DNA of 64,000 nucleotides from Erythrobasidium yunnanense (lineage: Eukaryota; Basidiomycota; Cystobasidiomycetes; Erythrobasidiales; Erythrobasidiaceae). The stretch's first letter is position 1. Each line of letters opens with the position of its first letter. The notes under the pieces were generated by a model, which saw nothing but the letters and a program-made list of their open reading frames with translations, was not told where the DNA came from and did not search any database. The DNA lies in NCBI GenBank assembly GCA_001600175.1, contig BCJC01000001.1, positions 886,065 through 950,064 of the forward strand, read 5' to 3'. The position numbers and the translations under genes were made by a program. Shown here piece after piece: positions 1-64,000 of this stretch.

Positions 1-248
1 CGCAGTCGCCCTTTTCGCGTCAGGGTCACTTCGATAGTGTTGCTTGGGTGCCATCGATCATCGTTTGAACGTGAGCGTGGACTGTTATGGATGATTTCGA
101 TACAACAAGACCGCTCAGAATCATCGGACTTGTAGACTTCCTTTGTGTCGACGGTGGTCGACAATCCGCGTGACGAATGTGAGGAGTTCGAGGGGACGGT
201 CGGCAATGACACAGGGCGCTGTGTGGTAGATGATCTAGAACGCTGCAT
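1..248 (-). CDS. Family A protein, copy A0 (5' part only)
   Basis: Reading the minus strand from the ATG at 246-248 gives an open frame to the window edge, about 82 residues. The N-terminus is Ser/Thr-rich. It is followed by a block DDSERSCCIEI and then IEVTLTRKGRL, which lines up with the same blocks in the three copies to the right (for example DGTERSCRIEI and ISVTLARRG in A3). The C-terminal part lies outside the window. The family is not one I recognise and no function is assigned. The roughly 260 bp upstream of this ATG are a duplicate of the region upstream of A3, so A0 and A3 look like the products of one segmental duplication. Confidence 0.75.
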   Translation of the reverse strand, partial: MQRSRSSTTQRPVSLPTVPSNSSHSSRGLSTTVDTKEVYKSDDSERSCCIEIIHNSPRSRSNDDRWHPSNTIEVTLTRKGRL

Positions 249-958
249 AGTGGAGGACCTTTCTACCAGAGATAAGATATAAGCCTGTTGCGAACCGAGA
301 TTGGAATGGGTCTGTGTATTGTGTGCGGCGCGGTGGTTCAGCGAGAGCAGAGAAGTGTGCGACCTAATGACCAGAGAGTCCGCACTTGTCGAAGGGAAGT
401 GAACAATTCAGAGGACGCCAAGGGAGTTACGCGCCAACCTTTGAAAGTGGCAGCGGAGATCATCCTATGCCCGCTTGTGAGCCAGCTTACCAGGGAGGAT
501 GAGGTGTAAGGTCGAAGTGTAAGCGCGCGAGCGACGCAAATTTCATTTTCGAGGTGACGGCTTGACTAGGCTTGCTGCCCCGGGGCTGCCTGCACCTACA
601 GAGTCCAGCATACACTGCGACCTAGATGGATAGATGATCAGGTTGCCGTACGCGAGACTCAGCCCAGAGCCGGTCCAAAGTTGCAGACACACGCTCACGA
701 AAAAGCTGCCAGCTCGGACGATAGCCAAGATCGGCCAGGGATCGTTTCGATTGATGATCTGTACATAGATCGAAATGAGCATCTGCAGTGAACCAAGTCT
801 AGCTGATCTGCGCCTGTCAGCATAGACAATCGAGCCGGCGAACCAGTGGATGGATGGACGGATGGATGATGGAAAAAATTAACACAAAGGAGGTCCAAGG
901 GCGACAACCAGTCGTGTCTTCTGTCATGCCTTCTACCTACTGTGGAGAATAGCTCGAC
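249..958. promoter_or_regulatory. Upstream region of A0 plus spacer to A1
   Basis: Positions 249-510 are clearly similar to 4859-5130, the region upstream of A3. Shared strings include TTTCTACCAGAGATAAGATA next to the start codon and GACGCCAAGGGAGT about 170 bp further out. The rest, 511-958, is the 3' flank of A1 and holds a short GGAT-type simple repeat near 847-872. No gene seen. Confidence 0.6.
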
Positions 959-1741
959 TCAGTCTGTACCTCGATCCACCCGGCGCATTGTCGAGGTATT
1001 ATTGGTTGCAACCGAGGTAATGCTTGTACGGGGTCCTTTCTTGGCAGATGTGCTTCCCGCAGATCCAGAGTCGGCCCGACGTATGTTCTCTGAAATGGAC
1101 GAGTCCGCTCTTTCAGCTTTGGCTTGTTTGTAGGCGATAGGAGCAGCAGCGTTCTGCTGCGCCGACTTCATGAATGCCAGGGCATCTTGGTCTTCCCTTT
1201 CCATTTGCTTGCGGTAGGCATCTGAGGCGGCCGCTTTTGCATCTTGGTTCGCTTTGCAGATAGCCCTCCGCTGATCTTCGCCCATTGGCTGGACCTGCCA
1301 TTTGCCTGATGTATTTGCGCTTGCTACTACTGTCAGGAGGTGCAGATGGTCTCGATCCTTCCAGATAAGATAGCCGGGATCTTCTCTCAATTGCTTGTCA
1401 CCCCTGCCCGTCCCCTCGGGGCTTACGTCCCTCCCGCTGAGCATAGAGTAATGCCAATGATTCTTCATTCTGTCTTGGTTATGCCAGTAGGAGTGGCTAT
1501 CACCATCTTTTCTTTGGAATATTCCCTTGTCGAGTCGCAATTCCCTACTGTGACTCAGATGACCCGCTCGCTTGAGAGTGACTACAATGTGGTTTTTGGG
1601 ATAGCGGAAGTAGCCACCGCGACGATCTATGATCTTGATTAGGCAAGACCGCTCCTTGCCATAGGCTGTATAGAGTACGGGCGCACACTTCGAATTGCTC
1701 TTGTGCATGGACAGAGGTGTTCTTGTCGCTGCGGTCGTCAT
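959..1741 (-). CDS. Family A protein, copy A1
   Basis: Single-exon frame of about 260 residues. I chose the ATG at 1739-1741 (MTTAATRTPL) because it matches the start region of the other copies; the frame stays open upstream but begins there without ATG. Conserved blocks in order are GKERSCLIKI, HIVVTLKRAG, HWHYS, DPGYLI, GKWQVQP, a Lys/Gln/Glu-rich segment containing DALAFMKSAQQ, and a near-C-terminal AKKGPRTSITS followed by TNNTST. There is no signal peptide or membrane segment from the chosen start. The charged, Ser/Thr-rich C-terminus suggests a soluble protein. Function unknown. Confidence 0.7.
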   Translation of the reverse strand: MTTAATRTPLSMHKSNSKCAPVLYTAYGKERSCLIKIIDRRGGYFRYPKNHIVVTLKRAGHLSHSRELRLDKGIFQRKDGDSHSYWHNQDRMKNHWHYSMLSGRDVSPEGTGRGDKQLREDPGYLIWKDRDHLHLLTVVASANTSGKWQVQPMGEDQRRAICKANQDAKAAASDAYRKQMEREDQDALAFMKSAQQNAAAPIAYKQAKAERADSSISENIRRADSGSAGSTSAKKGPRTSITSVATNNTSTMRRVDRGTD

Positions 1742-2482
1742 TGTAGCGTTCTGTTGTTTCGAGGGGAAGTCTGTCCTGGTTACTAGATATAGTGGGAAAG
1801 CAAGAGCAGCTAGCAAACAGATTAAATCGAGTGCATAACTTTGCTGATGTAATATGATAGGGAAGTGCGTCCACCAAAGGATCTGCACGGAGGTCACCCT
1901 TACCCTTTTTTGCCAATCGTTCATAGGGCCTAACTGAGTCAGCCGCGACTTGGAGGAGGTTGGCGGAGGTCGCCCGCGTACACGGCTGCGAGGTCATCCT
2001 GTTGGAGCTGCAGCTAGTGTGCATCCCCGAGGCATAGAGGAGATGTTTGCAGTGGAGAAGTCTAGTCAAAGACCAGGCATGCGATGACATCGAATATGTA
2101 GCTAGAGGCTTTCGAAGAGCGCGCGAGCGACTTAGCGTGTACGACCTTGAAAATGCAGGAAAGCACTTGCCATAGATTCTGCGTCAGCCAGTGCCGTCTT
2201 ATCGCTCCGAATAAGCACTCACCGGAGGGGCTGCTAGGCTGCGGCATCGTAAAGGCGACCTACCCGTGAGGATATGTCGACTGCTAGCATCACGGCTTTA
2301 TTAGCGATCCTTGCTGACATTGCATGAGCTTGCATGGCAAAGGCTTGATGTTAGTCTAAAACTGAAAAAGAGCATCTAGGGTACGATGGTGAAAGATCTC
2401 CGAACGCATCAATGAGCGAGAGCGGGGGTTGGTACGACAGTAGCACAAACGGTTGAGGTCCAGCCTCTACTAGGGATCAGTC
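1742..2482. promoter_or_regulatory. Upstream region of A1 and spacer
   Basis: About 740 bp without a convincing gene. A stretch near 1962-2015 resembles 3503-3556 upstream of copy A2 (both contain GCGGAGGTCG or close to it, followed by CACGGC and GAGCTG). This suggests that A1 and A2 were duplicated with their upstream DNA. Confidence 0.45.
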
Positions 2483-3301
2483 TCAAGTGGATGTCTTGTC
2501 TCCGCCGAAGAAAGCCCTGCTAAGCCTGTGTCGTGTTCCCCCTCCTCGGACTGCACCGTTGCTTCGGGTCGTGGAGGTGTCGGTGGTGTTGATTGATGTG
2601 ATACTTGTTCGAGGTCCTTTCTTGGCAGACATGCTCATGACGGATTTACTGGAGGCTGTTCGCTGCGGGCTTCGAACTGCGGCTTGAGGTGTCTGTTTCT
2701 GGACTTCAGCCTTTGTCCTCATTGCAGCATTTATTTTTGCCAATTCGAGAAACGCAAGAGCGCTTTGCTCGGCTGAAATCGCCTGCTTGCGCTGAGACGA
2801 CTTGGCAGCTAATTGCGCCTGCACTTTGGCATCCTGTTTCGTCTTGTACAGTGCCAGTCGCTCCTCCAAAGACCGGGGTTTGATCATCCATTTGCCCTTC
2901 ATGTTCTTACTAGCCAAGACTTCCAGACCGTCCAGACTACCGATGTACTTCCCGAGTACGTAGCCGGGATCCTGCCTCTCACGACTACCAACGTAATCGG
3001 TTGACCCTCTCGGATCTAAATCCTGGAAATTGACCAAAGAGTACTCCCACTTATCCATTCTGTCTGCGTTCGGTTTCGATTCATACGCGGTCCATTTGAG
3101 ATTACGTCTTTGGCTTAAGTGGCCTCTTCGCTTTAAGGTCACGACAAGCTCCCCTTCAATGTGCCTGTAGTAGTTCATATTGGGAAGTTTTTAGATGTGA
3201 CAAGATCGTTCGAACCCATCAGGAGTGTATGCAACGATATCGAGCTTGCACGGATTTGACAAGGACCGGTTTGCCGGAGAAAAAGCGATTGTGTGGTTCA
3301 T
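2483..3301 (-). pseudogene. Family A protein, copy A2, interrupted by an in-frame stop
   Basis: The frame starts at the ATG at 3299-3301 (MNHTIAFSP) and reaches the family block DGFERSCHI. It then meets TAA at 3191-3193 and continues in the same frame through ELVVTLKRRG, KWEYSL, DPGYVLGKY, GKWMIKP and AKKGPRTSITS to the normal end. In A3 the equivalent codon encodes Glu, so one base change from GAA would give this TAA. Translation could restart at the Met encoded at 3176-3178, giving a 231-residue N-terminally truncated product. Otherwise this is a recent pseudogene: the downstream frame is fully open, so decay is young or selection persists on the short form. Confidence 0.65.
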
Positions 3302-4048
3302 GTTTGGATTTCTTTCTGCTTGAGATAAGAAAGCTTGAGTATTGCTGTTGATGCGTGGAATGAAGCGTAAAAGAGCGCCTGTCCTGAAACGAGCGGAGGT
3401 TAGTGCGCACGTCGACTGATGGAGCCGCATAGTAGCCATACTTGAGCTATTGTGGGCTTGAAAGGCCATTATGGGAGTGATACGTGCTGCTCTGTAATCG
3501 GAAACGGAGGTCGTCCCGGAGCACGGCCGCGAGCCAGCTCGTCGGAGCTGCGACGGTGGACTATAACTGTTGCTGAGCCACGAGGTTTAGAAGAGGAGAG
3601 CGCTAGGGTAATATGGGCAGATGCATTTGGTGACTATGCAAATGTCATGTCGCTAGACTTTGGCGTGCAGGCTTAGAGGCGCTTACTGACTTTATGCTCA
3701 AACCGGGAGTAGACCGCCTTCGGCGTCGAGTAGAGGAGGAGCCTAACAAGCGATACGTCAACAAGGTCTTACTCACAGCTGGAACGTGAACTTACCGAAT
3801 GAGCAGTATTGAATGATCGCAGCTACGCGTCAGAGACCCGTATACAAGACCTCTTTTGCTAATTGGCGACGCTGAAAAAGCTGCGATCCGTTTGGTTGAT
3901 GGTTTGACATCACATTAGCAATTTGTAGATCAGCAAGTGTCACGACAGTATCCTATACTTGTCAAGCTATTGTGCAAAATGTGGTTTCTGCAAGATACGA
4001 CGACCGAACGAGGTCCAGCGTCTTTCGAATCCAGTGCTATCAAGGTCT
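3302..4048. promoter_or_regulatory. Upstream region of A2 and spacer to A3
   Basis: About 750 bp. TGAGATAAGA at 3321-3330 matches the proximal GAGATAAG element of A0 and A3. The part near 3503-3556 matches the A1 upstream region. No gene seen in the rest. Confidence 0.4.
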
Positions 4049-4858
4049 CTAGGCCGCCGTACCATCTCTGTTCCTGTGAAGGCGAATTTTGCTTAGCAGC
4101 CTGCCATGTTTAATCGAATTTGACTTTGTAGCGGATGCGGGCCGATTTGAGGTAGCCGAGGTGTTATTTGTAGAGATGGAAGTGATACTTGTTCTAGGTG
4201 TCTTCTTTGCAGGAATGCTTGCGACTGAGCGTACAGAAGCACCGGAAAGCTTTCGAGAGTGGTTCAGGGCACCACCACCCGTTTTTGCCGATTCGATGAA
4301 GGCCAGAGAATCTTGCATCTGCTTGTTACGAGGTGCTGCAGCGGCCTCTGATTCCTTTCGCAGCTCTTCTTGTCCTGCCTCATACAGTGCTGCCCGTTTG
4401 CTTGACGAGATCGGCCGGATCAGCCACTTGCCCAACATGTCTTCACTCGCCATAATCTCCAAGCACTCAAGATAGTGTTCATATTGCCTGATGAGCCAGC
4501 CGGGATGGCGGTGTAGCTTACCCTCCTTACCTCTGACCGGGGGGCCCCCTTTGACATCGATGTCTGAGCTTTTGTTCACTACCGAGTAGTGCCAATCTGT
4601 CGCCATGTCTTTACTCATGGGCTCATTGCACTCATTAAGCCACTTGCCAGCGCGCAGCACTCGTGTAATAGGCTTGCGGCCCCGTCGGGCCAGGGTTACG
4701 CTGATCTCGCCCGTAGCTTCATTGACGACAAACCCCTCTTCATAGCAACGTGGACGTGTGTGTATCTCGATTCTGCACGACCGCTCGGTACCGTCTTGCG
4801 TGTACGCCACAGGCGAGGTGGTGGGTTTCGTTGATGAAGTTGTTGTCCGAGCGTTCAT
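4049..4858 (-). CDS. Family A protein, copy A3
   Basis: Single-exon frame of 269 residues from the ATG at 4856-4858 (MNARTTTSST). An in-frame ATG at 4946-4948 would add 30 residues, but it lies in the region homologous to the A0 upstream DNA, so the inner start is preferred. Blocks: DGTERSCRIEI, ISVTLARRG, DWHYSVV, HPGWLIRQYEHYLECLEIMAS, GKWLIRP, DSLAFIESAK and AKKTPRTSITS with TNNTSA after it. The tail is basic (RHGRLLSKIRLHRNRD-like). The copy is intact. Function unknown; I cannot link it to a known fold. Confidence 0.7.
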   Translation of the reverse strand: MNARTTTSSTKPTTSPVAYTQDGTERSCRIEIHTRPRCYEEGFVVNEATGEISVTLARRGRKPITRVLRAGKWLNECNEPMSKDMATDWHYSVVNKSSDIDVKGGPPVRGKEGKLHRHPGWLIRQYEHYLECLEIMASEDMLGKWLIRPISSSKRAALYEAGQEELRKESEAAAAPRNKQMQDSLAFIESAKTGGGALNHSRKLSGASVRSVASIPAKKTPRTSITSISTNNTSATSNRPASATKSNSIKHGRLLSKIRLHRNRDGTAA

Positions 4859-5775
4859 AGTGGATGATCTTTCTACCAGAGATAAGATACGTATTGGTTG
4901 TGAATTCAAAGGGGGATGTGTGTGAAGTGAGCTGAGATGGGACAGCAAGAGCAGCTGAAGGTGAGACTGTGCGAGTTGAGGTTCACAGAGTCCACGGTGC
5001 AGTCAAAGGAAAGTGAACACTTGAGAAGGACGCCAAGGGAGTCATGCGCCCACTTTTGTAAGTTAAAGCGGAAGTCATCCAGCGCCCGCCTGTAAGCCAG
5101 CTTGCCAGATCATGTGGGGGGGTGTAAGCCTGCGGCAGCCAGCAGGAGCGCCCGTCTAACGCGGGTTGACGGACGTTCGTGTGTCGCTGCTTTTGATACG
5201 ACTTGTTGTGGCTCGAGGTGGGATTTCGGCTTTGTGTACCTGCGGATACGAAGGAAACTGAGGCTGCCGCTCTCAGAAGCTTGAGCGATGAGTCCCCATA
5301 CACATCACGTCAGCCAGTTTCGCTTGGACGTTCCGACTATGCATTCTCACCGAAACAAACAGCCGAGCAACCTATTCACATAGTGAGCTGGGTGTTCGCG
5401 TTGGAGCTCCTGATTGCTCGAGTCGGGCGATTGTTGCTATTGTTGATCTTGAATGTAGACAGAAGAAATAGAGAGGTGATGTGTCACTGGAGGGAGGTAT
5501 TCCCCTTGCCTGCGCGTGAAGAGGTACTTTCAGTAACAAGGGAGGTTCCGCCTGTATCATCTGTGAAGAACAGAATCGAGTCGAGTGATGAGCGCTGGAG
5601 CAGGGAGCTCAAGGAACCTATTTCGAGGTAGAACTACTGTAAACAAGCGCGTCAAAGTCGCAGGAGAATTCGGAAATGCGCCAGTGGGGTTTGTAACATC
5701 TTTCCGCGCTTTAGGATGGAGAGCGCCTCTCGTGTACATACATACTGGTGGTCGAAGCGCATGTATCTCGCAGAT
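4859..5775. promoter_or_regulatory. Upstream region of A3, then empty spacer
   Basis: Positions 4859-5130 repeat the A0 upstream region, including the GAGATAAG element at 4880-4887. Positions 5131-5775 show only short frames with no recognisable content and include the 3' flank of the NDUFB8 gene. Confidence 0.5.
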
Positions 5776-6602
5776 CTAGTCCTCCTCTTCCTCCTCATCA
5801 TCTGGTCCCGAGCCGGCCTTGCCTTTCACCACGGCCTATATCATACATTGTCATTAGTTGTACGCGAGGTAAGCGCCTTCGAGCGGTCTCTACGCACTGC
5901 GAACGCCTGATCATCTGTTCCAGACAGTTCCTTGACCAGTCCATCGTAAGGATAGGTTCGTTTCGACTTCATCCATAAATACACATCAACCTCAGTAGTC
6001 TGCCTTCCTCAATGAAGTGATGGGCGTCTACGCACCGCAGGCATTTCAGGTGTGATGAGATAGACGGCCCCCGCGAAAGCAGTCATTACAAGCGACATTA
6101 TGCCGAGTAGACCTAGTGCATGGTATCCTGGTACTTTTGGGTGCACATCTGGCGCCCACATCGACAGAGCGTCGTCGTTTTCAGGGAGCTAGGCGGTCCA
6201 TCGTATTAGAGGGTTTGGAGTCGCCTGAATGAAGCAGCGCTTCCTTACCACTTCGCCAAAGTTTATGCTGCAACAATAACATTCAGTTAGTCACTGCGAA
6301 GATGCCTTGTAGAGCTTTGATGCGACTCACCGCTCCTGCGGGTCCCACCACTTCAAATGAGCAGCTCTGAGCTGTCTGCTGACTTGGGGGATCTGAGGGT
6401 ATCCCAATCCAGCGAGTTGAGGATCTTCTGCCATCTCATCTTGCGTGGGGACTACTTGGGGGTTCTGTTCTTGGGGAGGGACGGCGACGGCTGCTGCTGA
6501 GCTTGAAGCGTGTCGGGTGATAGTTGCACTGTATATTGGTGATGATGATGCTGCGATTCTGCGTCTACTCGCTGCTCTCAAGCAGGCTGTAAGGGAGGCC
6601 AT
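5776..6602 (-). CDS. NDUFB8: NADH:ubiquinone oxidoreductase subunit NDUFB8 (complex I, ASHI)
   Basis: Accessory subunit of the membrane arm of mitochondrial complex I. The first exon encodes an Arg/Ser/Ala-rich mitochondrial presequence (MASLTACLRAASRRRIAASS) followed by a mature start ending in LKWWDPQER. Later exons give NFGE, DDALSMWAPDVHPKVPGY, one membrane segment (LLGIMSLVMTAFAGAVYLI), KRTYPYDGLVKEL and an acidic C-terminus DDEEEED. The motif order W-W-D-x-Q-E-R, N-F-G-E, D-D-x-L-x-M-W-x-P-D and one helix fits the NDUFB8 family. About four introns are implied; the exact 3' junctions are my reading. The start codon is only 73 bp from that of the divergent CWC2 gene. Confidence 0.85.
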
Positions 6603-6675
6603 GGTGGTCGAGATTGGAGGAGCAGAAGCAAGAAGCATCTCATCTTTCTCGAATCAACCAATTCCTTGTGTAACA
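6603..6675. promoter_or_regulatory. Compact bidirectional promoter NDUFB8/CWC2
   Basis: Only 73 bp separate the two divergent start codons, so transcription starts and 5' UTRs of both genes must share or overlap this segment. Confidence 0.5.
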
Positions 6676-8032
6676 ATGGAGTCGCAATCAGCAGCAGCTA
6701 CTTCCGCAAATTCAGCGACAGCAGCACAAGCAGGAGCCATCGCAGCCTTACAAGCTCAGTCTCAAGAAGTAGCAGCCATCCGACGGACAATCAAACGACG
6801 ACCAGCGAGGAAACAGGAGGAAGCAGAGAAGACACCTTTAGAACAGAGTGGTAGCACATACAACGTATGGTATCACAAATGGGCGGGTGCGTCGACAAAC
6901 AGCTACTCTGGGAGGATTCTCGCTGAAAGAACAAACGATGTGATTATACAGGCGGCGACAGATACGATACATACAACTCGAAAGTAAAGAGTCAGACAAA
7001 ATGCAACATCGAGACAGATATTGGATACACTCGCGCAGACACTTCAGGAAACAAATACTGCTGCCTCTACTTTGCAAGAGGATGCTGTCCGAAGGGGTGC
7101 GCCGAATCTACACAGGATTTGTGTACTACATCACTAATACGCTCGACCAGATCCGACTGCACTTACCTCCATCGCCTGCCGCCATCAGACCTCGTCCTCC
7201 CAGATGCCTCCCTCGATGTGTTTGGAAGAGAGAAATGGGCAGACTACAGAGATGATATGGTGAATATACTCGCTCTGTTATCATCAGAGCCTGTGCTGAC
7301 TTTCTTTGGGCGTGATTCAGGGCGGAGTAGGATCTTTCAATCGACAGAACAGGACACTGTACGTTGGCAAGATGAAGGTGACGAATAGCATGGAGCAGAG
7401 TCTTCTTCGGCATTTCGATGAATGGGGCGATATCGAGCGAAGTAGGCTAGCCGCGACTTCTACAGACCCATCCACCGACGGCTAATATCGCAATCTGCTT
7501 CTCGTTTCCAGTCAAGATCCTTCAGTCACGCGGTGTAGGGTTCGTTACGTATTTCAGCGAGCTCTCCGCCCAATTTGCCAAAGAAGCAATGATGAATCAA
7601 TCTTTGGACAACGACGAAGTTCTCAATGTCCGCTGGGCGACAGAAGATCCCAACCCTACTGCGAAAGTATACGAATACGAGCGCCTCGTAGAGATGGGTA
7701 AAAAAGGGATTGGAAGTAAATTGACACCGGAATTCATCATGGCTGTCAGGAAGATGGATGAATTGGAAGGATTGGTAGAGCCACTGGAAAGGGAGCATGA
7801 GGGGGATGTGAGAGCGATAGGGAATGGGAGTGGGCAGAGTAGGAAGAGAGCACAGATTGAAGAGCCGGCGAATGGACAAGATGCAAAGAGGAGCAAAGCG
7901 CAGGAAGCACCGGCGCCGACGAGTCAGGCAAAGGGACTGCTTTCGGGATCAGCGATGGACAGTCTCAAGAAAGCAGCAGCGTTGAGGAAAGCGAAAGCGC
8001 AGAAGGCAGCAGAGGCTGCAAAGGCATCGTAG
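6676..8032 (+). CDS. CWC2: Pre-mRNA-splicing factor CWC2
   Basis: RNA-binding protein of the Prp19/NTC-related complex that contacts U6 and the intron in the active spliceosome. The N-terminus is Ala/Gln-rich, then KRRPARKQ, then STYNVWYHKWAG. Exon joining gives the CCCH/torus zinc-finger region (KCNIETDIGYTRAD, YCCLYFARGCCPKG, SDCTYLHRLP), DVFGREKWADYRDDM, and an RRM with RNRTLYVGKM, HFDEWGDIERS, RGVGFVTYFSE and DEVLNVRWAT. A long basic, Ala-rich tail ends in KAAEAAKAS. The first intron is 6887-6951; three others fall inside the zinc-finger/RRM half. Domain order and key motifs match the Cwc2/RBM22 group. Confidence 0.9.
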
Positions 8033-8202
8033 CGGCACAACTTCCCTTCGGATCTATGCGACAGGCTGAACCTATGCAGGTTCATTTGTGCTGTGCAGTC
8101 TGCTATATGTTGTTTCCTTACTATACTACATGCCAATAGTCACTAGCAATTGGGCGATCTTATCGCGACCGGCTTTCTCTCCTATCAATCCTTTGCAAAG
8201 TC

Positions 8203-9686
8203 ATGATCTCTATCACTTCTCTAACTGATTCTGTTCCACTACAAGTCGCAGAAGGCGTCAAGCCAGTCAGGATACCTCGCTTCGGCCTCGGGTGTGCCAG
8301 GCAGTCTCGTCAATGACCTCCCAACAAAGCTCATGCATTCTCCCATTCTCCTGGATTGTCTATAATGCTCACAGAGTCTATGAAAGCGAAGGTCAAGACT
8401 GCTACAACTCTGTCCTATGGGCTCTCGAGGTCAGCTTCCAAAGAAACAAGCAGTGACGAGCATTCGTTCTTTTGGGGAAAGCTGATTCAAGTCTAGGCCG
8501 GATACAGACTCATTGATTCTGCGGAATGGTACGATAATGAAGAAGAGTCCGGACGTGCTATCCGAGGTATCGCACTCAGCTTGAACTCGATTTGAGACGT
8601 GCGATGAAGCTGAGTGCCAAGTTTCTGTACAGACTTCATGAAGCAATCTGGGACGCCTAGATCTGAGATATTCTACACTACGAAACTCAAGGTGCGCTCG
8701 CGCAATTTCTGGCATAAACGCCTGCAGACACCTGACCGAATCGTATATTGTAGGACAACAGAGGCTACGACCATGCTCGCAAAGCTATAAAGAAAAGTTT
8801 GAAGCTAGCTGGACTGGAGTACATGTGCGTTGCTACCATGATACTTACAAATTACGAAGCTAATGCGGCTATCTTGTAAAGCGATCTATACTTGATACAC
8901 GGCCCGCATCGTGGTAAGTGCACCCTCAATTATTGATGTTGCTGTTAAAAGATATGCCGGACTGACGATTCTGTGCTTGACAGGCGCGAAGGGCCGGCTG
9001 GACTCATGGCGTGCTATCGAGGATGCAGTCGCAGAGGGTAGACAGGGCTGACCTTGACTCAACCAGAGGAGTCCACTAACGCTTGAATGTGTAGGCACGA
9101 TACGCGCTGCTGGTGTGTCCAACTTTGGCAAGCGACATCTGGGGCAGCTATACGAGGCTGGCCTGAAGGTGCCCATCGCGATCAATCAGGTAGGCTCCCT
9201 CGCATACCATTCAATGACCTCACTCAATGTCGACTTGGTGCTGTAGATCGATCTCCATCCCTTCATGCGACGAGAAGAACTTGTGCAGTTTTGTCGTTCC
9301 AAGGGCATCGTAATGGAGGTAAGGCATCAAGGCCTCTCTTTGTCTTCCCCTGACGCTGTACATTCAGGCCTGGGCTCCACTAGTCCGAGGGATGCGCTTC
9401 ACCCACCCCTCCGTCACGTCTCTCGCGAAGAAGCACGACAAGTCGCCTGCACAGATCTTGATCCGCTGGGGCTTGCAGCAGGATTATATCGTCATTCCGA
9501 AATCTATCAAGAAGCAGCGCGTGCAGGAGAATGCGAAGGTTTTTGACTTTGAGCTGAGTAAGGAGGATATGATGTCCCTCAACGGACTGGATGAGCATCT
9601 GGTGACAGGTGAGTAGACTTCTCCACTATTAAGAGGTACACTGCTGAGAAAGGTATGCAGACTGGGATCCGAGTGAAGGACCATAA
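8203..9686 (+). CDS. Aldo-keto reductase
   Basis: NAD(P)H-dependent reductase of the AKR superfamily, probably cytosolic, substrate unknown. About eight short introns separate the conserved pieces: VRIPRFGLG, then VYESEGQDCYNSVLWALE, AGYRLIDSAEWYDNEEESG (catalytic Asp and Tyr), SEIFYTTKLK (catalytic Lys), DLYLIHGPH (catalytic His), AAGVSNFGKRHL, INQIDLHPFMRR, QILIRWGLQQ and VIPKSIKKQRVQEN (cofactor phosphate-binding region). It ends in DWDPSEGP. All four members of the catalytic tetrad are present. Small AKRs of this type reduce aldehydes or ketones; the specific reaction cannot be told. Confidence 0.87.
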
Positions 9687-9842
9687 AAGGTCCCCGAGCA
9701 GTTAGGCCATGTCAGGAAGCCCGAAGTGAGATGAGGCTTGGTGTAGCGTTAGCCATGTCAATGAACAGTAGAAGGAGATAGTAAAAGTAGTCCTCTGATC
9801 CATCTGCCGACTTCTTGCCCTCTCCTCGACCGGTCCAATGCG

Positions 9843-12299
9843 ATGATACGGACTCCCTTGATATCTCAGCCGAGAAGTCATCTTCGCAACAAATCAGGCG
9901 GCTTAACAAGCAGTACACGTCGCAACCGCAATTCTGCGAACGATACTTTGACGTTTCTAGGATCCATCGATAAACTGTTGCTGGCTCTGCGCGCGGCTTG
10001 GTGCTTGGTCGTTCTCTATGGCGAAGTATGGAGGTTCCACCATGATGTGGATGACTGTAGATGGCCTCAAGACTTCAGATACGAGGTTCGTCCATGCAAG
10101 CAAGAAACGCGTCGCATCAGCCTGGGAAAAGAAACAGCTTGGTCGGAACAACAAGAAACTGATGATACTTCTGTACGATGTATATACAGCTCACACGAAC
10201 AGGCAGCAAGCCTTTCAAGCTGCTACTCATAGCGGATCCGGTATGTCGAGGCACTCCTCGTTCGGCTTGACTGGATTTGAAGCGTGATAACAACAGCAAA
10301 TCCTCGATCTACGCTCGTATCCTGGGCGTAATATCATCCTCAAATACCTCAGCCAAGTCATCGTAGACAATTTCCTGAGAAAGAGCTGGCGTCTCGTCCT
10401 CAAGCAACATAGACCGGATGCAGTCTTCTTTCTAGGAGATCTACTGGATTCGGGTGTAGAAGGTGGTCTTATTCTCTTTCCTTTGAGCTTTTAGCCGAGC
10501 AAAGCTGATCTGTCCTGTGAGCAGTGACGGACCGCGACGAGTATGTTATTCGAACGTGTTAGCTGTGCATGGCTGATCCAACAACTACAGACATTCGCAT
10601 TATGTACATCGCTTCCAGAAGTAAGAACGCTATCAGGAGCATATGGAGGAAGAGATCTGATGCAGCTATCCTCAGCATCTTTGCACCGATACCACGGAAG
10701 CTGCCCATCTACCATATTCCCGGGAACCACGATCTCGGACGTGCGTTCTTCCCAGATTCCTTCGTGGTTCTGCCTGAACACTTCCTTTCACAGTCCACCT
10801 TACACGGGGCGGTTCAGCTTACGCCCGAGAGCGATTCACCGAGACTTTCGGCCCTCTGAATGGCGAGATTGAATTGGGAAATCACACGATAGCATGGATC
10901 GACTCTCCCGGCTTGTTGGAAGAAAGATCGCTTGCAAGTGAGGATTTTGATAAACCTGACTTTGAAGCGAGTCCGGGAGGAGTCGTGGATTTCCTGCGAA
11001 ACTTTGCAAAAGGTGCGTATAGTCCTTCTGCAGTAGTACGAGGAAGTGAGTCTGAAATAGTGGGCGGATTCAATAGCACAACATCCGCTGCCGAGGATAC
11101 TGCTTTCTCATATTCCGCTATATAGACCCGAAGGGACGCCCTGCGGTCCACGCCGAGAATCGAGGCGGCAGCTGCACCAGGGTCGCGGCAGTAAGTATCT
11201 CACGCTTACATCTGATCTGCAGGCATTGACGATGACGATCATTTCCAGAAAACTACCAAAACGAAGTTGACCAAGCCGCCTCGAAATACATACTCGAAGC
11301 GATCAATCCCTCTCTGATATTCTCAGGCGACGACCACGACTACTGCGAGATCCCACATCATCTAGCAATGTCATCGCCTAACGAAATAACCTGCAAATCA
11401 TTCAGCATGGCTATGGGCATAAAAAGGACTGGATACCAATTAGTCTCGCTCCTGAACCCGTTAAGCCTTGCGGAGGAGTCTAGAACACTGGCTTCGACAC
11501 ATCAATCCGAACTATGTCTACTGCCGGACCAGATTCGTATATACACTCACATCTGTAAGTCACCGAACTCAATACGCAGGTAAAGACACTGCTAACGCTG
11601 TGTCTATCAGATATACCATTTGCGATATTCACCCTTTGCATTCTTTCCTTTCCTCGGATATACTACAATCTCCGCTCCCGGCGAGGCACATCAGCGCGCT
11701 CCAATGGTCTTCCGATGCACACACATTCCCTCTCACGAGTTCTTCGTCGATCAACAATGAAGCCAGCCGATGAGGACGATGCAGATGCTTCGGCAATGCT
11801 GTCAGAAAGCGATGAAGATGAGTATAACAACTCGTCATATGCAACATACCCTATCTCGCCGCCGCATTCCAGTTATGCATACCATTCGCCGACAGACGAT
11901 GACTATGCGAGCGTCGTGACGCCGCTGGATATTGTGCCGCGTCAAGGCAAGAATCGAGTCCGGCGTGTCAGCAGAGGTAGGCGTCGCTGTACTCCGACAA
12001 TTCCGGGTCCTCCAACTAACGCTTTACATCATGTAGTATGGCTGTGGGACCCGAAAACAGCAGATGACGATTACCTTCGCTTTCTTAAACGTCTAGGTCC
12101 TGTTTACAGGTATGCCATCCGCCCCGTCGAGCGCGGGCTACGGCGTGTCTTCCACAAGCTATTCGGAAGGAGACTGCAAATCTTCTTTGCCAAAGTAAAC
12201 TCGGGTAACGTGTTAGGGGAGACATTTGTGGACTTCTGGCAGATAGTTTGGGTCGCGCTGCTTGTGTATGCAGCTGTGTGGATGTGGTACTGTTGGTAG
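9843..12299 (+). CDS. Cdc1/Ted1-like metallophosphoesterase (PGAP5 family)
   Basis: Membrane-bound calcineurin-like phosphoesterase of the ER/Golgi. Yeast Cdc1 and Ted1 and mammalian PGAP5 remove ethanolamine phosphate from GPI glycans. The N-terminal exon has a membrane segment in RAAWCLVVLYGEVWRFH, typical of the family. Metal-site motifs follow across exons: LLIADPQ, AVFFLGDLLDSG, YHIPGNHDLG and IFSGDDHDYC, with HIPLYRPEG between. The C-terminal half has a hydrophobic segment (IPFAIFTLCILSFPRIYY), an acidic disordered stretch and a last helix in FWQIVWVALLVYAAVWMWY. About nine introns are needed, one near 11974-12036. A Cdc1 versus Ted1 assignment is not possible from the sequence alone. 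Confidence 0.85.
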
Positions 12300-12481
12300 T
12301 TGGGAGTTGGCAGTAGTCGTCGTTAGCCATCTTCATACATATGTCGGCATCTCGTACCAATGTATGACTTTCTCTCCCTCCATCTCGTTTTGAGTGGACA
12401 AAAGCTTGAAAGCGCAAGACCTGGTCGCCAGCACTTGCATAGCATCTCGCCTGCAGCCCAGCAGGGTCTCATCCGCCCACC

Positions 12482-15065
12482 ATGGACTCTCGCTCGACTT
12501 CGCGGGTCAAGAACAAGGCGCCGTGAGTGGTCAGCATCAGCGTCAGAAGCCAAGATAGCTGAACTCTATTGGTGATTACCTGTTGTGATGACTTTGCAGA
12601 GCGCCCATCCAGATCACTGCCGAGCAGCTTCTGCGAGAAGCTCATGAAAGAGCAGACACAAACTCGCTCGCTCCAAGGCAGAAGGTCGAGGATTTCGAGG
12701 AGCTACACGAGTTCAGAGGCAGGAAACGCAAGGAGTTTGAGGAAGTAATCAGAAGAACAAGGTCGAACGTACGCTGCATCACAACAAAACTGGCTTGGCC
12801 AAGATTTGGGAGTTCTCGCTGAAACCTGCCTGGTTATCCCTGACAGATCTCTGCTTGGATCAAGTATGCATACTGGGAAGCTAGTCAAGGAGAGTATGCA
12901 AGGTGCGGCGTCTTCAATACGGATTCAGCCGTAAGAGCAAGCGTTCATGCCGATTTTCCAACAGGTCTCGAAGTGTATACGAGCGAGCTCTGGACGTAGA
13001 AGCTACCGACGTCAAGCTATGGCTCTCATACACTGAAATGGTGCGAAGCACTTGGTTTCTGAAACCTAGGATTCCGCTGACCTCTTCCTACAGGAGCTGA
13101 AAGCTCGTAACGTCCAGCATGCACGAAACCTCTTCGACCGCGCAGTAACTCTTTTACCACGACTGAATCAGATATGGTACAAGTATGTCTACCTGGAAGA
13201 ACTGTTGGGCAATGTTGCAGGAGCAAGGCAGGTGTTTGAGCGATGGATGGCGTGGGAGCCAGATGAGAAGGCCTGGAGCGCCTTCATCAAGATGGAGCTA
13301 CGATATCACGAGTTTGCAAGAGCTTCAAACATCTACGAGCGACTGGTCGCATGCCATCCTGAACCCAAGATCTGGATCAAATGGGGGAAGTACGAAGAAG
13401 ATACACGCGGCAACGTAACTCGAGCTAGAGAAGTCTTCCAGATGGCACTCGAGTACTTTGGTGCAGGGGAAGGCGGAGCAGACGAAGAAGAGCAATTGGA
13501 GAAATCGCAATCCCTCTATAATGCGTTCGCAAAGCTGGAAATCAGGCAGAAGGAGTATGAAAGAGCTCGTGTCATCTACAAGTATGCTCTGGACCGTCTA
13601 CCTCGCAGCAAGTCTGCAGGGCTATACAGCGCCTACTCGAACTTCGAGAAGCAATTCGGCGATAAATCTGGAATCGAGTCTACTGTCCTTGGCAAGAGAC
13701 GTATAGAGTACGAAGAAGAGCTCAAGCATACACCTCTGAACTACGATATCTGGATCGATTACTGCCGACTAGAGGAAGATGCATCCAGGTCGGAAGGAGT
13801 GAGCGTGAAAGCTGGAGGCGCAGACCGTGTACGAGACATCTACGAGCGCGCTATCGCTCAAAGGCCGCCTAGTGATGAAAAGCGGCATTGGCGCAGGTAC
13901 ATCTTCTTATGGCTGAACGTAAGTGAAGCTCTTGAGCTATACATTGTTGTGACACCAATGCTAACATTCGTTGACAGTACGCACTTTTTGAGGAAGTCGA
14001 CACAGGCGACACAGATCGGACACGGCAAATCTTCGAAGCATGCATCAAGCTCATCCCCCACAAGCTATTCACATTCGCCAAGGTTTGGAGCATGTATGCG
14101 CAATTCGAAGTACGGCAACTACGTCTCGACAAAGCTCGCAAGATCCTGGGGACGAGCATTGGAATGTGTCCGAAGGAGAAGCTTTTCAAGGAATATATTA
14201 CACTCGAGCTGCAATTAAGAGAGTTTGACAGATGCAGGCAGATATACGAGAAGTACCTGGCTGTAGGCTGTCAATCTCACATGGCGTAGGGATTTTAGCT
14301 GACGATCCATTGTGAATACAGTACGATGCCTCCAATTCAGGCGCTTTCATTCGATATGCAGAACTCGAGAAAGAATTAGGCGATCTGGAGCGAGCAAGAG
14401 GTATTTTCGAGCTGGCGATACAGCAGCCTCTGGACATGCCAGAAGTGCTGTGGAAGGCATATATCGACTTCGAATACGATGAGGAAGAATGGGACCGGAC
14501 TCGACAGCTGTACAAGCGCTTGCTGGAGAGGACGTCACATGTCAAAGTCTGGATATCCTGGGCCCAGTTCGAGAGTAATGCTGGAAAGACCATCGCAAGA
14601 GCGTATCGGGACCAGGATGACGATGAAGATGAGGAGGAAGGCACCGAAGCCGCGGAGAAAGCAGCAAAAGAGAAGGTCGTTTCGCCAGAAGCTGAAGAAG
14701 CGGCGCTCGATGCTGAGAGATCTGGTCTCGAACAAGCTCGAGCCGTGTTCCAACAAGGCTACAACGACCTTAAAGACCGCAAACTCAAGCAAGAACGCCT
14801 TATCCTTCTCGAAGCTTGGAAAGCTCTCGAAACTGCAGATGGCGACGCTGCTTCGCTCGCAAAGGTAGAAGGAATGATGCCTCGTGTCGTAAAGAAGAGG
14901 AGAACAGTCGGTACCGATGGATCGCAGGAAGAATACTTTGAGCTCATGTTTGCGGACGATCAGGAGGAGAAGGGATCGGGTGCGCTCAAGCTGTTACAGG
15001 CTGCTGCAAAATGGAAGGCACAGAAGGAGGCTGCCGCTGCCGCTGCTGCAAATGGCGGTGCATGA
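12482..15065 (+). CDS. CLF1: Pre-mRNA-splicing factor CLF1 (Crooked neck/CRNKL1)
   Basis: HAT-repeat scaffold of the Prp19-associated (NTC) complex, nuclear. The first exon encodes [14 protein letters not shown] and the second [15 protein letters not shown], both typical of Crooked-neck proteins. The rest is a run of HAT repeats with the W...Y..E...R.R..Y.R pattern: [79 protein letters not shown] and [22 protein letters not shown]. The C-terminus has the conserved MPRVVKKRR and YFELMFADD elements and an Ala-rich end. Five or more introns lie mainly in the first 600 bp and near 13918, 14275 and 14322. Confidence 0.9.
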
Positions 15066-15176
15066 AACGGTCATATCAAGCTGTTGTAACATCTGGAAAT
15101 ACGGGCGAATACAGACCTACGGAAGCCAGGCCGATTCGCCTAACAGTCCGAGTAGCGCTCTAATGACAAAATTTCT

Positions 15177-16319
15177 CTATAGGCCCGAAGTATCGCTGAT
15201 GTTATATACGAGCTTCTGAGCGCTCACTTTACCGTCTCTCAATAGCTGCATACCTTCCTGCACGGAGTCTAAGCCATTCGGCATAACTTTAACGGGAGCC
15301 GGCCTAAAGACACCTTCATCCACCCATTTGCTGATCTGGCGGAACCACTTGCTCGCAAAGTCCGAGTGCTGCCCATAAGCTGTCCTGACTCTGACTCTGA
15401 CTGCCTCGATGTTGTCCGGCTTCGGCAAGACGCCCTCTTCCCCAAACATTGTAAGGATATTTGCAATCTTGCCTCCTTCAGGCTGCATAACGTGATTGAC
15501 GAGCATGCTAGCCGTTGCTTCGGAGCTGACTGCATCAAAGACTGCTGCAAGCTTACTGTCGGAGTCTTTCAGGGATTGTTTGACAGCACGAGCGATGTCG
15601 TCGTCCGTCTTGCTACGGTAGTCGATGACGTGATCTGCGCCAAGCTGCTGCGCATGCTTGCAGGCCTGTCCAGCTATGCCGATGACAGTATAGCCCGCCA
15701 GTTTGGCAAGCTGAACGCCATACCCGCCTACGGTGGAGGAAGCGCCATTGATAAGGACGGCTTGCCTTCTGCGGTCCTCGGAATAAGGCTTGACCGGTGG
15801 CTCTGGCAGCTGCAAGAAGCGGAAAAGACCGATGCAGGCCGTCATCGATGCAAGCGGGAGGGTAGCCGCATCCTGGAAAGACGTCTTGCTGCCAATGTGG
15901 AAGCTTGTATGTGCTGGTGCGACCGTGTACTCTGGGTTGTAGAAGTGTCAGCTGGGGAAACCAGCCGCAACTTGTGGGTGCATACCGGCATAGGCTCCGA
16001 ATTTGATGTCTGTATGCATCTTAGTGTATGCAGCAACTCTGTCGCCCTTCTCAAACTCTGTTACGCCTTCTCCGACGCCTTCGACTACGCCAGCAATGTC
16101 ATTGCCTTCGATCGAGTGCCATTCGCGATTCCACTCGGGATACTTGAAGTCTTTCGGGTTGGAAGCCACGCATACGTTCTTCACGAGGATCTCTTGCTTA
16201 TCAGGCTTCGGGATAGGGAAAGTACGAAGTTCGCACAAGTTGGGTAGACGGTGACTGAAGAACACGCCCTTCATGCGCCCAGCGACGGCAGGACTTCGTA
16301 GCATTGATGATGCGAACAT
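15177..16319 (-). CDS. MDR-superfamily zinc-independent oxidoreductase (quinone/enoyl reductase-like)
   Basis: NAD(P)H-dependent medium-chain reductase of the group without catalytic zinc. After the start at 16317-16319 (MFASSMLRSP) come MKGVFFSHRL, IPKPDKQEILVKNVCVASNPKDFKY, GNDIAGVVEGVGEGV and KGDRVAAYTKM (GroES-like fold). After one 54-nt intron (15932-15985) come ATLPLASMTACIGLF and the Rossmann part with AVLINGASSTVGGYGVQLAK. The Cys/His zinc ligands of true alcohol dehydrogenases are not seen. This group includes quinone reductases and trans-acting enoyl reductases, but no polyketide synthase lies nearby, so a stand-alone reductase is more likely. It is convergent with CLF1. Confidence 0.85.
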
Positions 16320-16795
16320 TTGGTTGGAGAGTAAAGAAGGGATAGAGATGGAGATGTGGGATTGACAAGGCCGATACTGTTTTGGACCGTCCTCGGCGAA
16401 TCCGGCACCCCGAGAGCTAGGCAGACGGCATAACAAGGCAGAGAAGCATTAGGCTGGCCGATGTAGGCAGATGTAACAGATCAGGTTGTTGACGATGTAT
16501 TGATGACTCTCGAGGTGTATTGCGAATTAGCCCAAGCAGAGGTTGACCTCCGGACAAGACCTTGCTTGCTGACGACACCTCGAGAATCCCTTCGTTTGCG
16601 CGAAGTTCAAGCTCTGAAGAACCATCCATTGACCATCTGTTACTGCATCTAGACGAAGTCTTTACTTGTTGGCGAGACGAGAACCGACGATACGCGCATA
16701 TGACGAGTCGCCAATAACCGCCTGAAGAGCATCCGGCGACACAAGAGATTTCCCTCCATTCATAACCCTACATAAGCTGTGCAAGATGTCGTCCG
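16320..16795. promoter_or_regulatory. Divergent intergenic region between the MDR reductase and DUF3684 genes
   Basis: 476 bp between two start codons on opposite strands, so it should hold both promoters. I see no recognisable element. Confidence 0.4.
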
Positions 16796-19700
16796 CGAAT
16801 GCCGATCAAGTCAGGCAAGCTCTGGAGTCTGGAGTCGACGAGGTAGTCGAAATCAGTAAGCAGATCCGCGCGTTCTCTGCATGTGTTCATTCACTGAGGC
16901 CATCATGAACAGATCAACGCGCTCTTGTTGAGAAGATCCTTGCTCGATACTCTGTACGAGCCGTCACGAAAGATCGCCACAACTACCTCTGACAGATAAG
17001 CTACGCAGGGCGAGTATACGGTCTTTAGAGAGCTCCTACAGAATGCAGACGATGCAACAGCCTCAAGCATCGAGATCCACTTTCATACGGCGAATCCGAA
17101 TTCGCTTCCCACTATCAGGACTGAGAAGGTTACGCGTATAACCGTCAAGAACGATGGCTTGGTCTTCAATGCGAATGATTGGCAACGCCTAAAGACTATT
17201 GCCGAAGGGCAACCATCAGAGACTGCGATCGGAGCTTTTGGAGTCGGCTTCTACAGTATATGGTCGCATTCAGATGATCCGCTAGTCATATCTGGCGATC
17301 AGATGATGTACTTCTATTGGAAGGGCAGTCAATTAGCGGTCAAGCGCGCAACAAATCCGAATGCGACCGAGGTAGCTCCAAACGGCAGAGCCTGGACGAG
17401 CGTCGCCATGCCTTGTCGCGAGCCAGAACCCATGCCAAACCCTGCAGATTGTAGGTCCATGATCTGCTCATGCTGGCACTCTGGCTAACCGGATACACTA
17501 CAGTCAGCAGATTCTTGGCTACCTCGCTTGCATTCACCGCTCACATACAGTCAATGACCTTGTATCTCGACTCACACCAGCTCTGTAAGCTGGAAAAGAA
17601 AGCGGCGCCTGCCAGACCACTGCAAAGTAGGCTTTTCACCTTTAGTTTCAGAAGCGTTGCTAATAGCTTCCTAGCACCATCGCATACCAGCCTACGGTCT
17701 CCTGGACGGACAATGGACATCGTCACTATGGACTCGACACCATTGCAGCTGGACTGTCACATCATGAGAACGGTGCTCGCAACAGCCGAGAAGCCAGCCG
17801 TCAAGAAAGCCGCACAAGAGAACAAGCAAAGCTTCGCAACTCGATTCCTCAGTTTTGCATCACAGCACAGAGCGCCAGAGCCAGTTGCGCCTGTGGTGGA
17901 GGTACCGCTCAGCAATCCTGCGGAGATCCTCAACACCTCGGCTTTCCTTCGCATAGTCACCGCCAAGACCAAGTTTTCCGCCCCTGCAAGCTTCGTTGCA
18001 GAGATCGAGCGGAGTACAAAGAAGAAACCCCCTTCTTCAGCTAAGATAAGACTCCTCTTTTCGACAAGGGATGAAGCGGATGCAGGCAAGGCAGGAGAGT
18101 TGGGCGATAGTGCAGCATCTCTGCAGAGCATCTTTGCTGGTCTGGTACCTAGCGATAACAAGCAAGGGAGGGTGAGTCTTGGCATCGAGATGATCCGCGA
18201 GATTTATACTGAAGTCGTCACCCATAGATTTTCATCGGCTTCGGCACTCATCAGACAACCGGATGTGCAGGCTCTATCGCCAGCAACCTCGTACCGACTG
18301 TAGAGCGTGAAAACCTCGATCTGCAGAATCGACACATAGCAGATTACAACCGCGAGCTACTTTCAGTAGCCGGTATCGTATCGCGGTGCGTGTATGATTC
18401 CGAAATGGCAGAGATTGCCAGATTATGGAAAGAGCTAGGTAGCACGCCGGACACAAGCGAAGGCAGTGCTACGGAATGGCTCCTGCGCCGTGCCTCTCAT
18501 CTCCTACAGTTCTTCACCTTCCGTACCTCGACCCCAATAGCCGAAGTCGGATCCGTTATTCAAGCCAGCTTTTTCAGCTGTAATACTCGAGAGTTCCTTG
18601 TCGCAAGCTCGAAGGGCATTCTTCCTGCTAGCAAAGTCCGCTTACCCGTTGCCGAGCTCAGCTTCTTGGGCGGATTATCTATCGTACCCGAGAAGATAGC
18701 AAAGGAGAACACATTACTCCTAGATCAGTTGCAGGAGCGCAACCTAATCCGATCAGTCACCATCGAAGATATCATAGACCAGCTCAACGAGAAGCCCCTC
18801 ACTATTGACGAAGCGGTGGCGCTCTTGAAGTGGTGGATTTCGCTAAGCTGGAACGCTAGCTATGATAGCCGCATACTGGCCCGTCTCCGGGATGCCGCCC
18901 TCATTTCTTGGACCGATAGCGAGAAAGTCGACCGTATCGTTCCTCTAAGCACCATCAAGCATTTCCTTAACTCGAAAAGCATACCGCCCGAGATGCCCCT
19001 TCCGCAGAATATACTCCCTGTACGTCGCTGAGGCCTCAGGTCATAGCCAAGCTTATACTGATGATCTTGCTCTGTCAGTATCCTGTGTCGAAGGGCCTAC
19101 ATGCGGCCGATCTTGCGCGTGTCTTCGGGTGGTCAGAGCTTCCAGTAGCCAACTGGGTCCGCTATCTATGCAGTCAGGAGCGTCTACGCGACCCAGAAAC
19201 CAGTATCACACTCTCTCCGTCTTTCTCGGAGAAGGTCTTCAACGTTCTTGCGAAGATATGGGGCAATACTCCACCAGCGCAAGCGAATGAGATTGTGGCC
19301 CTCTTACAGAAACTAGCATGCGTACCAACCAAGATGGGTATGAAGGTACCCAGCGAAGCTTACTTTCCAAAGGTCAACCTGTTTGATGATCGTAAGGCAA
19401 TTTGATCCTAGCTCATTCGTGATATCGCTAAAGCTGTATATCCAGTTCCGATCACAACACTTCTAGTCAAAGGCAATATGGAAAAGCTCCTAGGCGCACT
19501 CGGAGTACGCAAGAATGCAGACCTGGCGCTCGTTTTCTCCCGGCTTCTGGGAGGCGGCCAATGGAAGGAGGAGCAGGTCGCCAAATATCTGGTTTCAGTG
19601 TCGGCTTCCCTTACTGCGGAAGAGAAGGACCGGCTCACCAAGACTGCCTGGCTGACCAAAGAGGGAGAAGAGCCTGTAAAGGCGGCATCTGCGGAAGAAG

Positions 19701-22647
19701 CACCCCGTCCCCTTCGATATAAAGCTCGCAGTCTGTACGAACCCACCGACGCGTTACGAGAGCTCGGTCTGCCACTCATCGCTTGGCAGAACAGCAAATG
19801 GCGAGCTACCTCAGAAGAAGCCCGTTTGCTATTCAGTCTCGGTCTAAAGAGGCATCCAGATGTCGATGATATCCTGAAGCTAGCTGCGGATGCAAGCAAG
19901 CAAGAAAGACAACAGAAAGCTCTGGCGTACTTCCTTGCGAACTTCGAGAGTGTATACAACCAGCCATATCAACCTTCGAAGCAGACATATACTTTTGTCC
20001 CAGTACTGCGCAACGGAGAGAAAGCTTTCGCGAGTCCAGCCGATGCCTTCTCCTCTGCTGGAGCTGCCGTCATGGGCTTTACTATGCTTCATCCAGACTA
20101 TCAGCTTCATGCAGCGAAGTTCAAGCTGGCCAGCGATCCAAAACCTGCCGATCTCGTGTCCAGACTGGTGAATGTACCCCCACAAAGTGCGGCAGCAGCC
20201 GTTCCAATGTTTGCGTATTTGGCAGGCCAAGCATCCCGTAAGTCAGTGGTCTAGATGGATGAGTCCTCGGCTGACGGAAGAGCAGGTTTCTCGGCTTCGG
20301 ATTACAGCACGTTATCTTCAGCACGCTTCATTCCGGTTCAGAAGGAGCCAAATGGCCCTATAAATCTGTACAGTCCCAAGACCGTCTATTTCCACTCCGA
20401 AGAAGGCTCGATAGCAAGCCAATTCGCATCCCTATTTACCTTCGTCAACTTCGGTACTTCGGCAAATGCTTTTCTGCTACAATGTGGTGTTCGAGCGGAG
20501 CCCACCGCGAGCGAGCTGTAAGCAGTCTGTCGAGTGCCTTTGAAGCCATCGCTAAGTCTGCCTCACAGCACACAATTGCTACTCTCGGATCCCAAGCGGT
20601 TCTTGACACTTTCAGGGTCATCGGAGCGGTATATCAGTCTGCTACGACAGATCGCTGCACACTATAATACCTTTTCGTCTTCGCTCAAGAAGAGGATGCG
20701 TGAGAGTCCTTTCGTTCTTGGTTTCGAGCAGGTCTCATCCGCCTCTGGCAAACAAGCGATTCAAGCAGAGGATGATGACGATACAGATAGCTTACTACAA
20801 TACAGGCTGGGTTGGGCGAGCGAAGTAGTTATCATCGATGACACGACGACCCTCAACGACTTTCGGGAGAACATCTTAGCATGTCCTCAGGATGATCTCG
20901 TTGAAGCCTTCGTCGAGCAGCTTGGCGGCAAGCGCATATCTAGGCTGGTCACCACGAACTATTCATCTTCCCCTGTTCCGGAAGCAGCCAGCCCGCGTGC
21001 AACTGGCTTGAGGAAGCTCATCTTGGAGGTAAGTAGCCATGCGTGCCTACCCTCTTTCTCCGCAGGCTAACGTGTTTGCAAAGCGAATTGCTCTATTCCT
21101 GCACGAGCGCCAGCAAACATCTAAAGACGTTAGACACAGCGAAGAATGGCTGAAAGGACACCTCATCGTCAAGGAGGTCACCCGCATCGAGCGACAGCGT
21201 ATCCTCACGCTGGGTCAGTCACGTTTCGTCAAGACGAGTACAGCATCTGCTGCAGCGACATCTGAAAAGGGAACGTTACTGCTTCGAATCTCGTCCAACC
21301 TCAACGATCTCGATTACTACGAAGTTGCAGCCGCCCTGACAGGCATAATTCTGTCCAAACAGAAGATTCACGATACTCTGCTCTTTATGACCCTTCTGCA
21401 AACCTCGATACGGGATCTGAAGAGGCGCGGTTTCAACGTCGATAGGATTATGAACGCTCGACGTGCTGAACAAGAAGCTATTGAACAGAAGCGTAGGGAG
21501 GAACGAGCGGATGCCGATCTGAAGAGGGTCACTGACCAGCAGCGTCTGGAGAGCAACCCTCCGCGTATGGCTCTTTACTTGCTGCATTTGGTATCAACTA
21601 TCTGATTGTCTTTATCTGACTTTTACAGCATACGCAGACACAGGACTTCCTTCAAGCAACGAAAGGTCACGTTTGTTAGACAATAGTCCGAACAGCCCTT
21701 CTTCGGTCAACGCGCCGGCCAGCGCAAAGACGCTCTTCAACTCTTTCAAGCAGAAGCTACGCCAAGCTCCGCTTGTGCCTTCCCCTGCCATCGAAAGCAT
21801 GGCTGGCGAAAGTCAAAGCGGCCCGTCTTCTCGTCAGATCACCAACGCTCCCGACTATCGAAAAGGAGGTAGCGACAGCCAAGGTGAGTATATCGTCCAA
21901 ACAGACTAGCAATTTATACCTTGACATACATCTCTACAGTTACTCCTACGTCCAACATAGCGACGAATGTGCTGCGTGCAGTAGCAGCGTCTAGACCAGA
22001 CCGCTCCGGCAACATAACGAGTGAGGTTGAAACAAAAGAAGTCAAGGAATCTACTAGCTCCTATTGCGACTCTACGCCCGCGAACGACCTCGATTACGTC
22101 ACCGATGTTCTGGGTACCCGCTTCTACATCAGTCGTTCCGTAGAACCTGATGAGAACATACTGCAAAAGCACGCTCAGGCACTGCAGACGTACATATCGC
22201 AGGTTGTGCGACCTGTGGGAGAGTGCGTGCTATTAGTCAGAGTGTATCACCTGAAGAAAACGACTAACTCGGCTCCTTACAGGGTATTCAACATTGATCC
22301 GAAAGCTCTTCATGTGTTCTACGACGGTGCGGGTCCATTGATCGCCTTCAATCGCTCCGGCAGCATCTTCTTCAACCTAAGATACCATTTGGATTGGCAC
22401 GGCGAACAGGTCAAGGCTGGACGATTGGACGAGGCGTTAATCTCTACGTATTTCAGCATGGCTCACGAAGTAAGTCTATCTATGGTGATGAGATGAATGA
22501 ACACCGCTGACGTCAGAACAGCTCGCGCACAACCTTGTACTTCCACATAACAGCGAGCATTCGTTCTATACCTCATCAATTGCTCAAACATTCTTTGCAT
22601 CGATGGCGGAGCACATAAGGAAAGTCAGTCCGCAAAACACAGCATAG
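16796..22647 (+). CDS. Large DUF3684 protein with sacsin/NO VEIN-type GHKL ATPase domain
   Basis: Roughly 1,650-1,700 residues over at least a dozen exons. The start at 16796 gives MSSANADQVRQALESG. The ATPase-like region reads QRALVEKILARYS, then GEYTVFRELLQNADDATASS (the N-box with Glu/Asn), ITVKNDGLVF and GAFGVGFYSIWS (Gly-rich lid), as in sacsin and plant NO VEIN. A second landmark is IFIGFGTHQTTG with LVPTVEREN, usual for fungal DUF3684 proteins. The C-terminal part has a Ser-rich linker, DVLGTRFYISRS, FNRSGSIFFNLRYH, and AHNLVLPHNSEHSFYTSSI near the end. The cellular role of fungal DUF3684 proteins is not known; a chaperone-like ATPase is an inference. Several inferred introns are very short (about 38-48 nt), for example near 19400, 20236 and 21030. 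Confidence 0.85.
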
Positions 22648-22835
22648 ACCATTCCGTTACTGTCAGTGAAGTATAGCATACCGGTAGTCGTCCTGGCATC
22701 CATGCGCTAAACATTCGGCAGGAGATCTGTAGCATAGGAGAGCATTGGGTATATGTATCAGAATGCAAGATGAATTACAATGTGCAGTCTAGAGTCTAAG
22801 GTCGGCTAAAAGAACGGTCGTGAGATGCATATTGC

Positions 22836-23324
22836 TCATGAGACGGACAGAGGGGAGCATCCGAGGTTTATAAGACCGTCTTGATAGCTGAACAGAGGTG
22901 GAAAATCAGTGGATGCGGCGCGTTGTCCGGTGTAGGTGCGCTTACACATGATCGCAGATGACCGGGGTGCTCTTGCAGGAGCTGCCAGCACTGACAAGCA
23001 GAGGCTGCGGGGATAGATGATGTCAGCGAAGAGAACGAGCCAATAGTAAGAGCAGACTCACCGAGCAACCCAGACCAACGTTCCCTAGTAGGCCATCTAG
23101 ACTGAGTAGTCCGCTGAAAGCCTTTGATGCATCGTCGTGCTTCATGACTTGTTTGCTGCAGACAGATGGATTATAAGCACATAAAGATGGAGGAAAACGA
23201 GATGCATCGCGTACCAGCACTGGATGTCCTTGACACTGGCTGAACCATTGCGTTCCCTGAGGATGGGCTTGGCGGAGGCAGCGAGAGCGCTAGCGAAGAG
23301 AGCGAAGATGATGGAAGAGCGCAT
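22836..23324 (-). CDS. Hydrophobin with six cysteines
   Basis: Small secreted amphipathic wall-coat protein, about 104 residues over four exons. The signal peptide is MRSSIIFALFASALAASAKP. The mature part has QCCKQ, DASKAFSGLLSLDG, GLGCS, AGSSCKSTPVICD and GLINLGCSPLSVS, closely parallel to the neighbouring hydrophobin. Cysteines fall at about 36, 37, 67, 78, 85 and 98. The first cysteine of the usual eight is missing and the first of the second CC pair is Ile84. In known hydrophobins those two (C1 and C6) form one disulfide, so a complete bond has been lost. Exon junctions are my inference; a different splice could in principle restore a cysteine, but none is encoded nearby in frame. Confidence 0.8.
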
Positions 23325-23758
23325 GGTGTGTGTGATGTGGGAGTATTAAATATAGAATAGGCGGTTATGTTGTAAAAAGCTGAGTCGGGTGTATTTGACT
23401 GTGATGAAGATGAGAAGGGAAGCAAGCTAGCCTGAGAGCTTCTTATACTGTTCAGAATACGCGCCTTTATTTAGATATTCCAGACTGAACTAGCTTCCAG
23501 CTGGGACGCGCTTCGCATTCTTGGTCCAAGAACGCTACATCGTCAGTCCAGTCAGCATTCCCAGCCAAGTCGAGAAGCCTTCGAAGACCACAAACAAGGC
23601 CTAAATTAAGTTGATCGCAATAGAAAAGGCCGTGGTACTGTGGTCTTCTTTCTTTCTGCATCAAACACACTCAGCTTTATCGACCTCAACCAGCTCACTC
23701 ACTCATCTCCAATACAAGTACATACTTCACACTCATTAATCTTCACTCTACTGCAACC
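23325..23758. promoter_or_regulatory. Shared divergent promoter of the two hydrophobin genes
   Basis: 434 bp between the two start codons, 23324 on the minus and 23759 on the plus strand. The sequence just before each ATG is pyrimidine-rich on the coding strand (CTCACTCATCTCC-like), common in highly expressed fungal genes. It probably serves both genes. Confidence 0.45.
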
Positions 23759-24195
23759 ATGTACTGCTCATCCATCGTCGCTTTCGTCTTCGCTTCCGCG
23801 ACCGTCATCAACGCTTCTCCCATCTCTTCCTTCATGAAGCGAGACTTCCACTGCGACGTCAACAAGTATGCACAACGCATTCTTCTTCAATGCGTAACCT
23901 TGCTTACAGAGTTGTATTTCCAGAGTCCAGTGCTGCGATCAGACCATGACTGCCGCAGATGCTTCAAAGGCCTTCAGCGGCTTGCTCATCTTGGACAGCC
24001 TTGTCGGAAACGTCGGATTGAACTGCAACGTAAGCTCAGACTCCAGTCGATGCTCGCCTACCAAGGCTGACCATCCTTCGACAGCCTATCGGCATCAGCG
24101 CTGGCTCGCAGTGCAAGAGCACACCTGTATGCTGCAGCAGCATCCACCAGAGCGGTCTCATCAACACTGGCTGCTCTCCGCTCTCCGTCATCTAG
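23759..24195 (+). CDS. Class I hydrophobin
   Basis: Secreted protein that self-assembles at air-water interfaces and on the cell wall. Three exons give 107 residues: a signal peptide (MYCSSIVAFVFASATVINAS), then mature cysteines at about 32, 39-40, 70, 81, 87-88 and 101. Spacing is C-x6-CC-x29-C-x10-C-x5-CC-x12-C, inside the class I range. Landmarks are VQCCDQTM, ASKAFSGLLILDSLVGNVGLNC, AGSQCKSTPVCCSS and GLINTGCSPLSVI. Introns are about 23867-23921 and 24031-24085. It faces its paralogue across a 434 bp shared promoter; the pair arose by inverted duplication. Confidence 0.9.
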
Positions 24196-24539
24196 CCCAG
24201 TCAGATCCGCAGACGTTGTCTAGAGCCCTGTCCACTCTTGCATTTCACCTAGACTGTGTTGTATAATAGTGCTTTATACCCATAAGTAGATGTCCTTGAA
24301 TATATCTGCTCATGAGAAACGTCTGTCAGCCTGCTCGAACTAAATGCGCCGTCGATAGAGGGAGGAAGGAGTGGAAAGTGGGCATGAGCTGAGCAGGTGA
24401 GAGTAGAGAAACAGGATATTGAAGGCTACATTCTGCTAGATCAAAGGAGCATAAACATGCGAATTGACACAACAAAGGGCACATATCACAAGAGATCAGG
24501 GAGAGGAGAACTGAGACCGGACCGAAGTCCTGCGGGGGC
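24196..24539. other. Convergent 3' region
   Basis: 3' flanks of the plus-strand hydrophobin and of RAD6. No gene or structured element recognised. Confidence 0.4.
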
Positions 24540-25286
24540 TTATGCTGCTGTTTCTGAGTCGTCGAGCCATGATGCTTCAACCGTCGCGCGTACTCTCTTG
24601 TGGTATTCTTTCAGGTTCTCGCGATACAAGTTGGCGGCTTCTGCGTTCGCCGGGCTGTCACACAAAAGTCAGCTTCCACTGTGTCACTTGCTATCGATGC
24701 TACTAACCTGTTCGGATTCGGATCATGTAGAAGAGACTGGATTGAGGTAAGAATAGCGGCGACGTCGTAAGTGGGCGACCAGCGGTTCTGGAGGATGTCG
24801 AGACAGAGTTCGCCGTTTGCATATACGTTTGGATGGAACATCTTGGAGCTGCGCGTCGTAATCAATCAACAATGTCAGAAACTGATTGACCGGTATCGTG
24901 ACATAGGGAGGCCAGCGCCTGAGATAGGCCTTACATGAATTTGACGGTCGGCGGTCTATTGGGATACGTCTCTTCGAAGGACAGTACTAGTCTGAATGTG
25001 CCATCTTCGAACGGCGTTTCAGCTGGGATCCGACGATAAACGACAGTCAGCTCAGATCCGGTCTTATCAAGTAATCACAGCGGGCTGACCAGGACCAAAG
25101 ATGACTGCGTTCCATACGAGGATGTTCTCTGGATTCGGTGCACCCGACACACCGCTGGGCGGATCCCTCGAAAGCGCCTTGAAGTCGCGGATAAGGCGTC
25201 GCTTGGCTGTCGACGACTGCGCGAGACCGGGCAATGTTAGCGAACGTCTCAAGCAGTCTTGCAATACTACTGTAAAAGCGCACCAT
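24540..25286 (-). CDS. RAD6: Ubiquitin-conjugating enzyme E2 RAD6/UBC2
   Basis: E2 that monoubiquitinates PCNA (with Rad18) and histone H2B (with Bre1), and acts in N-end-rule degradation. Joined exons give [84 protein letters not shown] (active-site Cys), [20 protein letters not shown], then [11 protein letters not shown] and a short C-terminus [10 protein letters not shown]. Length (about 153 residues) and motifs fit Rad6. The coding part of exon 1 is only the ATG at 25284-25286, followed by a 67-nt intron (25217-25283). Other introns follow GP, KF and the DPNPN region. The C-terminal tail is short, unlike the long acidic tail of S. cerevisiae Rad6. Confidence 0.92.
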
Positions 25287-25433
25287 TGGACGACGGTGAG
25301 AGTCAGAACAGTCGGTTACAATACAACAGCGTAATAAGCGGAAGCATCGTGAACAAGACATGTACCAGCCAAACAGACCCATCCTACTCATCCATTTACC
25401 CAATGCTACAAGAATCTACTTCTAGTCCTATCT

Positions 25434-26641
25434 CTATCGGGATGCGAACCCGAAGTCGTCCAAGTCTGCCATCGTTACGTTGCTAGCCGAGAACTCGCCT
25501 CTCAAGCTTTGGCTGTTGCTCTTTTGGTGATGATGGCGTCTCAGTGGACTGCCAAATGGCAGACCATGCCCATAATCTCCGCCTGCATAGAAGCCTTCTT
25601 GTGACGGATAGCTAGGAGCGATATCACCGCTTCCAGTCAGACTGAAGCGTCGATCATGGCCTGGATTTAGGTTGATAGGTTGAGGCTTCGAGTTGGAGAT
25701 GCCTGCTGGCGGGAGAAGACTGTGACCTGGTGCAGAAGGAGGGGGATTGGGAGCCGCAAAAGTCGACTCGCGGGGCTGATGACCACCCATCATCATTGCA
25801 GCTTGACTATTCTGCTGATAATTCGCATATTGTGGTCCCGCTACATCCCCACCGCTTGCCGCTCCTTGCCAGAAATCGCCGTATCCATTGACGGTACCGT
25901 ACGAATGCTGAAGAGATGAAGGTGGCCTTTCCACATGTCTCCCTGCTGGACCATTGGTGACTGGGCTGAAGGTGGATTTGCTGCCAACAAGAGGAGAGAC
26001 GAGATAATTGTACATAGAAGGTGAAGGCGGCGGCAGAGGAGGCGTAGGCTGCCTCTGCACTTCAGGGATCCGATACTGTGGCTCTGTTTCTACTATTGGA
26101 GCATGTGAAAGATCGCCAAAGGGATATGTTGGCCCATCCTCCTTCCCAGCATCTGCAAATGGCCCCGCCGAGGTGAAGGTCTGCTGTCCAGCTTGCAGAG
26201 CCGCTTCATCAATAACCATCTCTCCATGTCCAGTCACATAGTATGATGAAGGAGGTGCGGTGTGCTGAGCAGGGTAGGATAAGGAGTGTCTAGATTTGCC
26301 CTTCTGATGCAGCCCTTCTCGCTGCTCCGCTTGAGCCCGAAAGCGGCTGTGATAGAAGTTTTCGACTTCGTGGATGTTGTTCTGAATGCATCCATGCGAG
26401 ACCTTCCAAGAAGCGTACGAGAGCCTGGTCGCCAAAGCTGTAGCTAGCTGTGAGAATCCATGGCCGAGCGCACAAGCGGGCGTTTGATCAGCATGGCTGC
26501 GACCACAGACGTTATAGGATGTATGTATTGTACCTTTGCTGCATGCTCCAAGCGTGGCTGCTTCTCCGCTATCCTCGACGCTGCGAGGGGACTTTTCTTT
26601 GCTTTTGTTGAGCTCGATGTCGCCTTCGTCCGCGATGGCAT
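25434..26641 (-). CDS. Whi5/Nrm1-like G1/S transcription repressor candidate (GTB motif)
   Basis: 373 residues from two exons: 26534-26641 (MPSRTKATSS to EHAAK) and 25434-26447, with an 86-nt intron. Residues 37-68 read LATALATRLSYASWKVSHG, then a Cys, then IQNNIHEVENFY. This fits the short GTB/Whi5 pattern L..RL..A..KV..GW....L.EVE found in Whi5, Nrm1 and Srl3, which binds SBF/MBF. The usual Trp after Gly is Cys here. The rest is Pro/Ser/Gln/Gly-rich and likely disordered, with SP/TP sites (RQPTPPLPPPSPS, KSTFSPV, PFGSPLRR), as expected for a CDK-regulated repressor. The motif is short, so the assignment is moderate. Confidence 0.65.
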
Positions 26642-27725
26642 CTTGCCGTTCGTTCTATGTTCTGTTGTATCGTTGCACTGAGCCGTTCCAAGCCAGCTCA
26701 GACTCTTATCGCATGCTCGTATAATCGTATCGTCCTCAAATTGCAAGAAAGTGACAAATTGGTTCCTCGCAGAGAGCGTCGAATGGAGCTACTGATACAA
26801 GAAGGGTACAGCGCTACAGGATGGTATTGAAATCGAAGGTATATGATCTGATCTGATGATATTTGTCCGATTGTCCTGCTTGCTGCTTACGCTGTGTTTC
26901 CAGCTCAAGGGCGACATCGAATAGGAAGGAATGATAACGAAGAAAGCCTGCTTGAGTTTGAGAGTAAACAATGACCATGTTTACGGCAGGGTAGACTGCC
27001 CAAAAGACTGCATTGTCCTTTTTGTACAGTCCTCACTTGGTCATGTGTGGAGATGCTTGCACATTCCCTAGCACTCATAACATATGAATAGCTGAAGGGA
27101 GATGATTGGATAGTCAGGAAGGGCGATGCTCAAAAGTAAGTACTGCACTCGCGTGCAGCGGAGTACAGGAAGGCGACTCTAGAAGATTATCGTTATGTGG
27201 CTCTTTCCCAGCAAGATGCTAGTATCGTTGATCTTGCCGGTCGATCTCGCTGTTCTTTCTCAAGTGTCACGGCTTGTCTGCCCGGTAGCTTTTGGAATTA
27301 GTATTTTGACAGCTGGGTAAGCTACATGCCGACCAATACCCGTGTAGTGAATGATGCGCTCCAAGTCGAGGTAAGGCCAACTTGGGAAGTAGACTGAACA
27401 ATCTAGCCATGGATGATTTGGATGATTTCGCACGAGCATAAGGCAGGGCGGATCGTTTGTCAGGGGCAAGTCTTGCATGCATGCAGCTGGAAGCATCTCT
27501 CTCTCGCGCTGCTTGATTTCAGTGACTGAAGGAGCTTGCGGGCGGAGCTTCTGCTTTGTCGGGATTTGCAGGAGAAAGAACACAGGCTGACTGCTGATCA
27601 GGCACAGATTAGTCAAAGCGGCCTGTCATTCGGCAGTGGCGACGGCATTGAGCTTGACAGCGGCGCTAAGTAATGCCGAACAAGCTGAATGGCGGGCTTA
27701 AGCTTAACACCGACTGACGCCATCT
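26642..27725. other. Long intergenic stretch upstream of the Whi5-like gene
   Basis: 1.08 kb with no gene I can support. A minus-strand frame at 27260-27616 lacks a convincing ATG and family content. It probably holds the promoter and 5' UTR of the Whi5-like gene; long upstream regions are common for cell-cycle regulators. No canonical MCB box (ACGCGT) was noticed. Confidence 0.35.
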
Positions 27726-27881
27726 TCAGGCCTTCTTCTTAGGTCCGCTGTGCCTCGCTGCCAAGGGCTGCTGGTTCTGCCTGGCCTTGCCGTCCAGAGG
27801 TGGGTCTTCGTATGGGGTCGTCTTGACCCTCGCAAAGACAGCCTTATGTCCGGACTTGAGGATAGGAAGAAGTCGACCCAT
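27726..27881 (-). CDS. Small basic ORF, 51 residues
   Basis: ATG at 27879-27881, stop TGA at 27726-27728. The product begins MGRLLPILKSGHKAVFARVK, continues with a Pro/Asp/Gln stretch and ends in GPKKKA. It is basic, with no signal peptide and no membrane segment. It is isolated between two large intergenic regions, which makes it a plausible short gene, but I do not recognise it and codon-level evidence is thin at this length. Confidence 0.35.
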   Translation of the reverse strand: MGRLLPILKSGHKAVFARVKTTPYEDPPLDGKARQNQQPLAARHSGPKKKA

Positions 27882-28762
27882 ATTGAGAGAGGAGGGACTT
27901 CAGTAAAGTAGGTAGGAGTATATGTCATCATTCGCTATGTGCAGATGGAATACTAGGTCTCGACTGAGCCTGAGATGGGCCGCAGTCTGCGCGAGTTTTG
28001 CACGGCCGTAGAGTTATGCATTCGTTGGAAGGTCAGCTATAGGTGTCCAACTGCAAGCGTATTTCAGTTGCGAGAGCGAGAGATCCTTGAACAAAAGCCC
28101 AGCGCCGAAGCAGTTTGAGCAGATAGGGGAGCCAGGACGCAGATGCTTGTAGGTGTAAACGTATAGCATATCGTGGCATCAAAGTGTAAACTGCATCCTT
28201 GGAAGTCGGTGCTGTGAGGGCAGCTGCCATTTGAGGTAAGTCGAGTTTTTCGCTGGCAGGCACAGGCGGACGGGCAGGCGGGGTTTAGAAAGCGAGGTCA
28301 AGCGAGGACACCTCAAGGGAGGGAGCTGCGTCGGCACACCCCAAGGCATCGTATATGCATACAAGGCATCTTCAGTCATCGACCCAAGCCGGCGTCCTGC
28401 TAAAGTCCGTGCACCTCAGTCAGTCAGCAATGCCTGCAGTGGTGCGCGCATAGCTTCTGGCAACCAGAAGATTCTTGTGCAGTCATCGTATCATTAGGTG
28501 AGCTTCTGTGAGGTTCTTGCTTCCCATTCAATCCTGAATCTTTGCTTGCTTCATTGCAGTTTCGTCTGGCTGCACACTTGCTGCTTCGAGAAGAAGGAAG
28601 AAGACGGAAGTGAAGAGCAAGCCAGCTTCAGACGACCAACTTTGTGCTGTGCAAAAGAGCTTTGAGGCTTTTAACAAGAAAGAAGCGCAATTCAAAGCGA
28701 AGAGCCAATTCGTCTTTATTACTTGGAACAAAAGGCCAGCAACAAGGCAAAACCTATCAGCC
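27882..28762. promoter_or_regulatory. Intergenic region upstream of the copper-fist gene
   Basis: About 880 bp, divergent between the small ORF and the copper-fist gene. It contains only short frames. Regulatory elements for the copper-fist gene are expected here but none is certain. Confidence 0.35.
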
Positions 28763-30451
28763 ATGGTAAGTATTCGCTGTATTTCCTCTTCTCTTACGCC
28801 TTCTCGCCCGAGGATTGGAGAATGTGGTCCAGAAAGCGTCTGCCAAATCATCTCTCCGTCTCGGGCAAGACTTTTCTGTCTCGAAAGCTGTCAAACCTTA
28901 ATGAGGGTGTTTGAGACATTGGCTGACAACAGCTGTCAACATTATCACTCCTCTACTACTTCTCATCTACACAGATCATCAGAGACGGGCAGAAGTGGGC
29001 TTGTCGTTCGTGCATCACCGGGCATAGAAGCAGCAAGTGTGTCCACGAAGACCGAGAGCTATTTCCAGTCGCAAAGAAGGGTAGACCAAGCAGCCAATGC
29101 AAAGTATGCACCCATGGAAGAACATCAACACCCCAATCACCAGCTGTCCATGACGCTCAATGCACCTGTCAGGCGAAGCGTCGTGGGAAAACTGGCTCAA
29201 AGTCACCTCTCGATACTCCGCTAGCAACTGCAAGCAGTGTAGCTCCACCTGTGCCAGACAACCTCGTCGCTCTTCACGATGGCAGCAAGCGACAGCGCTA
29301 CAGTCACGACAGCGCAATGTATAATTCAGATGGAAGTCCGGCTTTTCCTCCTCCTGGCTGGCCGAGTTCGTCTAGCTATGGCTCCATGGATAGTGAGTGT
29401 AACATCATTGCTTCCTCGTTAGCTTCACTGACTGACCTCTCCCGTTTTAGGCATGCAAAGCTATTCGTCTGCTTCCTCAGCGACTTCCTCACCCCAGTCC
29501 AGCTATGCTGCAGTAATGCCCAATGGCAACGTTTATTCATTCCCCGACCAGCAGCATATACCGTGGCTGCGCGAACACGGGACGCCTCTACCCGTCCAGC
29601 CTCCAGACCAGCATCAACAGCAACAGCCGATGGAAACTCACAATATGCGGTTTCAATCGCTGCAAGAGCCTCAGCGCAATTATGAGCAGTGGCCAGTCAG
29701 CTATGCACATGGTCATTCCATACCTCCACCCTCCTCACCTGGAGCAGCTGGAGAATCGCCATCGACTGCGCTATACAGAGCAATGGGCCTGCAAGGACTT
29801 CCAGAACAATATCAACATGCTCTTTCCAACCCGTCACCGCTCCTTATAGGACAGCCTCAGGACCAAGATGAATACCATCGACCGCTTTGGCTAGGACACG
29901 ATGTGCAGTCTCAAATGCGCAGCCCCGATAGCTATCATCAGCATACATATTCGCAGAACTATCAGCAGGACGCAGTACCTGCACATTCCACTTCCTTCTA
30001 CAATGGCATGGCGAGCGGTAGCGATGTCGATCCCAGCTATGAAAGCAACCGGTTCATTCCGAGCGATCTGCGGGGCGACTCTCCTAGCTGGAATGCTTCG
30101 ACTCCATCAGCTGCCATCAAGGATAGCTGGATGCAGCAGCTGCCTATGCCAGAGATGCAAAGGCCAGGCTATCCTGATGGCCCAGTTCGATGGAAGACCG
30201 CTCCGCCCAACATGTACTCTGCTGCTTACAACCATGGCGATAAAGACCAGCAGCGCGCCTCTTATTCGAACGAGGAACAGCAGCAGCAGCAGCGGGAGTT
30301 CCCAGAGCCTCCGCCGCTGACTAGAGCTGCTGCTAGCATGCCTGCGCCAGCCACACACGACAGCTCTCAATTCTTTCATCAAGTAACTCTTCCACAAGTC
30401 ATGAGTCTACGTCTCCCTGAACCGCGGAAGCGCAAATCAGTCGATTCGTGA
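28763..30451 (+). CDS. Copper-fist transcription factor
   Basis: 473 residues from three exons: the single codon ATG at 28763-28765, exon 2 at 28975-29392 and exon 3 at 29451-30451. The N-terminal copper fist reads IIRDGQKWACRSCITGHRSS, KCVHED, VAKKGRPSSQCKVC and QCTC. Zinc ligands are C11, C14, C23 and H25, the minor-groove motif is KKGRP (residues 35-39), and C43, C46, C64 and C66 follow. The start 'M' before a domain beginning at once is normal for Ace1/Mac1/Cuf1. After residue 66 no further cysteine is visible. The long C-terminus is Gln/Pro/Ser-rich with a poly-Gln run (near 30279-30297) and ends in RKRKSVDS. Without a Cys cluster, direct Cu(I) sensing as in Mac1 or Cuf1 is doubtful; a Haa1-like, metal-independent role is possible. 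Confidence 0.88.
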
Positions 30452-30770
30452 ATACCATCTCTCTATCAATAACGACAATTTACCGCAACGTATGTAGCAT
30501 ATTCGCTTTTCACGCTTGCTTTCTCATTCATTACCGTACGTTCATTTCCTGCCTATCTGTCTATCCACGCATACCTCTTTTAGTCACGGTCTGTCATCCG
30601 TCTTACGTTCTTTTCTGTCAGCATTTAAGGAAGCATGTTGTTGGATTATATGCGTCGCTTGTATAGAGCTTCCTCAGGCAATGAAGATTCCGTAGACTGG
30701 TCCAAACAATCTGAGACACCAAGATCGGCGTTCTCCTTCAGACTTCTGCTTCAGGTACATCTGGCCCAAT
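30452..30770. promoter_or_regulatory. 3' flank of the copper-fist gene and promoter of the transporter gene
   Basis: 319 bp between two plus-strand genes, T/C-rich around 30520-30620. Nothing specific recognised. Confidence 0.4.
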
Positions 30771-32564
30771 ATGCCAGGCAAGAGGAGCTCTTTTGCAGCG
30801 GTACCTATGAACGATATGAACGAAGATAGTCAGCGACCTTTGCCCAATGCTTTCGGGAAGCTCGTCCAGGAAGAAAGCAGCAACAACAACCAGCTTTACG
30901 ACTCCAAAGTAGCCGGCGGAGCTGGCTCCAACCTCAACAATGGAGTAAACATCAAATCGCCTGCTGGAACTGCTACTGCGACCCCCGTTGCTGGAGATTC
31001 CAAAGCCCTGGCGGGTTGGCGAGATGTGTCGGTCCTTCTACCGATGTTAGCAGAAACTCATTGGCGATAAAGAGCTGCTCTAATTAGCTTGTACAGTGGT
31101 CTATGGATCACTCTGTCTTCAGCTGTCATCCTCATGAACAGCAAGTCTTCGATTGCTTCATCCGGCCCAACTGGACCTCGACTAACAGAGGCTTTCTTTC
31201 CATCTTCTTTCACATAGAATGGATACTGAGCGATCTTGGTACGTGCAAAAGTCCATACAACCTGCAAGCCAGACTGAGACCTTTCTTGCAGGTTTCCACT
31301 TTCCAATCGCTCTCACAACAAGTACGCAAAGGATGACTCGGACGAGTGGAGGAGCCAGAGCTGACGAACTCTGTAGTCCACCTCCTCTTCCAGACTGTAG
31401 CGTCGCGTATCTTGCGAGCGCAAACCAACCTTGTCGATGGCGCCAAAACATTGGAAGAGAGCGGAAAGATGAACAGGGTGCGCTCATCTATCTTATTAGA
31501 ATGTGTACAGGTCTAACGTGTACTGTATCGTGTCGCCAGGACGTTTACATGCGAAACATCGTTCCCATCGGCGTACTTTTCAGCGTGTAAGCTCCGCAAC
31601 CTCGACAATGCTGAATGCGCCAACATTGATCATATCGTAACAGCTCTCTGGTCCTATCAAATTGGGTCTACCTCCGCCTCACCGTCTCCTTCATCCAGAT
31701 GATCAAAGCAATCACACCAGTCGTTGTTCTGGCAGTTTCTGTCTTGTTCAAAGTCAAGACTGCCTCTGCTAAACTCTTCGGCATCGTATGCATCATATCT
31801 GTTGGCGTGGGCATTGCAAGCTATGGAGAAGTCGACTTCGATCTTCTCGGGTTTTCCGTTCAGGTAAGCGAGCGATCTGAAAAGGATAGAAGGAATGGCC
31901 TGACGGACATGCTGTGGTAGCTCTTTGCTATCCTGATCGAAAGCTGCAGACTTGTCCTGATTCAGATCCTTCTGCAAGGATTCGGCATGGATCCTTTGGT
32001 GGTAAGTATCAGCACACATACCCGCCAGTTCCTAGCTGAAGCTTTGTACGCAGTCATTGTACTACTTCGCGCCCGTCTGTCTCGCGACGAACAGTGTTGC
32101 GTTGATCGTGGTCGAGGGGTAAGTCCTAATCTCCGAGTTCTCCAGCATCACCTGAAACGCTATGTGTCAGATTCGCTCCTCTGGCCCATATCATGGACGT
32201 CGGACCTTTCGTCCTGCTCTTCAACGCATCATGCACTTTCTTCCTCAATCTCAGCTCAGTCTGGCTAATTGGACGAGCGAGCGGCCTAGTCTTGACTTTA
32301 TCTGGAGTAGTGTGCGTCAATCTTGCATTATGAGCTTGACAGACCGCAGCTGAATATGCAACGTTAATACAGCAAGGACATCCTGCTCATTCTCGGAAGT
32401 TTCCTCATTCTCGGGTCATTCATTACTGGTACCCAAGTCTTCGGCTATGCTATCGCGTTGACGGTGCGTGATCCACCTTTGGCCATGGCGCCTGGCGTGT
32501 GTTCTATTCTGACTGGCTATCATCTGCTTCGCAGGGTCTTGTGCTTTTCAAGACGAACAGCTAG
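30771..32564 (+). CDS. TPT/nucleotide-sugar-type transporter (DMT superfamily)
   Basis: Multi-pass Golgi/ER carrier of the triose-phosphate translocator family; substrate unknown. The hydrophilic N-terminus starts MPGKRSSFAAV. Later exons give LYSGLWITLSSAVILMNK, WILSDLGFHFPIALTT, VHLLFQTVASRIL, YMRNIVPIGVLFSV, LVLSNWVYLRLTVSFIQMIK, AITPVVVLAVSVLF, ISVGVGIASYGEVDFDLLGF, IESCRLVLIQILLQ, MDPLV, ASCTFFLNLSSVWLIG and LVLTLSGV, and it ends GLVLFKTNS. The invariant N-K-W-I/L-L motif is rebuilt only if the intron 31141-31217 uses a GC donor (gcaagt). At least eight introns. The nearby GT90 and UDP-galactopyranose mutase genes make a sugar-nucleotide substrate plausible. Confidence 0.85.
31141..31217 (+). 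other. GC-AG intron in the transporter gene
   Basis: The exon ends ...ATG AAC A and the next bases are GCAAGT; the following exon starts AA TGG ATA CTG after CATAG. Only this junction restores N-K-W-I-L, which TPT-family transporters conserve. A GT donor two or more bases away breaks the frame. Confidence 0.6.
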
Positions 32565-32803
32565 GAGTACCCAAATTTCGATGGATTGCGGGATCTGAGT
32601 AATCACGGAGCTATTGAAATAGATGGATCAAAGTTGCAAGAGTCTGTCTAGGTCTAGAATTTTCAGAGTTGTATCTTCTTTCCCGGTGTTGCAGATGCAT
32701 ACTAACGACTACAATGGTCTACTACCACTTTTACAGCATGCTGCCTGTCTCTATCTGTTGCACGGGGTATCTACTGATGCAAGCGAAGAGTACCTGATAA
32801 CAA

Positions 32804-35540
32804 TCACGCAGAGGTATAGTCGCCAGCGAGCAGATCGTCCTCGGTCCTGGCGCCCAATCTTCCAAACTCTAGAAGCAGTCTGAACATATACGCTGCAGCA
32901 ACTCTTGCATCAGTACATCATCATCATCTTCCTCATGTGATAATGCTCACCTTGCATATCCTCCTCCCTCCAATGATGCTGTGCCCACTCTTTACCTTGC
33001 AGTGCGATTTTCTTCCCAAGCGCATCATGCCCTTCATCCCCATTCGGGCCTCCGATGAAGAAGCCCAAAATATCGTATAGATCTGTGTAGTCTACTTTTA
33101 CGGGAATAAAGTGGACCCAAGGCATGATTCGCTCTTGGTACCATTCGGGCATGATTGTACTTTTGAGAATCGCGCTGTTGGATGAGAGAAGTCGGTGGAA
33201 ACGCCCAGACCAGCCGTTGCCGTCTGCAAAATCAACAGGCACTGCGTCAGCCTTCACGCCTCAGGTCGATGAGAATAAAGTCGGGCTACGTACCCATGTC
33301 GAAGATGTATTTATATTGATTAGCTTCCTCCTGGCCCATTCCGGCTTTCCACTCGAATACCCTCAGGAGCGCATCACACGTTCCATCGCCCTGATCGCAC
33401 TGCGCAGGTCTGCCTGAGAAGCCCACGTCTGTATACCTTTCGTTGATATCGACAATGGGCTCCGCGGAAGCTCGTAGAAGACCATCCTCGTCTGCGTAAT
33501 GGACGACTTTGTCGCCTGTCGTTTCAGCAGTCACTAGTCACACGCGCAAATCAGCTAGAGGCCCCAAAAGAAGAAAAAAGTAAGGAGGAGACTTACTTAG
33601 AACCAATCTGGCACGCTGAGAACTTCTCCACCTCGATTCTCGTGTGAAAGCAGCACCGGTATTTGAGCCTCTCCAGAGAAGCTTGTTATACCTCTTATTC
33701 TCCCACTCAGGATCAGGCCCTACGGGAAGATAGTACTGCTCAAGAGGAGTGACGAGAATATCGGAGTGCAAGGTGGTTTTGGACCATGTGAATAAGGGAT
33801 AGAGAGGTCCCATGTGCGGGCCGTTCCTGTAGCAGGTCACGTACTTTGTCAGTAATTGTGTGGTATGGATGATGCGTGGACAGAGGTGTTTTACCAGAGG
33901 AAGAAGCCATGCTGAGACGCCAAATTAGGGTGCTTGCACACATCTGCTGATTCCGATACGTCCACCACGAAGGAGCTGCACACCGCTCACTTTTAGCCTC
34001 TGCGCTCGTGCTGTTGACTGGTGAGATATTGCGTACTGTGTAGAAGGTTTCTGAACATCCCAGCCAGAAAGCGAGTTTCGCCAATGCGAAGCTGGTTGAC
34101 AAGCAGCCGTGAATCCGGGGCTGTCATAATTTCCGCAGGCATCAGTAACTAGACCTGCTCTTAGAGATAGCTAGAACGCAGACACACAATTCTGCTGGGT
34201 TGTGGATCTGGTCAAATTCGTCTTCTCGAAGGACTGTGATACCAAGCAATGAGCATCTAATATCGGTGAGAAGGCGAGAGATAGGGGAAGAGGGACTCAC
34301 TACGCCCTTCTCGTGCTGTATCCATGTAGCGCTGCCTTCCTTCGCCAGAGATGATGATGCCTGGTCCATCATGTGCTGTGAAAGTCGCTCTGGGGTCGAG
34401 AATCACGTCAGGGCCTGAAGCTTAAGGTATTCATGGAAAAAGAATTGCGACTCACTTCAGATCCGGCAGCGATGCCGCAAATGAATCCAACAATTCCGAA
34501 ATCTCCACTGCTCTTCCCATCTCTTTGAGGGGACCCGTGATGCTCAATTTCCCTTGCTCAATATTGATAGTGAACGAAGCTTGCGAGTGTTGGAAAGTGG
34601 GATCTGCTGCCAATTTATGGTTTCTCGCATTAAACACTTTCGGCGGAAGAGCCAAGAAAGGCTGTATGTCCTTATTTATCATATCGTATTCATCTATCAA
34701 TTGAATGTTGTTCTTGGTTGCGAATTCAAACCATTTGTCGAAGCCTTTCGGAGGAGAACGCTTATACCGCCGCTTGTATTCGGAAACAGCACTGTCGAGC
34801 GTCGTGCTCTGGCGAGAGAGAAGATCTTCCCACTTCTTCTCGGCTTGTTCTATCAAGTGGAGAATAGGGTGTCGTTGTGCAGGCTGTCCTGCTCGAGCAG
34901 CGGATACTCCGCCTGATGAATGCCCATTGTCGTCCAGACCTGCTGGAGGAAAATAGAGGAGTCCGTCTTGGAGTGTATAGTCTTGGTGGGGTAAGAGGGA
35001 GTGTGCTGCTGCATTCAGATTCTTGTTACCAGATCTCGATAGGAATCTTTGTGCCCAGTTTGTCTTTTCTGGAGCTGAATTGAGGGAAGAAGGAGAGGAA
35101 GGAGTAGTTTTGGAGGGCGATCTAGTACTGGAATTACTGTCGTCCAATCGATTGATAGGCGCGAAGAGCCACCCTAGGATGAAGAATGGCACAAGCAGGA
35201 TGACGGGTACTCTTGTCCTGAAGAGAGCCGGCAATCTCAATGCTGCGAATCGAGTAGACTGACTCAAGGAGGGAGGATTCTGATGTTGGCCATAGTTTGC
35301 ACTGCTTCTTCGACGGAGATCTGTAACTCCTGGGGATAGGGACGTAGTGCTGCCAGCTGCTAGGACATTGAGCTTGCTCGGACGCCGTGACATGGGAGAG
35401 GCCATCGCGACGAATGAGTGATGGGAATAAGGTAGAACAGAAGCTGTCAGTCCATCATTAGTGCTTAACGTTGCTTTGGCTGCTGACAGCTCCCCCAGTT
35501 CCAGGGCTGACGAGAAAGGCAAAAGGGCTTGCATGAACAT
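32804..35540 (-). CDS. GT90 (CAP10-type) glycosyltransferase, minus-strand copy
   Basis: Type II Golgi membrane protein. A cytosolic Ser/Pro-rich N-terminus leads to one membrane anchor (VPVILLVPFFILGWLFAPI), a stem, then EKKWEDLLSRQS and EYKRRYKRSPPKGFDKWFEFA, the hallmark entry into the CAP10 domain. Later exons give IDEYDMINKDIQPF, HDGPGIII, HPNLASQHGFFLW, YNKLLWRGSNTG (the conserved W-R-G-S-x-T-G), KYIFDMDGNGWSGRFHRLLSSNS, PEWYQERIMPWVHFIPVKVDY and YVFRLLLEFGR-like MFRLLLEFGR. GT90 includes Cryptococcus CAP10 and xylosyltransferase Cxt1. I used the ATG at 35538-35540; in-frame ATGs downstream (MASPMSRRPS) are alternatives. Its paralogue lies head-to-head. Confidence 0.85.
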
Positions 35541-35985
35541 ACACTCTATCAGGACGATGATTGTGCAGGGTCAACATCAACATTACATGCATGTAGATGA
35601 GATGCAATGTAAACAAGCGCGAAAGCTGCGTTCAAGCTGGACCGGGGCGTCCTTCTCATTTCCAGCTGCTTCTTCTCGTTCGCAAGCTGTCAATTGCTAT
35701 CCAAGCAATGCATATCCTGTTCCCACGTATAGTATCGTCATCCTAGGCTTCCTTTATCCCTGTAATGCCCATCTCCCGACCTCTTTTCAAGCTCAGGCCG
35801 GTCCAAAAAGCTGCAGGCAGGTCTGGCTCTTTCGAGGGATCCCTCGCAGCTGGACTGAGCGTGAGAGCAATGCGTTGATGGGCTTTATAGCACATTCTCC
35901 TCGTCGTTGTTTCTTGTGTTGTCCCGCTTCAACCTTTCTTGCATCAGTCGTTATCTGTCCAAGCTTGATTTGACTGGATTATGCC
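35541..35985. promoter_or_regulatory. Divergent promoter between the two GT90 genes
   Basis: 445 bp between opposite start codons. It probably drives both glycosyltransferases; no specific element recognised. Confidence 0.45.
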
Positions 35986-38900
35986 ATGTCGATGTCGCAC
36001 TCGCTGTCGCTGCCACAGCAGGGACAGTCGCCATTAGCACCACCAGAATCACCAGATAACGAGAAGAAGCGATGGAGCAGCAGCGTCAATCCAGCAGGAA
36101 ACGGCGAACGAGCTCCAAGGAGATCCAGCTATGTCCATGTGAATGGAGGGAGCAGTAGCAGCAACAACGACAGGATAGTTGCACCATCATCACAATCAGC
36201 ACAATCTCCTGTGCTCCATCGCGAAAGAGCGACTTCGTTGGAGCATCAGGGACTGATTGGCAGTTCGAGCAAAAACGCGAGCATCAACGCGAATGGCAGC
36301 GCAAATAGCATCGAGAACGACCTTCTAGCACACTCTGAACCATATGCAAATGGTGTCGCAAGCTCAAGCTCGCCCTACAGCAAGCGCGACTGGCCTCAAC
36401 GCGCTTGGACATCTTCAGAACCGGCAGCAGGGCCATCTACATCAACATACACTCCCCCATCACCACAATTACAACAACACTCTCCTGTTATGCGCTCAAA
36501 TCCGAGCTTGCCTTCAATCTCTCCCTCCCCTATTTCTCATGCGGCCCCTGCGACATCCCAAGGTAGCAGTAGTGGCAGCAATAAGCGTCTGCTTACAGGC
36601 GCACGCGCATGCTCTCCGTCATCATCAATTCCTTCGTCTCCCTCAACACGTCTTTCCCAACTTCTATCAGCTCTGAGCGAGTCTCTTCGCGGTATTCTCC
36701 CTTCTTCTGGCCCAAAACGAGTGCGCACACGTATACGACGTCTTCTCGTCCTCTTAGCAACAATAGCTCTTCTATCCTATTTCTTCGGCAACACCTTACA
36801 AACAGCCTATCAGTCCGCCGCGACTCTACGGCGGCGAAGCGAGTATGCTGATCTTGCTCGCGAGGAAAGGGAGCGTCTAGGACCACATATATCGGAGTTG
36901 AAGAGACATCCGATAGAGGAGCTGATGGAGAATGCGAAAAAGGAATGGGAGGAGAAAGTTGAAAGACAGAGCAAGACGCCTGAAGAAGGGATAAAGGAAT
37001 ATAAGAGGAGATATAAGAGAGATCCACCAGATGGGTACACGGAATGGTTTGAGCATGCCAAAGGTGCGCATCACGCTTTTCCTCTCTTTCCACTTAACGA
37101 CGTGTTTTCACAAAACTGATTTGCGTTCTCCCAGCATCCGGCACTATCTTAATAGACGAATATGATTCCTTGATGGCTTCTCTAGAGCCTTTCTGGGCGA
37201 TTTCAGCAGCCGAGCTTCGTCGGCGCACCTTTCAAATCGGGATGCAGCCCTCTTTCGCCTTAGTGCACGTCGAAGAAGCTTTCGACGCAAACAGCGGTGG
37301 CACGTTCTGGGACGCCAACGAAGATGAAGAACTCATAAAACCATTTGGAGTGGAACGAGCTAGGGGGTTCGAGAGGATGGTCAGACCTTTCGTCGGCAAA
37401 CCGGGGATCGTAAATATGGTCTTTGCGATCAATGAATTGGCGGAACCGAGGGTGTTAGTCCCTTGGGAAGAGAAGGAAATGATCAAAGAAGCGCTAGCTA
37501 CGAACACGAGTGAGCAGCGTACAAGGATCTCCTCAGAGACACGGCATGGGTGGAGCTGACCAAAAGTGATTTGTGCCAGCTGTAAACCTTCGACAGTTCA
37601 CCCAGCTTCCAGGCAAACAACGTCAATTCTTCCCTGATCCCGTGTGGAAAGGCGATGGCACTACATGGGAGCATTTCATACGGACCTGTCCACCCTCCAG
37701 CGCAGCTCGGAAAGTATATACTACAATGACGAACTCCGTCATTCACCTAGCGGACGTCGTGCACGTCGCATATACGAAGTCGCGCCATGGGATACGGGGC
37801 AAGAAGAATAGAGATATCGTTCGAGAAACGCTCGAAGAAGGGGAGAATGTGAAGGTTGAGATTAACCCGAAGAGGAAACCGAAGAGGAGAGATTTGAAGC
37901 AGATCATGGAGAAATTGGCAGAGAAGAGCCCGCAGGCCGTACAGGGCATAGAGGATCGCGTCACAGCCGTATCACCAGATTCGGACACACAAATGCCAGT
38001 CAACGGAGAAGACGGCGAAGAGGAAGCTAGACCAGGCCAAGATGGATTCCCTACGAACGACGCTTTCTTACAAGGCCAATCCTTCCAGTTCAATAACAAC
38101 ATGACTGGCATGTCGCACGATATGCTATGCAACGACCCGAGGCTACACGATACGCAAGGACAGTTCTGCTCGGACTTCAGATCGCTAGACTCGCTCTATC
38201 CCGTCTTTTCGCCCAGCACAATGCCGGGCTTCATGGATGTCGTTATCCCGAGCCGTAAGTGGCGTCCTAACTGCCCTACCCGTACAGCGATGCTGATGAG
38301 ACGAGGGATATCGCAGACTATTACGCAGCAACGGGTCCCAAATACCACTTAGCAGCGCATATCAAGAAGATCAACAAAGCAATCAAAGATCCCGCGACTG
38401 ATCGCTGGATCAACGTGTTTGAAGACGAACCTCTTCCTGCATGGGAGACTCGCAAGAACAAGATCTTCTGGCGCGGAAGCACGACTGGCGGAGGGAACAA
38501 CCCGGCTGGACGACAATTGCAGTATCAGCGACATCGATTCCTGAGAATGACGTCTGAAGACTCGGATGATCCCATAGAAGTTTTATTACCTCCCGCTTCT
38601 ACTTCGAATTCCTCGACTACAAATGCAGACGACTCATTGACGCTCGTTGAGCTGCCCTCGAAATTGGTCAATGAACAGACTATGGATGTAGCATTCACGT
38701 CCCTCGATGGATGCGGACATGAAAAAGTCTGTGATGCTGTAAAGTTTGGCAAGTACAAGATGGGCAGGAAAGTTCCCCTCATGGACATTACGAAATACAA
38801 GATGCTCATTGATCTGGACGGTAAGTACCGCACAACGAAAGCTACCAGTGCTATGTACAAGACGCTGATAATCCGCGTGTATCTGATTGTACAGGCATGG

Positions 38901-39460
38901 CCTACTCTGCGAGATTCATGGCTCTTCTGGAATCGGGCGCCGCAGTCCTGAAGTCCACAATATATACCGAATACTATTCCGATCAAATACAACGTGCGTC
39001 TGTATGCTTCCATTTTAGCGGATAAGACGACTGATGTTCGCACGTGTCTCTACAGCCTGGCTACACTTCATTCCCGTCTCCGTGCTCTATCAGGAAATCT
39101 ACAATATCTACAGCTATTTCCTCGGCGCTCCCGCTCAGCCCAAAGCACCTTCTTCCTCTTCTTCCTCTTCCTCATCTTTACCAGATCACCATGTCTACGA
39201 AAAGCAAGACAACATGGCTGCGCCCGACAATTTCGGTGCACATGAACAAGCTCTGCAAGAAATTGGAAGACTCGGCCAAGAGTGGCAGACTCAATTTGGA
39301 AAAACTAAAGATATGGAAATCTATTGCTATAGACTGGCACTCGAATGGGGGAGATTGTGGCAGCGTGGTGAAAATGTGAGCCTGGGATGGAACGTCCGTC
39401 AATTGCTAGAATCAACGACTGACCATTCCTTTGTGCCTTGTACAGATCGGTACTTTCTGA
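35986..39460 (+). CDS. GT90 (CAP10-type) glycosyltransferase, plus-strand copy
   Basis: Type II membrane glycosyltransferase, paralogue of the gene at 32804-35540. A very Ser-rich cytosolic N-terminus of about 240 residues precedes the anchor (RRLLVLLATIALLSYFF), then PIEELMENAKKEWEEKVERQ, EYKRRYKRDPPDGYTEWFEHA, ILIDEYDSLMASLEPFW, NLRQFTQLPGKQRQFFPDP, FCSDFRSLDSLYPVFSP, DVVIPS, NKIFWRGSTTGGGN, YKMLIDLDG and RFMALLESGAAVLKSTIYTE, LHFIPVSVLYQEIYNIYSYF. The last exon gives the end RGENIGTF (stop at 39458-39460). There is an inserted low-complexity linker of charged residues (RGKKNRDIVRETLEEGENV onward) in the catalytic region that the minus-strand copy lacks. About six introns. Confidence 0.86.
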
Positions 39461-40064
39461 TAAATAACCACCTGCGATACCTTCGTCATTGGACTGTCAA
39501 CCCTATATTCGTTCACAAACCCTAAACAACCGCAACTAGACATGCACGCCATCGTTCAAGATACGGTTTAACGGGCGCCGCTTTTTCTCTGCATTCCAGC
39601 GATCTCCAAACCTCTAGACAGCAGTCGCTACGCAAGTCGTTCTTTCCCGTCGTTCCCTTCTTCTCGTTCTAGGTCGCATATTACGCAAAGCAGTATATCG
39701 TTTTCTGCCATAAAAGTGAAGGAAGTTCGTTCCTCTTAGAAGCGCAATTCGCTGTTTGTCGTCAGATGTTGTCAAGAATAGTGCACACTCGATAGAAGGT
39801 AGTGATAGACTACCAGATTGGAAACGCCTGGAAGAGTAACGGTCGCCGGATCAAAATTCAACAAAGTTCGCTGATGTGGAAGACTGACTGATGTGATAGC
39901 ATGATGTCTAGATGGCAAACCATCAAAACTGAGTCGACAACCCCTACACAACGGAACAAAGTGAAGAATGAAGAAATGAGTAGATAGCGAAGAAAAGTCT
40001 AGTGCCTGCTGCTGTCTAATGCAAAAAAGCTTGTAAGATGTGGCTTGACCGAAGAGCCAGACAT
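39461..40064. other. Convergent 3' region
   Basis: 604 bp between the 3' ends of the plus-strand GT90 gene and UDP-galactopyranose mutase. No coding or structured feature recognised. Confidence 0.4.
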
Positions 40065-42882
<2,818 letters not shown>

Positions 42883-44130
42883 TCAATAGACTGTCATCGT
42901 CCCTGTTTCTGCACAAGAAGAAGCGTGTCCAGCAGCACTAGAACTTATTTCCGGCCAAGGTTTAGAATGTACTTGATACGCAGCTGAAGTCGTGTTTTCT
43001 TCACATGAGATGCAGTGATGTTGGGATGTATGGCTTTGTGCCGCGTTTGAGGTGAAGGAATGTGTCGCGCTCCCATCGGCTGCATTTGAGACATCAGAGG
43101 GATAAGGTCGAGAATACGTTTTTGTCGGTGCGCTAGTATGCTGGCTAGCGTGAGAAGCGTAACCGTTCGCGCTCGAAGAGGGACCTGTCAGCCCTCCTGC
43201 TCCAGCGGTCGAAGTAGGAGTAGAAGCAGAAGAGCGTGTCGTAGTGGATTTGATTGACTCTTCATATCCTGTCCCGAAAGAAGGGTGCCCACTCTGGCCA
43301 GGCGTCCAGTATATCGTCTGAAGAGCATGCTCAACTCCCTCGCTATCTGAGGCTGATGTCGGAGGGGACTGGGCTGTACCGCTGTTGGTCTTCGTAATCG
43401 TCCTAGTACTCGTAATCTTGCTCGTCGAGGTAACAATGGCTTTCGAGGACGTCGTGCATGTTTCAGTGGAAGAAAGCTGTCCTTGAGAAGCCGATCCCGA
43501 TCCTGAAGAATGAGATGGCTGTGATGAAGCTGTCTCGTGTGGCATAGCTGTCCCACTTGTATTTACAAGGCTGGACTGCCTCGCAGTCCCTGATTCGGAT
43601 GATCCCGCAGAAGGGTTCGTAGAAGGCGTATCAGAGGGCTGCTTGGTAGACGTGCTTGATGATCCTTCGAACAAAGACGACGTAGAAGATGTCGATGCGC
43701 TGCCGGTCACTGTAGCTGTCTCAGTAGCCGTCTTTGTCCGAGTAAGTGTCGTGGTGATCGTGCTGGTCAGGGTCGATCTTGACGAAGCAGAGGCAGTCGC
43801 TGAGCATGTAGCTGCGTTGCCTCCTTCCGCTAGACCGCTTCCAGTAGGAGTAGCTGCATGATCCGCCGTCTGCGAGCCGGACCCTATGTGCTTCCCAGTT
43901 GCTGACGCTCCAGTCTGAACAGTAGTCGAGGAGGTTGTAGCAGTATTTGATAACGTCTTGGTGATGGTGCTAGTGATCGTGCTTCTAGAGCAGCTCTCCT
44001 CAGCCGCTGCAGCTACGAGTGTCGAAGAGAAAGAGAGTGCAGCCAAGACTATGAGTGATAACAGGCGAGGATGACGCTGCCGACGGTAGGAAGGAGACGC
44101 TTCGTTCAGCCAGGAACGAAGTGAGACCAT
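42883..44130 (-). CDS. Secreted Ser/Thr-rich (mucin-like) protein
   Basis: Single-exon frame, 415 residues, starting MVSLRSWLNEASPSYRRQRH with a hydrophobic stretch LLSLIVLAALSFSSTLVAAA (about residues 24-43) that can act as a signal peptide. The mature part is dominated by Ser, Thr, Ala and Gly. It has three imperfect repeats of a Cys-led S/T block: CSRSTITSTITKTLSNTA, then CSATASASSRSTLTSTITTT, then CTTSSKAIVTSTSKITST. Heavy O-mannosylation is likely. There is no C-terminal hydrophobic tail, so a GPI anchor is not supported; the end is CAETGTMTVY. Probably a wall or secreted glycoprotein. Confidence 0.75.
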   Translation of the reverse strand: MVSLRSWLNEASPSYRRQRHPRLLSLIVLAALSFSSTLVAAAAEESCSRSTITSTITKTLSNTATTSSTTVQTGASATGKHIGSGSQTADHAATPTGSGLAEGGNAATCSATASASSRSTLTSTITTTLTRTKTATETATVTGSASTSSTSSLFEGSSSTSTKQPSDTPSTNPSAGSSESGTARQSSLVNTSGTAMPHETASSQPSHSSGSGSASQGQLSSTETCTTSSKAIVTSTSKITSTRTITKTNSGTAQSPPTSASDSEGVEHALQTIYWTPGQSGHPSFGTGYEESIKSTTTRSSASTPTSTAGAGGLTGPSSSANGYASHASQHTSAPTKTYSRPYPSDVSNAADGSATHSFTSNAAQSHTSQHHCISCEENTTSAAYQVHSKPWPEISSSAAGHASSCAETGTMTVY

Positions 44131-44797
44131 GCTTCCTCCTAGGTCAATCTCTGGGACTGCCTGCTTTGCCGTATAACGAATGTGGTGTGCCTCGACGAGG
44201 CTCGCTTGATCAGAGCAGGATGGCGCTCGCTGTCAGCTTCGGAGCAGCTGCATGAATAATAGACGAAGGGATCGCTGCAGGCTTTTGTGGGCAAGTTAAG
44301 GAGGCCCGGATAGGGTTGAAAGGGCGCATCGGGGCATGTACGGTGAGCAGACATGAGGGAGCTCGCTTCGGGTGGTGCGAAGGCTCAAAACTTGGATAGA
44401 GAAGCTTTGTTAGATCAGAATTGAAGGATGACAGGTGCGGCCCGGGATGGTCTGCAGAAGCATTGTGTCGGCTCACGTCCACGATCTTGGTGAGGTGCGC
44501 ATACATATAGCAGTAGTGAGCGTGCAGATGTCCAAGCAGGCCATACGACAGGACGTTGTTTACAGGCTTCCAGTTCTTCCCGAGGGTTTTGTCCTGCCGC
44601 CGCTTCCCGGATGCAGCATCAGGTGTCTCGGAGCTTCCGAATTCACCTTGAGTGTCTTTCTTTCTCATTTCTTCGAACCATCTGTATCATAAAAGCAAGA
44701 GTAGGAGAGGAGGTTGTGATCGTCCTGGGATGAGGTGGAAACGATAGAAGGGAGAGAAACGCGACATCCGGATCCGGTTATAGATATCGACATAAAA
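44131..44797. promoter_or_regulatory. Divergent region between the mucin-like gene and the unknown small gene
   Basis: 667 bp with short frames only. It should contain both promoters. No motif recognised. Confidence 0.4.
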
Positions 44798-45410
44798 ATG
44801 CTAGCCATGACTGCCATCGACGACGGCTTGATCAGCAGCAGCAAAGGGATAGTAGGAGAGGGAAAAGAGTCGACGTTCCCTCCTGGCGATCCAGTACCGT
44901 ATCTTGGCTCCGACATCAGCGAAGCAGGCTCAGAGTGTCCAGAGTTGGAGATGGACAGCGAGCCAGTAGCATCAGCATCATCACAATCATCTCTTCCAAC
45001 CGAACCAGCAGCCCTTCTGCCGGACGACAGCGACGAACGAAGTGTCCGCGCGCTCGCAGCTGCCAAAGCTCTCCTGTCTCAATTTATCGTCGAGCAAGAG
45101 TATCACGGCCATAATCATACTGCAACACCTGCTCTTACACCTAATGGCTCATCCTGGATCATCAATGGGTTCGCATTCAGCCGGCTAGGACTACAGCCGG
45201 GAAAGCTCCTCTTGAATGTGCGCGACATCCATATTCGACGAGAGATATGAAGCATATGCTGATGTTGTCGTCGTCATGATGATGCAGCCCGCTCCTTTGG
45301 ACACTCCTTCCAACACTCCTGCTGCAGCTACGCCCGTCATGAGCATGCTCAAGCCAGAGGTCCGCAAGTCTGTCAAGTCCTCATCCTCACTGTTTCTGCG
45401 TCTGCAGTAG
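44798..45410 (+). CDS. Unknown small acidic protein
   Basis: ATG at 44798 (MLAMTAIDDGLISSS). The first exon runs to 45217, an intron 45218-45287 (GTGCGC...CAG) is inferred, and the second exon adds PAPLDTPSNTPAAATPVMSM and ends LFLRLQ. The product is about 180 residues. The first half is acidic and Ser/Pro-rich; a central ERSVRALAAAKALLSQFIVE looks helical. Without the intron the frame stops at 45250. I do not recognise a family. Confidence 0.5.
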
Positions 45411-45657
45411 TATCGTCGATATAATAGCTGTATCATAGCTGTATCCTATCTTCCTTCCTTCATTGTTGTTGTTGTTGTTGCGGTTCCAAGACATTTTACG
45501 CGCACAGTCCCCTGACAAGGGCAAGCAAAGGGCTTTCTGCTCTGCTCCAACTCAAAGCAGACAAGCAAGAACTCACACCACGCTCATTCGCAACATCAAA
45601 GACAACAAACCCACGCTCATTTCACCTTTACATTCTCGAGAGAAACGACAAACGACC

Positions 45658-46723
45658 ATGACCAAATCTGCCCTCGCGACAGTCGCAGCTCTGCTAGCCA
45701 GCAGCATCGTAGCAGTCAGCGCTACACCAGCTATCACATTCCCAGTCGCGTCCTCCAGCTGCGCCGGCGACAAGAGTGAGCCCATCCCGTCTCTTCGCTG
45801 TACTGTATTCTTTGCGCACAGATCCCTGAAACTCGATGATCATTGAACAGAGTGCGGACCATTCAAGTGGCAGGTAGACGACTCTGTCGCTCCTCCAGCT
45901 GCAGACTTCGGAGAGACCACAGTTGGCATCTATGTTGGTTCGGTGGATCAGCAGATCCTCCTCCTCGGACTTGGGTCCGTGCGCGACCCATCCAAGGTCC
46001 TCGAACTTGATTCAGTCACTATTCCAGGTGCGTTCGTCGATGCTTATGGTAACAGAATGATGGCTAATGATGATGTGTACTGGAATAGCCGACTTGGGTC
46101 CGAACGGCGACTTCTAGTGAGCTTGATCAACAGCGGTCGCATTTCAATATGGGATATCCTGGTTGACGTTTGTATGATGTGAATTAACAGCTTCATCCGC
46201 ATGGAGTCGACCCGCGCCAAAGATCCAGATACCGGTTTCCCTCTCCAAGCTTTCTCAGCCAAGTTTTCGTGAGTCCGGCCGAGTCGTTGACAATTCAAGG
46301 AAGGAAGGAGTAGAGAACTGATAACATTGTTATGACGTCGCAGCTTGACGGGCATGACTGGAAAGCTCTCCGCCAGAGCCCAAGCCATGATTGACGGTAA
46401 AGCTGGCGGTATGTCCCTTTCCTTCTTGCTAGAATTTGTAATATCTTCCTGACATGTCTTCATCTTCTTCTCTCCTAGCTTCCGGTCCAGCAGTCGTTTC
46501 GGGCACTTCTACCAACTCCGCCTCTGCGAAAGCCACAGGTCTTGGGACCAATGCCAACAGCGGAAGTACCAACAAGCTTGCTGCTGCTTCGAGCAACAAT
46601 AGAACGACAGTAGAGGCGGATAAAGAAGGCGCGGCTGCTCGATCGACCGTGATGGGCGCTGGAATCGTCGCTTCTGCTGTCTTGGCGGGAGTCGTAACCC
46701 TCATCGCTGGAGTCGCTCTTTAG
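45658..46723 (+). CDS. Secreted, probably GPI-anchored protein
   Basis: Signal peptide MTKSALATVAALLASSIVAV. Four introns join CAGDK to KCGPFKWQVDDS, ETTVGIYVGSVDQQILLLGL, then DLGPNGDF, FIRMESTRAKDPDTGFPLQA and LTGMTGKLSARAQAMIDGK. The last exon is Ser/Ala/Asn-rich (SGPAVVSGTSTNSASAKATG) and ends in a hydrophobic tail VMGAGIVASAVLAGVVTLIA with GVAL, which is the pattern of a GPI-attachment signal. A small Cys count and a beta-rich core are typical of fungal wall proteins. No specific function known. Confidence 0.7.
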
Positions 46724-46992
46724 ATAAGCTCGTACGCTTTCCATACTGCCAGGCATCCTCGTGGGACGCTAGTTTCGTTCATTCATGCTTTGGGGTTCTT
46801 CGGACTTCCTGAATCCCATCTCTTGCTTTTCCAAAGCCTTTTCTCGCGAGGTGATAGGCTTATACCCATCTCTTCACTTCGTTGTTGCTCTACAATCCAG
46901 CCTTAATATCGTATCCCGCTTGGGATGCTGCTCGTTTTGTACTGGAATCGTCATGAGAACAAGCTTTCTCCTCTGGACATACTCCGCATAAA

Positions 46993-47696
46993 ATGGCAGA
47001 TTCTACAGCTTCTACATCTACATCGACTCAAGGAACATCATCTACGACACCTCCCAATGGCCGACGTCAAGCAACCGCGTCCGATGCTGTTCTTCTGGCC
47101 TTGAAAGTGGGCCATATACATGTTACAGATTCCAGCGACATCGCATACTGAGGGTGTACCAACAGCAAATAGACCCCGTGAACGACCTCAAGACGTTACC
47201 CAACAAGCCATGTGCAAGACAAGCGCTTCTCCTAGGAATAGGAGGAGGAATGGCAGTTGGCGCTATCCGATTCCTCAGCTCTAGACGTGAATTTCGTCTT
47301 CCTCTTCCTCTACTCCTTCTTCCTACTCTCTTCCCTTTCCCTTGCGCTGACGTCTCCTCTTCTTGTCCGATCTGGCTTTACAGGTCCGCTTGCAAGTTCA
47401 AACTGGGCAGTCGCGACGTTTGCATTGTTGTCACTTACGTCCTGGTACGCTCCACTTCCCTCTCGTTTAATCATCGCCTACAGAAAAGCTAAGAATGCCA
47501 TCGCAGGGAAACATGTCGGCGGCAGCATTTAATCGAACAGAATCGCATGAAGGCCGCTATGGCTGAGTATCGGAATAAAACAAGTACTAGTGGAAAGGGT
47601 GACGAGAAGCATGCGCCTGTAGGAGGAGTCTTGATGGGCCAGAAAGGGAGGGAAGTACTGGAGGGCAAACAGGAGGAAAATAGACGGCTCGTCTAG
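46993..47696 (+). CDS. COX20: Cytochrome c oxidase assembly protein COX20
   Basis: Mitochondrial inner-membrane chaperone for Cox2. The N-terminus is Ser/Thr-rich (MADSTASTSTSTQG). After an intron comes QIDPVNDLKTLPNKPCARQA, then LLLGIGGGMAVGAIRFLSSR (first helix with Gly-rich face), then ASSNWAVATFALLSLTSW (second helix), and finally ETCRRQHLIEQNRMKAAMAE. The motifs P-C-A-R, G-I-G-G-G-x-x-x-G-x-x-R, N-W-A-V and W-E-x-C are the COX20/FAM36A signature. Three introns, the last reaching CAG near 47506. Ends VLEGKQEENRRLV. Confidence 0.88.
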
Positions 47697-48295
47697 CCAA
47701 TCTTCGCCCATGACTTGCAGGAGAGCACGTATACCCAAAGCCATTGTGTCTGAAGAGCTCAAGGCCGCTCGAGCAGACGTCTACCTGGACCTGCTAGCCC
47801 AAGCACCATTCCAGGATGCAGCCGAGCTTTGGATCGGTCCGAAGCTGAGCAAAACGAAATATGGCCGGTTCGACGTGACTATGGTAAAACTGTAGCATAG
47901 ACCGCTAGAGAATAGTAGACAAAGATTATCAGCTTTGGACTTTCATAGCTTCAGCAAGCCGATAGATGCCCAATATAACAGTTGTTGATACACCATACAA
48001 ATCTGCCGAAGGTCTACAATGCTATGCTAACCAACAAGAACGAGAAGAAAGCACAAACAACTGCCCCGAATCCCAAAGGCAGGATGGGAATCCAGAAGAA
48101 AGTAGATGAAAATACGGGGAAGAGGAACTTGAGCTCGTAGTAGTACTGCACTTGGTGACGAGCTGTGAATGCCGAGATCTTGCTCGGGGAGCATGCCTGC
48201 ATATGGAACCCGCGGTAGGGGCTGGGAAGTAGCGCTCAGAACATATTAGAAGAGGTGCCGAGAGATGTCCAACACATGGTATGTGAGACTTGACG
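47697..48295. other. Convergent 3' region with a 61-residue open frame
   Basis: Lies between the 3' ends of COX20 and ARL1. A plus-strand frame at 47710-47895 starts MTCRRARIPKAIVSEELKAA and looks protein-like but has no recognised family. It may be a small gene or chance. Nothing else seen. Confidence 0.3.
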
Positions 48296-49193
<898 letters not shown>

Positions 49194-49670
49194 ACGAAGA
49201 TACGGTTAAGAGGCAACAACAAGAAGGAGCGCGTAGATTGAGTTTCCTCGTCTGGACTTTCGCAGAAGATGTTAGAGTAGTAATATACATACTATCGAGC
49301 CTTCGTGCTTCTAAGGAGAAGCGAAGGTTTGGGCGGCGCGACTTGCTAGATATCAAACTGCGGGGGGCCGCTCTTGAAGACAAGTGCTGGGAAGGTATGG
49401 AATTAGAGAAAGTAATATCGCCATGCATTGCATGCAAACGCATTTGCTGTGGAAGTAATGATTCGCATTACAACAGTCCCTATAACAGAGAATGGGTCTA
49501 GATAAGCCAGATAGTAGCTTATACGGATTTTCAGGGGGTATGCATGAGCACAGCAATCATGGAGTTATACCCATTGAAGCAGTAGCATTGCGAAGCGACA
49601 TTCTCGATTTACGCCCTGCAGGTTCGAGATCAGCGAATCTGCTTTCGTACCAACAATTCCCCTTCATCAC
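49194..49670. promoter_or_regulatory. Upstream region of ARL1 and 3' flank of PRMT1
   Basis: 477 bp. No gene or clear element seen. Confidence 0.35.
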
Positions 49671-51377
<1,707 letters not shown>

Positions 51378-51905
51378 TTTGGTTGTCTCGATTGTCTGAA
51401 GAAAGAACAAGGTTGACTCTGCTCTTATCGCTGACAAGCATTGCCGAAATGCAGAAGTAGTCTGGATACAGATCTAGATAGTCAAGGTAGAAGCAAGATA
51501 CAGTACGGACGTTTCACTCTGTCCATGCTGGGACCTCCCCCGAAGAACAAGCAACACCATTCTGGGCTTTGCAGCAGCTAGCCAGATGACGCATCGAGGC
51601 TCCTTACTAAATCTATCCATCCCCTCCGTGTCCTGTACACCTCTCCATGTCCCGCAACCCTCGCTGAGCAGGGTCCTTAACGCTATGCGGCACGACGATG
51701 CTAAGCACTGTTGACATCACCCTTGACAGTGCTTCAAAGGCTGCTGACCTATGTCAGTCGGAAGTGGTGCAGAACGAAGAGATGAAGGGTCCTGGTTACG
51801 ACCCGCAAAACCTTTCAATCTAACAGGCCATAAAATCGGTGGACGTGCTTCGACCTGCTGTCTCCTCTGCTTCATCACAGTAACTTCAGAACATTTCAAG
51901 CAGAT
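51378..51905. promoter_or_regulatory. Divergent region between PRMT1 and family B gene B1
   Basis: 528 bp between opposite start codons; should carry both promoters. No recognisable element. Confidence 0.4.
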
Positions 51906-52583
51906 ATGAAACCTTCCACTGCCCTCGCTGCCGCAACTGGACTCGCCGCAGTCGTAAGTGCTAGAGCAATCCCTGCTGCAGACACAAAGCATGCAATAAG
52001 CGTCCGTACAAACATTTCTGGTGAGCCGTTTATACCGTCCCGTGGTCTGCCAGATCCTGACACACCGTGACAAGCCGCTTCTCCGCCTGCTCTGTCTCGC
52101 CGATCCCGTAGCGTGGATCTGCGTCCGCTATCCGATGGCACCCTCAGCACGGGCACCAGGCAGCAAAACATAGACGCTATCTCTGTCAGCATGACACCGC
52201 CGAGTGCACCAGATGCTAAGCGAAAGGCTCGATCGGCTAGCACCACTTCTACGAAATCTACCAGATCTCGCTCGGCTAGCGTCTCGTCAGCCTCATCTGC
52301 CAACGCGAACAAGTTTCAGCACCTCGTGCCGCGGGTCATCGTCCACAGTAATAGTGACGGAAGGTACCTGCCTGACAACTCCACGTGCCCAGAGACAGGG
52401 ATCTGGGACACGCGATGGCATCGTTGCCGCACCGAGCAAGATGAAATAAAAGAACGAGAAGATGCTGCAAACAAAACAGAGCTGGAGCGACGGGTCATGA
52501 TCGGCGTCCCAACTGTGCTCGGCGGCGTCGCTGTGCTGGGCATCGCTGGCCGTTGCGTCTACAGGATTAAGAGGGGATACTAG
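51906..52583 (+). CDS. Family B protein B1 (signal peptide, Cys motif, one membrane segment)
   Basis: Two exons, about 207 residues. Signal peptide MKPSTALAAATGLAAVVSAR. After an intron ending GACAAG near 52077 come a basic Ser-rich region (SRRSRSVDL), the block ISVSMTP, and a linker RKARSASTTSTKSTRSRSAS. Then follow DGRYLPDNS and the motif CPETGIWDTRWHRC with TEQDEIK after it. The membrane segment is VMIGVPTVLGGVAVLGIAG, ending in YRIKRGY. Layout predicts a type I membrane protein with an extracellular basic linker and a very short cytosolic tail. First of seven paralogues in the array; closest in its N-terminus to B4 and B5. Function unknown. Confidence 0.75.
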
Positions 52584-52863
52584 CGATCGCGAATGATCCC
52601 GGCCTGGTCTCTGTATGTCAAGCGATCCTTGGGCAGCTTTCCGATACCCCCTCAATCTTGTGGGCTCTCTTGTAGCAATGAGACTTTCTGTGATCAATAT
52701 CTAGACTTTGGGATGTTGTGTCAGATTACGGTATCCTGGGCGATATGAAACTGCAGCTCTTTGAAACAACCCGCTTACCTTTGCTCCAACATCTCAAGCC
52801 GCAAGCTTCAGATGCTGTGACAATTCTGGAGCACGACAGACTGATATATCAGAGGCGATCATT

Positions 52864-53870
52864 ATGTCAGGCAAACCACCATCCCATACTCTTCCCGCAG
52901 ACTACACGCGCGGAGTTGCGTACTGGGAAACACAGGCGCCGACATTGGATGGTGTTCTAGGAGGATATGGCAGCCTCACTCGCATCGACGCTCTCTCATC
53001 GCGAACCTTCATCCTCACCGTATGTCCCGGGCTTTCCAGCATTGCTGCAGCATCCACTTCAAAAAGCAGCGAAGACAGCTTACAACCACAAAAGAAGCGT
53101 AAAAGAAGAGCTCTAGACGTAGGATGTGGGATAGGAAGGGTCAGCGAAAGCGTCCTCGTCCCCTTGCTGGACGAAGTGGACCTCGTAGAGCCCGCAGACC
53201 ATTTCATTCGCGAAGCATACAGAGCAGCGACTGCAGGAGAGTGGCGATCATTAGAGAAAGCGAAGCAACAAGATGGTCAGAGTAGGCATCTAAGGTTCTA
53301 CAAGAAGGGATTACAGGATTTCCACCCTGCCAAACGGGAGAATGAAGGCTTGATAGAAGAACTGCACATTGGAGAAGCTACACAAGAAGAGCCACAGCCA
53401 GGCTACGACGTGGTGATGTGCCAATGGTGTTTGGGGCATCGTGAGTCGCCTTAAGTCACGCCATATTGCGCTGAAACTCGAGCATCTCCGCAGTGTCCGA
53501 CAGCCAACTTGTCACCTTTCTTGACGAATGCAAAGCGTCACTCAGGAATCCAGGCGAGAGCGTAATCATAGTCAAAGAAAACACTACACGCGTCGGAACC
53601 CGAGAATACGATTCACAAGATCATTCGTGGACGAGGTAAGACTGCCTTCTATTGACCAACGTTATTCCTCATCGTTGTTCATGCTCCTTTCGCAGATCGA
53701 AGACGCTATTCCAGGACATCTTCGCAAAAGCCGGCTTGAAGGTCGTCAGAGACGATGCGCAGAAAGGCTTCCCGAAAGATCTCTTTCCAGTGCACATGTG
53801 AGTACACAAGGATGCCTATCTACGTATACGGCTTGTCTGATGATGCCATTGCAGGTGGGCTCTTCGGTGA
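52864..53870 (+). CDS. TAE1: N-terminal Xaa-Pro-Lys methyltransferase TAE1 (NTMT1 family)
   Basis: SAM-dependent alpha-N-methyltransferase acting on proteins with processed X-Pro-Lys N-termini such as ribosomal proteins Rpl12 and Rps25. Starts MSGKPPSHTLPADYTRGVAY. Motifs: YWETQAPTLDGVLGGYGSL, RIDALSSRTFI, RALDVGCGIGRVSESVL, VDLVEPADHFI and VVMCQWCLGH; after introns LSDSQLVTFLDECKASLR, VIIVKEN, SWTRSKTLFQDIFAKAGL and FPKDLFPVHMWALR. The last intron (about 53801-53853) splits the Met codon of PVHM. A low-complexity Ser/Lys insert sits before the SAM motif. Embedded between family B members B1 and B2. Confidence 0.87.
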
Positions 53871-54291
53871 TGGCCAGGGATCTGAACAAACCGGGGACTC
53901 TAGTCGGCGATGTACAGCAGCAGCATAGTTTACTAGCATCTTTTATCCCAATCGGTGGTGTGTTCTCATACTAACACTCTATTCCAGCACAAGTTGGCCG
54001 GGTAAGCTGATCCATGTTGACCCTCCGCAATGACAGGTTTACGAATCCCAAGGAGCTTCAGCCGCTTACATGTTCAAGTGTTGCCTTGCAAGATACGACA
54101 GGACGAAGCACCCGTTGTACACGCGCTTTCACATCGACAGACAGTAAACCTCCCCTTGTGCTCGAAAACCCTGTCGACTTGCTCACCCGTGCAAGCTGTT
54201 GGCCGCCTCTCTCTGTCTCTCTCTGCATCCGCAAAAGTATCGCAACTCACGGACATACTGCGTCAATCTCGCTAGCATCGACAAAGTCGAC
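53871..54291. other. Intergenic region TAE1-B2
   Basis: 421 bp holding the TAE1 3' flank and B2 promoter. A TC-rich tract (CTCTCTCTGTCTCTCTCTGC-like) lies near 54206-54226, about 65-85 bp before the B2 start. Confidence 0.4.
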
Positions 54292-54945
54292 ATGAGAGCT
54301 TCACACATCGCTGCTGCAGGACTTGGAAGTGTGCTCGTGGGTGCCGCCACTCAAGCTACTTCGACCACCGCCCGAAACGTCGCTGCCGCGTCTGAAACAC
54401 CAAGTAAGCAGGCTAACAGGCAAACAGTCATCATCATCGTAGCCAACTCTCATTGTGCAGCTACCAATCTCTACCGAGTGCCACGCACCAAATCTGGCTC
54501 AGCAGCTGGTGACACTGTACATGCACGAGCGGAAGGGCGAGATGGTCCTGTGATCAATGTCCGAATGACTCCGAAGGACGGCAAACGCAAAAGTCAAAGA
54601 GCCCGCTCAGTAAGCGGTGCATCCGATAAATCAGCAGTCTCTAACGCCTCGGTTCGTGCAAACGAACGAGATGAGCGCTTCAAACCTGATTCGAAATGTC
54701 TCGAGACTGGCGCATATGACACCCACCTCGATCGCTGCATCAAGCAAGCCGATGTCAACTCTGGCAACGAAATTCAGAAGCTTGTCTGAGCGAATGAGCA
54801 ATGTCACAAAGACACCAGATTCTACCGAAATATGGGATGGACCCTCATCGGCACCAATTTTCTGCTTGGTAGTGCTTTATTGGCACCGACCCTCGCAGAT
54901 TGCGTTCGCATAAGACGAGCTCGTGCTCAAAAGGCTGGAGTCTGA
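54292..54945 (+). pseudogene. Family B protein B2, stop codon before the membrane segment
   Basis: Signal peptide MRASHIAAAGLGSVLVGAAT; after one intron come VINVRMTPKDGKRKSQRARS and DERFKPDSKCLETGAYDTHL with DRC, then EIQKLV and TGA at 54787-54789. The same frame continues past the stop through WTLIGTNFLLGSALLAPTLA and CVRIRRARAQKAGV, matching the membrane segment and basic tail of B3, to a second TGA at 54943-54945. B2 therefore either encodes a secreted form without anchor or is a young pseudogene. N-terminus and tail are closest to B3. Confidence 0.65.
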
Positions 54946-55336
54946 GCATACTGTCAGCGCTCTCAAAGCTGGTGTACGATTTGTCAAACGAGTGCTCAGG
55001 TGCTCGCAATGATCGTCAATCCTACTGAAATACCTCACCGATGGCTTACTGGTGCCCAGAACTGACTCCTTCACCCAAATCCAAACGCTAGGTTCTTAAA
55101 GCCGCTCATCTGATCAGCAACTCTAGGAAGCCTTATCGAAAACTCGCACGTCCTGTAAGTACGACAGCACACAATAAGCACTGCTCTTGCTGACTTCAGA
55201 TACAGTCAGGCAAGCATCAGGCATCGCCCTTCTGGCAGGCTTTTCTGCCCAACTCACGATGAATCGCTTCTTTCGTTTCGACTTTCACATCCGCTTCCAG
55301 CTCAAATTCGTAACGTTTCTTCATTATCAGCAAATC
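54946..55336. other. Intergenic region B2-B3
   Basis: 391 bp, presumably the B3 promoter. No feature recognised. Confidence 0.35.
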
Positions 55337-55963
55337 ATGAGAGCATCAAAGTTCGTAGCCGCAGCCGGACTAGGTGGAGCAGTCACGCATGCACTGGCAC
55401 AATCGACCGGGCGCGATGACTCGACCATCAGCGGCGTTTCAATGTCACCAGGTAAGCCACTGAAGAGCCTGTGGACTTACTAGAGCTGACTCAGCCCGCT
55501 TTCATCTTGAGTTCCTACGACTCTTGCCCGAACAGTATGCGTCTCACGCAAGCCCGATGACCAACCTGTCAGCGGTATCTATGCACAAGGCGGCCGCGGA
55601 CGAGGATGACTCTCGATGATCGACGTTCGCATTACTCCGAAAAGCTTTGAAGGCAGGATGAAGAGACCCCGCGGCCGTGCGGAAACTCCAACTGGACCAT
55701 CAGCAGATCGCATCACCAAAAGAGATGTACGCCTCGATGCTGATACGGATGCTGAAAACGCCATACAGAAAGCAGATGCAGTCACCGACAGACGCAAGCG
55801 AGACTATAAGGCACTTGACAAGAAGTACAAGTTGACCCTCGGAATCCTTGGCGGCAGTGCAGCACTGAATCTGGTTTCCGTTGGCACGTTTGCCGCTCCC
55901 CTCACCGCAGAATGCGTACGAAAAAGACGAACTCGTGCTCGTGCTCGGGCTGCTGCTGTTTGA
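55337..55963 (+). pseudogene. Family B protein B3, in-frame stop and degenerate Cys motif
   Basis: Signal peptide MRASKFVAAAGLGGAVTHAL. After an intron of about 90 nt the frame reads CVSRKPDDQPVSGIYAQGGR and then TGA at 55607-55609. It continues in frame with MIDVRITPKSFEGRMKRPRG, ALDKKYKLTLGILGG, a membrane segment LNLVSVGTFAAPL and a tail CVRKRRTRARARAAAV. The C-x-E-T-G motif that marks the family is missing; DRITKRDVRLDADTDAEN stands in its place. Stop codon plus motif loss make a pseudogene likely. Confidence 0.6.
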
Positions 55964-56285
55964 CCGGGACGAGCTGTAAGGTTCACGTGTACGCGATGAA
56001 CCTCGGTAATCTTTCCTACTACTCACATGCGACAATGTGCCGTCAATACTTATCAAACAAAAACCTTGGCGTGCCGAGGTTTGCAAGCAGCCTTTCACTC
56101 CGTCCCTTGATCACAAACCACAGAGCCTTTCTTACCAACTGTGTGAGGTCCGGTTCTCGATGTGAATGAGTCAGAAAGGCCCTTTCTTTCCAGGGAGACA
56201 ATCGCTTAAAATCCGCCGTATAAGTACCCCAAGTTCCGGATCAAGCGTCTGCTCTGCTTTCAACTGAATCAGCAACAGTAGCAAG
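55964..56285. other. Intergenic region B3-B4
   Basis: 322 bp, presumably the B4 promoter. No feature recognised. Confidence 0.35.
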
Positions 56286-56918
56286 ATGAGACCCACCGCT
56301 TTCGTCGCTGCAACTGGCTTCGCTGCCGCAACTAGCGCAAGAGCTATACCAAGTCAAAGTCAAGGTAAAGCCGTTCTCATCAATGGGACCGATGTTGGTG
56401 GGTGATCTGGTCGATACGTTCATAGGCAGCTTATTGACGCTTCAGCAGCAGAACCATCGACCAGCACCGTGCAAAGACGAGCGAACAGTTTGGGCTTAAC
56501 TAGAGGTGCACGCATCGATAGTGCAATCCATGCCCGCACACCGGACGACACCATTGTTGTCAATATGACTCGATCTAGTGCTCAAGACCCGCGTCGCAAG
56601 TCCCGCTCAGCCAGCTTAGCATCAACAGCGTCCGGCGAGGCAACTGCGATGCACAATCTCGTGCGTCGAAAGAACAACAACGGCTACAGCAACGGCGATG
56701 GACGATACGTCCGTGACGACAAGTGCGCCGAGACTGGTATATGGGACACAAGCAAAGGCCGGTGCAAGACCAAACAAGATGACATCGATGCAGCAATCAA
56801 GGCCAAGAAAGAGGACCGCACTAACAAAATAGGCATCATCGCCACTGCGTCTATCTGCGGCCCGATTGTTCTCGGCGGAGCAGGTTACGGGCTATACAGA
56901 TGCTTCAGACGTCGATGA
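56286..56918 (+). CDS. Family B protein B4
   Basis: Two exons. Signal peptide MRPTAFVAATGFAAATSARA; intron from about 56366 to a CAG near 56446; then a stretch with QRRANSLGL, the block IVVNMTRSSAQDPRRKSRSA, LASTAS, DGRYVRDDK and the motif CAETGIWDTSKGRC followed by KTKQDDIDAA. Membrane segment IGIIATASICGPIVLGGAGY with a tail LYRCFRRR. Intact. It shares RRANSL with B5, its nearest relative. A representative, undamaged member of the array. Confidence 0.75.
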
Positions 56919-57350
56919 GCGTCCAGAACCAGCAGAGGCAGGAAGGTTAAAAACTCTCGACTGTTGTGGGTTGAGTGTTGGCTCATATGAGAATCTCTAA
57001 GACAGCCGCGAAATCTGAAGAGACTTGCGACGAGGCGCCGGCAAAGGCCGGCATTTCCTTGAGTCTAGAACACTACGGTGGTCGCACCCATCAGTCTTCC
57101 CTGCAGATACTGGCAGACGCCAATACGAGACTCTCGTCAATCGAAGAGTCTGTACGCACCTGACGATCACCGCGTCGCCTTCTGACAAGTTCAGCTGCCC
57201 TCGCAAGGCTTGAACAAGTCGACATCACTCGAGCGCGTACTCGAGACGGAAGGCTGGATGCACGCCAAAACCACGATGCAATGATTTCGCCTTTCACAGT
57301 TGAAGGTCGACAAAGGCCTCTTATTGCGACCGTAAGACCTTTCAAGCAGC
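56919..57350. other. Intergenic region B4-B5
   Basis: About 430 bp. Several short frames but no gene. An in-frame TAA at 57333-57335 closes the B5 reading frame upstream. Confidence 0.35.
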
Positions 57351-58044
57351 CCTGGCATCAACCCACTTATCGCTGCAACAGGCGTTGGCGCATTTGCGAG
57401 CGCTCGGGCGCTACCCGTTGAAGCTGCTGGCCGGTCAGTGGCTTCAAGAATGAGAACGCCCGGTGAGCCTTGTATATCGTTCCTCAACAAGCCGAATACG
57501 CTGACTTCATTGACAAGGCGTTTCGGCAACTACCCTGAACCGGAGAGCAAACAGTCTAGATGTCCGCAATCCACCCTGTGCAAAGAGGGCACACCGTGAT
57601 GCTCCTGTCATCGATGTCAGCATGACTTCAACAGGCAGTCGACGCCAATCTATCAAAGCTCGCTCGGGCAGCGCTGTGTCCAGCTCTCCAGGCCGCGCCG
57701 CGAGGACCGAAGAACGCTACAGAGCATCCTGGAAGTGCCATGAGACTGGAATACATGACAACCTGCAGAATCGTTGTGTGACGAAGCAAAACATGGAGAC
57801 GCAACCTTTGGCCCAGAAGCTGCTAAAAGACTACGAAGACCTGGCCCAGCTTCATCTAGAAGAGGTGACCGCTAACGACCAATTGCGCCGCACTGTGCGA
57901 ATCCAAGATTACGGCCTAAAACTCGGTCTGGTGTGCTCGGTGAGCTCACTGCTCTTAAGCAGTGGGGCTCTCAAATGTGCGACCAAACAGTTCAAGGCTG
58001 GGAGCCGCGAAAGACGTGGAAGTCAAGCTTCTTCTACATGCTGA
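57351..58044 (+). pseudogene. Family B protein B5, start codon apparently lost
   Basis: The open frame has NPLIAATGVGAFASARALPV, which aligns with the signal peptides of B1 and B4. No ATG precedes it in frame: codons reach back to TAA at 57333 without one. The position matching the B4 start codon is CCT at 57351. Downstream the gene is intact: an intron (about 57461-57520), RRANSLDVRN, VIDVSMTSTGSRRQSIKARS, EERYRASWK, CHETGIHDNLQNRC with VTKQ, a longer helical segment (KLLKDYEDLAQLHLEEV), a membrane segment LKLGLVCSVSSLLLSSGAL and a basic tail. Use of the first in-frame ATG, near 57447, would remove the signal peptide. Confidence 0.55.
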
Positions 58045-58426
58045 GCACGGTCTTAGCATCTAGGGCATCCAGCAAGGATACTTGTCACACTTCTATCTTT
58101 TTGTGCTTCGACTTGTGCTTCATGCCTCTACACATCTAGAAAGCACGGCCCCAAAGGGCGCTGAGACAATGCTAGCTAGCTCTCGCTAGCCTCTGTACTG
58201 GTAGCTTCATCCGCTCACAAGCAGAGGCCGCACACAACATGAAGGCACGGATAGTCTCCATTACCGCCTTTCATGCTCCACCTTTTCAAGGGTCAGCCTT
58301 GCAAGTGAACCGGATCATAAGGGCTACTGAACAAAGGTTCTAGCGCTTTAAAGCCCCCAACTTTCCCACTACCCTGTTCTCCTCACACTCACACAGACAA
58401 GACATCTTCAGACTCGGTTCAACAGC
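58045..58426. other. Intergenic region B5-B6
   Basis: 382 bp, presumably the B6 promoter. A short palindromic-looking string GCTAGCTAGCTCTCGCTAGC lies near 58171-58190. Nothing else seen. Confidence 0.35.
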
Positions 58427-59076
58427 ATGAGAGCAAGAGACATCATCGCGGCCGCTGGCACGGCTGGAGCTTTGGTCAACTGCCAAGCTACACAACCTTC
58501 AACCTCTCTATCGAATGTGACACGTAATGGACTGAGTAGGTCAGCTCCACTTGCTATCACACATTGTACTGACGTCGATCCTGTAAAGCCGGCACCGAGG
58601 CCTTGTCGCTCAACGTGGATGGCAAATGGTCCAAATGCACAACTCCGCAGCTCGCTCTGTCCAAGAATCAGGATGCAGGCATCATATCTGTCAATATGAC
58701 TGGTCGATCCACGAAACCTCAATCAGTTAGCGCTCCGCCAGTTTCCACTGGCAAGTCTATCAAATCTGGTGACGATTCTGGCACGGTCGGTAAGCAGGGG
58801 AATCCCAGATACATCGCTGCAGACAGGTGCCCCGGGACCGGCCAATGGGATGCTAGGTACGGTCGCTGCAGGACCAAGCAAGATTACCGCGCTGAAGACA
58901 GGGAACGCCGACGTAAGGTGCACAATGTGGCTGTGATAGGGGCTCTAGCAGGCCTCACATTGACCAGCGCTGCGGGAGCTGTAGCAGCTGGTGCTGACTT
59001 GCGGCGTCTCAAGCAGGAGGAGAAACGACTGGGAATGCCAGTATCTCGGACTGGTGGCCGGAAGAAGTCGGAGTAG
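58427..59076 (+). CDS. Family B protein B6
   Basis: Two exons. Signal peptide MRARDIIAAAGTAGALVNCQ, then TSLSNVTRNGL before an intron of about 58 nt (58531-58588). Then SLNVDGKWSKC, the block IISVNMTGRS, a Ser/Lys linker, NPRYIAADR, the motif CPGTGQWDARYGRC with RTKQDYRAEDR, a membrane segment NVAVIGALAGLTLTSAAGA and a charged tail RRLKQEEKRLGM ending GGRKKSE. Intact. Closest to B7 (shared TSLSN.TRNGL). Confidence 0.75.
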
Positions 59077-59351
59077 ACTTTCCTGTACCAGTTTGAAAGC
59101 TTTGCTGTCGCTGAACTCAACGTATATTCACGACAAGACATCTGCTCGAAGTGAGGTCTGAAAGATGTGGCTGATTATCCATGCGATGGACCTGTTGCTC
59201 AGGATCTCCACTTCAGCTAATGACATTGTGAGCTTACAAAGGGAAAAGGACTTGAAAAGTATTACTTGGCCAAAGGAGAGGGTTTCAGGATTGCAGGCGC
59301 CCGTCGCCCAGAGGCTCCTGCATCCTGTCCGAACGAAGAACCGTGAGAAAC

Positions 59352-60042
59352 ATGAGAGCTACCAACTTGATCGCAGCCGCTGGCACGACCGCAGCTCTGG
59401 TGAACAGTCAAGGTGGTCCGCAAATTCCGACTTCGCTTTCGAACTTAACGCGCAACGGGCTCGAGAGTACGTTCATACTCACGTTTCAGTGGCCTCTATG
59501 CTGATGTCGCCATTCTTATAGCTGGAGGGAACAATGTTCCATCGCTTAACTCGTACGGAAAGTGTGATCGATCTGCAGCTCCTCAGCTGCAGCCAAAGCA
59601 TCAAACCGAGTGCCCAGCCAAGGCCATCAGAGACTGCGGTGATGGGCGAACGTATAGCGTAAGCTGGCCTGCACCGGCTCACTCCAATGGTCCAAAACTG
59701 TCGGCGAGCCCTCGCCCCCGTCGCGGATGCCGTGGTGTTATACGTACTCCACAGTACGTACGCGACAGCACATGCGAAGAGACGGGCTTCGTCGATACGA
59801 GCACGAAGGATGGCCGCTGCGTCGATAGCCAGTACTTTGTGGATCGTCGTGCTGAACGCCAGAGGCAGGAGAAGCGGCGGGATCAGCGTATGGTCTTTGC
59901 AGGTGCGGTGGGGTGGACATTCGCTTTGGCTGCTGCTGCAGGAACTGCCTATGCTGGCGAAGCAAGCGACCGGAGACAGGGAGGAAGTCAGCGAAGGGCA
60001 TCTTCGGCGTCCCAGACCAGCGGACGTCCACAGAGAGAATAG
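59352..60042 (+). CDS. Family B protein B7
   Basis: Two exons. Signal peptide MRATNLIAAAGTTAALVNSQ, TSLSNLTRNGLE, intron about 59467-59520, then GGNNVPSLNSYGKC. The middle is more cysteine-rich than in other members (CPAKAIRDCGD, RRGCRGV). The motif is CEETGFVDTSTKDGRC, two residues longer than elsewhere, then a basic stretch ERQRQEKRRDQR, membrane segment MVFAGAVGWTFALAAAAGTA and a Gln/Arg/Ser tail. It lacks the I-x-V-x-M-T block of the other copies. Intact. Confidence 0.7.
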
Positions 60043-60172
60043 CATTGTACGTCTTGCACGAGAGGAATCTTCATATCAGAACATCGCCTGTCGTTTGAAT
60101 TGCTGTTTACGCGTGCTTCTTTGCCTTAAACACCCTCAAACATCAGCTTTCCTCTCGCTTGATGAGCTTACG

Positions 60173-63100
60173 ATGTACATCAAGAGTATTACGCTGCAGG
60201 GCTTCAAGAGCTACCGCGAGCAGCTAACAGCCGAGTTCTCGTAAGCGAAGAGATATCGTCGCTAGAATATGGCCAGAACAAGGTCGAAGAAGCTGACCAG
60301 AAGCATGCTGTACGATGCAGCGACAAGACCAACATCGTCGTGGGGAGGAATGGCGCGGGAAAGAGCAACTTCTTCAGCGCTATCCGGTTTGTGCTGTCGG
60401 ATGCCTACACGTCTCTGAGCCGACAAGAACGCCAAAACTTGCTGCACGAAGGATCAAGCACAGCTGCGACATTCTCAGCCTACGTGGAAATCATCTTTGA
60501 CAACTCTGATGGCCGTTTTCAGACGGGAAAGGACGAGGTGGTCCTGCGTAGAACTATCGGCGCCAAAAAGGACGACTACTCCTTGGACAGGAAGAGTACA
60601 AGCAAGGCAGAAGTCATGAGCATGCTCGAAAGCGCCGGCTTCAGCAGAAGCAACCCTTTCTACATCGTACCCCAAGGACGCGTGACTGCTTTGACAAACC
60701 AGAAGGACAATGAACGTCTGGAACTGCTCAAGGAGATCGCTGGTACACGAGTGTATGAAGACAGAAGAACAGAGAGCGTCAAGATCATGGAAGATACAGA
60801 CCAGAAACGAGTAAAGATAGACGAGCTTCTGGAATACATCGACGAACGGCTCAACGAGCTGGAAGAAGAAAAGAAAGAGTTGAAAGAGTTCCAAGGTGCA
60901 GATCGAGAGCGGAGATGTCTCGAGTATGCCATCTATCAGCACGATCTGGAAGAAGCTACAGGCGCGCTAGCTACGGTGAGGCTGGCAACCTGTTGGTAAT
61001 AACACTTATCCTAATAGTGCTTACCCTACTCAGATCGATGAGGAGCGTCTAAACGAGCATGCTGCCGAGAGCGCAAGACGGGACGAAACAGCCGAGCGAG
61101 AGCGTGCCATCGCCGTAAGCGAGAAAAGCTTCCGTCGAAAGCGGATTCAGGACAAGACTGACCGACTCTGCAGGCCCTGGAAACCGAAATATCCACTCTT
61201 AAGGACCGGATCGAGCTTGTCACTGTCGAGCGGGAACAACAGGAATCGGATAAGCGCGAATCACACAAAGCGAAAACGCAAGTCGAACTGCTCATCAAAG
61301 ATCTCGAAGAAGCCTCAACACGCAATGTCAGGCAACGGGAGACACTTCAAGCGGACCTTGAGGCGTTAGAGACTGAGATCGAGGAGAAGGAAGAAGAGCT
61401 TGAAGCATTGGAACCGCGCTATCAAGCTACATTGACAAATGAGACAACTGTCAGGACACAGCTTGAGCAAGCGGAGGCAAAGCAGAAAACACTCTATGAT
61501 AAACAAGGTCGAGCCAGTCAATTCCGTACGCAGAAGGAGAGAGACAATTTCTTGCGCAAGGAAATCGACAAAGACAAGGCTTTCCTAAGCAACAGAGAAC
61601 GGGCTCTCGATGACACTACCGCCAACATCAACAATGCTAAAGAGACGGTCGAAACGAAGAAGGCGAAAGAAGCTGAAATCAGGGAAGAACTGGAAAACAG
61701 GAAAGATGATATGGCGAAATGGAATGACGAGCTTAGAAAGATTACCAAGGAGAGAAATGAAGTGGATGAGAGGAAAAAGGAGATGTGGAGAGACGAATCG
61801 TCTTCTGCAAGATTGGCCGAAAGTGCGAAACTGCAGCTAGCGGAAGCAGAGAAGGTTCTCTACCAGACTATGGACAGGGTGAGTCGTGTCACCGTGCGTT
61901 TACATAACAGATAAGATTGCTGAATTCGGAATATAGGCTACGCAAACTGGTTTGCAGGCAGTCGAGCGAATCACAGACAAGCTTGGACTACATGGCAATG
62001 TGCATGGTCCCTTGTACTCGCTCTTCGAGACGGAAGATATGTTCCGAACAGCCGTGGAAGTCACTGCTGGCACAAGGTGAGTCTTAGCCTCATCTGCCTA
62101 GCCAAGCGAATCTAACACTAAACATCCTGTGCTACAAGTCTCTTCCACATCGTCGTTGACACCGACGAGACTGCTTCTGCCATCCTGGACGTTATGGTCA
62201 AAGAGCGTTCCGGGCGTGTCACCTTCATGCCCTTAAACCGTCTTCGACCAAAGCCCGTCAACTATCCTCAAAATGCCGAAGATGCCGTCCCTATGCTCAG
62301 CAAACTCCGCTTCGATCCCATTTACAAACCTGCCATGCAGCAGGTCTTCAGCAAGACTATCATGTGTCCCGATCTAACCATCGGAGGACAATATTCGAGA
62401 GACTTCAACCTGACGGCTATCACGCTGGCAGGAGATAAGTACGAGAGGAAAGGATCTATGACTGGTGGTTATCACGATAGGAAGAAGTCAAGATTGGATG
62501 CGACCAGAGCACTACAAGCTGGACGAGCCAAGTACGATACGGAGAAGGCTAAGAACCTTGAAGCTAGCCGCAATATCCGTGTCATCGAGCAAGAACTTGC
62601 GAAGCTTGTCGGAGAACAGCAAGTGCTTGAACGCAAGCTGAAGCACGCAAGAGATAATCGAGGACCTCTGCTCGAAGAGGCTGAATCGCTAGCAAGGGAG
62701 ATCGATCAGGCGAAGAATCGTATTTCGAAGCTGGAAGGGCAGCAGAGGCAGATCGAATCGGAGATTACAAATTTGAAAGTTCAGATTCAAGGTCATGAGG
62801 AAGAGCTGCAGACACCTCTACGAGATGCGCTCACGCAGGAAGAGAACAACACGCTCAAACAGCTTGCTACGGAGATCCAAGCTAAGAAGAGAGAGTTGAC
62901 TTCGCTCACGAAGGATCGCTCAGGCGTAAGTTTACTTCGGTACATACGCTTACATGTTACTCGCTGATTCATAACTCCCAATATGCAAGCTTTCAAGCAA
63001 GAAAACTAACCTTGAAAGCGAGCTCAGCCAGAATCTACGCCGTAAGCGGGATGCTATGAAGGGAAAGCTTGAGGCTATTGCAGAAGGCGTAGGCGAAGCT

Positions 63101-64000
63101 AGTGGAGCTACCCAAGGTGGAGCGGCACTTGATGCTCGGCAAAATGAGCTCAAGCGCCTGGAAGAAGCTATCACCGCTCATGCCGAAAGAATCGATGGTA
63201 AGGTACTGATCAGAATTATATGACTTCGATGCTGATGTGAAGTCCGCAGCCATCGATACTGAGATTGAGGAGACGAACACTACGATTCTCACGAAGCAGA
63301 AAGAAGTAGAATCGGTCCAAGCGAAACAAACCGAAGAAACTCGGATATTCAATCGTCAACAGAAGAATGCCGAGAGGAATTTGATGAAGCGTCAAATCCT
63401 GCTAAGCAAAAAAGATGATCTGAACAAACAGATTCGCGAACTAGGAGTCTTGCCGGAAGAAGCTTACGAGAGGCACAACCAGCACATCAAAGTTGAGAAG
63501 CTCATCAAGTCATTACACAAGACAAAAGACGTCTTGAAGAAGTTTACGTCAGTAAACAAGAAGGCTTTTGATCAATACAATGAGTTCACCAAACAGCGCG
63601 ATGACCTGACGAAACGAAGAGAAGAACTCGAAGAATCAGCTACTTCTATTACGGAATTGATCGATACGCTCGATATGAGGAAAGATGAAGCTATTGAGAG
63701 GACGTTCAAACAGGTCTCGAAGAACTTCTCGGAAGTCTTTGAGAAACTCGTCCCTGCGGGTAGAGGTAGGCTCATCATGCAGAGCGCAGTAGGAGAGGAG
63801 GAGGAGAGTGAAGATGAGCAGGAAGAGGAAGAAGAGGAGGCGGAGGAGGAGCAAGATGAAGATGAAGACGAGGAAAATGAGGAAGAAGATGAGGAGGATG
63901 AGGAGGATGAGGATAACGACGAGGACATGGATGAGGATGGTGAACCCGCTTCCAAGCGACGAAAGGGTGCTGCTGCAAAGGGCAAGAAGGCAACCAAGGG
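60173..64000 (+). CDS. SMC3: Cohesin subunit SMC3 (3' end outside window)
   Basis: Structural ATPase of cohesin. Start [17 protein letters not shown]; the first intron joins FS to [20 protein letters not shown] (Walker A). Then [36 protein letters not shown] (the KK pair acetylated by Eco1), [19 protein letters not shown] and [16 protein letters not shown] long coiled coil follows, then the hinge ([77 protein letters not shown]) and the return coil. The C-terminal head begins [16 protein letters not shown] and is followed by a long acidic insert (about 63790-63945) and basic [12 protein letters not shown]. Walker B and signature lie beyond the edge. At least five introns. Confidence 0.95.

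Follow-up and report, generated by a model that had tools for sequence, protein, structure and literature searches.

The locus at 51906-60042 of the 64 kb window (the whole stretch of DNA analyzed here, from a eukaryote and probably a fungus) raises the question of whether a run of plus-strand genes forms a single protein family, how many of its copies are still genes, and what kind of protein they would encode. An earlier note had described it as a tandem array of seven unrecognized signal-peptide/membrane proteins. We examined this description with profile searches, gene models, paralogue comparison and fold prediction.

Family membership and array layout

The seven loci, B1-B7, all plus-strand, belong to one family, as the earlier note had proposed; the relationship was confirmed by leave-one-out profiles and by a common phase-1 intron, which follows a signal-like exon 1 of 26-38 residues in 7/7 loci (Table 1). 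The I-x-V-x-M-T block claimed for six of the seven was recovered in exactly that number, in the form I-x-V-x-[MI]-T, and is missing from B7. A C-x-[EG]-T-G-x-x-D-x(4-6)-R-C loop is present in 6/7 loci, with the cysteine spacing already described (C-x12-C in five, x14 in B7) and the loop lost from B3, while the glutamine noted nearby lies three or four residues past the second Cys in all six loops. The columns C, T, G, D, R and C are invariant in the alignment of the six loop-bearing members, and B7 carries four extra cysteines upstream of its loop. The six-frame protein scan found the motif once per protein, and did not find it at 46223-46239 on the minus strand. No further family member emerged from the full profiles across the 64 kb (E 0.11 and above for whatever ranked next).

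For the leave-one-out test, HMMs were run against the six-frame stop-to-stop segments of the window (at least 25 residues). With exon 2, the left-out member ranked directly under the six training members in 6/7 runs (E 1.5e-19 to 7.9e-5), the next other segment reaching E 0.07-1.5; with B2 or B4 left out, this next segment was the B2 remnant past its own stop. Exon 1 performed comparably, with the left-out member so ranked in 6/7 runs (E 7.5e-8 to 0.018, against 0.11-0.67 for the next other segment), B5 being marginal at E 0.018 versus 0.11. The exon-2 profile missed B3 (E 8.2, rank 24) and the exon-1 profile missed B2 (E 24). B3 is nevertheless placed in the family because its exon 1 matches (E 3.9e-5) and its tail resembles that of B2, the B3 tail and the B2 remnant sharing 86% identity across 35 nt.

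Table 1. Gene models and associated features of the array, in window coordinates.
Feature	Position	Strand	Details
B1, intact	51906..52583	+	exon 1 51906-52020, intron 52021-52074, exon 2 52075-52583; 207 aa
B1 Cys loop	52386-52427	+	
N-terminal (proline) methyltransferase-like gene, first coding ORF	52864..53454	+	Pfam Methyltransf_PK, E 3e-26
B2, truncated	54292..54789	+	exon 1 54292-54403, intron 54404-54460, exon 2 up to in-frame TGA
B2 Cys loop	54697-54738	+	
B2 in-frame TGA	54787-54789	+	between Cys loop and helix
B2 remnant past stop	54790..54945	+	same frame; membrane-helix-like segment (KD 1.41), basic tail
B3, disabled	55337..55963	+	exon 1 55337-55451, putative intron 55452-55535
B3 in-frame TGA	55607-55609	+	ahead of I-x-V-x-[MI]-T block
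B4, intact	56286..56918	+	exon 1 56286-56364, intron 56365-56445, exon 2 56446-56918; 183 aa
B4 Cys loop	56724-56765	+	
B5, without start codon	57357..58044	+	exon 1 57357-57462, intron 57463-57517, exon 2 open to 58044
B5 Cys loop	57736-57777	+	
B6, intact	58427..59076	+	exon 1 58427-58535, intron 58536-58588, exon 2 58589-59076; 198 aa
B6 Cys loop	58828-58869	+	
B7, intact	59352..60042	+	exon 1 59352-59466, intron 59467-59521, exon 2 59522-60042; 211 aa
B7 Cys loop, C-x14-C	59773-59820	+	

Family membership, the gene models and the disabling features are computational findings. Four of the seven loci (B1, B4, B6 and B7) are open from the ATG through the membrane helix, whereas B2, B3 and B5 look disabled from their sequences, so that the count of seven proteins was too high: B2 and B3 carry an in-frame TGA, and B5 lacks an ATG, having ATC at 57357 where B1 and B4 align their start codons. 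Past its TGA, B3 keeps an open frame with an IDVRIT block and a membrane-helix-like segment, without the Cys loop. The array also differs from its earlier description in that the methyltransferase-like gene, no member of the family, sits between B1 and B2.

Divergence and apparent decay of the copies

The proposed N-terminal groups (B1/B4/B5, B2/B3 and B6/B7) hold for exon 1 but not for exon 2, which pairs differently: within B1-B5 its strongest pairs are B1-B4 and B2-B5, neither of them adjacent. Growth by repeated local duplication is therefore supported in part, given that the pairings of the two exons disagree and synonymous differences are high. Across 42 exon comparisons pS ranged from 0.53 to 0.88, reaching at least 0.70 in 30; differences of this size indicate that the copies are old and make a dN/dS estimate unreliable. 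The suggestion that these proteins change fast found no support, pN lying below pS in 41/42 comparisons, a pattern consistent with protein-level constraint as far as the paralogues of this window alone can tell. Common upstream words were sought at six word settings on these related sequences, with 0, 3, 4, 5, 21 and 26 of 200 random sets equalling the array, which is at most a hint.

Database, homologue and fold searches

The absence of a recognized family was borne out within the libraries searched, where the curated cut-offs of Pfam and NCBIfam were never reached, and the picture of an unrecognized, locally duplicated signal-peptide/membrane family is supported within the same libraries. 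The Pfam scan covered the seven family sequences at E 5 and the B4 and B6 core peptides together with B1 pieces at E 10, with HMMER filters dropping most matches above about 0.1. Apart from one match considered below, the weak rows (E 0.024-0.32 in Pfam, E 0.013-0.27 in NCBIfam) all stayed under the cut-offs and differed between members. The B4 exon-2 piece was searched against viral contigs and prokaryote genomes, two collections that are not fungal; they gave 9 and 67 matches to the pattern, none of which was confirmed as a homologue. A literature search by general terms, not by motif, did not find such a family.

Fold prediction of the Cys-motif region, which had been proposed as a check, was carried out with AlphaFold2 on the 40-residue core, using an alignment with correct rows, and gave a mean pLDDT of 82.4; a first fold, whose input alignment held one wrong-frame B7 row, had reached 60.1. 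In the computed model YVR and IWD form strands and RC a strand of two residues, followed by a helix at 28-39, so the loop region is predicted to be a hairpin followed by a helix. No significant fold match to the core model was obtained, the hits being nine in PDB (best E 6.4) and five in BFVD (best E 5.2), and the B4 exon-2 model had none at E 10.

Proposed architecture and topology

An intact product would be a secretory-pathway protein of 183-211 residues, beginning with a signal segment that looks cleavable and is encoded by a separate exon, and continuing with a long basic, Ser/Thr-rich and probably disordered region and a module of ~25 residues that the Cys-Cys pair would close (majority form R-Y-x-x-D-x-K-C-x-E-T-G-I-W-D-T-x-x-G-R-C-x-T-K-Q-D). 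A juxtamembrane helix, a single membrane helix and a basic tail of 10-31 residues would complete it. The C-terminal hydrophobic segments of the four intact members have KD values of 1.52-2.04; hydropathy fits a signal peptide and one membrane helix in B1 (segment at KD 2.04), B4 and B6, and is marginal in B7 (KD 1.52).

From this layout we infer topology, disulfide formation, location and a binding role. The protein would span the plasma membrane or an endomembrane as a type-I single-pass protein, its basic Ser/Thr-rich segment would project outward to the wall space, and on a helical stalk near the membrane the disulfide hairpin could offer a conserved contact surface to a partner. Binding or tethering would be more likely than signaling, because such a short tail leaves no room for a signaling domain. 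The role in host, mating or self-recognition contacts suggested in the earlier note would be a conjecture beyond these results. Charge gives this orientation no support, since the presumed outer flank carries as much basic charge as the tail side or more (K+R within 15 residues or fewer: 5 versus 4 in B1 and in B4, 6 versus 5 in B6 and 8 versus 2 in B7). The linker is also rich in R-x-S-like stretches, which are commoner in cytosolic proteins, a further point against the proposed arrangement.

Alternative explanations

These charge properties bear on whether the N-terminal segment might be a mitochondrial presequence, or remain uncleaved, in which case the basic Ser-rich part would not be extracellular. 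A basic linker and a basic outer flank are odd for an ectodomain, and exon 1 is Ala-rich, with few acidic residues and Arg/Lys at position 2 in the four intact members; yet the intact members also show a 12-residue hydrophobic core (KD 1.57-2.14) followed by small-x-small sites, as in signal peptides, and we consider this alternative unlikely. It seems similarly improbable that the proteins are precursors from which a Kex2-type Golgi protease, cutting at dibasic sites, frees a soluble Cys-loop peptide and leaves the helix as a mere retention anchor. In two of the four intact members, B1 and B7, KR/RR pairs do occur on both sides of the loop, ahead of it and again between it and the helix, but B4 has them solely ahead of the loop and past the helix, B6 exon 2 has none ahead of the loop, and a sequence this basic would be likely to contain such pairs by chance.

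We likewise doubt that these are ordinary accessory membrane proteins of the secretory pathway, working like Psg1 (Pfam name: Pma1 stabilisation in Golgi) and not in surface recognition. The idea comes from a weak match of B1 to Pfam Psg1 (15.3 bits, E 0.018, cut-off 30.1), which is confined to the juxtamembrane and helix part and disappears without the helix, and the other six scanned sequences gave no Psg1 match at E 5. A largely decayed array, in which most if not all copies would be pseudogenes and the loop a conserved relic, would agree with the apparent disabling of three of the seven. The four intact frames, however, are open for 183-211 codons across a conserved intron, and the six loop residues are invariant in six members despite high synonymous distance; we regard this reading as quite improbable.

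Together, our results lean, somewhat beyond an even chance, towards an old birth-and-death family of four intact genes and three disabled ones, whose products are probably type-I single-pass proteins with a membrane-proximal disulfide hairpin. A bolder proposal, which we regard as speculative and rather unlikely, takes the loop for a novel, minimal disulfide module of ~25 residues, made up of one Cys pair and a stalk helix. A lineage-specific surface family would display this module close to the membrane, and the copies of that family would diversify, undergo recombination between exons and decay, as happens in recognition families. Should the family prove real as protein, it would contribute a small, previously undescribed cysteine module to the lineage-specific membrane proteins, and its compact locus, where seemingly live copies stand beside dead ones, would lend itself to tracing gene birth and death.

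Comparison with known systems

B1-B7 remain a well-defined orphan family, and each of the nearest likenesses is partial. The family loop recalls the consensus of CBM14, a chitin-binding module, in having a Pro/Glu past its first Cys and an aromatic-Asp pair ahead of its second. The Cys86-Cys101 disulfide of Avr4 from Cladosporium fulvum (CBM14/peritrophin-A), situated at the last two-stranded sheet, has a spacing similar to that of the family loop (PMC6128652). The same paper gives Avr4 four disulfides, of which tachycitin keeps three and Der p 23 and CHIT1 two, so that the CBM14 members it covers have at least two, whereas B1 and B4 have one Cys pair ahead of the helix; this difference applies to B1 and B4, and B7 with its four extra cysteines falls outside it. 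The paper also places the aromatic ligand Trp100 of Avr4 before the last Cys, where the family loops have R in 6/6 (PMC6128652). No CBM14 match was returned by Pfam for the seven sequences at E 5, or for the B4 and B6 cores and B1 pieces at E 10.

The IWDTS-GRC stretch of B4 resembles a WD40 blade turn (WDR5, G-beta). A phmmer search with a single B4 peptide gave 47 rows, of which 46 were WDR5 or the corresponding fly protein (best E for a whole sequence 1.8e-4); single stretches in the alignments shown scored no higher than 7.1 bits (E of 99 or more). G-beta or G-protein complexes made up three of the nine insignificant core fold matches. WDR5/WD40 was set aside, as the matches are short repeated stretches, the six-member profile returned nothing at E 10, and each protein has one motif, unlike a repeat protein. 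Psg1 (PF14610) shares a membrane segment near the C-terminus, where the weak B1 match lies, and was rejected at 15.3 of 30.1 bits, on the helix part only and absent in the other six sequences. The tandem clusters that small secreted proteins form in smuts and in other fungi are likewise local arrays of divergent signal-peptide proteins; to this shared layout the members described here add a membrane helix and a basic tail.

Gene Layout and Family Membership

Seven related plus-strand loci, B1–B7 in order along the window, are each built of two exons. The 26–38 residues of exon 1 include a hydrophobic core, and the intron is in phase 1 in B1, B2, B4, B6 and B7 and, as derived from their coordinates, also in B3 and B5. 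For B6, an intron end in AAG was chosen, since exon 2 then starts in register with that of B7. From start to end, exon 2 encodes an I-x-V-x-[MI]-T block (6/7 members), a basic Ser/Thr-rich stretch, a Cys loop, C-x-[EG]-T-G-x-x-D-x(4-6)-R-C (six of the seven), a glutamine shortly C-terminal of it (6/6 loops), a hydrophobic segment and, last, a basic tail. Before the loop, S+T is 0.16–0.31 and K+R 0.13–0.23, taken over the first 50 exon-2 residues in B3, which has no loop. The earlier note had proposed a tandem array; the seven related loci stand, but the array is interrupted because a Methyltransf_PK-like gene (Pfam, E 3e-26) lies between B1 and B2 on the same strand. The word CTTTCA occurs within 250 bases upstream of the start sites of 6/7 members, equalled by 4/200 random sets, and may reflect shared ancestry or regulation.

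Leave-one-out profiles were searched against the window's stop-to-stop segments in all six frames, with a minimum length of 25 residues. Left-out exon 2 was recovered for B1 (E 1.5e-19), B2 (6.5e-11), B4 (2.8e-19), B5 (5.8e-14), B6 (4.9e-15) and B7 (7.9e-5), and missed for B3 (E 8.2). The best non-member segment scored E 0.07–1.5; with B2 (E 0.37) or B4 (E 0.07) left out, the best other segment was the B2 remnant, the frame after the B2 stop. Exon 1 was recovered at E 3.9e-5 or better for B1, B3, B4, B6 and B7, at E 0.018 for B5 (best other segment 0.11), and missed for B2 (E 24). Full profiles found no further copies in the 64-kb window (the next segment had E 0.58 with the exon-1 profile and 0.11 with the exon-2 profile). 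In pairwise shuffling, the scores of 12/21 exon-2 and 10/21 exon-1 pairs were matched by 0/200 shuffles. Every weak exon-2 pair includes B3, with 4/6 of its pairs at chance and the remaining two equalled by 3 and 4 of 200 shuffles, or is B7 with B1, B2 or B5 (7, 10 and 31 of 200, respectively); fewer features therefore tie B3 and B7 to the family than tie the other five members. B1–B7 are a genuine local gene family, undescribed within the libraries searched, with three members apparently dead.

Disabled Copies and History of the Array

B2 carries an in-frame TGA after the Cys loop, beyond which the frame continues through a helix-like segment and the tail. In B3, a TGA interrupts the frame upstream of the block, and the loop is gone. 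The B5 frame is open throughout, yet has ATC at the position of the B1/B4 ATG, with no in-frame ATG from the preceding stop to this ATC. Thus, where seven signal-peptide/membrane proteins had been claimed, B1, B4, B6 and B7 are intact and the other three look disabled. These apparent defects could instead stem from errors in the sequence or from an upstream exon that escaped notice.

Exon 1 sorts the copies into B1/B4/B5 (z 6.3–11.4 in pairwise shuffles), B2/B3 (8.8) and B6/B7 (17.8), as had been noted from the N-termini, with B3 also close to B6 (z 6.5). Exon 2 pairs them differently: B1–B4 (z 31.5) and B2–B5 (z 16.9) rank highest, and B6 is about equally near B4, B7 and B1 (z 13.8, 13.5 and 12.8). 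The B2 and B3 tails share 86% identity across 35 nt. Such mixed pairings suggest that the copies exchanged sequence by recombination or conversion. Identity is higher in exon 1 than in exon 2 in 16/21 pairs (at the extreme, 69% vs 26% for B6–B7), a comparison inflated by the short, Ala-rich exon 1.

Synonymous differences are high (pS 0.53–0.88; at least 0.70 in 30/42 exon comparisons), and pN < pS in 41/42, the exception being B5–B6 exon 1 (pN 0.56 vs pS 0.53), which points to copies that are old and, averaged, under protein-level constraint. The comparison does not establish rapid or positive selection, nor does it bear out the description of these genes as fast-changing. General decay of the array is a less likely rival account; the three apparently disabled copies speak for it, and the four frames that stay open across a conserved intron speak against it.

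Genomic Surroundings

The window is eukaryotic, its genes having short GT-AG introns, and the length of these introns together with the density of genes suggests a fungus. Its features are collected in the table.

Features of the window
Feature	Position	Strand	Observation
B1–B7	51906-60042	plus	two-exon loci
B2 remnant	54790-54942		frame after B2 stop
Second local family, three frames	962-1993, 2486-3190, 4052-5002	minus	mutual identity 32–39% over 161–188 residues; common C-terminal AKK-x-PRTSITS; no Pfam match at E 0.01
Divergent neighbours	34455-35570 / 35974-37116	minus / plus	common stretch, 55% identity over 53 residues; no Pfam match among frames scanned
Ser/Thr-rich frame	42883-44130	minus	very rich in Ser/Thr; hydrophobic stretch close to start; presumably resembles a wall mannoprotein; no Pfam match at E 0.01
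NAD_binding_8 frame	41427-42110	minus	Pfam match; presumably resembles UDP-galactopyranose mutase
Crooked-neck/Clf1 homologue			top PDB match, E 2.8e-84
Arf-type GTPase			frame
DUF3684			frame
Zinc-dehydrogenase			frame
N-terminal methyltransferase (the gene between B1 and B2)			
SMC hinge			

Predicted Structure, Function and Comparison with Known Families

The AlphaFold2 model of B4 exon 2 is weak as a whole (mean pLDDT 60.1) and reaches 86–87 near the Cys loop, from an alignment with one wrong-frame row. With six correct rows, the 40-residue core (the loop and following helix) gave a mean pLDDT of 82.4 and pTM of 0.50, with strands at 6–8 and 17–19, a further strand of two residues where the second Cys lies, and a helix spanning 28–39. 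On the best reading, the proteins would be type-I single-pass and display a disulfide hairpin close to the membrane for a partner to bind. The computation itself shows the family, the gene models, the disabling features and the predicted hairpin; topology, location, disulfide and binding are inferred. The outer flank of the membrane segment is no less basic than the flank facing the tail, which counts against the type-I reading. Less probably, the products could be Golgi accessory proteins or precursors cut by Kex2, or the hydrophobic N-terminus could be mitochondrial or uncleaved. The proteins might recognise host, mate or self; for now the interest of B1–B7 is that of an orphan family rather than of a mechanism.

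Family sequences had no match reaching cut-off in Pfam, nor did exon-2 pieces from B1, B4, B6 and B7, the intact members, in NCBIfam. The six-member core profile found nothing at E 10 among PDB sequences, and Foldseek found no significant match for the B4 exon-2 and core models in PDB and BFVD. With one B4 peptide as query, WDR5 was matched at a best E of 1.8e-4, and WDR5 together with its counterpart in the fly made up 46/47 rows. The match rests on short IWD-x-x-x-G-x-C stretches that recur and, among the alignments shown, score no more than 7.1 bits; kinship was rejected, and these short, low-bit stretches are taken as a chance likeness of a turn. A Psg1 match of B1, confined to the membrane segment, was likewise rejected. 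The CBM14 protein Avr4 (PMC6128652) has extra disulfides that B1 and B4 lack, and all six Cys loops are without its aromatic ligand residue. For these two reasons the loop is not filed as CBM14, although its hairpin resembles that of CBM14.
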